NCBI GenBank assembly: GCA_021234155.1
Contig: JAJEKV010000819.1
Coordinates: 1 to 64,000 of the forward strand
DNA: 64,000 nt
From: Isoetes taiwanensis
Lineage: Eukaryota > Streptophyta > Lycopodiopsida > Isoetales > Isoetaceae
Direction of reading: 5' to 3'
Each line of letters opens with the position of its first letter. Position 1 is the stretch's first letter. This document shows positions 1 to 64,000 of this stretch, piece by piece. The notes beneath the pieces were generated by a model that worked only from the letters and a program-made list of their open reading frames with translations, did no database searches and was not told the DNA's origin. A program made the position numbers and the translations under genes.

Positions 1-1104
1 ATGACAAAACACTTTGGTTTCTTTACACTCCGCCGACTTGTGAACGCCATGGGTTTGGATAAGTTCTCCGACGATGCTGGATTTTTGACCTTGACGGCCG
101 TCTTGAACGGCGATTCAACGGCCAGATAGCTAACCGATCCGGAGGTGGTCTTTAGCTGCGACGTCCCGTCTGGGAGCCGCCGCCAGAAAGGCTACGGGAA
201 ATTGGGGGTCGCTTCTTGGGGTTCTGGACTCTCCTCTAATGAGAAGCCTTGCAAGGTCCTTGGCCTTGTTTGACTTTAAGTAAGTGTGCTTGCCGGCCAA
301 CAACAGTCGCCTGACCGCTCTAATGCAAACACTTTGATCTAAACCTTGTCCAGAAATTTTGGAAACCGGCCTGTATGTTACGTAGATGACTTAGGAAGCC
401 TGCTGACAAAAAATCAGAATTTAATTCCGGTACTATGCATTAATTATAAATTTATGAATGTCTTACACGAAAGTCGCCTTTTACTTAATCGCCACAACGG
501 AGGGGAGTACAGATCCAAACTCCATTCCGTCAGCCTCTTGCTTCGCTTCAATCGTGATCTTATCGGCCAAGTCCCAAGAGCAAAAAGACCAAAACCGGCG
601 ACTCCAAAACCAAAACCCCGCTAGAACCGCAACTCATGTGGTTTACGCTTCGCAGGCCTTCTATCCTTGTCGGTCGACTATTAGGACCTTTGGGCCGCGG
701 TCTTGACGAGAGGGGGGTGTTGACGCCGTAGCATCTGACCCTAAAACCATCCCAACTTTGCCCCCAAAAGTCCTCTCCCCAAGGCCCCGGCGACGGACGG
801 CAACTTCCCCTCTCCTGACCGCGGATTCGGGCTTTGCCAATGGACTTTAACGCCGACATTGCCCCTCGGGGACCAAGTTTCGCGGGCCGAAGACCACCCT
901 TCGAGGGAAGGCCAAACTATTCCTATATGTCCAACACACTGTGAGTCAATTGGCCTGGGGAGGTGGGCTATCTAACACCGCAACGTAGGGCTTAGTGTTT
1001 TCTTCTTTTGCAAAACCTAATCGTGTTGGTCTCTCAGGGTAATTTCGGCCTCCTGACGATGGGTGAAGTCAATCGCCATTCCCGAGCCTCTCCGCAATGT
1101 CCGA
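1..1104. repeat. Satellite unit 1 (about 1.1 kb, tandem array)
   Basis: First visible copy of a long-period tandem repeat. It starts mid-array with a segment shared by the other copies (ACACTTTGGTTTC). It also holds the shared landmarks CTAAACCTTGTCC near 341 and TATGCATTAATTA near 435. The next copy starts at 1105. No reading frame is conserved between copies, so the frames of up to 139 codons here are not treated as genes. The array runs off the left edge of the window. Confidence 0.9.
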
Positions 1105-1266
1105 ACGACAAAACACCGGTTTCTACACCGTCAATCGCAGCAGACGATTCTGGTTTGATAAGTTCTCCTGGACGGATGTTGGATTTTGTCCTTATCGAGC
1201 CAGGCCTTTGAACTAAGGGGATTCAACGGCCGGATAGGGAACCGAGATCCGGGAGTGTGGTCTTTA
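1105..1266. repeat. Satellite unit 2, left part (interrupted)
   Basis: The unit proceeds normally to GAGTGTGGTCTTTA and then breaks into unrelated sequence at 1267. It resumes at 5939 exactly where it stopped. Both parts together make about 1,106 bp, the length of one unit, so this is a single copy split by an insertion. Confidence 0.88.
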
Positions 1267-4200
1267 TGTGGTGTTTTAGTGGTCTTCCTGGGCCAATTGG
1301 CCACACATTCATATTTTTAAAAATAGTACCACGGTAGGTTGCATTCTCACCATGGCCAAAGTAGTGGCTGGCCAAAACACCAACTTATTATTTTCACCCT
1401 TCCAAGGCCAATTTGATATTTGCTAAACCTACAAACCCATAGGCGTGGGCATTTCAAAATATCACACGCAAAGGGCAACTTGTTGGGGTGGCCATGCTCT
1501 ATACTAGCCATGAGTATGGGACACAAGATTGCCTCTTGTAGTAGGGGCTCTAAAAAGTTGTTTCAAGTCTAGCCCCAAACAATGGTCTTTCTAATAATTG
1601 ATCTTATGGTAATATTAGTTAAGGAAGCATAGCATGCATTTGTTTGTGACAACTATATATATATAGAGCATCATAGACATTATGCATCAACTTTACATGT
1701 TAGAGTGGATGTGGCCAATTTAAATTTTGTGGAAAAAAAATTAGTTCCATAATTCTCGCCATTTAAGTATAACCATAGAAATTTTCATATGAGACCTAAA
1801 AAAGTTTGCCCAACACCCATCCTTATGTAAATACATACATTTGTGAGGTTTGACTTTCAAAGAACGTAAGGTTTGTTAAGGTTTGGGTATATCTCAGATG
1901 TAAATACATACATATCCGATGTGGCATCAAGGGTTTGACTTTTTAAAAATTATCGTGAATTTTGGTAAGAAGTTTGATAGTGTTTCTCGTGATTTGCATT
2001 GATATGAGGTAGGAAATAGAAGATGATGATGGGTCCGCTGCGTGGGACCAATTTGAAGGGATGCACCCGGGAGGCGCTAGCAAGCATCCTGTGAGATGAA
2101 GAAAACCCCAAAAGGTTAAGAAAATCTCAAACTCATCCTTAACATCGATGCAACCCGCAAGTCAAATACTGTTATGCTGACAAGATTTAATCTCTTGATA
2201 TAAAGGCGCGGTAGAGGAGGTGCCCTTTGAAAACAGATGCTTCAATACCCACTCAAGAACTTAAAAGCCCCGCAAATATTAAATACCCATTTCTTAAAGC
2301 TGTACACCTATGAGGAAAACGATGGAGAGAATTTCAGAACTTCAGGAGGCGCATATAGAAAGATTTTTTGTTGAAGGACATCTAATTTTATTTAATCAAA
2401 GAATCAAATACAAGTATAAGTGCAAAGACAGAATAAAACCTCAAACCGATGAGCGAGACCTACCGAAAGTGAAGCAACCTCGGGCCTAATCATAAAAGCT
2501 GCCACATCCAAATACTTAAAGATCACTTGCTCTTATGAGGGGCAAGTGAAGAACAATGGTATGACTTAAGAATGTAACCTTGAGCTTTTGGAGAACACGC
2601 TATCACCCACATCTAAAACTTTAAATATTACTAGTCTTCATCTTTTCTAGATAGACCAAGGCAACCATCCATCATGCAAGATGAAAAGCCCTGCTTTGTA
2701 AGTCCATCCAAGTACTTGATAAATTCAATACGCTTAATTTGTTGACTTGTGAATGAAACTTGAAAAGAGAGAATAACTTGTACCGCCTCCTGAGGTGATC
2801 ACACAAAGAAAAGCAATGATCAAATGTCTCGCATTCGTGCATGCATACCGACATCGATTTGATATTCTAGGGTTAAACTTGTGGACAAGCACGTTAACCC
2901 GAAGGCATCGATGAAGAATCCGGCCACCAAAGAACTCCGCTTGGCCGTGATTTAGTAGCTTATCCCATGTCCAAGACCACATCTGCTACCATTGGAAAGG
3001 AGGGAATTGAGGTGGCCACTTATTAGAAGGAGGAAGAATATCAATATCAAGCAATAACTTATACATAGAGTTCACAAGTTTGCACTCCTTGACCGGACAT
3101 AATAGGTTGTAGATAGTCATTAACTTTTTGCCAAAGAGGACCCCATCACCCCAACAAAAGTAGTCGGAATGCCTTCCTTCATGATAAGCAGCTTTTGCGC
3201 CATACAAGGTCAATTATTAAGATTCCTACCATTTTCCAATGTCGTTGAGTCAATGGATGTACCAGAAAGCCAAGTGGTGCATTGTGGCTAGGGGATCCAA
3301 CAATAAGGTGTATTCAACTGAGCACAAACAGCTGGACTGATGTGAAATAACGTTTTGACTATGTGCCGTGAATCTAACAATCCCTTCAAAAATGAAGAAG
3401 CATAAGGCCACAACTGCTGCCAATACGCTTTAACTTGAATTTCAAGGCACAAGAAGAATGCTTATTGGCACACATTGAAGGCTTGAAGAGCAAGGTGAGG
3501 ACAATTGACTCAGGTCACACAAGAAAGGCAAAAAGAGAATCAAGCAAAAGGAAGAAGACCCCTAGAAGATCTTTTGGTATGTGATCATTTGAGTTCTTGG
3601 CATCTTTGTGCACTTTGATTCCCATCCCACATCTCCAATGCCTTTTACCATCATGAAACACCCATGAGATCTTGAATTCCACACACACAATTCGTCTCCA
3701 AGTCAAATTTGACTTGGAAGATTTTTTCTAGTCAAAATCACACTTTCAAGAACCATTCACATGCACACACCTATCATACCACTTCCACATCATTCAAAGT
3801 TCCAAAACATCACTTGACTTGGTCATACATGTGGTCAAAGGTCAACATTCCATCCATCAAAGTCAAAGAGAAGGAAAGATCATAAAATCCCCAAGGGAAA
3901 CATTCAAAAGTCAAGTTTGCCTAAGGAAGTGCCAATGATTTGCATTTCTACCAAAATTGACCTATGGAAGGTACATTTGAAGTGCCAAGTCATCACACAC
4001 ATCACCCTCTTGTCATGCCATGTCATGCCTTCATCTCCATGATCACACTTCAAATTTTTGTTAAAAGCCTCAAAATTGCATCCATAAGATGACACATCAC
4101 CTTGCCACATCACCATTAACACCTCCACATCACCATCCACATGTCACACACATCATGTTCACATCACTTGAGGTTTTGACTAGAAAGAATTTTCTAAGGC

Positions 4201-5929
4201 AAGTTGGTTGACACGTTACCATCCTTATTTGCCATGTCATCCCTACCTTGACTTGTCATCATTTGCCACATCACCTCCCTTTTGAGCCATTTTTAAGCCA
4301 AAATCGAAAGTGCCCAATTGCAAAAAAAAGATTCCAGAATCTTCTAGAGCATGAAGAAAGATTCTCATTAGAAAAAAGAGAACTGAAAAAATTCATTTAT
4401 CTTGGCCCTTATATTTGCCTCCTTGGGAACGCGTGTTATAGACCACTGGCAAAAAAATTTTATCTACCCCCAAAGATATTTTGTCTTCCCACCAATCCCC
4501 ATGCCGCTGTGGAACATCCCAAGCGCAGGGGGGGAGGTACCGAATCCCACGCGGATATTGCATTGCAATAATTATAAATTAACGCTTTTATTTTTCGCTA
4601 TATACCTTGAGCTGCCAAGTCCAAATTTGCCTGTGTGGATATATCACGAAGATTTTCAAGGACCCTAAATCAGGTGGAGCCAAGATCCGGGTCGATTAGG
4701 GCCAAACCAACTGCGGGTAATCATACCCCAAACCCAATAATCCTGCTTAATGCCAAGAACATGTCCGGGAAACAAAAGATGTAGAATTGAACTAATTGAT
4801 CAAGAATGCAATGTAATCAGGGATCTACAAAAGGGGCTTTTCAAATGAGAAGAAATTCGAGGGCTTTTAAGGCGAAGAAGTTATTGGTTGCTTTGAAGAA
4901 GGACCGCTTGCTTGATTGAAGCTTGATTCTGACCTTTAGACTTGATTTACAACTTGGATTATTGACTAAATTATCTGGGTTGATTAAATGTTTATCTATT
5001 TGATCCCTCGCGGCTCCAAGACTCAGAGCTTGGGATTCATGTAATTTGCCTTTGTGTACCGGGATGAATTGAAAATCCCACCTTTGTTGTTAAATTCTGG
5101 GCTATACATTGATCTATTCTCAAAAAGCGCTTTTGCTAGAGTTTGTCTTTTTACCGTGATTCTATCCCAAAAGAGTGTGCTATCATCAATTCGACATCTA
5201 AGCATGCTTTTATACAAGTATCAATCTAGCCTTTTGATTTCCCAATCCATCAGCACAAATCGTTGGTTATTTGTTTAAAATTTGCCATAAGGTAAGTCCA
5301 AGATAAGGCCATATAGTGATGCAAAAGTGCCTAGAGTACTAAGGTCATTGCCCGTGCATGATTGTAGAAGAGAATGATGAAATTTATATGCATCCCTTCC
5401 ATAAATAAGGTTTGCTCTACACTGTTTCTAGACTTGTTAAATAAAATACCAAAGAAAAAGATCTCAAAAGAAAAAGATCTCAAGTTCTATTTGCCAAGAG
5501 CATCTAGGCCTTTGGTGTGCAGACATCTACAGAATAGGCAAGATTTTCAAAGCTCAAAAAACTACTTTCAGTAACGAGATTATAAATCGAGCTCTCGCCA
5601 GTGGATATTGACCAAAAATTGACTCGATCAGGAACAACTATTTGATCCATCTAGCCTTGTCAAATCCTTTCGACTTTTTGTGGCAAGACAATTATAGTCT
5701 TGAGCATCTGAGCAAGCAAGAATCACAAGCAAAACTCAAATGTTGTGCATCTGGCAAGCTTTTCCCTGGGACAGACTTTTTATCCTTTAGGGAGCTGAGT
5801 TAGATGATTTCTTGAGCATTATAACAATTCGAAAATGGCCAGGCCAAACTACGCTTAGCAGTTTATCCAAGATAAATAGTGGCCAATATTTTATGCCCCT
5901 TCAAATATGTAGGAGATTAAAAAACACCA
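1267..5929. mobile_element. 4.66-kb insertion in the satellite, 9-bp target duplication, Mutator-like candidate
   Basis: The block is flanked by identical 9-mers TGGTCTTTA at 1258-1266 and 5930-5938. Uninterrupted satellite copies carry this 9-mer once. The termini are weakly inverted: the left end reads TGTGGTGTTTTAG and the reverse complement of the right end reads TGGTGTTTTTTAA. A TTGGCCAC motif follows within about 60 bp on both sides. A 9-bp duplication with inverted ends fits a non-autonomous Mutator-like element (family knowledge). No transposase frame is visible. The interior is more AT-rich than the satellite and holds a possible LINE relic near 2.7-3.2 kb. The boundaries are certain, the class is inference. 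Confidence 0.7.
2674..3213 (-). pseudogene. Possible plant LINE reverse-transcriptase C-terminal relic (zf-RVT-like)
   Basis: Two adjoining minus-strand frames (2986-3213 and 2734-2982) give a phrase around FCWGDGVLFGKKL. It is followed by a W-x-W-x-W start, then FFGGRILHRCLRVNVLVHKF and a Cys-x3-Cys...His...Cys stretch. In order and spacing this resembles the C-terminal zf-RVT region of plant L1-type LINEs (WRILHxxLPVNxxL...C..C...H...C). The frames are broken, and the Cys/His pattern is imperfect. It lies inside the 4.66-kb insertion and may be an older nested element. The family call is tentative. Confidence 0.3.
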
Positions 5930-6882
5930 TGGTCTTTAGCGGGCCCCCTGGGGAGCCGCCAGAAAGGCTACCTCGAAATTTTGGGGCTCTTCTTGGGGTT
6001 CTGGACTCTTCCCTAATGAGCTCTGCCTTTGCAAGGTCCCGGCCTTGTTTGACTTTAAGGTAAAGCCTGGCTGCGCCTAACAACAGTCGCCCGGACCGCT
6101 CTAATGCAAACACTTTGATCTAAACCTTGTCCGAAATTTTGAAAATCGGCTCAGAGGTTAGCGATGACTTAGAAGCCTCACTGACAAAAAATCAGAATTT
6201 AATTCAGACTATGCATTAATTACAAATTTATGAATGTCTTGCTATCGCAAGAAAAGCCGCCCTTTACTTCTAACCGCCACAACGGGAGAGGAGTACAGAT
6301 CCAAACTCCATTCCGCTGGGCCTCTTGCTTCAAGCTTCAATCGGTGATCTTATCGGCCAAGTCCGGCGTAAAGACTAAACTTCAAGACCCAAACGCAAAC
6401 CCCGCGAACCCGCAACTCATAGGGTTTACGCCGGAGGTTCTATCCTTGTAAGATTCGACCAGGACCTTGGCGCCAGATCTTGACGTGAGAGGGGGTGTTG
6501 ACGCGTGAGCATGGACCCCTAAAACCACCCTAAGCAGCCTTGCCCCAAAAGTCCTCTCCGGCGGGTTCAAGCCGCCTGGACGGGGCAACAACCCTCTCCC
6601 GAATCATGATTCGGCTCGCCAATGGACTCCTAACGCCGACATTACCATGGAGACCAAGTTTCGGGCCGTAAGACCACCCCTTCTCGAGGAAGGCCAAACT
6701 ATCTCCCATGTCCAACACACTCGAGTCAATTGGCCTAGGAGGTAGTCACGTCGAATATCGCAACGAGGGCGTAAGTGTTTTTTCTTTTGCAAAACTGACC
6801 GTAACTTGGTCTCTAGGGTAATTTCGCATCCGGGACGATGTGGCTAAGTTGAATCGCCATTCCAAGCCTCCACAATGTCCTA
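5930..6882. repeat. Satellite unit 2, right part
   Basis: Continuation of the split unit, beginning with the second copy of the 9-bp duplication. It carries the shared landmarks CTAAACCTTGTCC near 6,120 and TATGCATTAATTAC near 6,210. Confidence 0.88.
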
Positions 6883-8011
6883 ATGACAAACACTTTGGTT
6901 TCTACACGCATGCCGACCGCTAGAACGCTTCGCGGTTTGATAAGTTCTCCTGACGGATGTTGGATTTTTGACCTTATCGAGCCAGGCCCTTGAACTAAGG
7001 ATTCAACTGGCCGGATAGGGGAACCCGAGATCCGGAGTGTGGTCTTTAGCGCTGCCCCGGGGGAGCCTGCCAGAAAGGCTACCTCGAAATTTTTTTGGGC
7101 TCGGCTCTTTGGGGTTCTGGACTCTCCCCTAATGAGGCGGCCTTGCAAGGTCCTCGCCTTGTTTGACTTTAGCAAGTGTGCTGCTACCGGGCTGCCCAAC
7201 AACAAGTTGCCTGACCGCTCTAATGCAAACACTTTGATCTAAACCTTGTCCGAAATTTTGAAAACTGGCCTCAGATATGTTGGCGATGACTTAGGAAGCC
7301 TGCTGACCAAAAAATCAGAATTTAATTCCGTACTATGCATTAATTACAAATTTATGAATGTCTTGCTATCGCGAAAAGTCTGCCCTTTACTTCTAACCGC
7401 CACAACGGGAGGAGTACAGATCCAAACTCCATTCCGTCAGTTCCGTTGTTTCGGCGTTCTCAATCGCATCTTATCGCCAAGTCCCAAGTGCAAAAGACCA
7501 AAAACTCGCACCCAAAACGCAAAACCCCGCTAGAACCCGACAACTCATAGGGTTTACGTTTCGTGAGGCTCTATCCTTGTCGATTCAACTAGGACCTTGC
7601 GCCGTGTCTTGACGGCGAGGGGGTGTTGACGCCGTGAGCATGGACCCTAAAACCACCCGAAGCAGCTTTTGCCCCAAAAGTCCTCTCCCGAAGGCCCCGG
7701 TGACGGGACGGGCAACTTCCCTCTCCCGAATCATGATTGGCTCTACCAATGGACTCGAACATCGACATTACCCTCGAGACCAAGTTTCGCGGGCCGAAGA
7801 CCATCCCTTCTCGGGAAGCGCCAAACTATCTCATGTCCAACACACTCGTAGTCAATTGGCCTAGGAGGTAGCAGTCCGAACACCGCAACGTAGGGCGAAG
7901 TGTTTCTTTCTTTTGCAAACCGACCGTGCAACTTGGTCTCTAGGGTAATTTCGGCCTCCTGGACGATGTGGCGAAGTCGAATCGCCATTCCGGAGCCTCC
8001 GCAATGTCCGA
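6883..8011. repeat. Satellite unit 3 (1,129 bp)
   Basis: Complete copy between successive GACAAA(A)CACTTTGGTTTC landmarks. Compared with its neighbours, differences are mostly 1-4 base indels in C/G-rich places, for example the segment between GGTTTACG and GGCTCTATCCTTGT. AT-rich segments stay nearly identical. No shared open frame. Confidence 0.9.
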
Positions 8012-9137
8012 ACGACAAAACACTTTGGTTTCTACACGGTCGACCGCAGAACGCTTCGCGGTTTGATAAGTTCTCCCGGACGGATGTTGGATTTTTTTGG
8101 ACCTTATCGAGCCAGGGCCCTTGAACGAAGGATTCAACGGTCGGATAGGGGAACCGAGATCCGGAGTGTGGTCTTTAGCGCATCGACCCCCGGGGAGCCG
8201 CCAGAAAGGCTACCTCGGGAAATTTTTTGGGGCTCGCCTCTTGGGGTTCGGACTCTCCCCTCTAATGAGGCGGCCTTGCAAGGTCCTGGCCTTGTTTGAC
8301 TTGGGCAAGTGTGCCAGCTCGGCTGCCCAACAACAGGCTGCCCGGACCGTTCTAATGCAAACACTTTGATCTAAACCTTGTCCGGAAATTTTGAAAACCG
8401 GCTCAGTATGTTGGCGATGACTTAGGAAGCCTGTCGACAAAAAAAATCAGAATTTAATTTCGTACTATGCATTAATTACAAATTTATGAATGTCTTGCTA
8501 CCGCAAAGTCGCCTTTTACTTCTAACCGCCACAACGGGAGGAGAGTACAGTATCCAAACTCCATTCCGTCGGTTCCTCTTGCTTCAAGCTTCAAGCGATC
8601 TTATCGGCCAAGTCCCAAGTGCAAAAAGACCAAAACTTCGGCACCCAAAACGCAAACCCCGCTAGAACCCGGCAACTCATAGGGTTTACGTTTGCAGGCT
8701 CTATCCTTTGTCGATTCAACTGGGACCTGGCGCCGGTCTTGGACGAGAGGGGGTGTTGACGCCAGAGCACGGACCCTAAAACCATCCGGAAGCAGCTTGC
8801 CCCAAAAGTCCTCTCCTGAAGGAGGCCCGGCGACGGACGGGCAACTTCCTCTCCGAATCGTGATTCGCCTCGCCAATGGACTCGGAACGTCGACATTGCC
8901 CCGGGGACCAAGTTTCGTGGCCGTAAGACCACCCCTTCGAGGAAGCGCCAAACTATCTCATGTCCAACACACTCGTAGTCAATTGGCCTAGGAGGTAGCC
9001 GTCGAATCACCGCAACGCATTAAGTGTTTCTTTCTTTTGCAAAACCGACCGCGGCAACTTGGTCTCTAGGGTAATTTATTTCGCATCGGGACGATGTGGC
9101 GAAGTTGAATCGCCATTCAAGCCTCCACAATGTCCGA
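8012..9137. repeat. Satellite unit 4 (1,126 bp)
   Basis: Complete copy in direct orientation, same landmarks and same indel-rich pattern. The frames of about 139 and 116 codons on the minus strand in this unit are not conserved in the other copies. Confidence 0.9.
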
Positions 9138-10271
9138 ATGACAAAACACTTTGGTTTCTACACCTGGTCGACCGCAGAACGCCTCATGGGTTTGATAAGT
9201 TCTCCCGGACGATGTTGGATTTTTGGACCTTATCGAGCCAGGGTTTAATTTGAACGAAGGATTCAACGGCCGGATAGGGGAACCGAGATCCGGAGTGTGG
9301 TCTTTAGCGCATCGCCCCCGGAGCGCTGGCCGGGGAAAGGCTACTCGGGAAATTTTTGGGGCTCGCCTCTTGGGGTTCTGGACTCTCCCCTCTAATGAGG
9401 ATGACCTTGCAAGGTCCCGCCTTGTTTGACTTGGGCAAGTGTGCAGCCGGCTGCCCAACAACAGCTGCCGGACCGTTTCTAATGCAAACACTTTGATCTA
9501 AACCTTGTCCGAAATTTTGAAAATCGGGCTCGTATGTTGGCGATGACTTAGGAAGCCGGCTGACCAAAAATCAGAATTTAATTCCGTACTATGCATTAAT
9601 TACAAATTTATGAATGTCTTGCTTCTTGCAAAAGCTGCCCTTTACTTCTAACCGCCACAACAGGGAGGAGTATGATCCAAACTCCATTCCGCCGGTTCCT
9701 GTTGCCCGGCGTTCTCGCCGCATCTTATCGGCCAAGTCCCAAGTGCAAAAGACCAAAACTTCGGCACCCAAAACGCAAACCCCGCTGAACCCTCGACAAC
9801 TCATAGGGTTTACGTTTGGAGGCTCTATCCTTGTCGATTCAACTAGGACCTTGCGCCGTGTCTTGACGTAGAGGGGGGGTGTTGACGCCAGAGCATGGAC
9901 CCTAAAAACCACCCGGAAGCAGCTTGCCCCAAAAGTCCTCTCCCGAAGGCCCTGGTGACGGACGGGCAACTTCCCCTCTCCGGAATCATGATTCGGCTCT
10001 ACCAATGGACTCGGAACATCGACATTACCTACTGGAGACCAAGTTTCGTGGCCAGAAGACCATCCCTTCTCGAGGAAGCGTCAAACTATCTCATGTCCAA
10101 CACACTCGTGAGTCAATTGGCCTAGGAGGTAGGCGCCGAATCACCGCAGCGTAGGGCGTAAGTGTTTCTTTCTTTTGCAAAACCGACCGTGCAACTTGGT
10201 CTCTAGGGTAATTTCGGCCTCCGGGGCCGATGTGAAAGTCGAATCGCCATTAGGAGCCTCGCAATGTCCGA
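9138..10271. repeat. Satellite unit 5 (1,134 bp)
   Basis: Complete direct copy with all landmarks. Open frames of up to 138 codons are not maintained between units. Confidence 0.9.
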
Positions 10272-11257
10272 ATGACAAAACACTTTGGTTTCTACCGCGG
10301 CCGACCGCAGAACGCCGCAGCGGTTTGATAAGTTCTCCCGGACGGATGTTGGATTTTTTTGGACCTTATCGAGCCAGGGCCCTTGAACGAAGGATTCAAT
10401 GGTCGGATAGGGGAACCGAGATCCGGGAGTGTGGTCTTTAGCGTCGGCCCCCCGGGAGCCGCCAGAAAGGCTACCTCGGGGAAATTTTTGGGGCTCGCCT
10501 CTTGGGGTTCGGACTCTCCCCTCTAATGAGGCGGCCTTGCAAGGTCCTGGCCTTGTTTGACTTGGGCAAGTGTGCGGCTCGGTTGCCCAACAACAGTTTG
10601 GGACCGTTCTAATGCAAACACTTTGATCTAAACCTTGTCCCGAAATTTTGAAAAACTGTCAGGATGTTGGCGATGACTTAGGAAGCCCTCAGACAAAAAT
10701 CAGAATTTAATTTCGTACTATGCATTAATTACAAATTTATGAATGTCTTGCTACTTCGCAAAGTCGCCCTTTACTTCTAAGCGCCACAACGGGAGGAGTA
10801 CAGATCAAACTCCATTCCGTGAGGGCCTCTTGCTTCAGCGTTCTCAATCAGATCTTATCGCCAAGTCCCAAGTGCAAAGACCAAAACTCGCACCCAAAAC
10901 GCAAAACCCCCGCTAGAAACGGCAACTCATAGGGTTTTACGTTTGAGGCTCTATCCTTGTCGATTCAACTAGGACCTTGCGCCGTGTCTTGACGAGAGGG
11001 GGTGTTGGCGCCAGAGCACCGGACCCTAAAACCATCCGGAAGCGACTTGCCCCAAAAGTCCCTCCTCGAAGGCCCCGGGCGACGGACGGGCAACTTCCCT
11101 CTGGGAATCGTGATCGGCTCGCCAATGGACTCGGAGCGTCGACATTGCCCCGGGACCAAGTTTTCGTGGCCGTAAGACCACCCCTTCTCGAGGAAGCGTC
11201 AAACTATCTCATGTCCAACACACTCGTAGTCAATTGGCCTAGGAGGTGGTGGGCGAA
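10272..11257. repeat. Satellite unit 6, 3'-truncated
   Basis: It follows the unit consensus to TCAATTGGCCTAGGAGGT and then jumps to a different part of the unit. The last roughly 140 bp of a full unit are missing. This is the right-hand edge of regular periodicity. Confidence 0.85.
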
Positions 11258-11815
11258 TGACATTGCTATGCATTAATTAATTCCTTACTATGCATTAATT
11301 CAATTTATGAATGTCTTACATCGCCCAACAACGGCTACGCCTAGACCGTTCAATGCTACCTATTTGATCAGAACTTTATCCGGAAATTCTAAAATTTGCC
11401 CGTATGATGGGGATGACCTAGGAAGCCGGTGACAAAAAAATCAGAATTTAATTCCATACCATGCATTAATTACGAATTTATGAAGCGTAATGTAAAAAGA
11501 ACGATAACTAAAAAATTCGCATGAAAAAAGGTGGAATTTTGACAAGCGATTTTAACGTCTTGCGGTGCGGACAAAAAAAAAACATTTCACTAGGATATGC
11601 GGTGTTGGTGCCGCGATGAAATAGCTCCCAGTCTTCGAGCTCACATGCCGCCACAAAAGTTCTCTTCACGAAGGCCGGGCGATGGGCGAGCAATTTCCCT
11701 CTCCAAAACCATGATTTGGCTCTTCCAATGGACTCGAGAATATCGACATTACCACGGGGACCAACTTTTCGTGGCTGAAGACCACCCTTGTTCTCCAAAA
11801 GAACAAAGTACACTA
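11258..11815. repeat. Diverged, internally deleted satellite copy at the array edge
   Basis: Unit landmarks are recognisable but altered (ATGCATTAATTAATTCC, then GACAAAAAAATCAGAATTTA, then a GATGG-GCGAG-CAATTTCCC variant). Order and spacing are disturbed, and TATGCATTAATT is doubled near 11,268-11,300. Edge copies of satellites commonly diverge this way. Confidence 0.75.
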
Positions 11816-11859
11816 GGCGTCCGGAGGCGTCACGCCACGCCGGCGATCACGTCTCGTCC

Positions 11860-11891
11860 TCACGCTGCGGCGTCACGTCGCCGCAGCGTGA
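11860..11891. repeat. CpG-rich perfect hairpin, 13-bp arms
   Basis: TCACGCTGCGGCG at 11,860-11,872 is followed by six bases and then its exact reverse complement at 11,879-11,891. It lies in the putative U3 of the LTR fragment. Confidence 0.8.
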
Positions 11892-11959
11892 CACCATGTC
11901 GTCCACTGGGCTGGCATAGCGTCCACTGGCGTGGCGGATCCGCCGCGTCCGCGATTGTC

Positions 11960-12061
11960 GACGTCGCGACGAGGCGTCGCCGCTTCAAAAGTGTCTGCGA
12001 CGCGACGTCGCATTGACGTCGCATGGTCACGTTAATTGCGACGTCACGTGACTCAGACGTC
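11960..12061. promoter_or_regulatory. Cluster of five GACGTC motifs plus a TCACGTGA box
   Basis: GACGTC occurs at 11,960, 12,004, 12,015, 12,040 and 12,056, five times in 102 bp. One occurrence runs straight into TCACGTGA (G-box core). These are bZIP-type core sites in plants (established knowledge). The cluster ends about 85 bp upstream of the TATA-like box at 12,144, where LTR enhancers usually sit. Function is inferred. Confidence 0.45.
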
Positions 12062-12143
12062 GCAAGCCCACGTCGCTAAATGTCCATTCTCTTGTTGTGG
12101 TTATCTTTGTGTCATCTTGTTATCTGTATACGTGGCTTTCATG

Positions 12144-12149
12144 TATATA
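12144..12149 (+). promoter_or_regulatory. TATA box of the LTR fragment
   Basis: TATATA in the context ATGTATATAGCC, the same context as the gypsy LTR TATA at 42,976. Conservation between the two LTR copies supports it. Confidence 0.55.
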
Positions 12150-12285
12150 GCCTCGTGGGAGGCAGTGCTTGTTCTGTGTACTCTGATGGTTTGATGTGAA
12201 TACAAATCGAAATTTTTGGTACTAAAATTTTGGTTCGTAACACTGGAGAATCACTCAGACAGAACGCCGGATTAAAACAAAGCAA

Positions 12286-12453
12286 ATGAAAAGTTATCAG
12301 GTTTACAAATTAGCCAGCTTCATTTTCGAACTAGCCTTGCAGAATGAAGGAGGAGTTCTACAACTCATCAACAAATGGACGGAGAGCATGCCAGAGTCGG
12401 GCGGCGTACAAAGAGAAGAAACTGCTTCCCGCCTTGCCGCATTAGGGTTTTAA
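12286..12453 (+). other. Small open frame (55 codons), unrecognised
   Basis: It begins ATGAAAAGTTATCAG and ends ...TTAGGGTTTTAA. The frame is open back to 12,241. The product has a hydrophobic early part (ASFIFELAL) followed by a polar tail. I recognise no family. The terminal ATTAGGGTTTTAA resembles sequence common in plant 5' leaders, so the open frame may be accidental. Confidence 0.15.
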
Positions 12454-13093
12454 CGCAAACTACATCCACCCTAATTTGAAATATATCATGTTTTTTTAGC
12501 ATTTCCATATTTCACGAAACCAAATAAAAGCATACCCGAGATTATCTATAACTTTAATATTTTCTATGGGTGGAGGGTGTGATTACAAGTCATAATGTGT
12601 GCCCAATAAAAAATCGTACATTTCTAACTTATTAAGATTTGTGAAGTTTTTCTTTTTCCTAAGGTGGAGCGGCAGATAAGAGCCCCCCTGCGGCCTAGGC
12701 ATATGGAAGTCAGGGAGCTCCATTCTAATTTGGTTCTGTGCAGGTGTCAGCATGGCCATGTGGATGAGATGGGGATCAGCCAGTTTGATTTCGTTGGTTC
12801 TGCAGCGGAGACCTGAGATTTTTTGGTAGACAACGCCTTAGCAACATTACAAAGGTTTAGAAGCCAGCATTAAGATACTCAGCGCCAATTGGACAGGGTC
12901 ACCCAACTTCAAAGAAAATCCCTGCAATAACGTGACAGAATAATGCACCGAAATCATGTGGGCCTCAATTAGTTTACCAGCCCAGGGTTCAAAATCGGTA
13001 GATTAATGGTGGTCTTGGGTGAGATCGATGCAGGGAAGTCAAATTCATATAGCTTTGGTTCTTTAATTTGTTTTTTTCATCATCTCTTTTCAG
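12454..13093. other. AT-rich intergenic stretch, nothing recognised
   Basis: No repeat, RNA or coding signal beyond short frames. A pyrimidine tract and CAG acceptor end it at 13,091-13,093. Confidence 0.5.
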
Positions 13094-13200
13094 ACATTCA
13101 AGCATCACGAAACCAGGAGCTTTGGCCTTCTGTGTTGGCTTCTGCCCCTGCTGCCCAATTGCTTGAAGGAATTGCTGGAGCTATTCTTTCTATAGATTCT
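13094..13200 (+). other. Exon-like block of unknown gene (weak RNase III-like motif)
   Basis: A pyrimidine-rich tract and CAG precede it and GTAGTA follows it, so it is shaped like an internal exon. The frame reads DIQASRNQELWPSVLA, then AAQLLEGIAGAILSIDS. The phrase LLEGIAGAILSID recalls the second RNase III signature of Dicer-like proteins (D-x-x-E-x-x-x-GA). The first Asp is Gln here, and no neighbouring Dicer domain is visible. A second in-frame block ends at the GTAAG at 13,347. It could be a gene fragment or chance. Confidence 0.25.
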
Positions 13201-13346
13201 GTAGTAATCAATCTCCATTTCTTGCTGTTTGGCATTGAATCTGACCGTATCCGGGCTCTGTGCTGCACGTATCATGTCAGGAATTAAGCTGGATTATGAA
13301 GCTTCAGATAAGATAGTCGAAGATGTCCTCTTCGTGGCTATTCCAG

Positions 13347-13397
13347 GTAAGCCCTGAGCATTGGATTGGAACTGGGGTTCGATTCCCCAGGCTTATG
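13347..13397 (+). tRNA. tRNA-like remnant lacking the anticodon arm
   Basis: GTAAGCC at 13,347-13,353 can pair as a 7-bp acceptor stem with GGCTTAT at 13,390-13,396. A perfect 5-bp T-stem (TGGGG/CCCCA) with loop TTCGATT sits at 13,373-13,389 and contains the box B sequence GGTTCGATTCC. Only 19 nt separate the acceptor strand and the T-arm, so the D and anticodon arms are largely missing. It could be a tRNA pseudogene or the head of a SINE. It cannot be a working tRNA. Confidence 0.4.
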
Positions 13398-14414
13398 TCA
13401 TGTTGGAATCTTGTTGCTATGTTTGAGTGGTGCAGTATTGGATTGTATTAATATGACACTGTACTGTACAAATACTAGAATATTGTCTTAACCCATGGTG
13501 TTTGGTCAAGGAGCGCCCCTTTAAAAGCGGGTCAGTTTGACCCCAAAAAGACCTCACATGGTCGAACTGGACGTATGCAGAGGGAATATCCTATGAATTA
13601 TGCCATGATCCGAGGGCCCATAAACAATAATACACGGTTTAGCTATAATACAAGTCATACACTAATGAAAAGCACACAGCGGAGCACAAGGATTCTTGAT
13701 GAATAAGATAAAACTTGGAAATATGACAACCTGACCTATTAATGCACAGGAGTGAAATGAGGGTTATGGAGATTTAAAATCTAGTTGTATGTTATTAAGA
13801 CATGCCCTCCACCTTCGTGCACCCCATTTTGCAGTTGAAAAAAGAAAGGCAGCAGCAAAGGAATTTTTTGATATTTTGCCAATATATATGTTTTTTCTGA
13901 AGAAGGAATGATTTGTGTTAAGGAATGATCATGTTATAACACCTGGATTGTGCTCTATTCAAAAGGAAAAGATAAACAAGTGTGCCCTACTCACATGCTG
14001 AGACAGACAGCATACCTGTGATATTTCTTCCTCCTATGCTGTCAATCCGAAGTGAAACTCGAATATAATAAACCACTAAACTAGTTTGCTTGCTTAAGAC
14101 GATTCAAAATCCCCACCAACTGTCAAGTCTTCAAAAGTGCATCTCTGATACGATGGACCCACCGATTTATAGTAACGCCTTTTTCTTACAACCCGGTAGC
14201 AAAGATTGGATGTTGAAAGTGGTGGCAATTGTGGCGATGTAGACGTTCTAGGGCACGTTTCTGACGGATGTGATGAGAGGCGTGCAAAATAATTTGGGGA
14301 GTGGTTCCCATCTAACTATAAACTTCCACGATTTGAGTTTGGTATTTGGGGAGTGCTTTCAGCAGTGGTCTGGGATATGATTTCAGTGGTGTATAGTATT
14401 AGAAAGCATATATT
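13398..14414. other. Intergenic, nothing recognised
   Basis: AT-rich unique-looking sequence on both strands. I see no long frame, repeat or RNA fold I can support. Confidence 0.5.
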
Positions 14415-14801
14415 TTGGGCAATTTGAGCAGCTTGATTGCATTTAGTTGTCATGGAAGGAAAGTGCTTCAAGTTTTTAGTGCGCATGCAATGTCTGAATG
14501 TGGAAATTCGAAGTCGTCACGTGAAGGGGCTGCATTTGAAGACACTGTGCTGTTGCATGCCGTTGGAATCGGGAAGGGGGAGTTCTGTGCACCAGCGCCA
14601 AACAAGTCTTCCGGAATGGTGCAGTCATATGGAAAACTCCTGAATGTCTGCCATTTGGTTTTGGGTTTGCTGTCGATTGAGCTGCAGGGGCTTGGGATTC
14701 AAGCCTTGTTTAGTCTGGTTTTATTTGCTTGGCAGATGAACATGATTGTTCGTTTCTTTTGGCAGATGAACATGATATTGGTTTTCATTTGGCAGATCTG
14801 A
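14415..14801 (+). other. Open frame of 128 codons, unrecognised
   Basis: The longest frame for several kb, but without any family motif I know. The C-terminal third is hydrophobic. It contains a short tandem duplication, TTGGCAGATGAACATGAT, repeated near 14,730 and 14,760 (product phrase WQMNMI twice). Low-complexity growth at its 3' end and no detectable splice context make it doubtful as a gene. Confidence 0.15.
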
Positions 14802-15564
14802 TGCTGCATGCCAGGCCATCTTCCGTCCTTTCCCGCATCTTCCGACCATGCAATAGTAATCCGGCAGCATGTTGTTCAGGAATCAGAGCTGCCATAGTTG
14901 ATTAGAAACTCTTGAACAGTTGAGCGGCAGTTCATTGGGGCGGCTACCATTGGGTTTTTATTTGGGCGAATTTAATCAATGGTGAAATTAAATGTCTCCA
15001 TGAAGAGAATCGACCTTAGGAAGTGGCGAAGCATTTTTTTTGAAAAAAGATGTGAGCCATTGATTTGGTATGATACTGGGGAGATGCTCGAAATCAATGG
15101 TTCATATTGAATGTTAAAAACAAATCCCATAAACCCTTGAAATAGAGATTAGATTAAACGGTATCATTGTAATCAACATTAGTTAGTAGTTCGTTTAAAT
15201 TTAATCAACATTAGTTAATGGTTATTTTTTGTCCATGTAATTTCTCTTCTCACCTTGCCATTAGGCAACCGAAACGATTAGGGTGAGAGAATTTCATCTG
15301 ATTTCGGCTTTAGGTTATTTCTTATAATATGATGGCAAGATGTCGTGTGTGCCTTGAAATGTCGTGTGAAATTCCTTGCCGTAGGTCATTTCAACAGAAA
15401 ATGTTCCCTCGCAGGATATCACCTAGGGTTTGGGCACTGGCTCGTTTGCCCTAACGGGCTGCCTTAAAATGTCATGTGAAATTCCTCCCTTGGACATTTC
15501 GTTAGGAGTAATGTTCGCTGGCTGGCCATTACGGGGGGTAAGGCCCTAGTGAGCCTCATACCAT
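14802..15564. other. Intergenic with a short diverged duplication
   Basis: Near 15,350 and 15,465 there are two copies of AATGTC(G/A)TGTGAAATTCC, each followed by related sequence (GTCATTTC... and GACATTTC...). No gene is seen. Confidence 0.45.
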
Positions 15565-16070
15565 TCCCAAAGATAATATCAATGTGTGCCTCAAGCCACA
15601 ACCTAAGAATAGTAAACGCTAAGTTCCAGATCCATCCTAAGCACTTTGATGCAAATTCACCCATGACAACCTTGTGGGATCTGGAACAAGGGACCTACAC
15701 TATTGTATCTAACCACATGGCAAGATCAGAACCCTAAACTCAATAATGTTATGAGGACGTCGTTTCCAAGGTCAAATCAACGGTAGGCTCAAGCTGCAAC
15801 TTGGCCCCAGTTCCAAATCCATCCTAAAATGGTTGGATTCCAATTCACCCAACACTTTGTTTCTAGACCACATGAATATGTCAAGTTGTGACATATTGTG
15901 CCCTGTGGGATCTGAAACAAGGGGCCTACACCATTGTAGCTAGCTACATGGCAACATCCTAGTCCTTAAACTCAATAATATTACTATTGCACCATTCCCA
16001 AAGTTAGAACAATGGTTGGTTGAAGACACAACCTAGGAATAGTGAAACACTTAAGCTCCAATTCACCACC
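15565..16070. repeat. Diverged tandem repeat, about 200-240 bp unit
   Basis: Phrases recur in the same order: CCATTCCCAAAG or GTTTCCAAGG, then AGTTCCA-ATCCATCCTAA, AATTCACCCA, TGTGGGATCTG-AACAAGG and AACTCAATAAT. Two nearly full copies and a partial third are present. All copies are substituted and indel-bearing, so the repeat is old. No coding content. Confidence 0.6.
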
Positions 16071-16914
16071 TACCATTATGAAGACCTACGCTTATCCCTA
16101 TTCCATGCAAGGGCACTCTTCCTCTTAATTTTATAAGAGCCTATCCCATGCATTCCTATTCTTTTCTATCTTCTTTTAAATATTATTAGTTTAAACATTA
16201 CTAATACTCTTTCCACGAACAATACACAGGACCTTGATGTTATGTTTCTCGTTGTTTATCCTGCACTATTAGAGGATAGCCAATAGTGGGATAGTGGGAA
16301 TACCACCATCACTATGAACTAAGGCCCTCTATTTAATAGGCACCAGAGCACAAGGCAATAGCATAGGTTCAAATTTGGCCAGAACGAGTCACTGCAGGAA
16401 TATGTTTGCTTAGTCACTATGCCAGTATCAACTCCCTTCCCCAAATGCAAGGGAGCTAAGAAAGAGAAATGTTCGCGGCTGCCAAGGCCGCTGCGATAAA
16501 TTTCTTGTATCAATAAGGATTCTCGTTCTGGTACAAATGAAAATCTCTATTGTACTGCTTGTAAGAATACTGCCATTTATGTCTACATGAAAGAGATTAG
16601 AATTATTGGAACAATGTTACTGTGCAAAGTTTATGTGATGGTTTTCATCAAATATTTCATTATTCAATTTGGCTACATTTAAGAGCAAAGCATAGCATCC
16701 ACATGTGAAGGCACTATTCAAGGTCAGAAAAACTTTTACATTAATTGTGTCCTCTACTTTCGTTTATAAATTGAAATTGTATATTGCAATATGAGATCTG
16801 CTATTAGATGGTTTTACATGAAGAAGGTGTAACCCTGATTGTAGATAATGTTTCCTATAATCTGGTTGTGATACACATCCACATGAAACCATTTATAGTA
16901 ACTGTCATCTTACA
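16071..16914. other. Intergenic; carries one copy of a dispersed repeat
   Basis: No gene. Around 16,462-16,515 is a segment with GAAATGTTCGCGG and CCAAGGCC, then ATAAATTTCTTGTAT. It recurs, diverged, at 28,869-28,918. Confidence 0.45.
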
Positions 16915-16980
16915 TTAGAAATCAAAATTGTATATTGGACTCAAAGTCTTAGAAATCAAAATTGTATATTGGACTCAAAG
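16915..16980. repeat. 34-bp tandem duplication
   Basis: A 32-bp segment beginning TTAGAAATCAAAATTG occurs identically at 16,915-16,946 and 16,949-16,980. Confidence 0.9.
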
Positions 16981-17423
16981 ATTTAGTATTTGAAGCTGGG
17001 GGCAAAACTGTTCAGAGTGACTTGAATATCAAATATCTTCTCTCCATTAGAAAATTCGAGCATATTAGGTAATCAAACAACAAGTGCCAAATCCCGAAGA
17101 TAAGCATTTCCATACATGCAGATGGTCCTGTTTGCTGATCTTTGTAAAACGCATGTCAATATGGAATTAAAACTCCTATATTATGGTTCCCTTTATTGTT
17201 TCCATATGTTCTTTATCTGTTTATCTTTATTCTAATACTGGCAAATCACCATATTCTTACAGTTGTTTATTTTTTGGCACTTATGTACTTACATAAACAA
17301 CCTCTATAGTGTATATTTCTTGGCACTTACATACTTACATAAACAGGCTAACTGGCCCATAAAGCTTACCTATGTTTGCTTTAGTTAGGGCCCGAAGGGC
17401 CCAAAAATTTTCTTAATATAACA

Positions 17424-17870
17424 ATCAACACACAATTACCATTAACATTATTAATACAAACCATTGCATTTAACACATTTAAATTAAAATCCCCCTCAAA
17501 CCCCCTTTGGTTTGGGTGCATATTCATACGGGGGGTTACTCCGGGCAACGAGAGCTGTCGGATGGGCATATTTGCCCTTTATTCCAAGATCTGGACCGTA
17601 CATAGCGATCCTCGTTTGTGGGGTATGCATATACAAGTTTTTGTATACTGTATATTAAGGTTTGCAAAATACTATAAGGTTTGAGAGAATGTACTTAATG
17701 GCGTTAATTTTGTACATGTATTGTAAATATATTCTTGGGGCTCTCGCTGCCCTACATAACACCCCGTGTGAATATGCACCCAAACCAAAGGGGGTTAGAG
17801 GGATTTTAATTTAAATGTGTTAAATGCAATGGTTTGTATTAATAATGTTAATGGTAGTTGTGTGTTGCTT
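17424..17870. repeat. Inverted repeat, arms about 110 bp, spacer about 225 bp
   Basis: The left arm (17,426-17,537) and right arm (17,758-17,869) are reverse complements with only a few mismatches. For example the left arm has AACATTATTAATACAAACCA and the right arm has its exact complement. Outer arm ends are near CAACACACA and inner ends near CACGGGG. No transposase or obvious terminal duplication is seen. A transcript would fold into a long near-perfect hairpin. Confidence 0.88.
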
Positions 17871-18555
17871 TATTCCCAATTCTTCTAATAGCCTTCTTGT
17901 CCATATTATTTCCTTTGCTGCTAGAGTAGTGGCTGCATATTCTGACTCAACAGTTGATAATGCTATGGAAGATTGCTTCTTGCTTCTCTAGCATATTTAT
18001 ACGTATTTATACCATACAATTAACGTATCACAAAGTATGCTACGCAGGTCAATACTATATGGTTTAATGACCTCATGCATTCTAAATCAAAATTCCTTCT
18101 ATGCAAAATTATCAAATTCCTAGTGTACTACACATCTACCCGTTTTCAATCATGTCCCCAAGCCTGCCTTACCGCTAGTTTCCTTTTTTTTTTTTTGGGG
18201 GGGGGAACTCTATAGGCCCATCAAATAGTAATTTTGCATCAAGACATACCTCTGAGATTCTATATCTATTCAAAGCATATGAATGCGTTATAAGAAGGGG
18301 AATAGAATATATATAATAAAGTTGAAGCTAGAATAACTAGAATAATTCTCCCGATTTGCTAGAGAACTACTCTTAGAATCTAGTCAAATATAACATGTTA
18401 AATATAGAGTGAAATAAAAATAGATTGACAAGCTACATATGATTTGATAATAATTATTTCCATGTCATTTATCATAAAAGATAACTTTTTTTTCTTCTTA
18501 ATATTACAAGATAAAACATACAGAAATTGGCTTTTGGGCATCTTGTACGCATAAC
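17871..18555. other. Intergenic, AT-rich
   Basis: It contains a T12 run joined to a G9 run near 18,185-18,206. Nothing else is supported. Confidence 0.45.
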
Positions 18556-18707
18556 TCAAACTACTGCCAACCCCAAGGTTTTGCCTTCATTGGGCAAAAC
18601 CAACTGATTATATACCTTCACATCTTTTAGAGAACCTGTAAAAAAAGATGTTTTATCTCGTGCATCATCACCCATGAACACTGGTATATTTCCATCTAGG
18701 TTCCTGT
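18556..18707 (-). pseudogene. Inverted fragment of the metzincin-LamG gene (end of second LamG)
   Basis: The reverse complement of 18,601-18,706 matches 28,095-28,200, inside exon 3 of the metalloprotease gene, at about 102 of 106 positions without gaps. The frame is preserved (NLDGNIPVFMG, then TGSLKDVKVYNQL). After the last matched base the two sequences differ. This copy runs through a GGTTTTGCC hairpin into 16 further codons and a TGA at 18,556-18,558. Only the terminal piece of LamG is present, so it cannot be a functional gene. It is a recent duplication by identity. Confidence 0.85.
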
Positions 18708-19833
18708 AACGAACCTAGTGACCTTGGGGGTATGGTTTTAGCAAACTTATTTTTATCTAAACATTGTGTAACATTAAGGGGTCCTATTTTAGCATTTCAA
18801 ATTTGGTGAGCACCATAAAAGCGGGGCTACCAAAATCATAATCTGTGTTGCGAATATCAGAAATCCCAAATAGCCAGATTAGGGGAAGCCATGCAAGATC
18901 CGGCACCCCAGCATGCCGAATAGGCATATGGCGAGATGCCACATTTGTGTTATGGCAGGGTTGTTTTCCTCCATGCTTGACAGTTGCACTATTATCAGTT
19001 CTGATTTTCTTCCTCTTCATGGGATTCAATGCCAGCTTGGCACATTGTTCTAAGTTGTAACAAAACTTTTATTCAACATACATGTTCTTGCAATTTCAAT
19101 GTATGCCCACTGTCTGTTTATGGGCTTTATTTGTGTTCAACATTGTTCTTGTCTTATATGACTAAGCTGCACAACTTTGTTCATTAGTAATTTCTGTGTA
19201 GATCTTGTGTTATGTGTTTGACTGCATCATTGACTTCGAACCATGGCCTCAAAATCATAGGCGGACATGGAATATGGGGTTTGACTCCATCTTCTTCTTG
19301 GGCCGACGACCAGGGTTGCAAGATAGGGAATATTCTGTGGTATATTCCATGATTCAATGGCCAGGGTGAAACGCGTTATGAGGGTGAAACGAGTATGAGT
19401 ATGAGTATTGTGCCAGATAATATATTTTAAGAAGGAATAATTTTAAGTTGGGGTCTGCAGTTCTTGGAGCAGTCTTCAGCGTATGTTTGAAGTGCGTGCC
19501 CTTAAACTTCTAACACGTGTTTTGAGTGCTTCTATTAATGCATGCTTGAAATTTCATTTGCCATGCAACTTCCAATTTCTGAGGGAATAAATTTATTTGT
19601 AGTTTGCAGTTTTTTGGAGCAACATTCAATGTATGTTTGAGGGCCGGTACTATCATAATCAGACATACGTGTGGTGTCAGGCTCTCACACATTTCCAAGA
19701 GGAGATTGTAACATAATATATATCTCACACTTGACTGATGCAAATCTGTCAGAGCCAGCTGGACACAAGATTTAAGGCCGTTGAAACCTCAAAAATCTCA
19801 AGATGCTTAGGTTTTTGCCTGATGGGCTTTTAG
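18708..19833. other. Intergenic; short frames only
   Basis: An 81-codon minus-strand frame at 18,784-19,029 contains a plausible peptide (VASRHMPIRHAGVPDL) but no motif I can name. Nothing else is supported. Confidence 0.4.
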
Positions 19834-19942
19834 ATTGTATAAGGGTAATGCAATTGCGGCTGGATTCCCAGTTTGGCAACGACAGGCGTTAGCCGAGAGC
19901 TGCAAACTGGGAATCCAGGACCAATTGCATTACCCTTACAAT
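19834..19942 (+). ncRNA. MicroRNA-precursor-like hairpin
   Basis: Arms of 42 and 40 nt (19,834-19,875 and 19,903-19,942) pair almost perfectly around a 27-nt loop. The interruptions are a TA bulge near 19,840 and a 3-nt mismatch (CGG opposite GAC). The 14-nt segment CTGGATTCCCAGTT and its partner AACTGGGAATCCAG pair exactly. Size, arm pairing and loop size match plant MIRNA precursors. The arms resemble no conserved miRNA I know. A young inverted-duplication MIRNA or a small foldback transposon are both possible. Either strand could be transcribed. Confidence 0.5.
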
Positions 19943-20499
19943 ATGACAGTTGGAGAGCGCAAGATCCGGCTGCATCGATTTTGCTCGATTTCTTACATGT
20001 ACAGCCAGTGATGAAGAATGAAGGATTCAAATACCATTCCTTGAAATCGGTAGAGATGACATGGGCAGAGGAAAACACACCATCAAAAATTCCAGCGACC
20101 CAACTGTTATATTGTTGCTAGTTTTTTTATTTGTTAGATCTATTCTAATATTGCTATGAGGTTACAAGTTAGATACCGGTTCATTGAGGTTTCTCTCATT
20201 GTTAAGCGAGAATTTGATTTAAATCTATGTCATTAGTGACACATCGTTCTTTTTTTTTTTGTAAAATTTATTGACAAGGTTCAATTAGACACGTGTGCTT
20301 CCTCTATATTTAGAAGCTTTACATCTTTATGGAGGCGCAAAACATTTGCATTTGGAAAAATACAAGACTAGTAACACAATTAACACAAAAATAAACTGTT
20401 AACAAGCATAGTTTATAACCACATCAAATAATCTTAGCATCTTTGCAAAATTTAACATGGTTCTCGAGCTACTAAGAAACATTTGATAGAATACAAAGT
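19943..20499. other. Intergenic, AT-rich
   Basis: No supported gene. A T11 run lies near 20,251. Confidence 0.4.
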
Positions 20500-21262
20500 T
20501 GCGGACAACTAGCATCCAAAATTACGATACTAAAAAATGTATATAGAAAGACCATTCCATAAATTAATGATAATTTCTAGAGACCATCGTAAAATCTAAA
20601 ATTCATATAATTAAATATAGTAAGAAGTAACATTGATTTTGTAAATTCAATATATGTCGATAACTAGCATCCAAAAGCATCAGAAACTGTGATATTAAAA
20701 ATGTATATAAAAACATCATTCCATAAACTAATGATGATTTCTAAAGGCCAACGTAAAATATAGAATTCATATAATAAATATAGTATAAAGTAGCAATGGT
20801 TTTGCAAAATCCATATATGCATGAAACCCATCTTGTAAATTGTTGATGATTTCAAAAACTATTGTACAATTGTAGAATTCATATAATTAAACATGATATG
20901 AACTAGCAATGATTTTGCCAAATCAGTGTGCACTTAAAAACAATCTTACAAACTAATCATGATTTATAGAAACTAGTGTAAAATTTCGAATTAGTACAAA
21001 AAATATGATATTAACCACTATTGCTTCTGCAAAATCAATATATGTATAAAACACATCTCCTAAACTATTGATGATTTTAAAAAACTATAGTATGATTGTA
21101 GAATTTATGTAATTAAACATGATATGAACTAGCAATGATTCCGCTAAATCAATGTACACACTAAAAACAATCTCATCAATTAATAATGATTTGTAGAAAC
21201 TAGTGTGAACTTTCGAGTTAGTACAAAAAACATGATATATGAACTACTATTGGTTTTGCATA
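20500..21262. repeat. AT-rich tandem repeat, about 115-bp unit, roughly six diverged copies
   Basis: A GCAATGATTTTGCAAAATCA-like phrase recurs near 20,630, 20,794, 20,908, 21,022, 21,131 and 21,248. Between copies, ATGATTT-TAGA-ACTA-TGT and AATTCATATAATTAAA-CATGATATGAAC elements keep the same order. Copies are substituted, not exact. One interval is longer (164 bp). Confidence 0.7.
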
Positions 21263-21581
21263 ACCAGGAAGAACACATGGTTTTTTTCTACATTGTGGAT
21301 TCTTGTATAAAATAATCACATACATACTGGTTTTCGTGGTAATTATTTATACAAGTTCATTTTTGGGGGCCTTGTGTTTAAAGCTACATGCTTGGAGAGG
21401 ATCCACTATAGATGGTTATGCTAAAATTATACTCTAAAAAGAAGGTATTCACAGAATTGATAGAAGCTAACAAACCTTGTAATTAAGTTTATTCAATAGA
21501 ATTCATAATCAGAAACACAGCGGCCCGAAAACACTCTGGCCGACAGAAGCCTTCAACCCGGATTAGCAGATAGGACAACAA
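21263..21581. other. Short non-coding stretch upstream of the LINE remnant
   Basis: No recognised signal. It may include eroded LINE sequence upstream of the open frame. Confidence 0.4.
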
Positions 21582-21863
21582 ATGTACAGAGACAGCCGAC
21601 TAGGGAAGGCAAGAAGGGACACCTTAGCAAGATTTAGGATGGGGAACCACGATCTAAGAATCGAGAAGGACAAATGGAGGAAAGTGGAAAGGGAAAATCG
21701 GGTTTGTAGAATATGTGACAAAGGGAGAGTAGAGGACGAGAATCACATGCTCAACGATTGTACGGCATATGAAGATATCAGAAGCAAGTACATGCTTATA
21801 AAGTGGGAACAACCAGCACATATCCTAATGGCAAGAGCAAGTACAACGCAATCAGGAAAATGA
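21582..21863 (+). pseudogene. C-terminal part of a LINE ORF2 protein
   Basis: The 93-codon frame has the arrangement typical of the end of many non-LTR retrotransposon polyproteins. ARFRMGNHDLRIEKDKW is followed by a zinc-knuckle-like Cys-x2-Cys (CRIC), then VEDENHMLNDC. The RT and endonuclease domains are absent upstream, where the frame closes at a TAG. This is a 5'-truncated or decayed copy. A related (ATTCT)n tail is found in the neighbouring duplicate at 23,206. Confidence 0.65.
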
Positions 21864-22118
21864 TAACCAGACACCGAGAGGTGCACAGTGAAAGAGGGCG
21901 GGTAATATGAACCATTGAAAGGGTGGGACATTAAAGCCCCCAAAGACAGAGCTAAACGCTGATGATAACGACGCACCACCGCGCGGTCATGATGCCGATT
22001 ATAAGCAGGGTGTCGGTATCAATAGAAAACAAGACAAGCCCTCCGAAAGGCTAGTCAGCATGCAGCGCTAGTAGCACCCCCTGGGGAGCTTGCCCATGCT
22101 ACGTCAGTCTGGGGGCCT
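21857..22118 (+). repeat. Duplicated 262-bp segment, copy A (LINE 3' region)
   Basis: It is identical in length to copy B at 22,925-23,186 and differs at about two positions. It overlaps the end of the LINE frame and continues through the presumed 3' UTR to CTGGGGGCCT. The downstream sequence at 22,119 matches the sequence at 23,282. Copy A therefore lacks the 95 bp (including the ATTCT tail) present in copy B. Confidence 0.92.
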
Positions 22119-22361
22119 ACTAAATACCTTACGTATTAGGGTCTGTTCCACATCTTCTGCTAGTTGAGATGAGCTGGGTTTTGGATTTCCTCGTCCGCCG
22201 CGTCCCCGACCCCGTCCGCCTCGTCCACTTCCTTGTTTTAGTAGACATGGCCGAATCATGAAGTTACCGAGCTGGAAGGTCGCTTGAATTGCTGAACAAA
22301 AAGAACTGCCAAGAAATAGCGATCGACTTGCACAAAAGTTTTGGATTTTAACTGAACCCAA
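22104..22361 (-). other. Minus-strand frame with an RG-rich stretch
   Basis: The frame contains GSGRGGRGRGRGGRG followed by NPKPSSSQLAEDVEQTL, a composition typical of RGG-type RNA-binding tails or transposon protein N-termini. It sits within the duplicated region, and copy B at 23,340-23,360 has lost most of the RG codons. It could be an exon fragment. I cannot name a family. Confidence 0.2.
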
Positions 22362-22924
22362 TAATTAAAGGTTTCAAAATATTGTTGAAAGGCAATAATA
22401 ATGACGAAGATACTGGGTTTGAAAACACACCGCATCCATTTTCTTTTTTCATTTGCATCCAATTTCTTGTAGATTGCGAGAAACCGGATCTTTCACGTGA
22501 TATTTCGTGTTGCATTGACATCCAACAAATCACGGAACATCGTATTGGGATTCATCGGGCCGAAAAATCAATGCTAAACGCGGTGATTGCCTCGTGCCGG
22601 TATCGAGGGAGCCATGAAATTCCCGAGAGAGGGAGGATAAGTGAATTGAGGAGAATTTTCGCGGGCCATGTGAAGTAATCCAATTTGTAACGCGTACTAC
22701 CACACCACTCGCTGAAAAATCCAGCCAAAATCCCACAATCATTTTTCCTAACGGTTCGTTCGCGGAGGTGGGCGTAAAGCGTACATGAAGGGCGTAAAAA
22801 AAAATGGGCGATTACACCCATCACACCAGTTAAGCAAAAAGGGGGTGCTTTAAGCGGGCAAAAACCCTGCTATAAGCATGCGTCCGGACGCATGCTTTTG
22901 ATACCCACTAGCATACTTTCACCC
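22119..22924. repeat. Rest of the duplicated block, copy A
   Basis: Segments matching copy B include ACTAAATACCTTACGTATTA at 22,119 (B: 23,282), and 22,309-22,403 (B: 23,559-23,653), which is essentially identical over about 95 bp. The part from 22,404 to 22,924 is not duplicated and holds no recognised gene. Confidence 0.7.
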
Positions 22925-23653
22925 AAAATGATAACCAGACACCGAGAGGTGCACAGTGAAAGAGGGCGGGTAATATGAACCATTGAAAGGGTGGGACATT
23001 AAAGCCCCCAAAGACAGAGCTAAACGCTGATGATAACGACGCACCACCGCGCGGTCATGATGCCGATTATAAGCAGGGTGTCGGTATCAATAGAAAACAA
23101 GACAAGCCCTCCGAAAGGCTACTCAGCATGCAGCGCTAGTAGCACCCCCTGGGGAGCTTGCCTATGCTACGTCAGTCTGGGGGCCTCAGGGCACTAGGGA
23201 CAATAATTCTATTCTATTCTATTCTATTCATGCAGAAGAGAGATACTCTCATACAATCTACACTCTATAACAAAAAGCCAGACTAAATACCTTACGTATT
23301 AGGGTCCGTTCCACATCTTACGCTAGTTGAGATGAGCCGGGGGTTTTGGATTTCCTCGTCCGGGTGTTTTAGTAGACATGCTTCTAATCATGAAGTTACC
23401 GACCGAAGGTCGCGTATTTAACCCGTCGCCTCGTCCACTTGCACAAAGTTTTGGTGTTTTAGTTAGACATGGCGAATCATGAAGTTACCTCGTGAGAGCA
23501 TATATTAGAGGAAGGTCTCATTTTGAATTGCTTGAACAAAAAGAGTCCGTATTTTATTCCAAGAAATAGCGATCGACTTGCACAAAAGTTTTGGATTTTA
23601 ACTGAACCCAATAATTAAAGGTTTCAAAATATTGTTGAAAGGCAATAATAATG
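22925..23653. repeat. Duplicated block, copy B (rearranged)
   Basis: It begins with the 262-bp match to copy A, then the ATTCT tail, then the shared ACTAAATACC segment. Internally it carries a second, altered copy of the TAGACATGGC-GAATCATGAAGTTACC phrase (near 23,385 and 23,465). Copy B was therefore further rearranged after or during duplication. Confidence 0.8.
23206..23225 (+). repeat. (ATTCT)4 tail of the LINE 3' end
   Basis: Four perfect ATTCT units follow CACTAGGGACAATA directly downstream of the LINE 3' region. Many LINE clades end in short tandem tails instead of poly(A), so this probably marks the true element end. Confidence 0.5.
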
Positions 23654-25098
23654 GCTTGTATTGAAATAAGATACGGTTTTGAAAAACACACTAAAGATTT
23701 TCGTAGAAGTTATTTCGTTGATTACTTTATACCTCGTAAATACAGTTACCCTAATCAATCTTCTAATTTAAATTTCCCCGAGCGCCCATAATTTGAAGAA
23801 CTCGAGAGCGATCCATCTAGAATGTCTACTGCAGTCTAGTAAGCATTTCAAATCCTAAAATTATATAAGAATTTCGATAAGAAGATACTATTACAAAGAT
23901 ATTATTCAAGCTTGGGCAAGTTTATTAAAGCTTCATGTATGTGGAGTCTATATAGAAAACAGAGTTGCTTGAAGGATTTTTCACGAAAAAAAGACGTTTA
24001 TAAGCAGTGAATGTATGAAATTTCCTTTCTTAACAAGATTAATATAAGAAGGAATTGACAAGAAATACAAAGTCTAATTTGAGTTTCTTACATCCATCTT
24101 TATGAACAATAAGGAACTGACATGAAATACATAAACCAAAATAGTACATCTAGCTCATAACACCTACCTGGTTTAATTTTTTTATTTCAGACGTGGACAA
24201 GAAGTGAAATTTGAGCATATCGTATACTAGCTGATGTTGCATGCAAGCATCGATTTGAAATCCTTTATGAGTACGGAAGAGCTCTCATTTCGCGAGCTTT
24301 CCAGCCACCCACCCACCCCTGGTTATTGTTTGCCTAATGACGGGATTTTTTTGTAGCAACACAAGTAAAACCTTGACCTCTTGGGGAATTTCTTTTCGTA
24401 CAAGATGAATAGAATATAATAGAATAGGTTTTTTAACGTCCAATACAAGAAGGAATCGACAAGAAATAATTTGAGTTTCTTACCTCTAGCTTTATGAACC
24501 AGAATCTTATGTCTAGCTCCATAACATCTACTGGGTTTAATTTTTAAATTTCACATTTGAATCCGTGGCCCGAGATGCAACTACAGCTACAACTCCACTC
24601 CACTGTAGTTCAAGACAGCCACTCACAACATTCAAGTTGAATTTAGCTTTCATGCGATCTCAACCTTCAAATTAGACCTCTCCTATGATCTTGGCCTTTC
24701 AGATAGAGCATATCCCTTGTGCACCACATCAACCCAAAAAGCAAATCTGTGGTAACTTAGAGTTGCAAAAACTTTTTTTGAACAAGGCAGAAGAAGAAGC
24801 GGACAACAGACTGCCCTGCCCTGGTAGCATGGCAATGGAATTGCTCTGCAAAAGCTGTTGGGAAGTGTTTCAGATCTAGCTTAAGTTATCGCCTAAGTAA
24901 ATAGAAGACCCGAACACATAACAATTCCTATAGTTCTCTGATTTAACATGAAACACCACAATCATGTAGACTCTTATTTAATTTCTTCTGCATCGTAAGT
25001 ACGTTTAAGAAACTGTGGGCAACTGTACATTTGGATAGTAGAACGTGGGGAACTGTACATTTGTATCGCCTGTTCTTATCAGCTTAGTAAAAACAGAC
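23654..25098. repeat. Intergenic with a diverged direct repeat
   Basis: The segment at about 24,047-24,190 (AAGAAGGAATTGACAAGAAA ... TAATTTTT) recurs shortened at about 24,445-24,555. A 19-bp repeat GTGGG(C/G)AACTGTACATTTG lies at about 25,015 and 25,044, just upstream of the metalloprotease gene. It may belong to that promoter. No other gene is seen. Confidence 0.5.
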
Positions 25099-25106
25099 TA
25101 TAAAAT
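25099..25106 (+). promoter_or_regulatory. Candidate TATA box of the metalloprotease gene
   Basis: TATAAAAT lies 38-45 bp upstream of the ATG at 25,144. At normal spacing transcription would start near 25,130, after the ATGs at 25,045 and 25,117. This supports the start at 25,144. The call rests on motif and position only. Confidence 0.4.
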
Positions 25107-25143
25107 ACGACAGAGGATGGGACACAAGCAGGGCTTCTTCAAA

Positions 25144-28100
25144 ATGCAGAGAGCATTTCTCATGGGATTGGGCGTGCTCTTAATTTGTGTGGGTAAGATT
25201 GAGGTTGAGGGGGGATGCTTTCAGCCAGAGAGCTTCAGCCAAAGCATAGGCAAAGGGGGAGACGTGGTGGAGGTGGATTTTAAGCTGTTTCCGATCCGAA
25301 GCCCCAACTTCGCCGTGTTGGTTGAGCAGGCAGATGGCAGCTTCAACATCAAGGCAACGGATGTTCCGTCTGAGCGGACATACCTGGGCAGCGTTAAGGG
25401 GCAGCCCGGGGCCATGGCATCCGGCCTCATCAGGGCCGACGGAACTCTGCTCTGCCGGATCAGCTTCGAAAATGGTGCCGAATGGATCAGCACTAACTCT
25501 TCCTTCTCCACCAGAGGCCTCTCCAAATGGACCCCTCAATGGCCTACCACCACTGTTCCTCCTTCTTCCTCCAATTCTGTCCTCGTTGTTGCTGAAGTTG
25601 GAGTCGATTCAAGCTTTGCCCACTACGTTGCTTCAGGTCAGTTTTAGCCTATTTCATAACCTCCACCTACATTAGGAATGCTTTAAAATATCAGTTAATA
25701 GCTTTCCTTATTCTCTAGGGGTGCTAAACATGCTCATATTCTCTTCTAGATGCTGGCCATACTGATATTGGAATACAATAGCTAAACCTGGTAGTGTGGA
25801 GATTCTTGAGGTCATCCATATAATGTGGCTAGCTAAATACGTCATTCTTATAAACCGAACATTACATATACATCAAGGCTGCACAAAAACTTCCACATTA
25901 TTGGTCAAGATTGAAAGTGACTAAAGCCCACATACTCTTCATCTCACTCAATTTTAGTTTTATAACTTGGAAGAACAAATGCCAATATACATGATGGGCT
26001 ATAGACGGAATTAATGCACATTTTGTTATGCAAATTTTTTATCAACTTTTTAACTCTATAAAATGTTACTAGGTTCAAACATCCTCGGAACCCTCGACAT
26101 GGTGGAGTTCTCAATTATGGCTGCAAATATCCCCTTCATTCGTGATGCTTCTATCCTTCACAAAATAGGCAAGGTTGTGATACGAGCTAACCAATCAAGG
26201 GATCCTTATTCAAGTACTGATACTGGTGTCCTACTCGATACGGTGAGAAAGCAGTGGAATACCGATATTGCCGCAATTGTGGGTAAGACTCATGATCTAG
26301 CACTTGTAGTTAATCCTGGGGCAGGAGGTGGTCGCGCTTGGGTTGGAACAGTAGGCACTTCATCTGCATATTCTTCAAATGGGGCCGACAGAAATGGCGA
26401 CTTCTCTGTCATTTGGCGCCATGAAGCGGGCCATAATTGGGGTTCTAATCACTATGAAGGAGGAGGAAGACCAGAAGGACCTACCATAATGTCTGATAAC
26501 CAACTCTCTCGATTTTCATCTTCCGAACTAGCCAAGATTCTGCTTTATAAATCCAAACTCTCACTTCCATTACTTCTTATCCTCGGCCCCTCAGGCAAAC
26601 ATGGATGTTCTTCGAAAGCTTTCCACGCTTCTATCATTGTCAATGCTCTAGCCAATGATTTGGATGCAAATGTAAAAGGATTGCAAATCATCTCTACTCA
26701 AAACCTTGCACCTACAAATAGCATCATTCAAATCTCAGACAATCAGGTCCTTTATACACCATCCTTAGCAGCTTTGTTGTCAGTTGATTATTTCAGCTAT
26801 CGAATACGAAACAATCAGAGTGCCACTTCTACTGGATATATTATCATACGCCCTAATTCTTTAATAGGTTGGTGGAAGATGGGTGATCCGATCGTAGAAG
26901 ACTCATCCGAAGAGGTGCATCCGGAAGCATCGGGATCAACAACATGGGACGTGGGAAATGGGGCACTTATGTTTGGAGGTGCGTGCATGGTTTCATTTGG
27001 CACAAAACCATCTTTGAATGGTACAATTTCTTTTACGATTTCTGCATGGGTGCGGGTGCCTGCAACTGCTACCTCCAGAGGAGTCATTATCCAACAAAGA
27101 AGTCCAAGTTCGGACAAAACCAAAGGGTTATGTTGGCGAAAGTACCAATTATCCATAGATGGTGGAAGGCTCAATTCTTCGTTTATGGAGACAATGAGTA
27201 CCAATTTTCATTATCCTCGATGTTGCTCTCAACGACTATAAGTGGCATCATGTTAGTCTTCTTTACTCAATTTGACATCCCCTTTGAATTTCAGAAACTT
27301 CGGTACTTTAAATCTTAAAAATATGATAGAATCTAATTTTCTAGAGAAAAGGGTTAAAAAGTATAATTTAACCTTGAAAGTTTACAGGTTGTGGCAGTGC
27401 GTGACATCAATGAAGGTTGCATCTACATCGATGGTAAATTAACGGCTTATGCAAATGGCATTGTTAGAAATTTAGATGGAAACATCCCAGTTTTCATGGG
27501 TTCTGATGCTAGAGACAATACTTCTTTCTTTATCGGGTCCTTGATGGGATTGAGGCTATACAATCGCACTTTGAACTCTGATGAGATCAACTATCTAAGC
27601 ACACGTCCAGAGGCTCTTATTGGATGGTGGAAAATGGATGAGACAAGTGGTGCTATTATTAACGATTCTTCTGGAAATAGAGCAATTGGAAGTATTACAG
27701 GATCAGTAAGTTGGGAGCAAGATGGTGGGCTTAATTTTGAAGGTGCAGGAAAAGTCTCCTTTGGGACAAAACTATCTCTCACTGGTAAGACTTCGTTTTC
27801 CATTCATGCATGGGTGAAGATCCCTAAAACTACTAGTCCATTAGCTTTTATTATCAGCCAAAGAAGCCCACCAGATAGCACAACTAGTGGCTACAATGGT
27901 GAATATTGGCTTGCTCTCGTCAATGGAAAACCAAATTTTATGGTGTTTGGAGATCGTAATTACCAATTTAACTTGCTTGCATCTATAACAATCAATGACA
28001 ATCAATGGCATCATATTGTGGGTGCACGTGACGGTGGGGAGGGTTTCATCTACATCGATGGCATACTTTCTGCATCTGTCAATGGCACAACAATCAGGAA

Positions 28101-28284
28101 CCTAGATGGAAATATACCAGTGTTCATGGGTTATGATGCACGAGAAAAAACATCCCTTTTTACAGGTTCTCTAAAAGATGTGAAGGTATATAATCAGTTG
28201 GGATCTATAGAGAAAGATCTCGCTAGGATGAAAAAATGCGCTGGGATGGCAATTCCGGTCGGCAGAGCAATGCAAAAACCTTAA
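25144..28284 (+). CDS. Secreted metzincin-type zinc metalloprotease with Big/cadherin-like and two LamG domains (3 exons)
   Basis: Exons are 25,144-25,636, 26,073-27,251 and 27,388-28,284. The GT-AG introns are 436 and 136 bp, and the first join keeps the frame. The product is about 855 residues. In order: a signal peptide (MQRAFLMGLGVLLICVG), a reprolysin-type propeptide (EVDFKLFPIRSP...), and a catalytic domain with the metzincin zinc site HEAGHNWGSNH and a Met-turn-like PTIMSD. A bacterial-type cadherin-like/Big module follows (VNALANDLDAN ... VDYFSYRI), then two LamG folds each opening LIGWWKM. Upstream ATGs at 25,045 and 25,117 are less likely because they precede the TATA-defined start and extend past the signal peptide. 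It should be secreted and cleave an extracellular substrate, which is unknown. Odd points: three small frameshifts in LamG 1 (about 27,128, 27,165 and 27,218) and an atypical C-terminus. The domain order is common in bacteria, suggesting old transfer followed by intron gain. It may be intact if the frameshifts are sequencing errors. Confidence 0.85.
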
Positions 28285-28363
28285 ATATGTAGGATGCCTG
28301 CTAGATTCCACGGGACCGAATGCCTCTTCCACATAATTAGAAGTCCTGCCTATTCTTAAGTAA

Positions 28364-28579
28364 GGATACTTCTTACCCTGCTTCGTCGACACCTCTAAAA
28401 TCAAAAAAGGGCTGAAGGATTTGAGCCACCAGGCCATGTCGGCCTCACCACAGCCCTGGCCTACTCAACAAGGAAATCGAAATCCAACAGCAAATATTTT
28501 TGCAGCACAACTCAAATTTACTGGCCCACCCAACTGGGAAAAATGTCGCCCTCCATTTGATGTTACTAGGAAAAAGGTC
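28364..28579 (+). other. Exon-like coding stretch of unknown family
   Basis: An open frame from about 28,364 ends at AAAAAG|GTCAGT, a good splice donor. The product is Pro/Gln-rich (SASPQPWPTQQGN) and then reads FTGPPNWEKCRPPFDVTRKK. It may be a downstream exon of the metalloprotease transcript, a captured fragment, or part of another gene. No family recognised. Confidence 0.25.
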
Positions 28580-30330
28580 AGTTCAACCATTTTTTTAAGC
28601 CTATTTTCCAAATTGTTTTGCAAAAACTCTGAAAAATTGCCAACTCTTTTTTAACTCATCTGAGTTTTTAAGGATGGCCGCATTTTTTGGGGCTAAAGGA
28701 ATTGTGTGAAGTTACTCTATATGCTTTTAGGATAATCATTTTCCATATATATATTGGCACGTACAGAGGTTAGAATTCTCCAAACTCAGACATGGTTCAT
28801 TTTTTGCATGTCCATAACAAAACTAAGATCCTTTCAATTTAATACAAAACCTCTTTCGTATCGAGTTGAACAAAAGAAATGCTCGCGGTGCCAAGGCCAT
28901 TGTAATAAATTTCTTGTATATATAATACAAGTTTTTGTATTATGAAGGACTGCACAAAGCCGAATAGAATCCAAATGCATAGCCATCCGATGAAGATTCT
29001 ATAAAGATTCTCTTAGAGTCTCCAAGACTCTAAAAAGATTCCCCAAGCTTCATTGAGATTCCATTAATGTTCCCTTATATTCCCCAAAACCCCTTGATGC
29101 TTCCTAAACATTCCCTTAGATTTCCCAATATTTTATGAAAATTCCCCTGCAAATGTTCTGTAGTATGCGGGCACTCATCATAAAATTACTTAATATTTTA
29201 GCTGATCTATCCATTAAATGCATGATAGAAATTTTGCTGATCTATTCATTAAATGCATGATAGAAATTTCAACAAATTGGGCTGCATGCAGTGTATGGCA
29301 AAGTATTTCAAATGAATGGGAAAATTTCCTTCTAGTCTTAGGATGAACAGGCATCTGCAGATTTGAATGGGACTTAACCTACTAATAAAATTTTGGTTCG
29401 AAAAATTGCCTTCAGATCTCATAAACACATAAACAAAACAAATTTGTAGCCTACAAAGAAACCGCAATATAGTATTAAATTGTAGCAAAATTAATATAAA
29501 CAGGACATGTTCCTAGGACTCTAATGAGTAATGTTTCGTCAATGAGTAGCTTACTGCAGCAAAGTTAAAAGTCTTCCATCTTAGCTCCCTCTAATGAGAT
29601 GTGAAGTGTCCATGTGGAACTTATTCCTTGGTTATTCTTTACTAACCAACTATATTAAAAACTCCTATAACTTATTTTTTGTACCGAAAAAAAAAATCCT
29701 TATACGCCTCTTTTTTACCGGCCGTATATCTTACTATATTTCAAGTGAATCGGAAAATCATTTTTTGAACCGGAAATTCTGTGAAGCGCCTAGGACTTTG
29801 CCACACATAGGCTGCATGGAAGCACGGCTGCAACAAAAGCCATATCTTTTTCATTATATCATATGATAAGATGGGAATCTGCAGCAAACTCCCATGGGAA
29901 TCTTACAAACTCTTCAAAATCCTCCCAAAACAATTATGGTGTGGGATCGAAAGGATTTAAAGAGATAAGAATAGTTATTTTGCATGTTTGCGAGAATTCA
30001 TCCTGCCAAAGCAGGTGAAATGATACTTGAAATGATACTTGAATTGGAGCTCGGTTTGTCAAGTTTTGGCATTCTGGCATGTTTAACAGTCTCATTGATT
30101 GAAGAAATAAATAAGGAAATGAGGTCACGTAGCTCTGAAAAAGATAAAAAATGTGACCCATAAATTCATGTAGAACATCTGTAAATGAGAGAATCTATTA
30201 TGAAATAGACTAATGCATGAAGATGTCCTGACCTGAATTCCATCTTGAATGCAATCATTAGCAATCTCATAGACACCAGCATTTTGGCAAAGATATCCAT
30301 GGTAACTTAGGCACATCAGATGCATTCTTC
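28580..30330. other. Intergenic; low-complexity AGATTC/CCCTTA-rich tract and a dispersed repeat copy
   Basis: The 28,869-28,918 segment is the second copy of the repeat at 16,462. The 28,985-29,160 segment is built of loosely repeated GATTCC-, TTCCC- and CCTTA-type words. No gene is supported. Confidence 0.45.
29201..29269. repeat. 35-bp tandem duplication
   Basis: Segments starting GCTGATCTAT-CATTAAATG at 29,201 and 29,236 differ at one or two positions. Confidence 0.85.
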
Positions 30331-30858
30331 TTATAGTGCTTGCAGTTGCTTAGTAGCACACAGTAGGACTCCTCCAACCTGGATAGGCAGGAAACAAAAA
30401 TTAGGCTTTATTAAGCTTAATGTATCTTCTAGATTATCCAAGCTTGTGTGCATTCCACTCATCATGAAGAACAATGATGCATACTGATTCGTCCAGACTA
30501 AGATTTGTTGAGCAAATGGCAGATATATAGAGTTATACTTTCCAGGTTTTAAGCTGAGCACATAAAAGAGGCCAGATAACTTAGGCATAACAGATGCATT
30601 CTTCTTGTAGTGCTGGCAGTTGCTGACGGCACGCAGCAGGACTCCTTCAACCTGGATAGGCAATGGCAAAGGCATTCTTCCAAAATTAATTAACTGGCCC
30701 TTCTCTAAGAAGACATCAAAGAAAATATGCATGTACAATGGGCGGAATGCATAATTTATAAGCAAAAATGCGAGTACAAAAACTACCTGTCTCATCAACA
30801 ATAAAGCCAAATCAGCAAGACCTCCAGATTTTATGCTTGTTTGTAGATGCAAGCACAT
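30311..30858 (-). other. 175-codon minus-strand frame with a duplicated exon-like block, unrecognised
   Basis: A frame from 30,858 to 30,331 contains two related blocks, 30,586-30,667 and 30,311-30,393, each preceded on the minus strand by a pyrimidine-rich CTATCCAG acceptor. The blocks read VEGVLLRAVSNCQHYKKNAS and VGGVLLCATKQLQAL. The second has shifted frame relative to the first. It ends near a CAG|GTCAGG donor at about 30,229 in another frame (YHGYLCQNAGVYEIAND). This looks like exon duplication in a real or recently dead gene. I cannot assign a family. Confidence 0.3.
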
Positions 30859-31172
30859 GTCTTTTCCTCAAAGTAATGTAATCATCTGCTTCATCCATAA
30901 TCATTCAGAGCATAAAAAACTTCAAGCTTCAAAGTGGACAAAGGAATTTTGAAACCGTCTTTTGAAGTCTCAGAAGGGCAAAGGAATTTTAAAGTCATCT
31001 GCTCTGTCTCAGAAGTCCAAATCTGGAAGGTTAACTGAAGATCGTCATTCTAATACTCAAGCGATCTTCTTCATGCAAAGGGAGCCGTTTGAAGAAGAGC
31101 TCCCACGGCCAATAAAGACTGCTGCACTCCTGCGACGAAGCATCCGAAGCCTTTCACAAAACAGACAACCGA
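30859..31172. other. Intergenic, nothing recognised
   Basis: No supported signal. It leads into the T28 run. Confidence 0.4.
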
Positions 31173-31200
31173 TTTTTTTTTTTTTTTTTTTTTTTTTTTT
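31173..31200 (-). repeat. T28 run, possible poly(A) tail of a minus-strand retroposon
   Basis: Twenty-eight uninterrupted T. The adjoining sequence to the right (GAAGGCAAGATATTTTTAG) is unlike the left flank. It could be the 3' end of a retroposon read on the minus strand, but no target duplication was found. Confidence 0.35.
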
Positions 31201-34200
31201 GAAGGCAAGATATTTTTAGTTTTTATTAATAGTATCTAAAAAATACATTTATTCAGGCTCCATAATAGCCAAATAGCCTAACCGTGGGAGCACAAAGATA
31301 AACCCAAGTGTGAAGATAAGGGAAGGTAACCCTTACGACAGTCTACCCCAAGAAGTGATTTGATGCTGCCCTAGAGATGATACCCCTTCAAGCTCCTCAC
31401 GAAAATGCAAGCAAGCCAGGGTAGAGTGACGGAAGCTTCATCCCTAGCGTTAACTCGACATAAAAGCTGCCTCCATCTCAGTACTACTAGGAGAATAGGA
31501 GCCCCTTTCCAATTCCTTGTACTAAGAGCACTACTCTCACTATCTTCTTTCGATGGAAACACTCATGCCTGCCCCTTAAGGGGTGGTCCACAAGCCAATC
31601 TACTCTCCTGATCACTTGCCTGGGTTCCATCTCCAATTGCTCACTATCTAGAGATGGCCTCAAGCTCCTGCAGAGCTAAAGTCCTTCAACTAGCAATCAG
31701 CTATAAGAACATGTGGTCCTCCCGTACCAATGCCTTCTAAATCACTTCCTGAACTAGGTCGCAAGCATCGGGATAATCTCCTCTTAAAATCACACCTCCT
31801 TCCAAATTGGGATGGAAGAGGGCAACATACAAGACTTGATCTTATTTCCAAACAACAGCTGCTACACAATTCAATCGGTCATGGCCAAACTTGAGCAAAG
31901 GAACTGCAGACACACATACCCACAACCCACTACAGCAGCACAGGAACGTTTCAGGCTAAGGCATACATATCTTGAGAAGTCTTCTTTATACACCTTTAAG
32001 TTGCCTCCGGAAGATTTCATACATAAAAACTGCTCAAGAACCAGTATGCTACATATTCCAAGCTTTCACAACTAGCGGGCAAGCACAACAAAAATAGTAC
32101 CTAAGCTGCCGGCTAAATAAAACTTAGGCACTCTTCTCACTATGCCAACCTGTTAGGAGGATAGAATGTAATACCCCAAAAGTCGTAACTAGTGCGCGAT
32201 GCACTTGAGATGAAAGTCCCGTCCCATTTTCTCTGTTCTAGCCCCAATCGATCCAACTGCAAAACCCCTGAGCTTTGAAGAGAGATTAAGCCTTCCATGT
32301 TAAAAGAATCGAGAACTGCTCTGAAACGGAACTCTATTCCCCATTTCTTAGACTGTGGCAAGGACACAAACTAGAACTCATAAGCCTCAAAGAAAGAACC
32401 AAATCAGCCTTAGTTAGTATAGAAACATGACCTTACACACCTGCAGTGAGTGCAGTGTAGAAACCGCAGTGAGTGCGGGCCAAAGTCCAGCAGAAGATCA
32501 ACCTTTAACGCTTAAAACTAATAAATCTGGCCATACCTGGGCAAAAATCCGAGTTCATGAACTAACCTGACATTGCAGCTAGGCCTCACGAACTTCAAGA
32601 GCCGGATAATGCCTCAGACTGGTGCAAAATCCCCCAAAATCTCTGAACTGCAGTGGCCACGGTTCACAGAAGATCAAAGGCACACCAGAGTTTGGAAGGC
32701 ATCGCCATGACTCCGGAAAACAAATCATGCGGTGTTTCTAGCTACAAGTCCGCCAAGAAGGCCCTTCCAGCATCCTCTCCTGTTGAGTCTTCACGAATCA
32801 GGGCCGCCGCCAAAGGCGGCTACCCTAACCGCTTCGAAACCCTAAACATCCTCCTCTTCGAAACCCTAAACATCCAGCCGATTTGCACAGCCGATTTGCC
32901 AAGGTAAACATTGGGATAAAATTGCGGGCGATACTGGAATGGTTCAGAATTCAAACTAATCTCTTTCAACATGGCATCAGCTCTGGTTTTCATAATCAAA
33001 TCGGCCATAGCCAAATAACCTAACAAAGGTCATGGACCAAAGCGGCCAGCTCTTAGAAAATGGGGCGAGGGGCAGGCACATCACCGGCTGTGCTGTTGCT
33101 CCTGCTCACGCCAAACTCCTTGTGCGTCGAACCCTAATCGAGATACAACATCAAATCTCAACCATAGGATGGAATGATCAAATCTCAGCCTTTGGATTTA
33201 GGGCTGGGTCCAACACTTACAGCATAACCTTATAATATAGGATAAATGCTTGGGGATACCGGACCTTGGTATCCCCCTTTAAAAAGTCTAGCAAAAGCCA
33301 CGACCCAACAGATCGCGGCCTTGCTTTTCCAGATCCGGGCTGTGCTGTGTTCCAGTATTCTGTTGCTTGCCAATATTACAAGATTCTACCTCAGAGAAAT
33401 CATAGAAGACAAAGTTCAAAGCAAGAATCTGATTCATCCATCCAATACCAGAGAGGATCACACACTCATAATCGGATTAGATCATGACGGCTGGGCTTTC
33501 CATAGAATCAAAATTAGGTTCGGGCTCTGCAATAAATTTAAGGATGAGCACAAAAGGCAGCTTTTATCATCACATGGTTCTTCTTCATGATTTCCAATAC
33601 ATACATGCAAGCAATTCCAAAGCATGCATCAAATCCCCACCTTAGTTTTTAAGATATACCTCTGCTCCAAAATCAGTCTGCGCCTCCTTTGCATCCAGCT
33701 TCTGGTTCTCTTGTTTTCTCCACTTCCTTCTCCAATTCGGCCAGCCCCTCTGTCCTCTTATATAAGCTTTGCCCAGGTGATCCAATCTCCACCTGGCAAG
33801 CTATCCTGCTGCCAAGTACCGACATGAATCGATGCCTGCTTAATAACAGAAACGGGAAACAAAAACGAGATATAAAATATTACTTTGTAAATTTGCCACA
33901 TACTATTCAAAAAAAAATGGCATAGTTGAAGCTCCAAACTCCTGAAGGGTGCCTGAGCCTGCCATGCCTCCAGCTCACAGCTTCTAGAAACTCCCCATGC
34001 CAACCGTGGTTGCAAAATTGCCGAACCAGAACATGTTAATAAAACAAATATTAAATAATACCAACAGAAGCTGCCTGCATCTTAGTTATTAGTTCTAGCT
34101 TCTTTCTTGAAATAACAAGCTGGGCATCAGCCTCCAACATACAAATTCGCCAAAACCCTGCTTCGAAGAAGGCCATATTCGCCTCCGTCACCAACAAATA

Positions 34201-34468
34201 ATCCTGTTTCAGCATACAAATTTGGCAGAAGGCCATATCCGCCTGCTTCGCCTTGCTTTACCCTACAAATCTGGCAGAACCCCGCTTCGCTCTACAAGTC
34301 CGGCATACCCATGAGCACCACTGCCACGCGCCCATTCCCTCCATAAAAAAAACTAAAACTAAAACTAAAATCCACACCAACGAAATCTCAAACCACCAAA
34401 GCTGACATCAGCATTGTACGATTTTGACATAATTATACATGCCAAAACCATCCATAATACAATGTTGG
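31201..34468. other. Intergenic; no gene recognised; small CCCTAAAC repeat
   Basis: Many frames of 60-114 codons on both strands, none with a family motif. An 18-bp TTCGAAACCCTAAACATC repeat occurs at 32,833 and 32,857 (telo-box-like CCCTAAA, common in plant 5' leaders). The frame at 33,246-33,590 overlaps others and is not supported. Confidence 0.4.
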
Positions 34469-34960
34469 AGCCTAGGTGACATGTTTGAGCCAACTTGGCA
34501 TACTTAAGCCTAGGTGGCATGTTGTGAGCCACCTTGGCATGTTGGAGCCTAGGTGGCATTGTGGAGCCCAAGTGGAACGGCATCGGTTTTGATCTGAACG
34601 CCAAAGGTTCGAATCCTTTCACCCGGCCGGCGGTTCCGTCCGATCGTCCGAGGCGAAAAGCGTAACTCGCGCTACCCCTATCCTATCCGACCCGAGTTCA
34701 AGTTCCAAGCATTTTGCGGCCTTGGCATATTAGCCCCTGCATGGCATGTTAGAGCCAGCGTGGCATGTTGGGCCACCTTGGCATGTTGGAGCCACCTTGG
34801 CATGTTGGAGCCACCTTGATGGCATGTTGGAGCCACCTTGATGGCATGTTGGAGCCACCTTGTGTATGTTTGAGCCACCTTGGTGGCATGTTTGAGCCAC
34901 CTTGGCATGTTTGAGCCTAGGTGGCATGTTTGAGCCTAGGTGGCATGTTTGAGCCAAGTG
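34469..34960. repeat. Minisatellite, about 19-24 bp unit GGCATGTTGGAGCCACCTT
   Basis: Units alternate GAGCCACCTTGGCATGTT and GAGCCTAGGTGGCATGTT, with occasional extra AT or GT. Two blocks (about 34,469-34,560 and 34,727-34,960, more than ten copies together) flank a GC-rich spacer. The spacer carries the tRNA-like remnant. Long minus-strand frames here only reflect the repeat. Confidence 0.85.
34557..34627 (+). tRNA. tRNA-Gln(UUG)-like remnant, organelle type
   Basis: D-arm GCCC AAGTGGAAC GGC, then an anticodon region with loop TTTTGAT (anticodon TTG), then a perfect T-arm AAAGG TTCGAAT CCTTT. The run GGCATCGGTTTTG closely resembles plant mitochondrial trnQ as I remember it. The 5' acceptor strand has been replaced by minisatellite sequence and pairs at only about three positions. 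It is a dead copy, probably organelle DNA inserted in the nucleus. A SINE head is the alternative. Confidence 0.45.
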
Positions 34961-35391
34961 GACAGAAAATTTGTCCATTGCACATCCCTATGGCAGAAAA
35001 AGATATGTACACTCAAATGATGATATCTTGAGTGTTTTTTAACATTCCTGGCTGATATTTGAAATGACTATCAGGGAACTTGTAGGAACCTGTGGAAAGA
35101 AATTTGGCTTGATTTGGAACTAAGGTGATGGAGAGAAATTGGATATATTTTTCTCTCAATGAACCTGTAAGAAAAACCATAAATAATTTTTTGAATCCTG
35201 ATTTCTATAAGGTTTTGTTGTGTGCTTTCAACTCTGCGATCTGAATGGGACACGAGATCATGTGCATATGCTCAAAAAATGGATTTGAGGCATAAAAAAG
35301 CAAATCTCAATCTCTCTCTCTCTCTCTAGAGATTCAGGGCTGGGGTGCCACAGCCCAGGGCTCGAATCCTTCCTAAACTAAATTTTTTTAA

Positions 35392-35472
<81 letters not shown>

Positions 35473-35793
35473 ATCTGATAGACTTGTTGGTCCCCATGGA
35501 TATTAAAGTTAAATTCAGTTCAATTCAATTTTGGGATCTCCATAATGCCTTTTCATTCTAGTTTTCTATAAGCATGAGGGTAGAGGGACAATAGATAAGA
35601 TATTGCATTTTTACACATGGCATGTAATGACAACATGAATACTTTATGGGGTGTCATATGGATGGGAGCAGTGCAATGATTGTATAATGATGCTTATAAA
35701 ATTGGCTATAAAGAACCTTAAAATACCACACCCCTTTAGAGAACCATACATCCTTTAGAAAAAACCTCGTTAAAAACTACACTTACTTATAAA
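34961..35793. other. Intergenic with a T-arm-like motif and TC tract
   Basis: CAGGGCTCGAATCC near 35,357 resembles a tRNA T-arm/box B with one change, just upstream of the microsatellite. No gene recognised. Confidence 0.4.
35394..35470. repeat. (TC)n microsatellite, 77 bp
   Basis: An uninterrupted TC dinucleotide run. A shorter CT tract lies about 80 bp upstream. Confidence 0.97.
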
Positions 35794-35794
35794 C

Positions 35795-36075
35795 CGCACC
35801 TCCAAATACTACACCTCCTTAGAAATATCACCACCTCAAAAGAAAAAACCACAGTTCCTTTAACAAAAAACATACCTCCTTAAAAAACCACACGTCCTAA
35901 AAAAACAAAGACCACAGCTTCTTAAAAAAAAAAACTACACCTCCAAAAACTACACCTTCTTAAAAACACCACTACCTTAAAAGAAAAAACCACAGTTCTT
36001 TTAACAAAAAACATACCTCCTTAAAAAACCACACGTCCTAAAAAAACAAAAACCACGACTCCTTAAAAATAACGA
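35795..36075. repeat. Tandem duplication, about 141-bp unit, A/C-rich
   Basis: CCACAGTT(C/-)CTTTTAACAAAAAACATACC-type segments recur at about 35,848 and 35,990 with near identity over about 80 bp. Shorter ACCACACC-TCCTTA words fill the flanks. Confidence 0.8.
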
Positions 36076-39000
36076 TGGACGTTCCTTGTCCACTTAAAAA
36101 CAATACCGTTAGTTAGTAAAACCACACCTCTACAGATCTACATGTAGGTTTTTTTGAAATCTCTGAACAAAGAACATGTGGACCTAAGAAAACTATACTT
36201 TTCAACAGTGGACCAAAACGCGGGGTGAGTGTGATTCTAACTTATACCTCCATGTAACCTATGGCGTTCACCTCTGCCTGATCCGGGTATGGATCATGTG
36301 GGAAATCTAGTCTTAGGTGTCTATGCAAGACACATTCGAACTTCTAGCAGGTAACTGTTGTTCGCTATCTATCTTTGAATTGTACTATTGTACTCTTCCA
36401 CTTCATCATCTTAAGCTTCATCCTATTGGCCGTTGACATTTTTCAAGTGCCAACTACAACACCATACCTTAGCATCCAATAGATTGAATGTTGTTTGCAC
36501 ATTTCAAACATACTCTAAACCCTCCCTCAGTAACTTTGGGGTACACTCGTCTTTCTCTCCCCGTGTCACCACGTAGATTACCTCTTCAGGATGTTTATCG
36601 TATGTATACATAGTATGCACATAATAAACATACATCTTCATCCCACAATGCTAGAGCTCTGCTCCAACTTAGTTGAACTGTAACCTTGGTAGTTCTTTCA
36701 AACAAAACCCATTGCCTATGTACCTTTACGATGTGGCTCTGCCACCTACGTCCCAAATGGATAGTAGCCAACTCTATGTTGGAATTGTATATTTTGCCCA
36801 GGTCAAAATGGACAGACTTTGGCCTGTCTATAGGTCTCGACATGTACCAAATGATGCCATGGCACTATGGGAAGACTTTTCCTCTGACAAACTTAAAAGC
36901 CTGGGTCAAATGGACAGACTTCTAGTCTGTGGTTAAAGTGAAGGGTCAATGGTGGATCAACGAACGCCAAGAGATAGAGCATCAAGACACCTGAAAACAC
37001 CCAATAGCAAACCAAAAGAGGCAGTATATGTGTGCATGTGAAGTTACATCTCTCTATTGATATTTTTATTTCAATGTTCAGTTCATTAACTTGTGTGAAG
37101 AAGAAAAAGGAGTTGTTTACACTTACAGAAATTTGGGATGAATCCTTGCTATGTCTTCTACCTGAGGAATGGTGGATTAGCCTCCAAAAAGATCCTGAGA
37201 ACAGTGATATAGAATGCAGAATTAGTTGGAATACAATGCAATTCAAATATTGCATAAGAAGTCAAATTTTATACCTTACATTTAAATACAGAAGATGAAG
37301 ATATGTATACAAAGCTTTAGAGTAGAAATAGTTTTCTCGGAATCAAGATGTAGACGATGGTACACATTCAGAAGTGATCGATGTACCAATTCAAAAGGAT
37401 GAACAATTATTTAAGTTACTTCGTGTGGATCTGACAGGTCACTATTTGATATTCGTCGAGTGTTGGAGGTGCAAGGCGGCTAAATTTGGGTTCAACTCCC
37501 AATTGATCATATTTATATTTGTTATTTTTAGGCAATGTCTAATTAACATATCTGAGCTTCATACAGATGCCTTGTTAACCAATCAGAGAACCATTTGGAG
37601 TGCTAATGTACGTTGGTAATAGCGGTTGGCGACTATGGAATTGGTCTCTCGCAATTCGTATGCAGCAGCTCTATGAAGCTCATACTTACTCAAGTAAAGG
37701 ATAGTCATCCCTGAATTGCAAACCCTGATCTGATGCATATTGCGAAGGAATTAGAAATGTTTCTCATTTGTGAATGCTAAAGATTTGGTCATTCTATTCT
37801 TTCATTAGTCTATTCCTTTTTGGTCACAACTAAGATCTACTTCGTACATCATTTTTCTCTTTGTTGGTTTCTTTTTCTTTGTAAAGATTCCTCTGTAGCA
37901 TCATACGAACACAGATTTGAACTTGAAAGATTGGTACAAACAATCTTATTTATTTCTTTGAATGTCACTATTCTTACTTCGCAGAATAAAAAGTTATTGT
38001 TCTAATGGCGCTGATAAAGGGGCTGCTGAGCATGTCCTTATATAGATCAACAGGTCCTTTCATCATGGCTCCCTTTGTCAACAACAACTGATGCATTCTG
38101 AATATAGTTCAGAAATTGTTGTGAGCAACTTATGCCATTACTAATAGTAAATGCTCCAGTTCCAAAACTTATGGCCGTTGCTTCATTTTCTTCCTCAGCC
38201 TTATGTTCAAGAAGCCATTTCTATTTACACTAGGAAAAATGCTTTTGGTTCTTGATTTAGGTGGGGATTCATATAATTCATCGTTTTAATATTCTTCAAT
38301 ACTAATTCTCCCTTGTACTTGAGCTACATATTGGGGATTCCTTATTACGTACTCCATAGATGGCCTGACAATAATGTCTCCCATAAAGCATTTGACTGTG
38401 ATTTCCAGCACAATAGATAAAGAGTCATCAAAATTTTACCTATGATTGTGATCCACATCTATACATGATACCTTCTGAAAGAAAAGTCTACCCTGCAAAT
38501 ACATGTACGAATTGCATGAGCAAACTCTTACCTGAGTTGCATTAAAATATTAATGGGTGCATAGATAAGAAATGCATACAGCAGAGTCACAGGATTCTTC
38601 TGATTGCCTTCCTAGTCTATGGTTATGCATTTTATAGCTACCAATGTGCCATATGCCAGACGCCCTTTGTACACCTACAGGAAAGTCATTGTGAAGTTTA
38701 TCATGATTTTGGCAATACCTTTCCATGCTGGCCTTTCCCTAAGAGCATTGCATGACTAAACTTATTTGTTGCATCTTCCAACTTCTGAAAAGTATGAGGT
38801 GCTGATCCAGCTGCCCCAAACTTCCAGATTGTGTGAGGTATCTTGTTTGTTAATAGACGAGGTAAAGTGAGTTTTAAGCATGTCCTTTAAGGACTAATGC
38901 TTATTTGCAAAGGCCAATTGATCTAAAATAAGATTCTAAAGTACACATTGGACATGCTTAGGAAAACAAAAAGAAGAAATATTACATGCTTGCATTAGAT

Positions 39001-39646
39001 GCAGCTTCTAATGGTGCCTCAATGGATGAATGGAAGCACTATTTGCACAAGAACTTTCTTATACTGTCCTGGAAGAATGCCAAGGCATAATCATTTTTGC
39101 AGTGCCATTTTGAAGTCACACTGGAACCCTCATCTATTATTCCCTTCACAACTATGCAGCTTTAAGTCAACATAGACGCAGGAATGCATGGATAACCAAT
39201 ATAATTGCTTTAAAGTCTACATTCCTTAACACTTGGATCATCTAGCATGCTCAGCAGAGAATATCATCTGGATATGTGTAGCAACAGGTCATCTACAGCA
39301 GTTAGACGCAGACAGATAATTGCAAATGTACAAATTTTGCATTAGACATGAATTCGTAGAAGTATGTACTAGCGGTCAATTATGTCATTTAATGTACCAA
39401 ACAAATGTCAATGTTATCTGTCTTCTCAAACTGAAAGTTCCAATGGCTTTATAGAAATATTCCAATTTACCTCCTATTTCTGCAGTCCCATCCTTAGATC
39501 CCCATCCATATGTGGCTTCCAAACAATTTGCATGATATCACAGTTGCCTAATATATAAACAATTGCTGCTTTATGCTGATATCATTTCCTAACAAGTTGT
39601 TTGGGAATGAGAATATAAGGGACATTCTCCATCAAAATCTTAATGC
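36076..39646. other. Intergenic, unique-looking; no gene recognised
   Basis: Overlapping plus-strand frames at 36,673-36,936 contain a local duplication, GTCAAA(A)TGGACAGACTT, at about 36,801 and 36,906. No family motif is seen. A perfect T-arm-like hairpin (TTGGG TTCAACT CCCAA) lies at 37,486-37,502. Nothing else is supported. Confidence 0.4.
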
Positions 39647-39752
39647 TTTTATTATGTAAGCTTGATAGTGGTTTTAGTAAAAGATTAAGGGACGTTCATC
39701 TATTTTTATTATGTAAGCTTGATAGTGGTTTTAGTAAAAGATTGACGTTCAT
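39647..39752. repeat. 56-bp tandem duplication
   Basis: TTTTATTATGTAAGCTTGAT ... AAAAGATT ... ACGTTCATC occurs at about 39,647 and again at about 39,703, differing by a 4-5 bp indel. Confidence 0.9.
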
Positions 39753-41713
39753 CGAACCCTCGTATACAAATGGCTAAATATACAATTTATGATATTGCAT
39801 TAGGAGCAAATTCAAGCGCCCAAGGATTTGAACCCTGGCATTCCAATAGCTAGTAATGACAACTCTAAACTTTTTAAAAAGGTTCATCCTTATACAAATC
39901 AAAGACCAAAAAATAACTTACATAGTCAATAATCATTGATATTTGATAGGACAACACGACATTCTAATAGAACACAAGGATGTTTGATGCTTGATCAGTT
40001 TGATGAACAGAAAAATCCCAGGGTTTCTTGGAATATATGATGGTAATACATAGACCGCTATGCAGTAGAGTAACAAAACTATTTGCTCACTTAACCGCGA
40101 CTAGAACATAAAAATATTTCATCGCCACCATCAATTAGGCCTGATACAACAACAAATAAAAAGCTTTTTAGTGGAATTATGAGGCAACAGAAAACACATA
40201 AAGGGAGCCCCGTAAGACCCAAAACATAGCATACTTCGGGAAAGCAAGCCCATAGACATGAAGATATTGCAAACAATGCAATTCGGATACCATGAAATGT
40301 TCTAACTTAAGGCCAGAAGCTAATCTCGTCGTTTTTAATGGTTGACACGCTTTTGCTTCTATTTACGCCATTGCCAATTCCTGCGGTCATAATCTTGAGC
40401 AATAATAGTTTTTCTTACATTTATCGTTTTGCACTAAACCCTTGTAGTCCCTTTTTTCCGTCCATACGGATGTTGTGGCCCTTTGCCATGATGTGTAAAA
40501 ATCGGCATCCACAATATCTACAGCTTAAAAAACACATTACATGCGTGACACTTTAGAGAAAGAATGGAATAATACAAAATTTGTCTCAATAGTGCAACTA
40601 ATATTTCGTTCTCATCTTCGCTAGCCAGCCAAACAAGAATAAAAGCAAATAGTTTTTGTTCATACCTCAAGCACTGCGGTATGCATATGATGCTCTATTT
40701 TGTTTAATTTCCAAGAATTGCTTGCTAGAGTGCTCCTCCTCTCCGGCAAAACCACCGATTTACATAATCCAGCAGAAAAGACACGATCAGGGAGCAAAAT
40801 GCAAAACATGCATCATCTTTGTGCCACATTTTATTAACAAGATCATAAAACAACAGTTAAAGCCCCGTCATCAAGATTTTAAAGAAGCGAAGAAAGTCAA
40901 GAAAGCATCTTAATCTCAAGCCGAACTGATTAACAAGGCTTTTTGAATACCTAGCTTTCATGTCATTTGCTTATGAAAAACTAATTGAGGACAAAAATCT
41001 CCTAATCGACAAGCTCACAAGATTCGAAAGTGAAGATTGAGCAATGAGCCCTGATGCATAGAGAAGAAAAGAAAATGAAAAGAATATAACATGGCAAGAT
41101 AATGAAGCTTTCTCAATACCTGGCAAATAGCAGGTCGCTACTTGACATAGAGAAAAACAAAGCAAATAACTTGGTAAAAATAGAAACCATATACAGGAAG
41201 TACAGTTTACCATGATGAAGTTTCTTACTCCATTGCTCGACTGCCAAGAAGCACTTGGGAAACATCTGCAAAATCAAAATCAAGAAAAAATAACCAAGGA
41301 GTTCACTTAAAATTACCCAAAGCTGGATGTTATGCCTGAATAAATTTGCAGACCATTGTTGGATATTGTGCATGCATATTAACATTGGGCATAATGAAAT
41401 GTTCTATGGTAGTTGGGCCATAGATGGGTAATGGTCGCATGTTGTTCTCTAGCCTAAGTTGTTGTGGTGCACCTTAATAGATCTTGGGCTAGGGAGTAAC
41501 GGGGCCGTGCGAATAATAAATGTGGTTACCACATTGTTGTTGCATGGGGCCTCGTGACGAGATGGTTAGTATGGCTAAATTGCCATTGGGCCATCTAGGG
41601 GCGAATACCCTTAAGAGTTATAGCCATATGTTACAATGGTTAAAGGGGCCATTGTTTGAAAAGGTTATAAATGGTTTAAAAACCATTAAGGTAAAAAGTA
41701 AGCACCCTTAAAG
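39753..41713. other. Intergenic; possible left extension of the gypsy LTR from about 41,390
   Basis: A T-arm-like motif lies on the minus strand at 39,821-39,837 (CAGGG TTCAAAT CCTTG). Base composition becomes GC-richer from about 41,390, and TGTTCTATGG near 41,400 is an alternative LTR start. No gene is seen. Confidence 0.4.
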
Positions 41714-43079
41714 TGGGGCTGTTGGAACGTGGTGGAACCATGTGAATCAGCTGGCGGGGTGAAAACCTGGCCCACGGATCTGCCCCCACGAGGCGTGCTT
41801 TGCTGCCGGTACCGCGCGTGGCTCTGCCCCGTTGGCGTGGGTTTCCAACGAATGGATAAAGCGGGTAATTGAGCAAGCCGGACTATTCTGAAGGAAGGAG
41901 GCGGCGAAGGGAACCGGGCGGACTCGGGAAAAGAAGAACAAGGATAGAGTGGACCGAATTGCAGGCGGGCAACCGGCTATGTTCTTTGGGAGGTCCGGTG
42001 CGCACTTACGAGCAGCGATTCAATAATCTACTTGGTGTTCAAGTGGGTCTCCCGCTCTTGGTGGGAGAAACATTAAATTAACAGGGGTAAAGCGGGTAAC
42101 TGGAAAATACGAACCTAAGTGATAGCCGGCACACCCTCTCGATCAGAATCTTGGGTAGTCGGGTGGCTTCGGTTGTTCACTCATAAACCTGGGTGTTTAC
42201 TTATAAACCGGGTTGTCCTTTTTCTATTCATGAGGAGTAAGCTTGTTGCGATTGTGGTTGGGCTGGCCGCCTTTGTTGATAGAAGGCGGTTCTTACAACC
42301 ATAATCCCTTACATGCCATCCAATATGGAATGGTAGCCCCCAACACTCTTTTATGGGGATGGCGTTTGCTTATTCTCTTAGATGCCTTCGTGAGTGCTGG
42401 TGAGGCAGGCTAGTGGTATTGGTATGGGACAATATCATATGCTTGCTACGATCCGATGAAAGCAGAAGCATCCATTGTGGAGCTATGCTCAACTGCTACA
42501 AATATCTTAGCGTCTTGGGGTGACGGTAAGTGCTACCCAAGGAGTTTTATGCGGGGGCATGATATTAGATGGCGTGGCTTATCTAAATAAGAACGAGGGG
42601 CTCTTGTGAGGTGAAGCTTGTGTCGGTATGGGGACGGTGGCATCTTGAACCAACAAATGTCAGTAACTGCGTCATATATTGCCCTGCGGTTTCTCCACGA
42701 TATTGGATCCACCGGCCGCGGGGTTCTAGGCGAGGTCTTCGTCCCGGATATGGCGGGGTGTCCGCTTGGCGGATGCTATGGTGCATGTGGTGGATTCCAT
42801 ATGTGTGTTCTTGCGATCCGTCGGTCGTTGCTTCATGTTGACACTATTGGATAACTCTTATGCATGTTCCCGACACGTGTAAGCTTGTCTTGTGCTGTTT
42901 GATAGCTGGCCGGGCATACGTGTGTTATAGTTATCTTTGTGTCATCTTGTTATATGCAGTATCGTGGCTTTCATGTATATAGCCTTTTGGGAGGCCGGTG
43001 CTTGTTCCAGCCTTAATCGATGGTTTGATGTGAATACAAATCGGAATTTTTTGGTACTAAAAATTTTGGTTTAAAATGC
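41714..43079 (+). repeat. 5' LTR of the gypsy element
   Basis: The right boundary is fixed by the primer-binding site at 43,080. The left end is placed at TGTTGGAACG. TGTTCTATGG near 41,400 is an alternative. A TATA box (TATATA, 42,976-42,981) sits about 100 bp before the end. The last 150 bp match the solo-LTR-like fragment at 12,096-12,242. Confidence 0.65.
42976..42981 (+). promoter_or_regulatory. TATA box of the gypsy LTR
   Basis: TATATA in the context ATGTATATAGCC, conserved in the LTR fragment at 12,144. Confidence 0.55.
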
Positions 43080-43092
43080 TGGTATCAGAGCC
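43080..43092 (+). other. Primer-binding site for initiator tRNA-Met
   Basis: TGGTATCAGAGCC is complementary to the 3' end of plant tRNA-iMet and lies directly after the LTR. This is the standard site in plant gypsy and copia elements. Confidence 0.92.
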
Positions 43093-43147
43093 TAAGTTCG
43101 CGGCTTGCAGACCTTGAGTACCGAGATAAGACCAAGGCCCGAGACTA

Positions 43148-44650
43148 GTGCAGGCTAACTGCTATGTAGAAGGGTTGGCATCTCTGGAGGAGGAGGAACC
43201 CGGGCTAAGCTGCTGCATCGGGAAACCAAGTCCTAAGAACACGGACACCATAATAACCACGGCAGTGGGGGTGAACTTGCTGGAGGCGCAAGCAGAGGAA
43301 AAGGCTGTATTAGACACTCGAATCGCTATGAGAACCATTTTGGAGTCCCTTTACCGCACGGATGGCTAGGAAAGTCTGCGGAGAAGGGGAAGTCTCGGCA
43401 GCTTGTGGTAGTGGATCCGGATGTACCGGAGCTAGTGCTGCTGTGGAGCGGCAGTCATTGAAAAGTTCCGATTGAGCAAGGAGGACATCCGCAGCATTCT
43501 CGAAGCGCACAAAGATCCCAAAGGGATTGGGATGGGGAAAGGCACTGCTAAGGAGGCGATGGCTTGGATCGACAAGCTTGAGACCTTCTTTGAGGCTACC
43601 AATAAAGGTGATATAGCGATTGTTTATTGAACGTGAATCTATGAAATCGGACTTATAGTTGGTGGAATGGTCCTACCATGAAAAAGGAGGTGAATACCGG
43701 TCCGATTTCGGAAGTACTTTATTGGGAGTATACCAAAGATGATGCTCGCGGATGCTTGAGAAGCCGCGCAGACCGTAGCATTGTTGTGTTCTCTCGCTTA
43801 TATCAATAAGGTACGGGGTTATATCCACAGGGTTGGAGACTTGATCGAGGCTCGGCAGGTTGATTTCTTTCTAGGTGGTCTATCCAGTGTTGCTCTCAAG
43901 AAGCAGATAACCGGGTTGAAGCCCGAGGATTTTGAGAGGGCAACGATGTTGGCTCGTCAGCTTGGGGAAGAGGATGAGTCCTTTAAGAGGACGTCCCGGA
44001 AGTTCTCGAAGAAGAAAAACAGGTTTTTCAAGAAGAAAAAGTCTGAAAAGTCTGAGCAGCCTAAGTCTAAGTGCAGGGGAGAGTCTAAAAGCGTAAGGCG
44101 GACTCTAAGTCCCGGTGGTCCGGGAAGGGTATTTTCTCGCTATAGGTGTGGGGAGCCTGGGCATATTAGTCGTGAATGCTCTCAGCCACAGAACAAGAAA
44201 GCTGATAACAAGAAAGCAAACGTGCCTGAAAAGGCTGAAGAAGTATTGGAATCTAAGACGGTTTCAGCCATTGCCAAGGAAGAGCTGTGCGCGCTGGATA
44301 AGCCCGCAAGCAAGGACATCATGGATATGTTTGCTGGACGGGTGATTAGATTCTTAGGCAGAATCATGGGCCGAAACGTTGTTGTGTTACTGGATTGTGG
44401 CTCTTCTGACATGTTTATATCTTCTAAGTTGGTGGAAGAACTGCACCTACCTTGTGTAAAGACCAATAAGTACAAGGTAGATGGGCCTTTTGTGAACGAT
44501 TCTCAGGTGGAGGATCGTAAAGCTATTGGGGTGCCCTTGTGTATTCAAGGATACTATGAAAAGCTTGACTTTGACCTCTTAGATGTTGGCCGGTATGACG
44601 TGGTGCTGGGGATAACATGGTTGCAGCGGGTTAAGCCTCATTTGCAATAG
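43148..44650 (+). pseudogene. gag-protease region of the gypsy element
   Basis: The first part is broken into short frames (43,148-43,369, then shifted). From 43,781 a 289-codon frame carries the end of a retrotransposon gag domain (VDFFLGGL...LKKQITGL), a Lys-rich stretch and a zinc knuckle YRCGEPGHISREC. The first Cys of the usual C-x2-C is Arg (CGC in place of TGC). A retropepsin-like domain near 44,388 reads LLDCGSSDMFIS, so the catalytic D-S/T-G is DCG, followed by DVVLGITWL. Gag would form the particle and protease would process it. Both key sites are altered. Confidence 0.8.
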
Positions 44651-44681
44651 ATTGGAACACTCACCGTGTGGCTGAAGCACG

Positions 44682-45776
44682 ATGGACGGAGATCTATCTG
44701 CAGGGGAGTCCTTTGTGGGAGCTTCCAAGATCGCGGTCGTCGCTTCAGTCAAGAAACCGGTACGTAAATCTTCCAATCAATGTTTTCTTCTATTTATTGA
44801 TGAATGTTATCCTACTGTTGAGTGCTGTCATATGAGTGCTGATAGTGAGGTCATAGAGGATTCAAAAGGCCAGAAAGAGTTGCAGGATCTGTTATATGAA
44901 TTTCAGGATGTGTTCCCTGAGGAACTGCCTGAAGGCCTTCCACATAGTAGAGAGATTGAACATGAGATTGATTTAGAGCCTGGATCCAAACCTGTGTTTC
45001 GTAGCCCTTATAGATTGTCCATATTGGAACAAGAGGAGGTAAAGAAGCAGGTTCATGAGCTGTTAGCCAAAGGGTTTGTGAGACCTAGCAAATCCCCTTA
45101 TGGTGCTCCTGTCATTCTAGTCAAGAAAAAGGACGGATCAATGCGGATGTGCATTGATTATCGTGCCTTGAATAAGATCACGATCAAGAATAGGTATCCT
45201 TTGCCTAGGATTGACGAGATCATGGATAGATTAACAGGAGCTAAATATTTTTCTAAGTTGGATTTGCGTAGTGGTTATCACCAGATAAGGGTGAAGGAGT
45301 CGGATGTGCATAAGACTGCCTTCAGGACCACCTTTGGTCATTTTGAATTTTTGGTGATGCCTTTTGGACTAACGAATGCTCCTGCTACTTTTTCCAGAAT
45401 GATGAATGAGGTTTTTGCAGGATGTCTTGATACTTTTGTTGAAGTATTCTTAGATGATATCCTGGTGTATAGCAAAACCTTGAATGAGCATTTGAATCAT
45501 TTGCGTTATGTGCTAACTCTGCTCAGACAGCATAAGTTGTATGCAAAAATGTCAAAGTGTGAATTTTTGAAAGCACAGGTGGAATATTTGGGCCACATTG
45601 TATCTGCTGAAGGTGTAGCTATGGATCCCAAGAAGACGGAGGCAATTCAGTCTTGGCCTGTGCCAAAGAATGTATCTGAGTTGCGTAGTTTCTTGGGGTT
45701 GGCCAGTTATTATCGCAGATTTATGCGGAAGTTTGCCAAGATTGCAGGCTGCTTTGACTATGTTGTTGAAAACTAA
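44682..45776 (+). pseudogene. Reverse transcriptase of the gypsy element
   Basis: A 364-codon frame covers the fingers and palm: [20 protein letters not shown], then [15 protein letters not shown], then [12 protein letters not shown]. The catalytic box is [10 protein letters not shown] (usual form YxDD; the two Asp remain). It continues to the thumb/connection [11 protein letters not shown]. It copies element RNA into DNA. The frame is lost after 45,750, at the entry to RNase H. Confidence 0.9.
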
Positions 45777-46440
45777 TGTCCGGTGGCAATGGGACGGTGA
45801 AGCGGCGGCAGGCAATGGATATCTTTCAAGAGGTTGCTGACCCTCGGGTAGCCTATTGTTGATTCCGGACATGAGTAAACCTTATGAGGTTTACACGGAT
45901 GCATGTGGTTATGCCATTGGTGCTGTTCTCATGCGGGGATGGTAGAGTAGTGGCGTATGAAAGTAAGCCAACTCAATCAGCTTGAGAAGAACTATTCCAC
46001 ATATGAGCAGGGAGTTCTTGGCAATGGTTCATGCGCTCAAAGTCCGGAAACATTATCTAAAGTAACAAGTGTGAGTTTGTGGTCTATACCAGATCATAAA
46101 CCGTTGAAATTCCCGCAAAGCCGGCCGAGGTAAGTCCAAGGCAAGCAAGATGGTTGGACTTTCTTTCTCAATTTCATTTTCATGTTGAACATCTTCAGGA
46201 AAAAAAGAATCACATTCTTTGATGCTCTTTCTAGGGTTGAAGTAAATGTGATGGTTCAATGTGAAATTGCTTTGGTGTCCTGATTAAGCAAGCATATGAC
46301 TTGGATGCCTATATTTTAAGTATCAAAGATCCGTCCAAGTTACGGATGCTTGGGATATCCGTAATGGTCTCTGGTATCATAAGGGGCGTATTTATGTTCT
46401 ATTTGTGGACACTTTGAGAAAGCAATTATTGGCTAATTTC
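45777..46440 (+). pseudogene. RNase H and connection region, frameshifted
   Basis: Fragments in different frames include VYTDACGYAIGAVL near 45,888 (normally D-A-S at the first catalytic Asp region), then NQLEKNYSTYEQGVLAMVHAL and QARWLDFLSQFHFHVEHL. The order is right, and at least three frame changes separate them. Confidence 0.75.
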
Positions 46441-47283
46441 ATGATGCACCCTATCTTTGGGCATGGGGGGTGAGTGGAAAACATATGAATCGCTCAAGAG
46501 AATGTTTTATTGGCCTAGCTTGAAAGAGGATGTGCAGGAATATGTAAAAGTATGTGAGACTTGTCAGCAGGTTAAAGCGGGTCGAGGCAAAACTCCAGGG
46601 CTTTTGCAACCTCTGCCGGTGCCAAAGGAGAGATGGAGTGAAATCTCTATGGATTTCATTGTGAAATTGCCTCGTAGTGTGCATCACTATACTCAAATAC
46701 TTGTCATTGTGGATAGGTTGACGAAGTATGCACGCTTTATACCTCTGACAAAGAATGCTGATAGCTTGGCTGTGGTCAAGGCTTATATGCAGCATGTATT
46801 TCCTATTTTTGGATTACCCAAAGCTATTGTAAGCGACCGAGATGTGAAATTCACTGGGAATTTTTGGCGTGAATTGTTCTCTGCATTGAAATGCACTCTT
46901 CAGTTCTCTAGTGGAGATCATCCGGAAACGGATGGGCAAACTGAAAGAGTGAATCAGATTCTGGAGGATATGCTGAGATCTTATGTGGCCACTCAGCAAT
47001 CCAGATGGGAGGACTATTTTCCAATTGTGGAGTTTGCTTACAATAATGGGTTCCAACTGAGCATCAAAACTAGCCCTTTTGTGGCTATGTTTGGGAGAAA
47101 TCGGAAGGACCTGTAGACGCTTGGTTTTGATGGGCTGAAAAACCGATCTTTGCTATAAGTATGCTTGAAGGCATGGATGTGACGCTTGGGTTGTGTCAAT
47201 TACATATGAGACAGGCCCAGGATTGGGCACATGCCAATTTGTCAAGAGCCCCGATCGAGCTGCATGAGGGTCAAATGGTGTAA
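46441..47283 (+). pseudogene. Integrase of the gypsy element, C-terminus missing
   Basis: The HHCC zinc site begins HPIFGHGG at about 46,447. It is separated from the rest (CETCQQVK) by a one-base shift in a run of six G. The catalytic core keeps Asp in SMDFIVKLP, Asp in VSDRDVKFTG and Glu in HPETDGQTERVN. The frame ends at 47,116, and one further shifted piece resembles the start of the C-terminal domain. No chromodomain follows. Confidence 0.88.
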
Positions 47284-48173
47284 ACCATCATTCAATTAAA
47301 TTGGGATTATGTCTATTCCAAAATCGCGCCGTATAAGCTATTTATTGACCATTATATTGAATTAACCACACTTTTGCCCTTGAGTTCATTTTGGGCTAGG
47401 AAGATGCATTTTATGTTGAAATGCAAGGGCATCCAAATATTCGGTCCAAATGACCCATATTATGAAAGAATGTTGGCAATATAAAAGTAGGAAATTGCTT
47501 ATTAATTCGCACAATCACCGGCGACAAACGAAATCTAAACATTGAAATTGTAGTGTTTCTGAATAAAAATAACGCAAGCAAGTTGCTACAAAACGAGAGA
47601 TTTTCAAGGGGTCAAATGGCGTGGGCGATTTTTATTCCCATAAATAACGTATTATAGTGGAACATAAACTTTAAAACTAATCGAATCATCATCGCCAGCG
47701 GCCGCGGCGGTCTTTGAGATCTGTCGATCATGAACAAACCATGCTCTGGATTCCATATAAGATGGATTACAACATCAAAGGGATCAGGATAGAAGCGGGC
47801 CGGGATTCATAGCAAGCGACATCAAACCCGATCCACGAAGTTCTATTTCTAGCTCGGCGACATCAGAGGTCTGCGTGGTTCATCAGCGAGGTAATAGAAT
47901 GTGCCATAATAATAATAAAAGGCTTGAAGCGAAGCCGATGGTTTGCCAATTTCATGCATACGTATTTATAGACACCTAAATTATTGACGGTATATACATA
48001 CAAATTATTGCAAGTATAGCAAACCATACACATAATATAAAAGAACAATACGCATTACGTAACCAATAATCTTTGATATAAGAACACAATATATATTGAA
48101 AAGAGTTTGGTGTAAAGTATATTTTATATTCAAAACTTTTTGGAAAGTGTATTTCTGTATACATATATATATA
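47284..48173. other. Non-coding; first copies of the GGCG palindromic motif
   Basis: CAAATGGCGTGGGCGATTTTT near 47,615 is the leftmost member of the palindrome family. No gene is recognised between the gypsy remnant and the phosphatase-like exon. Confidence 0.4.
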
Positions 48174-48830
48174 TCAAAAAAGTTCCTTTCTAGAACGATC
48201 TTCTCTAGGTCCTGTCAATTTCCCCCGTAGATTAAGTTCTTGGGTATAGTGTTTGTATCTCTTCGACCTTTTTCCTGTAGCTATTTCGTGCAAGATGCTG
48301 ACAAAACGAAGCAGGAAGTCATCTTTGTCAAAATCCTCAGGATGATAGGATGGTGGATTTAGTGACTGTGAGTGATTGAAGCAACACTTCAAGGCGTCAT
48401 CATCAACTATAATGATGTCTTCCTTCTCTCGAGCGCCCAAGTCATCCATCATGTCGCTCAAGCATTTCACAAATATTTTTTTACCTGTAGGATCCTTTGG
48501 GTTATTGAATGACTTACATTTGCTCTGATCCCAAACAGATGCCCAATCTCTATGTAACTCAGGAACTACTCTCAAAACTTCCTGTATATTTCTATTCTCC
48601 ATCGACGACCAAATTGCACTGCTTGAAATAAAAAGAAAGCTTGGTCTAACACCTCCTTCCGACATCACGCCGCGGATATACCCATTTTCAGTATATGTCT
48701 CAAATGGTTTTCGTGCATACCATGATAAAGGGAATTGTGCTTTAGGTAGCGTTTTGCAGAGCACTCCATTCAAATCGAACACGAGAATTTTGGAGGAAAC
48801 TGGATTAGGTGCGTAATAATAAAGCACACA
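48174..48830 (-). CDS. FCP1/NIF-like phosphatase-fold domain (HAD family), probable last exon
   Basis: The frame opens at 48,956, but its first 40 codons translate two palindromic repeat units. The exon therefore probably starts after the minus-strand acceptor TCTCACAAG at 48,831. It reads KILVFDLNGVLCKT (motif I), then FLFISSSAIWSS in the motif II region, then FVKCLSDMMDDLG and IIIVDDDALKCC (motif III/IV region). The family dephosphorylates Ser/Thr of RNA polymerase II CTD and related substrates. Motif I in active enzymes is DxDxT, here DLNGV. The second Asp (acid/base) is Asn and Thr is Val, so activity is doubtful. Similar DLNG variants occur in plant FCP1-like proteins. The C-terminus is basic (GKRSKRYK) and ends in a TAA-type stop at 48,174. 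Confidence 0.65.
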   Translation of the reverse strand, partial: CVLYYYAPNPVSSKILVFDLNGVLCKTLPKAQFPLSWYARKPFETYTENGYIRGVMSEGGVRPSFLFISSSAIWSSMENRNIQEVLRVVPELHRDWASVWDQSKCKSFNNPKDPTGKKIFVKCLSDMMDDLGAREKEDIIIVDDDALKCCFNHSQSLNPPSYHPEDFDKDDFLLRFVSILHEIATGKRSKRYKHYTQELNLRGKLTGPREDRSRKELF

Positions 48831-49517
48831 CTTGTGAGACAAGGGAAAAGAAATTGAAATCGCTAGCGATTTTTTTTTGTTGGAATAATTGAAATCGCGC
48901 TGGCCGAGATTTTCAATTTTGTTTGAAGAATTGAAATGGCGCTGGGCGATTTTCATTTATCATTGAATAACATACCTTTACGGTTCTGTTCAACATCAGC
49001 AATGATGAGCTTACTCGGTTGTCTTCGATTACGCGAGGAAGTGTCGACCCACATCACTTAGTGTTTGAACTATGGTTGATACTTCATTACTCTTTATGCT
49101 AGCGACTCGAGCTTTTACGAATCCAATTGTATCATCTAGGATTTTGTCTTCTTCGTTTTGCGTTACCTACATCCATACGTCACGGATTTTCCAATGTGAT
49201 TGGAATGATAGGCACGCTCTCGGCGCATAGTTAAAATTTATTTGCTTGTCGATATTCTTCTTTATGCCCTCTAGATGCTTTCTCATTTCTTCCAGCTCTG
49301 CGGACCCGGATCTGCGGGTAAAGTCGGACTTAAATTTGGAAGCTTTATTTTTGCACTACCTAAGCGGACCCCTAGGTGCCACCTCTAGCACTTTCTCGAA
49401 AAAATATCGAGGAAGTCCTTGGCTTGACCATCGAGACCACACTTTGGCATTTCCTAGCTAGCTTGAGCTTCCCGCCCGACATAACCTCCAACATGAAACT
49501 CCCAACATTATTAGACT
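48831..49517. other. Probable intron with two palindromic motif units
   Basis: GAAATCGCGCTGG and GAAATGGCGCTGGGCGATTT occur at about 48,890 and 48,935. Plus-strand frames here look accidental. Confidence 0.35.
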
Positions 49518-51097
49518 CTAAAAGGCTGAAGGCTTCAATCGAGAAAACTTCGAAAGGGCCAAAGAAAACCCGTACTTATTCACCCCCCCCTTATGTGGTC
49601 GGTAGCTCATACTTGATTGGTGAATTAAGGGCGGGGTCGACCAGTTTTTCTTCTTCCTCTTCCTCTTCCTCTTCGTCGGGTCCACATCCACATCTGCAGT
49701 CCCCTTTCCCTTTTTCTTCGCCAATTGGATTGACATAAAAACATTCTTCAATAGGGGTTCATCTAGCCGATAGCACCTGCCGCTAAGCAATCTTCTCACC
49801 TTTCGGTTTCCCCTTGAGTCTTTCATATTCTTTATCATCCATAATGGCTATCATAAGGACTAGCACATGTGAGATCTTACTTTTCGATTACTAAACTCAC
49901 TATCTTTGTTTTCATCTATCATCATTGCTTGCCTCATCACTTTTAATGCATTCGACATCATTTGCGGCAGCTAGTGCATATCGTGGGAAATGTCTGGTGG
50001 TATTTATCACGATAGTATAATGCATCTCGATTCGTCAAACCAGCGCATGTGTTGAAGAAGGTCTTTGTAATCATCTGTGTCCATCTTACCCGCGGCTATC
50101 AAGAACAAATAGAGTGATGTCGGTTGGCCCTTCACCCACCCGGCATGGCACACTTATAACCGGTGGACACCTTATAGAAAAAGGAGACTTCGTTCATGCG
50201 CCGTCTTCTTCACCAAAGCAACTTTTCTTTTTAGGTCGGGGCAACTTTGTTGTGAATCCCCTTAAGAGTTGCCACATTCTTAAGCCTTTTTCTTCCACAA
50301 AATCTTTTGACCAAAATACATATTTCTTAATGTCATCATTAGATCACGTTTGTACTTTTGCATTAAGCCTATCTCGATAACATCATGTCTCGAGAGCCTT
50401 TGCGGTTCTTCACTGCTTGACTTTTTCGGGACTTTCATATTTTTTATCGATTCGCATGCATCTTGAAAGATGTCAAGTGCTTTTTGCAGGCGTTTTCTTG
50501 TAGATAACTTCCTTTTCGATGCAACTATCTAAGGCAGAGAGATAATTGCATCATCAATCCTTGTGCCTTTCTCATTTTACATTGATACCTATATCAAAAT
50601 AGGCATTATCTTCTTGCGGAGGAAACCGCCATCTGAATCTGGCAACTTCTTTTCGAATAGGCATCCCAAAATTAAGTTCCACTTTTTCCCATACGGTGGA
50701 AGAAAAACAATCTTGCTTGGGCATCCCTTTGGCACCGTTTGCTCTTACGTGCCGGCTTATTGCATCCCTTTTTTCTTCTTTGATCTAGTGCCCTTGGTCT
50801 TGTCACGTATTATGGTTTGGCATAGTGTCCTTTCTAGTAATTTGAATTGACACTCTTAGATTGCCCTTAATCAGTGCGGCATTGGTTTTCCATACCGATC
50901 CATTGGTTTCTGGCGTGCCGCGGCTGCTCCACATACGGACTGCAAAATATGGGCGTTAGATAAAAAAATAAGCAGTCATTAAAGTAACAATATAAAAGCG
51001 CCCGGCGGCGTTTTAGATTAACATGTTTACAAAGCGGCGCTGGCGATTTCTTCATGATGAAAATTGGCCGGTGGCGTTCTTTTAAATCCGTCACCAA
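49518..51097 (-). pseudogene. Coding-like blocks on the minus strand upstream of the phosphatase exon, frameshifted
   Basis: 49,838-49,518 reads GNRKVRRLLSGRCYRLDEPL ... DPTKRKRKRKKKNW, a strong basic nuclear-localisation-like run. 51,000-50,600 contains PRHARNQWIGMENQCRTD followed, after stops, by QSKSVNSNY and KGHYAKP-like phrases. The composition is protein-like, but the frame is interrupted several times. I cannot name a family. It may be the middle of the same gene as the FCP1-like exon. Confidence 0.35.
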
Positions 51098-51235
51098 ATA
51101 ACAACATAAAGCAGCGCCCGGTGGCGTTTTAAATAATCCGCGTATTTAGAAAATGCTGACCATATGAAGAAATCGCGCCCGGCGTTTTTCTTGTAAATCG
51201 TGATTAGCTTAAAGCAGCGCTGGCGATTTGGAACG
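50994..51235. repeat. Cluster of six palindromic GGCG motif units
   Basis: AAAAGCGCCCGGCGGCGTTTT, AAAGCGGCGCTGGCGATTTC, AATTGGCCGGTGGCGTTC, AAAGCAGCGCCCGGTGGCG, AAATCGCGCCCGGCGTTTTT and AAAGCAGCGCTGGCGATTTG follow each other at 30-60 bp spacing, joined by AT-rich linkers. Each is A-rich on the left, G/C in the middle and T-rich on the right, so each folds on itself. Confidence 0.7.
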
Positions 51236-51350
51236 CTATATGTGGGAACATAAAATACCTTTTGTATAGGAATGTCTTTCCCATGTCATTGATGGCGCTG
51301 ATTTCGCTAATTCTGCTGCTTTGTTGTGGAGCCAGCGAGGAATCGGCAAT

Positions 51351-52420
51351 TTATTTGAATCGGTCTATAGAATAAGCGATTTCCGGTTTTTTGTGCTTGA
51401 CCCGATCAAAACCTTCTGCGCCTCCGAATCTTTGGCCATCTATTATCATGAAGTGAATATCGAGGTTGCCGGTTAAATCTTCAAGTTTATTCCATATCAA
51501 CACCTTCTTCGTCTTCATATCAAAAGGCACCACATCGTAGGCATTGGCTTTTTGTCTCCGGTTTTCTATCATCTTTGTTGACTATTTCCATTCGCGTCTT
51601 TGCTTGCCGAATCTTCTGGCGACAAAACATAGCCTTCGTGGACACTGAAAAGCACGTCGACATGGATAGGATCTCGTGAAGCTAAGGCCCGATGGATACT
51701 TAATCAGCATATTTCTTGAGTTTGCTCATGGCCTCTAAACTGTCTCGCCTTGTCATCATCACTAGTCATATGCGTAATGCCTAGAGCGTCAATTGTTTCC
51801 ACGGCTCTAGAACTTGCATCTTCCTTCTCTTTTTAAAGCTTGTAGGACGGACTAGACTAGGCGTGACCTTATCTTGATTGCTCTTCTCCACGGTGAGAGA
51901 CCTTCATATATTTTTTTGGTGTCAATAGATCACCACGACCCGCAAATTTGAAGAGGTTATCTGCTGGCCTCATCCGTTCTTAGAGGCGAGTCTCTTTAAA
52001 AGGAAGGCGCCTTCGCGATAATTTAACTTCTTCAATACTTTTTATTTTTTAGACCGGCTTCAAGTAATCAGAACGGTAGAATCGATCTGTTCTTAGCATG
52101 TGATCGAGAATACCTTGTTTCTTCATTTGATCTGTTTCCTTAACTCTAGACATGAAAATCAGATCTGTCTTTCGCTAGTCTTGAAGATCTCCACATACCA
52201 TTCAGAGCCCTCTGGTAGATCTTCTTCTGGACATGGAGGCTCTACCTGAGCCTTCATTATTTCGGTCGTATCGTCAATGGTCACAACGTGTGCCAAATCT
52301 GCAACTGATACATCTTCATCCGTTCTTGGTTTTTTCTGTGCAGATGTCCCTGGACCCTGCGCAGCCTTTGCTTTTCTTTTCACATTTTTAGAAGATCGAA
52401 AGTTACAATCATGTGGTGAG
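51351..52420 (-). pseudogene. More minus-strand coding-like blocks (acidic/basic, NLS-like)
   Basis: 52,400-52,159 reads SSKNVKRKAKAAQGPGTSAQ, then KKPRTDEDVSVADLAHVV, an acidic/basic mix with a nuclear-localisation-like KRKAK. 51,830-51,600 reads VETIDALGITHMTSDDDKAR and, after one stop, HRALASRDPIHVDVLFSVHE. 51,572-51,351 reads AYDVVPFDMKTKKVLIWNKL. They share strand and order and are separated by motif-bearing gaps, as expected of exons. Family unknown. Confidence 0.35.
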
Positions 52421-52896
52421 TAATGAAATCGTGGCCAGAAGCGCGTTTTGATAAACGCCCTAAAAACATAAATTGTACCGCGAGGAAAAGTAGCGAGACA
52501 ACCAAAACCACTCATAATTATAAATCATCCGCCCGGAAGGAAGCGTTCTTAGAAGGGACCTACGGGACACTTCTCTTTTTAAAAAAGAGACATACTAGGC
52601 TACAAAAAGACTTGTCAAAAGAAGCGGAGAATCTGAGAAAAAAAGACTTACACGGTCTACATTATACAAAATGGAGAATACAAAACAAAAACATATCGAG
52701 GATTAAAGGAGAAGATTATAACAAAAAACACACAAAACAAGGTAGTAAAAGCATTAGAAATGACCGAAACAATATGAAGGTAGACAATACGAGAGACAAG
52801 CATACACGAGAAAATACGAGGTTGAAAAATATCCTAGAAACCTAACAATAAAAGGGACCGCGAGAAATCAATTACAAAACAAAAAAGCAGATCAAT

Positions 52897-53022
52897 TACA
52901 CGAGCTTGTTGGATTCGTGCTTTTCTGCTTGTTCGGCAGCCTCCGGGCTTGGGATTTGTGCTTTGGGGCTGTCGCCCACCTCTACCGGCGCCTCGGACGC
53001 GGCCAGATCCTCTAGGCGCCAT
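52897..53022 (-). CDS. RG-rich N-terminal exon, candidate start of the minus-strand gene
   Basis: ATG at 53,022 opens MAPRGSGRVRGAGRGGRQPQ and continues NPKPGGCRTSRKARIQQA to a possible donor (GTGTAA) near 52,897. RG-rich starts are common in RNA-binding and transposon-encoded proteins. Its position upstream of the other minus-strand blocks suggests a single gene from 53,022 to 48,174. The joins are not proven. Confidence 0.35.
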
Positions 53023-54033
53023 AGAGGCTGCAAGTGCGGATAGTATGAGCCCGGGGTTTTGGTTTAAACTTATATGTATCGTTCATAATCTAGGCCGTCG
53101 GATTTACAACCCGTAAATTCAAATTCGCGTCCTTTTAAATTTATACGCCTTAATTAACGCCCGTCCGGCTCATTTACAAATTTAAATTGTGTTTTTCTTT
53201 TAGTGCAATTTCAAGATAACAATTAATTATTAATTTCAAGAAAAGCATATGTGGCAATCTACTACCACCTAATCGGCCACCTACTATCCAGGCGCCCAAG
53301 ATCATTCCTAGTATCGAGGTAAGCCCAAGAACAATCGACTATCGAGGGCCCAAGATCCGTTCGATCCCATTCGATCGATCGAGCCGCCCTTCAATCCATT
53401 CGATCGAGCAGCCTTCAATTCCCATTCGATGTCTGGTTGAACTATGGTGAATTCGAATGCATTCTCTTGTTCTCAATTTTTAGGTCCTCTATTTTTACAA
53501 TGCATTACGGTTCTTTATCGATTATTGGGAGAAGAATGCTATCTTTTAACAACAAACTTGAAGCGGTAGGTAGGATTGTGTAAAATCGAAGATTTGAATC
53601 AAGTTCTATGTGTCATGGTGTTCCTCTTGGAAGCGGTTTACGTAAGATTTCTATTCTAAACTACAATTATGAAGATGAGGCTCTTCAAAGAAGACATCCG
53701 TTGGCGATCTGGTTGGTGGCGTGGGCACATTTGTAGCATGGCCAAAAGAAGCGTCGAAAAAGGTATGTATATTTGGATATTCAAAAAAATGAATATATCA
53801 TAACATCTGGCATTGATGTTGTGAATTTTGGATTCTTTGATGTTCTTTAGCTAGTCATATCAACCCCATGAAACTACACATTAATGAAAATATGTAGTTT
53901 CTTGGGGTTAGTCCTCTGGGCTGGAGGGCATCAAAGGATTCAATATTTTTCGACATTGCATATAAAAAACATAATAAACTAATGTGAGAAAATTATAGTG
54001 CAAAATTGCGCCCGGTTGAGTTTGTATTCATAT
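53023..54033. other. Non-coding; possible divergent promoter region
   Basis: AT-rich, with repeated CATTCGATCGA/CCCATTCGAT words near 53,355-53,430. No gene is seen. Confidence 0.4.
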
Positions 54034-54339
54034 TCAAAAGTATGTACATTTCTTCTTAAAAATGCGCCGGTTTGAATTCTTTCTATCTCTACAATATGTC
54101 ACACGGGCCCACTTCATCGGCCCAATCCATAAAAAGTCCACGAACCACCACGATATGGCAGGGATCCTCATCTTCCCACTGCGAATGTCGAGTCTCCAAA
54201 CTAGAGTGTTGTATCGATCCTTGATACTATAAATCAAATCCTCGTACTTATTTGTTGGCATGAGCCTTACTAAGAGCATGAGGAGCGCATATGTCCAAAT
54301 GCGATGGAAGTGTTCCCATGGCCCCACGATCTGAGGCAC
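54034..54339 (-). other. Minus-strand coding-like frame, unrecognised
   Basis: The 101-codon frame has a plausible protein composition (PWEHFHRIWTYALLMLLVRL, then WRLDIRSGKMRIPAISWWF). It is bordered by palindromic motif units at about 54,000 and 54,060. No family motif is known to me. Confidence 0.25.
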
Positions 54340-54935
54340 AGTCTAATGGATTCTCAACTCTCTTTGAGCGTTTTGAGCGGCACAATCAAGTAATATCTTT
54401 ATGCGAGGGGTCGAGTTGATGGTGCGTCCGGGAAAGTGTATTTGATCTAGAACCGGCGATTGTATCCGAACTAGGAGCGGCCAATGTCCATGCATAAGGA
54501 AAATCCATGGCACTAGAACGAGAGAAAGTAATTAGCAAATGATATATTACTCTCCCCATAAAGCGATTCTGAACATACATAATTCAAAGCGGCGCCGGTA
54601 ACTACATTTTTCATGGATCTATTTCATAATACGGTGGCGGTGATTTGTATAAGCCCGTATGAAATTGAAAATCAAACTAACTTGGCGCTGGCTCTGCTTC
54701 TCGATTAACCTAGTGGAAAAGCGTAACCCAAAAATAGAAATGCATGCGTGATTTCTCCCATTCAACATATTATTCTAACAAAATGCATAATGCGAGAAGA
54801 TGAGAATCACGAGAATTCAAAATATAAAGCCGGTTAAGCGGATATATAATAATAATACTCCTTGTTTAGTTCAATATTTAGTTCATTGTTTTAGTTCATT
54901 ATTTAGAAGCAGATAGAGGAAGAGCTAGTGAAGAT

Positions 54936-54981
54936 CTATGATCTATGATCTATGATCTAGATCATAGATCATAGATCATAG
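54936..54981. repeat. 46-bp perfect palindrome of TATGATC units
   Basis: The sequence starts CTATGATCTATGATCTATGA and reads as its own reverse complement with no spacer, centred between 54,958 and 54,959. Each half holds three TATGATC-type units. Confidence 0.95.
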
Positions 54982-55008
54982 AACAAGATCATAGAAGCGA
55001 GGGGATAT

Positions 55009-55225
55009 GAAATAGAATAACTTCATTATTTTAGATCATTAACTAGAGCGAGAAAGAGGAAGAGCTAGTGAAATAGAATAACTTCATTATTTAAGATCAT
55101 TAATTTAGAACGAGATAGAGGAAGAGCTAGTGAAATAGAGGAAGAGCTAGTGAAATAGAATAACTTCATTATTTTAGATCATTAATTAGAAAACGGATAG
55201 AGGAAGAGCTAGTGAAATAGAATAA
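55009..55225. repeat. Tandem repeat, about 61-bp unit, with a 20-bp sub-duplication
   Basis: GAAATAGA(A/G) starts fall at 55,009, 55,070, 55,132, 55,152 and 55,214. Each full unit contains AACTTCATTATTTTAGATCA and GAGGAAGAGCTAGT. A related half-unit lies at 54,855-54,930, before the palindrome. Confidence 0.85.
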
Positions 55226-56879
55226 AAGCAAGAGGAATCGGCAAGAAGATCTGAGATAATTCAAAGGTAGGGCACTAGGGGGTGATGCATGTAAAAGTAA
55301 ATAACATGCTTTTATGGAAAATAACTACTTTATGTAAATAACGAGTAAAATACTAACCCGAGAAACCTTAAGAAGTGATTCCCGAGAAGCCTTAGAAGTT
55401 CGAAAAAGCAATAGAAGCAAAGTTTCATTAAAGTTGGAAATTTCATTGATTCCATTTTAGCTCGAAATGAAATTGTTAGTTGTTTTTCACACATTGACAA
55501 TCAAATCTGCGCTATTTACTTAAAATGCACAAGGATTAGCCTGAAAACCGCTCTATTTGACACGAAATGGAAATGGAAATCGTAGGCGAAACAACTTTGG
55601 TTAGCCATTTGAGTAAAATTGTGAAAAAAAGCAATAAAAGTCATTTGCATTTGAAGTGAATCATAAGGACAATACGGGGAAAAAGCAAACAAATAAGCGG
55701 ACGTAGCGATCTGTTACAATATATTCATATTGCAAATGGCATTTTCTTCGCTATTTGCTTTACAAAAGTAAGATATACAAAGGGGCAAATACATTAAGAT
55801 CGTATGTGTCATCGATTATTCAAAAGATTAATGATTACATTAATCATCAATACCACGAGGTAAATCTTATATACAAGTATGATATGCAAATCGAGTTTTC
55901 AATATTCATCACCAAAAACTTTATCATGCTTTATCAATATCATCGGGTTAATCTTACTTCGGTCAATGTGCTTGAATCGTGTCTTGTACCACTTGTTCCC
56001 CGGGATCACTGTGGCCTCTCCTCCACCACCATGTGATGTCTCTCCTCCACCACCATGTGATGTCTCTCACGGGTAGGTGCGGTGAGTGCCAAAACCTTCA
56101 CGAGAGTCCATGGCTCTTTGGATCAAGCAAGGGATTAATGGCGTTGTCAATTCTTCCAAGAATCCCTAGCATACATTGGATCTTTTTCCATCATGCTCAT
56201 AGGCCACACTACTCCTTTTTAAGCTGCAATGATGCCCTAGTAAAAGCCCCACGAGAAAAAAAGTCGAACAAAGTTACACGGAGGGCGAGCTTATCGACAA
56301 GGTATCTTTGTTGTAGCGGGACCAACACGCTTGTGAACCAAGTATTCCCCTTCCATACCTTGCCAACTATATTTGAACTTGTCCCTCGGGGGCTTGTTAG
56401 CCGATTTCTGCGGCTCGGCTGCTTGCATCTTTATGGGTCTTAGGAACTTGGTGCTTTCGGGGGATGTTCACCATAAAACACGAGATCAGTGTTCATCGGT
56501 GTGCTTGGGCTGAGATCACGGTGGCTAGAACCACATTTGTTGGCTCTTTTTATGCCACCACCTGGTGCCCACCCACTTTCCTCTTCGTTACATGCCTAAG
56601 TAAACTCTAGATCGGATTCTAGTCTCTCGAGGCGGTCGCGAAGAGACTTCGTATGTTCGGCCTAGCAAAGCAGTTATCGGTATGTCTCAACATCTGTCAT
56701 CTTAAGCGACATCAAAGAATTTGGCGAGTGGCGGGATCCCAAATCGGAGTAATTTGCCTCGCATCCAAGCGGATCATCTTTGGCGGGCAACACGATCCGA
56801 TCTGGACAATCCCACCACTAGAAACGCCTCCACAAAAATCTTTTGAACTCGTCCTCGGCCTCGGGCTTTAGAATCTTAC
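55226..56879. other. Mostly non-coding; weak minus-strand coding-like fragment near 56,620-56,880
   Basis: On the minus strand 56,880-56,620 reads RKILKPEAEDEFKRFLWRRF and, after frame changes, SLRDRLERLESDLEFT, which looks like a coiled coil. The plus-strand 154-codon frame at 55,979-56,443 is probably antisense noise. A 22-bp direct duplication (CTCCTCCACCACCATGTGAT) occurs at about 56,019 and 56,043. Confidence 0.35.
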
Positions 56880-57952
56880 GGATGGATGCCCCTAATGAGA
56901 AGGGCACATTACCATGGGCGCCCTCTTTCGGTATTCGTCTGAGACCCACTTATTATGCACTACACCCCAAGATAGGAGGGTTGAGTCTGGGAATCCGTCG
57001 GACATCTTTCTCAAGTCCTCGAACTTTCTGTACTTGATTCCAAGTTCATCATGGATGTAGTTGAGAATCTCCTTCTTCATGTAGGCAAGAATCCTCAAGT
57101 TCACGTGCTCTCGTCTTGAAAAAGTTATCACCCTTATAATCGATGTGACCTTAACATAAATGTCCCCTCGATGGCTTCTTGGAAAACAGTTCTGCAATCT
57201 TCATAATCTAGGCCTCTCATGCATCTGAGGTAGTTCTCGCTAAAATAATCCTTATCTTTTGCCCAATTGACTGCTATTTGTTGGCCCTTGTTATCTTTCG
57301 GCTCCCCTTTTTCCATTTATTCCACATTTGGCGAAAAAGGCGTAAATGTCGTCGGCATGAAAGCGAACTTTGTTGACATCCTTGGCATGCTTTCCCCGAG
57401 AATCTTGTCAACCATTTCAAGGTAATCTTTGAAAGGCAAACCAAATATGTTAGAGCTTGAATGCAGCAATTTGAGGTCAAATGGCCCATTGCTTTCATTT
57501 GAGGTCAAATAAGCGCGCGCCATTTGACTCAAATGGCATTGACCTCAAATAACTGCCAACAATGGCGCCATTGGCTCATCTGATGGTACATACCTTGTAT
57601 TAAATTAAGCTTCTTGATTGGCCTTTTTCTGGCTGGTCTTTGGCTTGCCGCACTCACGGTATTACTTCTACGCCGGTGGTGTATTTGATGCGCATAGGGT
57701 TCCTTAAACAGCATCACGGCTCACGATGTCATTGACATCCACTTGGTGAAGAAGGTCCAAGTCACTCAATGCTCCAGAAAGAACTCTGCACATTCTAAAA
57801 GTGTAAATCTTTCTGAGTTCTTTTTGGCATCTTCTGTCCCCAACCCGACACCACGGTGATGCGGTGAGAGCGAATGGTTGCCATTGATAATGTAGAACCT
57901 CATACCGGCCGAATTCGGATTCTTGCGACCAGGGTACTAAGCGCCGTATCAC
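56880..57952 (-). pseudogene. Broken minus-strand gene blocks, family unknown
   Basis: 57,952-57,704 reads IRRLVPWSQESEFGRYEVLH, then YTFRMCRVLSGALSDLDLLH. 57,316-57,134 reads AVNWAKDKDYFSENYLRCMR. 57,100-56,892 reads AYMKKEILNYIHDELGIKYR, then GVVHNKWVSDEYRKRAPM. All share strand and protein-like composition, with frame changes between them. Near 57,480-57,590 the gap is filled by AAATGG...CCATTT palindromes. It resembles a dead transposon-type or host gene. I cannot name it. Confidence 0.35.
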
Positions 57953-58882
57953 GGATCAAAGGGCACCACATGCGCGGCGTGAAAGGCTGGATGGGGATCT
58001 TGACCAAATGACTTGCGGTTCCTAACATGTTCAAGATTTACAACTTCGTCTTTGTCATGTTAGGAGGTGCCTCTTCCATATCGAGATGGATATTTTTCTT
58101 AGATATGTCACACCTAGAGGAAACATGTGACCGTGTTCTTTGTATTTTTTTTTTTAGTGTTTCTTACGCCAACTCCTCCTCGGCATCACGGTCCATCTTC
58201 AACTCGAGGGCACCTCCAGACTTTCCATTTTCCTCTGCTTTCTGACCCTCGTCTCCTTTTTTGTTTCCCTCCTCCTTTTCTGCGGAATGCTTTCAGCCGT
58301 CGATGCAGTGCCTTTACCTCTCCGATGTGGGGAGGATTTAGTATCACTAATGGTTCTCTCTGAATCTGTTTATAGGGGGACTTGATAGGAGAACCGATTC
58401 GATAGGAGGAGACTTGGGAGCTGACTTGGGAGGAGACCTGGCACTTTCCTCGTCTTTCTTTTGATTCTCTTCCTCATGCTCTGTCCCTTCCATTTGGACT
58501 TCCTTTGGTTTGGCTTTTTCTTCCCTTGGCTTGGTTTTGCCTAAGGTTTGGCTTTTCCTTGAAATCTCGCCGAAGCCAAGTCTTTGTCCATTAGAAGCGG
58601 GCATATTACAAGAGGTCTTGGCTCGACAATATGTGACCGCGAGTTCTTTGATCCGTCCATAGCTGAGCGGAGAATGCCAAATCCTTTAAGTAGCTTCGGC
58701 CAGGTGCCATTAATACCCGGTGCCTCTCTACGCTTTTGCATTATGAAGGCAGCGGCCCGCCTTTTCTTTTGGCGGTATGCGGTCCTTGATCTTTGGATTC
58801 CATCATCGTGGATCGTAAAAGCTGCCGATCCATGCGATGTCTGGATCAATCTTTGCAATTCGCGGGATCCTCCAGCGTGCAA
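57953..58882 (-). pseudogene. Minus-strand low-complexity and basic coding-like blocks
   Basis: 58,882-58,541 reads LIQTSHGSAAFTIHDDGIQR and then a Lys/Arg-rich middle. 58,604-58,347 is charged and Pro/Ser-rich (EEENQKKDEESARSPPKSAP). It may be the N-terminal part of the gene whose blocks lie at 56.9-57.95 kb. The plus-strand frame at 58,584-59,294 overlaps the opposite strand and is less protein-like. Confidence 0.3.
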
Positions 58883-59159
58883 CCAAGGAAGTCTAATCTT
58901 CCCTGCTTTTCACCTCCGCATGTTGACAATGATGCCAAGGCGCATCACAACATCTTGTTCACCACTTCTTGACTTTGTGAGGAGGCAAAGTTCTCTCCTC
59001 TTGTCCCCTTTGTGGGGTCGACCCCTTCCTCTAAAGGGAATTGCCCCGACAATTTCCATGCACCATGGCCTTCCGGCCATGACCCGCGGTCTTCTCAGTC
59101 ACAGCGTTTTGGGCCTTGGACAGCGAAGGCGCACGAAAACAACAAATCAACAATCAAAT

Positions 59160-59460
59160 CATGAAACCCAAACCCAACCCACTCGCCATTTGCATGGAAA
59201 TGAAGCCCGCTTGCGCCATTTTGTCCAAATGAAGCCCTTCGCTCATTTGCGGTCGAGAAAATGGGCATTGGCTGCGCCATTTGCATGGAAATGAAATGCG
59301 ATTGATGCGCCTCATTCCATGCAAATCGCCATTTCCATGCAAATGGCCCATTGCTTTCATTTCTCGTACGGCAAATGGCGCGATTAAACCATTTGGACAC
59401 AAATGGCCTTGATGGCGCCATTCCATGCAAATAGCGTCCTGCGCCATTTCTCATTTGGCG
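59160..59460. repeat. Repeated GCGCCATTTGCATGGAAATG palindromic units
   Basis: CCATTTGCATGGAAATG and its reverse complement occur repeatedly (about 59,187, 59,278, 59,320 and 59,332, and again at 59,615), mixed with AAATGGCGC and GCGCCATTT words. The frames here are the repeat read in three phases. Confidence 0.75.
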
Positions 59461-60289
59461 GTCGGGTATCCCTCGACCCGACCAACAATCCGAGTGTACA
59501 CTCCCTATTCTCGTTTAGCGGTCGAGGCATTCTCGGCGCGAGTCGATAATAAGACTGTACTTTCTAGATTGTTGGCAAAGGTGAGGAGAGCGGCGATCGA
59601 AAAAATCGGCGGCGGCCATTTGCATGGAAATGGCCCGCTGGCGCTCATTACATTACACTACATCGATCTAAACAAACTACAAAACTACGACCCAAATGAA
59701 ACCCCCAAAACTCTATCCTAGACACGGCTACATGAAGCAGTAGCGGTGGCGCTATTTCTTTCGGACGGAACCCGCGAAACTAGCTATCCTAGAAACTTTG
59801 GCTACATGAAGCGGTAGCGGTCGCGCTATTTCAATACCCATGACTCAGCTTGACTAAAAGCGATGCGAACTAACACGAACAGAGGCCATCATTATATGGG
59901 GCCGTCTGAGGGTAGCGTCGAGGGACCGTAGAAATTCTCTCCACCTTTTTCCTCGAGCTCCGGATCAGCGAGCGCTACTTCGAAGCTAGAAAAGCGGAAG
60001 CTAGAAGCTAAAGCGCTATTTGGAGCCATTTGGATTTGGCCGATAATTTGGCGGATGAAATGAAATGAAAGAAATGAAATGAGAGAAAATAAACCCGTCG
60101 AAATAAATGGCTGACGAGTTTGCCCGCTGACCGTCACCCGCAGGCCCTTGACCCTTCCGCGCGTCCATCACTTAAATTTTAAATTTTGAATTTGAATTTC
60201 CCCGTCACCAATTGAATTCTAAAATTTGAATTCCAGCCCGTCCATCCACTAATTTTAAAATTTGAATTCCAGCCACTTTTAAGCATATA
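59461..60289. other. Non-coding with short direct repeats
   Basis: A doubled ATGAAGC-GTAGCGGT-GCGCTATTTC phrase is at about 59,731 and 59,805. GTC-ATCCACTAATTTTAAAAT-type words repeat near 60,170-60,260. Confidence 0.4.
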
Positions 60290-60542
60290 TTGTGCGGTCC
60301 CTGTCTCAAAGCCGTTTATAAAATCTGCGGGTTGCTGGATATGAGTAAGCGGAAGCGCTTTTCGTCCTCATGTTCGCGAGGTTCGCGATTTTTCGCTCCA
60401 GATCCACCGCTTCAACATCCGCGGTACTTGCGCCTTAGAGGACTTAGCCGCCAAGTCGGGGCGTCTGTCGCCTTAGGCATTGGTTCGGTTGTAGCTTCTT
60501 CTTTGTTTCGCTACAACCGGTTGTAGTTGGCTTTAGTTGGTT
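60290..60542 (+). other. Possible N-terminal exon (MSKRKRFSSS...), unrecognised
   Basis: From the ATG at 60,341 the frame reads MSKRKRFSSSCSRGSRFFAP to a stop at about 60,526. The Lys/Arg start is nuclear-localisation-like. It could begin the plus-strand transposon-type gene downstream. Low support. Confidence 0.2.
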
Positions 60543-60640
60543 CGGTAGCTTCTTCATTTCATAGCGGTAGCTTCTTCATTTCATAGCGGTAGCTTCTTCA
60601 TTTGATTAGCTTCGCTTCCTCATTTCATAGCGGTAGCTTC
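60543..60640. repeat. 22-23 bp tandem repeat GGTAGCTTCTTCATTTCATAGC
   Basis: Three near-exact units and a degenerate fourth, ending GCGGTAGCTTCACTTGG. Confidence 0.85.
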
Positions 60641-60779
60641 ACTTGGTTATGAGCCTACTTGATTCAAGGCTCTTCCCTTCTTTCAATGGCGATTCTCGAT
60701 CTACAATGATCCCAAGGTTAGTGGTTGTTACGTTTTTAGTTTTTCTTGTCGGCAATTTCTCCTATAAGTGCGAGAATAA

Positions 60780-60975
60780 TGTTTCTACCCAGTAGTAATG
60801 TCTGTAGTAACTTTGTAACAATCGGGGAAATAATCGTAGTGTGTTGCGATGTCTGTAACAATCTGTAATAATCTTGTAGTCTGTAGTAATCTCTACTAAT
60901 GTGTAATCTGTAATCTTGATGTCTGTTGTATCCTGTAGTTATATGTAGTAAAATGTAGTAATGTCATCTTGTATG
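60780..60975. repeat. Degenerate TCTGTAGTAAT-type short repeats
   Basis: TCTGTAGTAA, TCTGTAACAATC, TCTGTAATAATC and TGTAGTAA(A)ATGT words recur every 10-20 bp without coding content. Confidence 0.6.
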
Positions 60976-61016
60976 TCTGCTTTGTCCTAAGTTTTCTGTT
61001 TTGTTCCTAAAAAGCC

Positions 61017-61172
61017 AAATGGCTGAGTGCGCCATTAGATCAAATAAAGACAGCGCCATTTGTCTCTAAATAAGCGCATCGCTATTTACTCAAATGGCGA
61101 GCTGCGCTATTTTTTATAAACAAATAAGCGTGAGCTGCGCTATTTGAACAAATGGCGCACCGCGCCATTTGT
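61017..61172. repeat. Six consecutive palindromic AAAT..GCG-N-CGC..ATTT units
   Basis: Units of 21-24 bp follow each other: AAATGGCTGAGTGCGCCATT, AAATAAAGACAGCGCCATTT, AAATAAGCGCATCGCTATTT, AAATGGCGAGCTGCGCTATTT (one base left out here: AAATGGCGAGCTGCGCTATT), AAATAAGCGTGAGCTGCGCT, and AAATGGCGCACCGCGCCATT. The last is part of a perfect palindrome at 61,148-61,172 with 11-bp arms and a 3-base spacer. Confidence 0.85.
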
Positions 61173-61333
61173 CTGTTTTAATGAATATTTTATGCTCATT
61201 TCGGCGGGGTTTCTAACAATGTGTGTGTCATTGCATGCTTGCGGGGAAAAGGACCTTGCGAGAACTTCCTCGTGGGGGCGTGGTTGTTGCTAGGGGCATG
61301 AGCGCATAGAGGGCACCTACATGGAAAGAGCAT

Positions 61334-62056
61334 TGACTACTTTAAGAGCGTCGTCGTGGAGGTTCTTGAAGCCATAATTCCATCCCATGTGCTTCCCATT
61401 CCATGCGGTCGCGGATAGCGTTCTTTGGCCGTAGGCACATTTATCGAATGGCCTAGGCGTGGCGTGAGAATCTGTCGGATGCTTCACGCTGTATCATCAT
61501 CAGGAGGCGGAAACCCCCAACACGCCTAGTAGTTCCTCTACATCGTCATCACCCAGTTCTCCTTCATCTCGGCCAATGAGCAACACGGAGAACTTGGTGA
61601 ACTATATCGATGACAATGTTGTTGTTGGCGAGAGGTCATTGGTGAATAAGTAGCATCCATGGGAAGGATGTGGATGCCGCGAGCGTGGTTGTGCAAGGAT
61701 TCACAGAACGTGGTGCCAACTTTCGGGTGCTTCGATTGCATAATGCGGGTGCGGATAATATTGCGGCTGTGGGCACATTCATCGAATGGCCTCGGCGATA
61801 TCGTTTTCATGGCATTGATGCGACCCATGATGAGACACCAAGATCGGACATGGGGACACCTACCTCATACAACTCATACATAGAATGCGTGGAGGCGTGT
61901 CGGATCACGGATGAAGAGATTGATCCATCGATTGGATTTAGCTACTTTCGGTTTGCTTTCGCGAGAATACCATCGGATGATGATGAGCCACCACCTAGTT
62001 ACTCAAAACGAGAACTCTTGGAAATCACGGTGCCACATTCTCCATTCTTGTACTAG
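61334..62056 (+). pseudogene. Two DUF8039-like modules of a plant transposon-type protein
   Basis: The first module (61,334-61,465) reads SVVVEVLEAIIPSHVLPIP and, after one frame change, AVGTFIEWPRR. The second (about 61,660-61,800) reads DAASVVVQGFTERGANFRVL and AAVGTFIEWPRRYRF. It continues as an open frame of 128 codons to 62,056. The V-V-x-V ... LPIP ... AVGTFIxWP pattern matches what I recall of DUF8039, a beta-rich domain found in plant transposon-associated proteins. Here it is duplicated with 338 bp between the two AVGTF motifs. Frames are broken, so a relic is likely. The domain name comes from memory. Confidence 0.5.
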
Positions 62057-63199
62057 AACTAAATATCGAGAAGCTATAATTCTATTGATTGATCCTCGGG
62101 ATCTTTGTTGATGATGAATTCTTAGGAGACACAAAGGTTGGCCTTTGTGTTGGAAATAACTTCGAGAACTAATGAAAGAGGATGCGAGATGTCATGCTTG
62201 TGCTTGAGAAAGGCCAAGTGAGAATGCACTTGTTGATTGGGAAAATAGCGATGTGATCTTTCTTTGGATGGAAGAATTTGTCTCACAACATCGCAAGCTC
62301 GAGAAGCTAAAGAAAATGAGGATATAGAGCTAGAATCATTTGAGGACAACATTAGGGCTCAATTCAAGCGAGGAAGTATACTTACACACATAGGATTCCA
62401 AGAGAGCCCAAGGGGAAAAGCAAAGAGGAAAGGCTATGCTCCACAACTTCAATCAATAAGTTCATGAAGTCAAATTTCTTTGCAAAATACTTGCAACAAA
62501 AACTTACCAAGCATCAAATGCGTGAATTAAGAAAAAATTTTTATCCCAACCATACAATGCAAGGGTTACCTTTTTTTTGGCGTCTTTGAGTGTGACTTAC
62601 GGGGAGAAGGAGAGGGACGGGGTAGTGCTCAAGGGGATGGAATTGCAATGCATTTGGGTGGGCATGGCTTTAGGTATCGGTCGATCAACATTTTACAATT
62701 GGAGAAAGCAATTTGAAGCGAGGTGCAAAGGTATTTGAACATGGTATCTTGGCTCTAAGAAGCCTAGATCCACTAGCGGCCCTTAGAATGTGTGCTAGGC
62801 AATTCATTGAGGAGAATCTTTGAAAGTATTCCCCATAGGAACAAAAAAGGTAGAGATGATGTAAGAGAAAGCGTCGCAAGCTTCCTTCCATTCTTAATAA
62901 GAAGCTTATACATAAAGAAGTTGGTGCGGTCGTTGAAGAGCTTACGGGAACAAGCTGTAGCCTTGAACTCCTTTTATAGTATATGGAAAGGGAATTTCGG
63001 ATGTTAGCATTGCAAAAAAAATACGACCTTCTCTAAATGCAACATCTGCGTGGTGATTAAGCAAAAGGCTGGAAAAAACAAAAGATACAAAGAGAGGCGA
63101 AATCTTGCAATTCAGCGTCGGGCTCATATGCTAGAACAGCGTTCTTGAAGTCAATATTGGCATTGGAGAGCATTGTCGGCGGTCTCAGGAAAATCATCT
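62057..63199 (+). pseudogene. Linker region with coding-like pieces between the DUF8039-like and DUF7869-like parts
   Basis: Pieces in changing frames: AREAKENEDIELESFEDNIR near 62,290, FFAKYLQQKLTKHQMRELRK near 62,478, and ILALRSLDPLAALRMCARQF near 62,745. The composition suggests a helical linker in the same dead protein. No named domain. Confidence 0.3.
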
Positions 63200-63936
63200 A
63201 TGTATAATACATGATAAGATGGATCAGGTTAAGACTTTAGTGCCTAGAAGTCATCATCTAGCAAAATCTGTATGGAGAGGTGATAAGCTTGAAGAAGCGG
63301 TTTTGTGAGGAGCTCGACTCATGGGCATGGTGGTGCGTGCCCTATGGTCATTTCTCACTTGATTTATGGAAAGATGATTCGAACTTCCACATTGGTTCAC
63401 TTTCTAGGATATTGCATAACTTGGAATTGGTACAAGAGGACAAGATAGGTGACTTATGTGGAAGTAAGCTGCTTGAGTTGCAAATGGATGCAAGCGGTCA
63501 AGGATACCAATCCTTTGAAGAACAAACTTGCTTCTATGGTAGAAGTATTGCCAAATGCTTCAACTACAGCGAATCTGAGGTGTTCAACCCTCTCCCAGAA
63601 ATCTCTATTTGCAACTTGATAATGCATCGGGGCAAAACAAAAATAGGTATGTCTTCTCATACTTATCTTATTTGACTTGGCTTAAGGTCTTTGATGAGAT
63701 CCAAGTGGGCTTTTATGATGGTCGGCCACACCCATGATGATATTGATGCTTTATTTGGAAATTTTTCAACCTTGATGAGTTCATGGGATGCTTTGACACT
63801 ACGAGCTACTTTACTTGTTAAACAAGTGCAATGCAAAATCTCAATTCCATACTTTATTGATGAAGTTCCAAATTGGAAGGCTTTTGTGAAGGGATTCATC
63901 CACGATAAGGGCCAATGCTTTGGTTGGGCATCTTGA
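63200..63936 (+). pseudogene. DUF7869-like domain, frameshifted
   Basis: Motifs in the usual order: DKMDQVKTLVPRSHH (about 63,212), VPYGHFSLDLWKDDSN, LYLQLDNASGQNKNRYVFSY (about 63,606-63,663), FDEIQVGF, then VGHTHDDIDALFG (63,721-63,759). Conserved Asp, Asn and His positions are present. At least two frame changes interrupt it, one at the TTTT near 63,711. DUF7869 is widespread in plant and animal transposon-like proteins and is probably nuclease-like, although its activity is not settled to my knowledge. The last frame ends at 63,936. Position and strand suggest it is the C-terminal part of the same polypeptide as the DUF8039-like modules. Confidence 0.6.
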
Positions 63937-64000
63937 ACCATTGCTCTTCAAATTTAAGATGGCGGAGATTGGCTGTTATGCAATACAAAATCGTCCTACA

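What the first reader, a model, noticed from the sequence alone, without database searches (positions are those of the whole stretch)
25144..28284. Plant-located secreted metzincin with bacterial-style propeptide, Big and LamG domains
Seen: signal peptide, HEAGHNWGSNH zinc site, Met-turn-like PTIMSD, a VNALANDLDAN module and two LIGWWKM LamG folds, in three spliced exons among plant repeats. Known: this order (reprolysin-type propeptide, metzincin, cadherin-like/Big_9, LamG) is common in secreted bacterial proteases and unusual in plants. Inference: an old horizontal acquisition that gained introns. Its role and its substrate are unknown.
Basis: partly seen in the sequence, partly recalled or inferred. 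Interest (0 to 1): 0.8.

Follow-up and report, generated by a model that had tools for sequence, protein, structure and literature searches.

The report
Bacterial-origin secreted protease in a quillwort
A spore-bearing vascular plant, almost certainly a quillwort, carries a small family of secreted metalloproteases with sugar-binding-type modules that appears to come from Verrucomicrobia-type bacteria, and the copy in this window is a damaged, rearranged member of that family.

Summary
Exons 25117-25636, 26073-27251 and 27388-28201 encode a hydrophobic N-terminus, propeptide, HEAGHNWGSNH metzincin, Big_9 and two LamG modules. The genome (1,658,258,908 bases, 1,110 contigs) fits the published Isoetes taiwanensis assembly (1658.30 Mb). 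The window copy is broken as assembled: 11 small indels in exon 2, and a 3' end replaced by sequence found in intron 1 of other copies. One intact 853-aa, three-exon copy lies near the edge of a 4.9-Mb contig; copies on a 7.4-Mb contig are broken or have lost the zinc site. The nearest relative found is a Selaginella protein of the same architecture, 58% identical. The lycophyte clade (100/99) lies, with the tree midpoint-rooted, inside bacterial clades (98/93; 27-row clade 98/83) whose closest named members are Verrucomicrobiota. A fern homologue falls in the same clade; liverwort LamGs group with bacterial LamGs rather than with the lycophytes' (95/89). Bacterial origin is well supported; one transfer or several is open. 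A model of the Selaginella protein resembles the ADAM17 zymogen. Substrate and expression were not tested.

The parts
25117..25636 (+). exon 1: N-terminal hydrophobic stretch, propeptide and first strand of the metzincin domain; open in this copy; a second in-frame ATG is at 25144
   Evidence: against L037 three indels, all multiples of 3
25637..26072 (+). intron 1 (GT..AG, phase 1); about 2.4 kb shorter than in the intact copy L037
26073..27251 (+). exon 2: most of the metzincin domain, Big_9 and the first part of LamG1; 11 small indels against L037, all within 26569-27219
26420..26452 (+). zinc site HEAGHNWGSNH (HExxHxxGxxH)
   Evidence: identical in L037
26480..26497 (+). PTIMSD, Met-turn-like
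26630..26848 (+). Big_9 module
   Evidence: residues 360-432, 26.3 bits
26861..27251 (+). LamG1, first part, frame-broken in this copy; continues in exon 3
27252..27387 (+). intron 2 (GT..AG, phase 0)
27388..28201 (+). exon 3: end of LamG1 and LamG2 (LamG2 from 27616); no indel against L037
28202..28284 (+). foreign tail of the open frame: homology to exon 3 stops at 28201
28204..29153 (+). sequence colinear with intron 1 of other copies (contig C1092 edge copy 93-97%, L040 77-83%)
16645..18708 (-). inverted 3' end of another copy (exon 3 tail 18562-18708) with sequence matching 3' flanks of C1079 copies
22119..24735 (.). 5' flank shared with the copy at the edge of contig C1092 (matches at 22119-22429 and 23559-24735)

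Best explanation
The window holds a damaged copy of a lycophyte gene family of bacterial (Verrucomicrobiota-type) origin. The bacterial ancestor encoded propeptide, metzincin, Big_9 and LamG modules. It entered an ancestor of at least Isoetes and Selaginella, gained introns, had its LamG doubled, and multiplied in Isoetes. The intact product most likely works as a secreted zymogen: a signal peptide sends it to the apoplast; the propeptide folds against the catalytic domain and keeps it latent; removal of the propeptide releases an HExxHxxGxxH zinc protease; Big_9 is a spacer; the two LamG modules bind glycans and hold the protease on a wall, plant or microbial. Shown here: architecture, splice-site consensus, bacterial affinity, one intact copy, past purifying selection between two copies. 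Inferred from a model of the Selaginella homologue and from family knowledge: secretion, latency, cleavage, sugar binding. Guessed: the substrate (arabinosylated wall glycoproteins or surface proteins of microbes).
Confidence: 0.75

Rival explanations
1. Several independent transfers: lycophytes, fern and liverwort each took the gene or a piece of it from the same bacterial family.
For: In the LamG tree the liverwort LamGs group with five bacterial LamGs (95/89) and not with the lycophytes, and starred branches force two changes. All five plant rows of the protease tree form one side of a branch with support of only 25/57, in 26% of bootstrap trees; the quick tree separates the fern from the lycophytes. 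The fern carries a different LamG type, and the liverwort proteins were found with LamG only.
Against: The plant pieces point to the same small bacterial set (P0139, P0141, P0142, P0148/L001; also P0143 for the fern), which one transfer of a whole gene would explain simply for lycophytes and fern. In the best careful protease tree the five plant rows do stand together.
Confidence: 0.55
2. Bacterial contamination in the assembly.
For: The Isoetes plants were grown non-axenically and contaminant contigs had to be filtered out (passages of PMC8566536).
Against: Two introns with GT..AG ends; family members in contigs of 4.9 and 7.4 Mb; a reverse-transcriptase element in the same window; a 58% Selaginella homologue with the same double LamG.
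Confidence: 0.02
3. Ordinary eukaryotic M12B (ADAM-type) gene with vertical descent.
For: The modelled fold is ADAM-like.
Against: In the two protein searches that covered the protease half, the only named eukaryotes were Selaginella and Adiantum; about 7,990 best candidates were scored each time and many hits are unnamed. No PDB sequence matched at E up to 1. The tree places the plants among bacteria, though without animal M12B rows.
Confidence: 0.03
4. The window copy itself is a functional gene and its indels are consensus errors of a long-read assembly.
For: All 11 indels lie within 651 bases, chance about 1e-4 if uniform over the 1,993 coding bases of exons 2 and 3 compared. The published assembly used Nanopore reads, miniasm, racon and pilon.
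Against: The displaced 3' end and shortened intron 1 do not depend on small indels, and other copies are broken too.
Confidence: 0.2

Closest known systems
Verrucomicrobiota reprolysin-like proteins with Big_9 and LamG (Luteolibacter ambystomatis P0136, Haloferula P0138; unnamed P0139, P0142)
   Same: propeptide, metzincin, Big_9 and LamG in the same order; 50-53% identity over the protease half
   Different: these proteins are 1387-1491 aa with further C-terminal regions; the plant copies have introns, two LamG modules of one type, and end after LamG2
Selaginella moellendorffii SELMODRAFT_448687 (P0017)
   Same: same architecture with two LamG modules, 58% identity
   Different: longer, low-confidence C-terminal extension (842-954); listed only as hypothetical / Laminin G domain protein
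ADAM17 and snake venom metalloproteinases (M12B)
   Same: prodomain and catalytic fold of the modelled homologue
   Different: no sequence match in the PDB; no disintegrin or cysteine-rich domain among Pfam hits; two cysteines in L037
Adiantum nelumboides L7F22_037765 (P0173)
   Same: propeptide, protease-like domain, LamG; 38% identity over the protease half
   Different: zinc motif lost; LamG of the other bacterial type
Selaginella GH25 muramidase acquired from bacteria (PMC4241558, passages read)
   Same: another bacterial enzyme gene in a lycophyte by horizontal transfer
   Different: unrelated enzyme family

Membership tests
Verrucomicrobiota metzincin-Big_9-LamG proteins | similarity across propeptide, metzincin and Big_9 | tested here: met
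   alignment
Verrucomicrobiota metzincin-Big_9-LamG proteins | position inside the bacterial tree | tested here: met
   27-row clade 98/83, 35-row 98/93, midpoint root; inside the 27 rows plants and bacteria are not interleaved in the best tree, support 25/57 and 26/65
Verrucomicrobiota metzincin-Big_9-LamG proteins | LamG of the same lineage | tested here: met
   100/97 clade with five bacterial LamGs
M12B (reprolysin/ADAM) metzincins | HExxHxxGxxH zinc motif and Met-turn | tested here: met
   Pfam Reprolysin_3 above cut-off
M12B (reprolysin/ADAM) metzincins | prodomain plus catalytic fold | tested here: met
ADAM / snake venom metalloproteinases with further domains | disintegrin and cysteine-rich domains | tested here: not met
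   no such Pfam hit at E up to 1; two cysteines in L037
plant matrix metalloproteinases (M10A; family recalled) | Peptidase_M10 domain | tested here: not met
   not among Pfam hits at E up to 1
functional gene | open spliced frame in the window copy | tested here: not met
   met by L037
functional gene | transcription and splicing | not testable with these tools
   no RNA reads available

The most novel reading that the evidence does not exclude
One Verrucomicrobiota-type gene for a large latent protease with two LamG types entered an early land-plant ancestor, and its modules were then parcelled out: lycophytes kept protease, Big_9 and one LamG type (doubled); a fern kept a protease-like domain and the other LamG type but lost the zinc motif; a leafy liverwort kept only LamG, now behind another N-terminal region. 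Dead-site forms with open frames (Isoetes L038b, the fern) would then have a second life as glycan-binding or decoy proteins. The liverwort part is the weakest: its LamGs group with bacterial ones (95/89). On rechecking that branch I lowered this from 0.3 to 0.2.
Probability: 0.2. Interest if true: 0.75.

Novelty: new variant of a known kind. Interest (0 to 1): 0.6.

Why it matters
In the searches made here the only named eukaryotes with this protease were Selaginella, a fern and (by its own genome) this plant. A spliced, multiplied, partly intact family in lycophytes is a concrete case of a large multi-domain bacterial enzyme becoming a plant gene, with its bacterial kin narrowed to one neighbourhood of one phylum, and it makes the question of one transfer with module loss against several transfers testable in ferns and liverworts.

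Tried and rejected
Contamination: rejected on introns, contig size and the Selaginella homologue. Vertical eukaryotic descent: disfavoured by the searches and the tree, with the limits told there. RNA families and tRNAs in the window: none at the default thresholds. The Foldseek list is filled by LamG matches and says little of the protease half; one search does.

Literature: ten searches, of which seven looked for this family in plants or lycophytes or for its accessions. Searches (reprolysin plus Selaginella; the two accessions) listed none; in the other listings I saw titles and abstract beginnings only, and none named this family. Seen beyond listings: PMC8566536 (passages), PMC4241558 (passages), PMC9110388 (passages incl. 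part of the abstract), PMC12448838, a 2025 review of transfer into plants (passages; no hit for protease, laminin, Selaginella or Verrucomicrobi), PMC3505017 (outline and abstract), which warns that ancient transfers involving Planctomycetes/Verrucomicrobia are often inferred on thin evidence. The library holds open-licence papers only.

Rows dropped: of the 28 loci, 24 were read as proteins; L021, L025, L026 and L028 were not. The 83-row tree left out P0138, P0004, P0011, P0002 and P0141 as near-duplicates, seven distant rows by name (L020, L023, L024, L027, P0187, P0189, P0190), and hits spanning 250 query positions or fewer; P0017 and P0173 entered under plant names. The window copy and the copies in L039 and L041 were not put in because they are broken; L040 and L038b entered with exon 2 only. 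The 60-row tree dropped 23 of the 83 rows as long, partial or duplicate, chosen. The LamG tree took the best 52 hits spanning at least 140 positions, P0017 and P0138 left out, plus four lycophyte rows; lower hits were not used.

Full report
WHAT IS THERE. Exon 1 is 25117-25636, exon 2 26073-27251, exon 3 27388 onward; both introns have GT...AG ends. Pfam gives Reprolysin_3 and Big_9 above their cut-offs and, in exon 3, Laminin_G_3 at E 2.9e-29. The zinc site HEAGHNWGSNH is at 26420-26452. No PDB sequence matched the first 525 residues at E up to 1.

WHAT GENOME. G000 has 1,658,258,908 bases in 1,110 contigs; the window is the first 64 kb of contig C574, which is 85,046 bases long. It has four LEAFY-domain matches over the cut-off, against none in 14 control genomes, so it is a plant. 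The published Isoetes taiwanensis assembly has 1658.30 Mb in 204 scaffolds and 909 unplaced contigs, 1,113 in all (passages of PMC8566536). The size makes Isoetes taiwanensis near certain, although the piece number differs by three and no tool names the genome. That paper's text has no hit for 'horizontal' nor for protease, peptidase, laminin or transferred.

THE FAMILY IN THIS GENOME. A search with the exon-2 protein gave 10 matches, some of them fragments of one copy: one in C574, one in C1092 (4.9 Mb) and eight in C1079 (7.4 Mb) between 5.54 and 5.64 Mb. L037 on C1092 encodes an uninterrupted 853-aa protein in three exons. On C1079, L038b has open exons 2 and 3 and an open exon-1 piece upstream, but its zinc site reads HDAGLNWGSSQ; L040 has open exons 2 and 3 but an exon 1 broken by stops and frameshifts; the others are interrupted. 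A further exon 1 lies at C1092:1838-2269, near the contig edge. Lone plant-type LamG pieces lie on C1030, C941, C1058, C1074 and C1007. Between L037 and L040 (677 codons of exons 2 and 3) dN is 0.0242 and dS 0.0706, Fisher p 1.9e-5: selection against amino-acid change acted in their past, although L040 now lacks a sound exon 1. For the metzincin part of L038b the difference is not significant (p 0.08 and 0.12).

THE WINDOW COPY. Against L037, exon 1 has 23 substitutions and three indels that are multiples of 3; exon 2 has 26 substitutions and 11 indels of 1-2 bases; exon 3 to 28201 has 32 substitutions and no indel. The 11 fall within 651 bases; uniform scatter would do that about once in 10,000 draws, which fits a local consensus error as well as decay, and the assembly was made from Nanopore reads. 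Independently, homology to exon 3 stops at 28201 and the sequence goes on as in intron 1 of other copies (28204-29153), intron 1 is about 2.4 kb shorter than in L037, and the 3' end of another copy lies inverted at 16645-18708. As assembled it is a rearranged, frame-broken copy.

WHERE IT COMES FROM. With the 525-aa query there are 15 hits: 5 bear an organism name, all bacterial (two Luteolibacter, a Rhodothermales, a Verrucomicrobiaceae, an unspecified bacterium), and 10 have none; the length limit of that search excluded the 954-aa Selaginella protein. With the 853-aa L037 protein the protease half hits 64 proteins: Selaginella P0017 first (58%), then Luteolibacter P0136 and P0137 (53%) and Haloferula P0138 (51%), and further down one fern, Adiantum nelumboides P0173 (38%). 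Of 28 bacterial loci in genome contigs 14 are titled Verrucomicrobiota, 10 Planctomycetota, 2 Actinomycetota, 1 Gammaproteobacteria and 1 unspecified. In the 60-row careful tree the lycophytes form a clade (100/99) within a 27-row clade (98/83) in which each named bacterium is of Verrucomicrobiota, within 35 rows (98/93, adding an Abditibacteriota row) and 44 rows (92/84, adding Planctomycetota and a Rhodothermales row). The nearest bacterial rows by path are P0142 and P0139. Against a simple reading: the five plants, and the 22 bacteria of the 27-row clade, are each one side of a branch in the best tree (25/57 and 26/65), the exact sister is unresolved (lycophytes with P0139, P0142, P0143 and P0148: AU p 0.54; with the fern added: p 0.39), the fern branch is long (1.17), and the root is the midpoint.

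THE LAMG MODULES. The four lycophyte LamGs form a clade (100/95); with five LamGs of the leafy liverwort Calypogeia fissa and those of P0139, P0141, P0142, P0148 and L001 they make a 100/97 clade, inside which the liverwort and the bacteria group together (95/89) and the lycophytes stand apart. The two liverwort proteins lack the protease. The fern LamG is of another type, yet among the 214 proteins held its best hits apart from itself are P0139, P0143, P0142, P0141, L001 and P0148. So one type of bacterial protein carries the closest relatives seen of all the plant pieces. This is the ground for the single-transfer reading; the liverwort branch speaks against including the liverwort in it.

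VERDICT. Observation partly confirmed, interpretation supported, with the correction that this copy is damaged and the intact relative lies elsewhere. After rechecking the LamG tree I raised the several-transfers rival from 0.45 to 0.55 and lowered the single-transfer novel case from 0.3 to 0.2.

Noticed in passing
window 43760-47116 (+): Retroelement-like open frames (Ty3/gypsy by eye); the piece 44676-45773 matches reverse transcriptase RVT_1.
   Followed up: partly
window 48174-48956 (-): Open frame with an NLI-interacting-factor-like phosphatase match, 32.7 bits against a cut-off of 21.8.
   Followed up: no
window 58563-59294 (+): 243-aa open frame without a Pfam match at E up to 0.01.
   Followed up: no
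window 20533-21238 and 21857-23653: Diverged direct-repeat units of 77-91 bases, and pairs of near-identical direct repeats about 1.1-1.25 kb apart upstream of the gene.
   Followed up: no
L071, L072 (contigs C1030, C941): Separate plant-type LamG pieces directly behind a hydrophobic leader, without protease in the open frames seen; frames look interrupted.
   Followed up: partly
P0016, P0025 (Calypogeia fissa): Liverwort proteins with four and one LamG modules related to the lycophyte ones, behind a different N-terminal region.
   Followed up: partly
P0173 (Adiantum nelumboides): Fern homologue with the zinc motif lost (WRLLAGLMWG in its place).
   Followed up: partly
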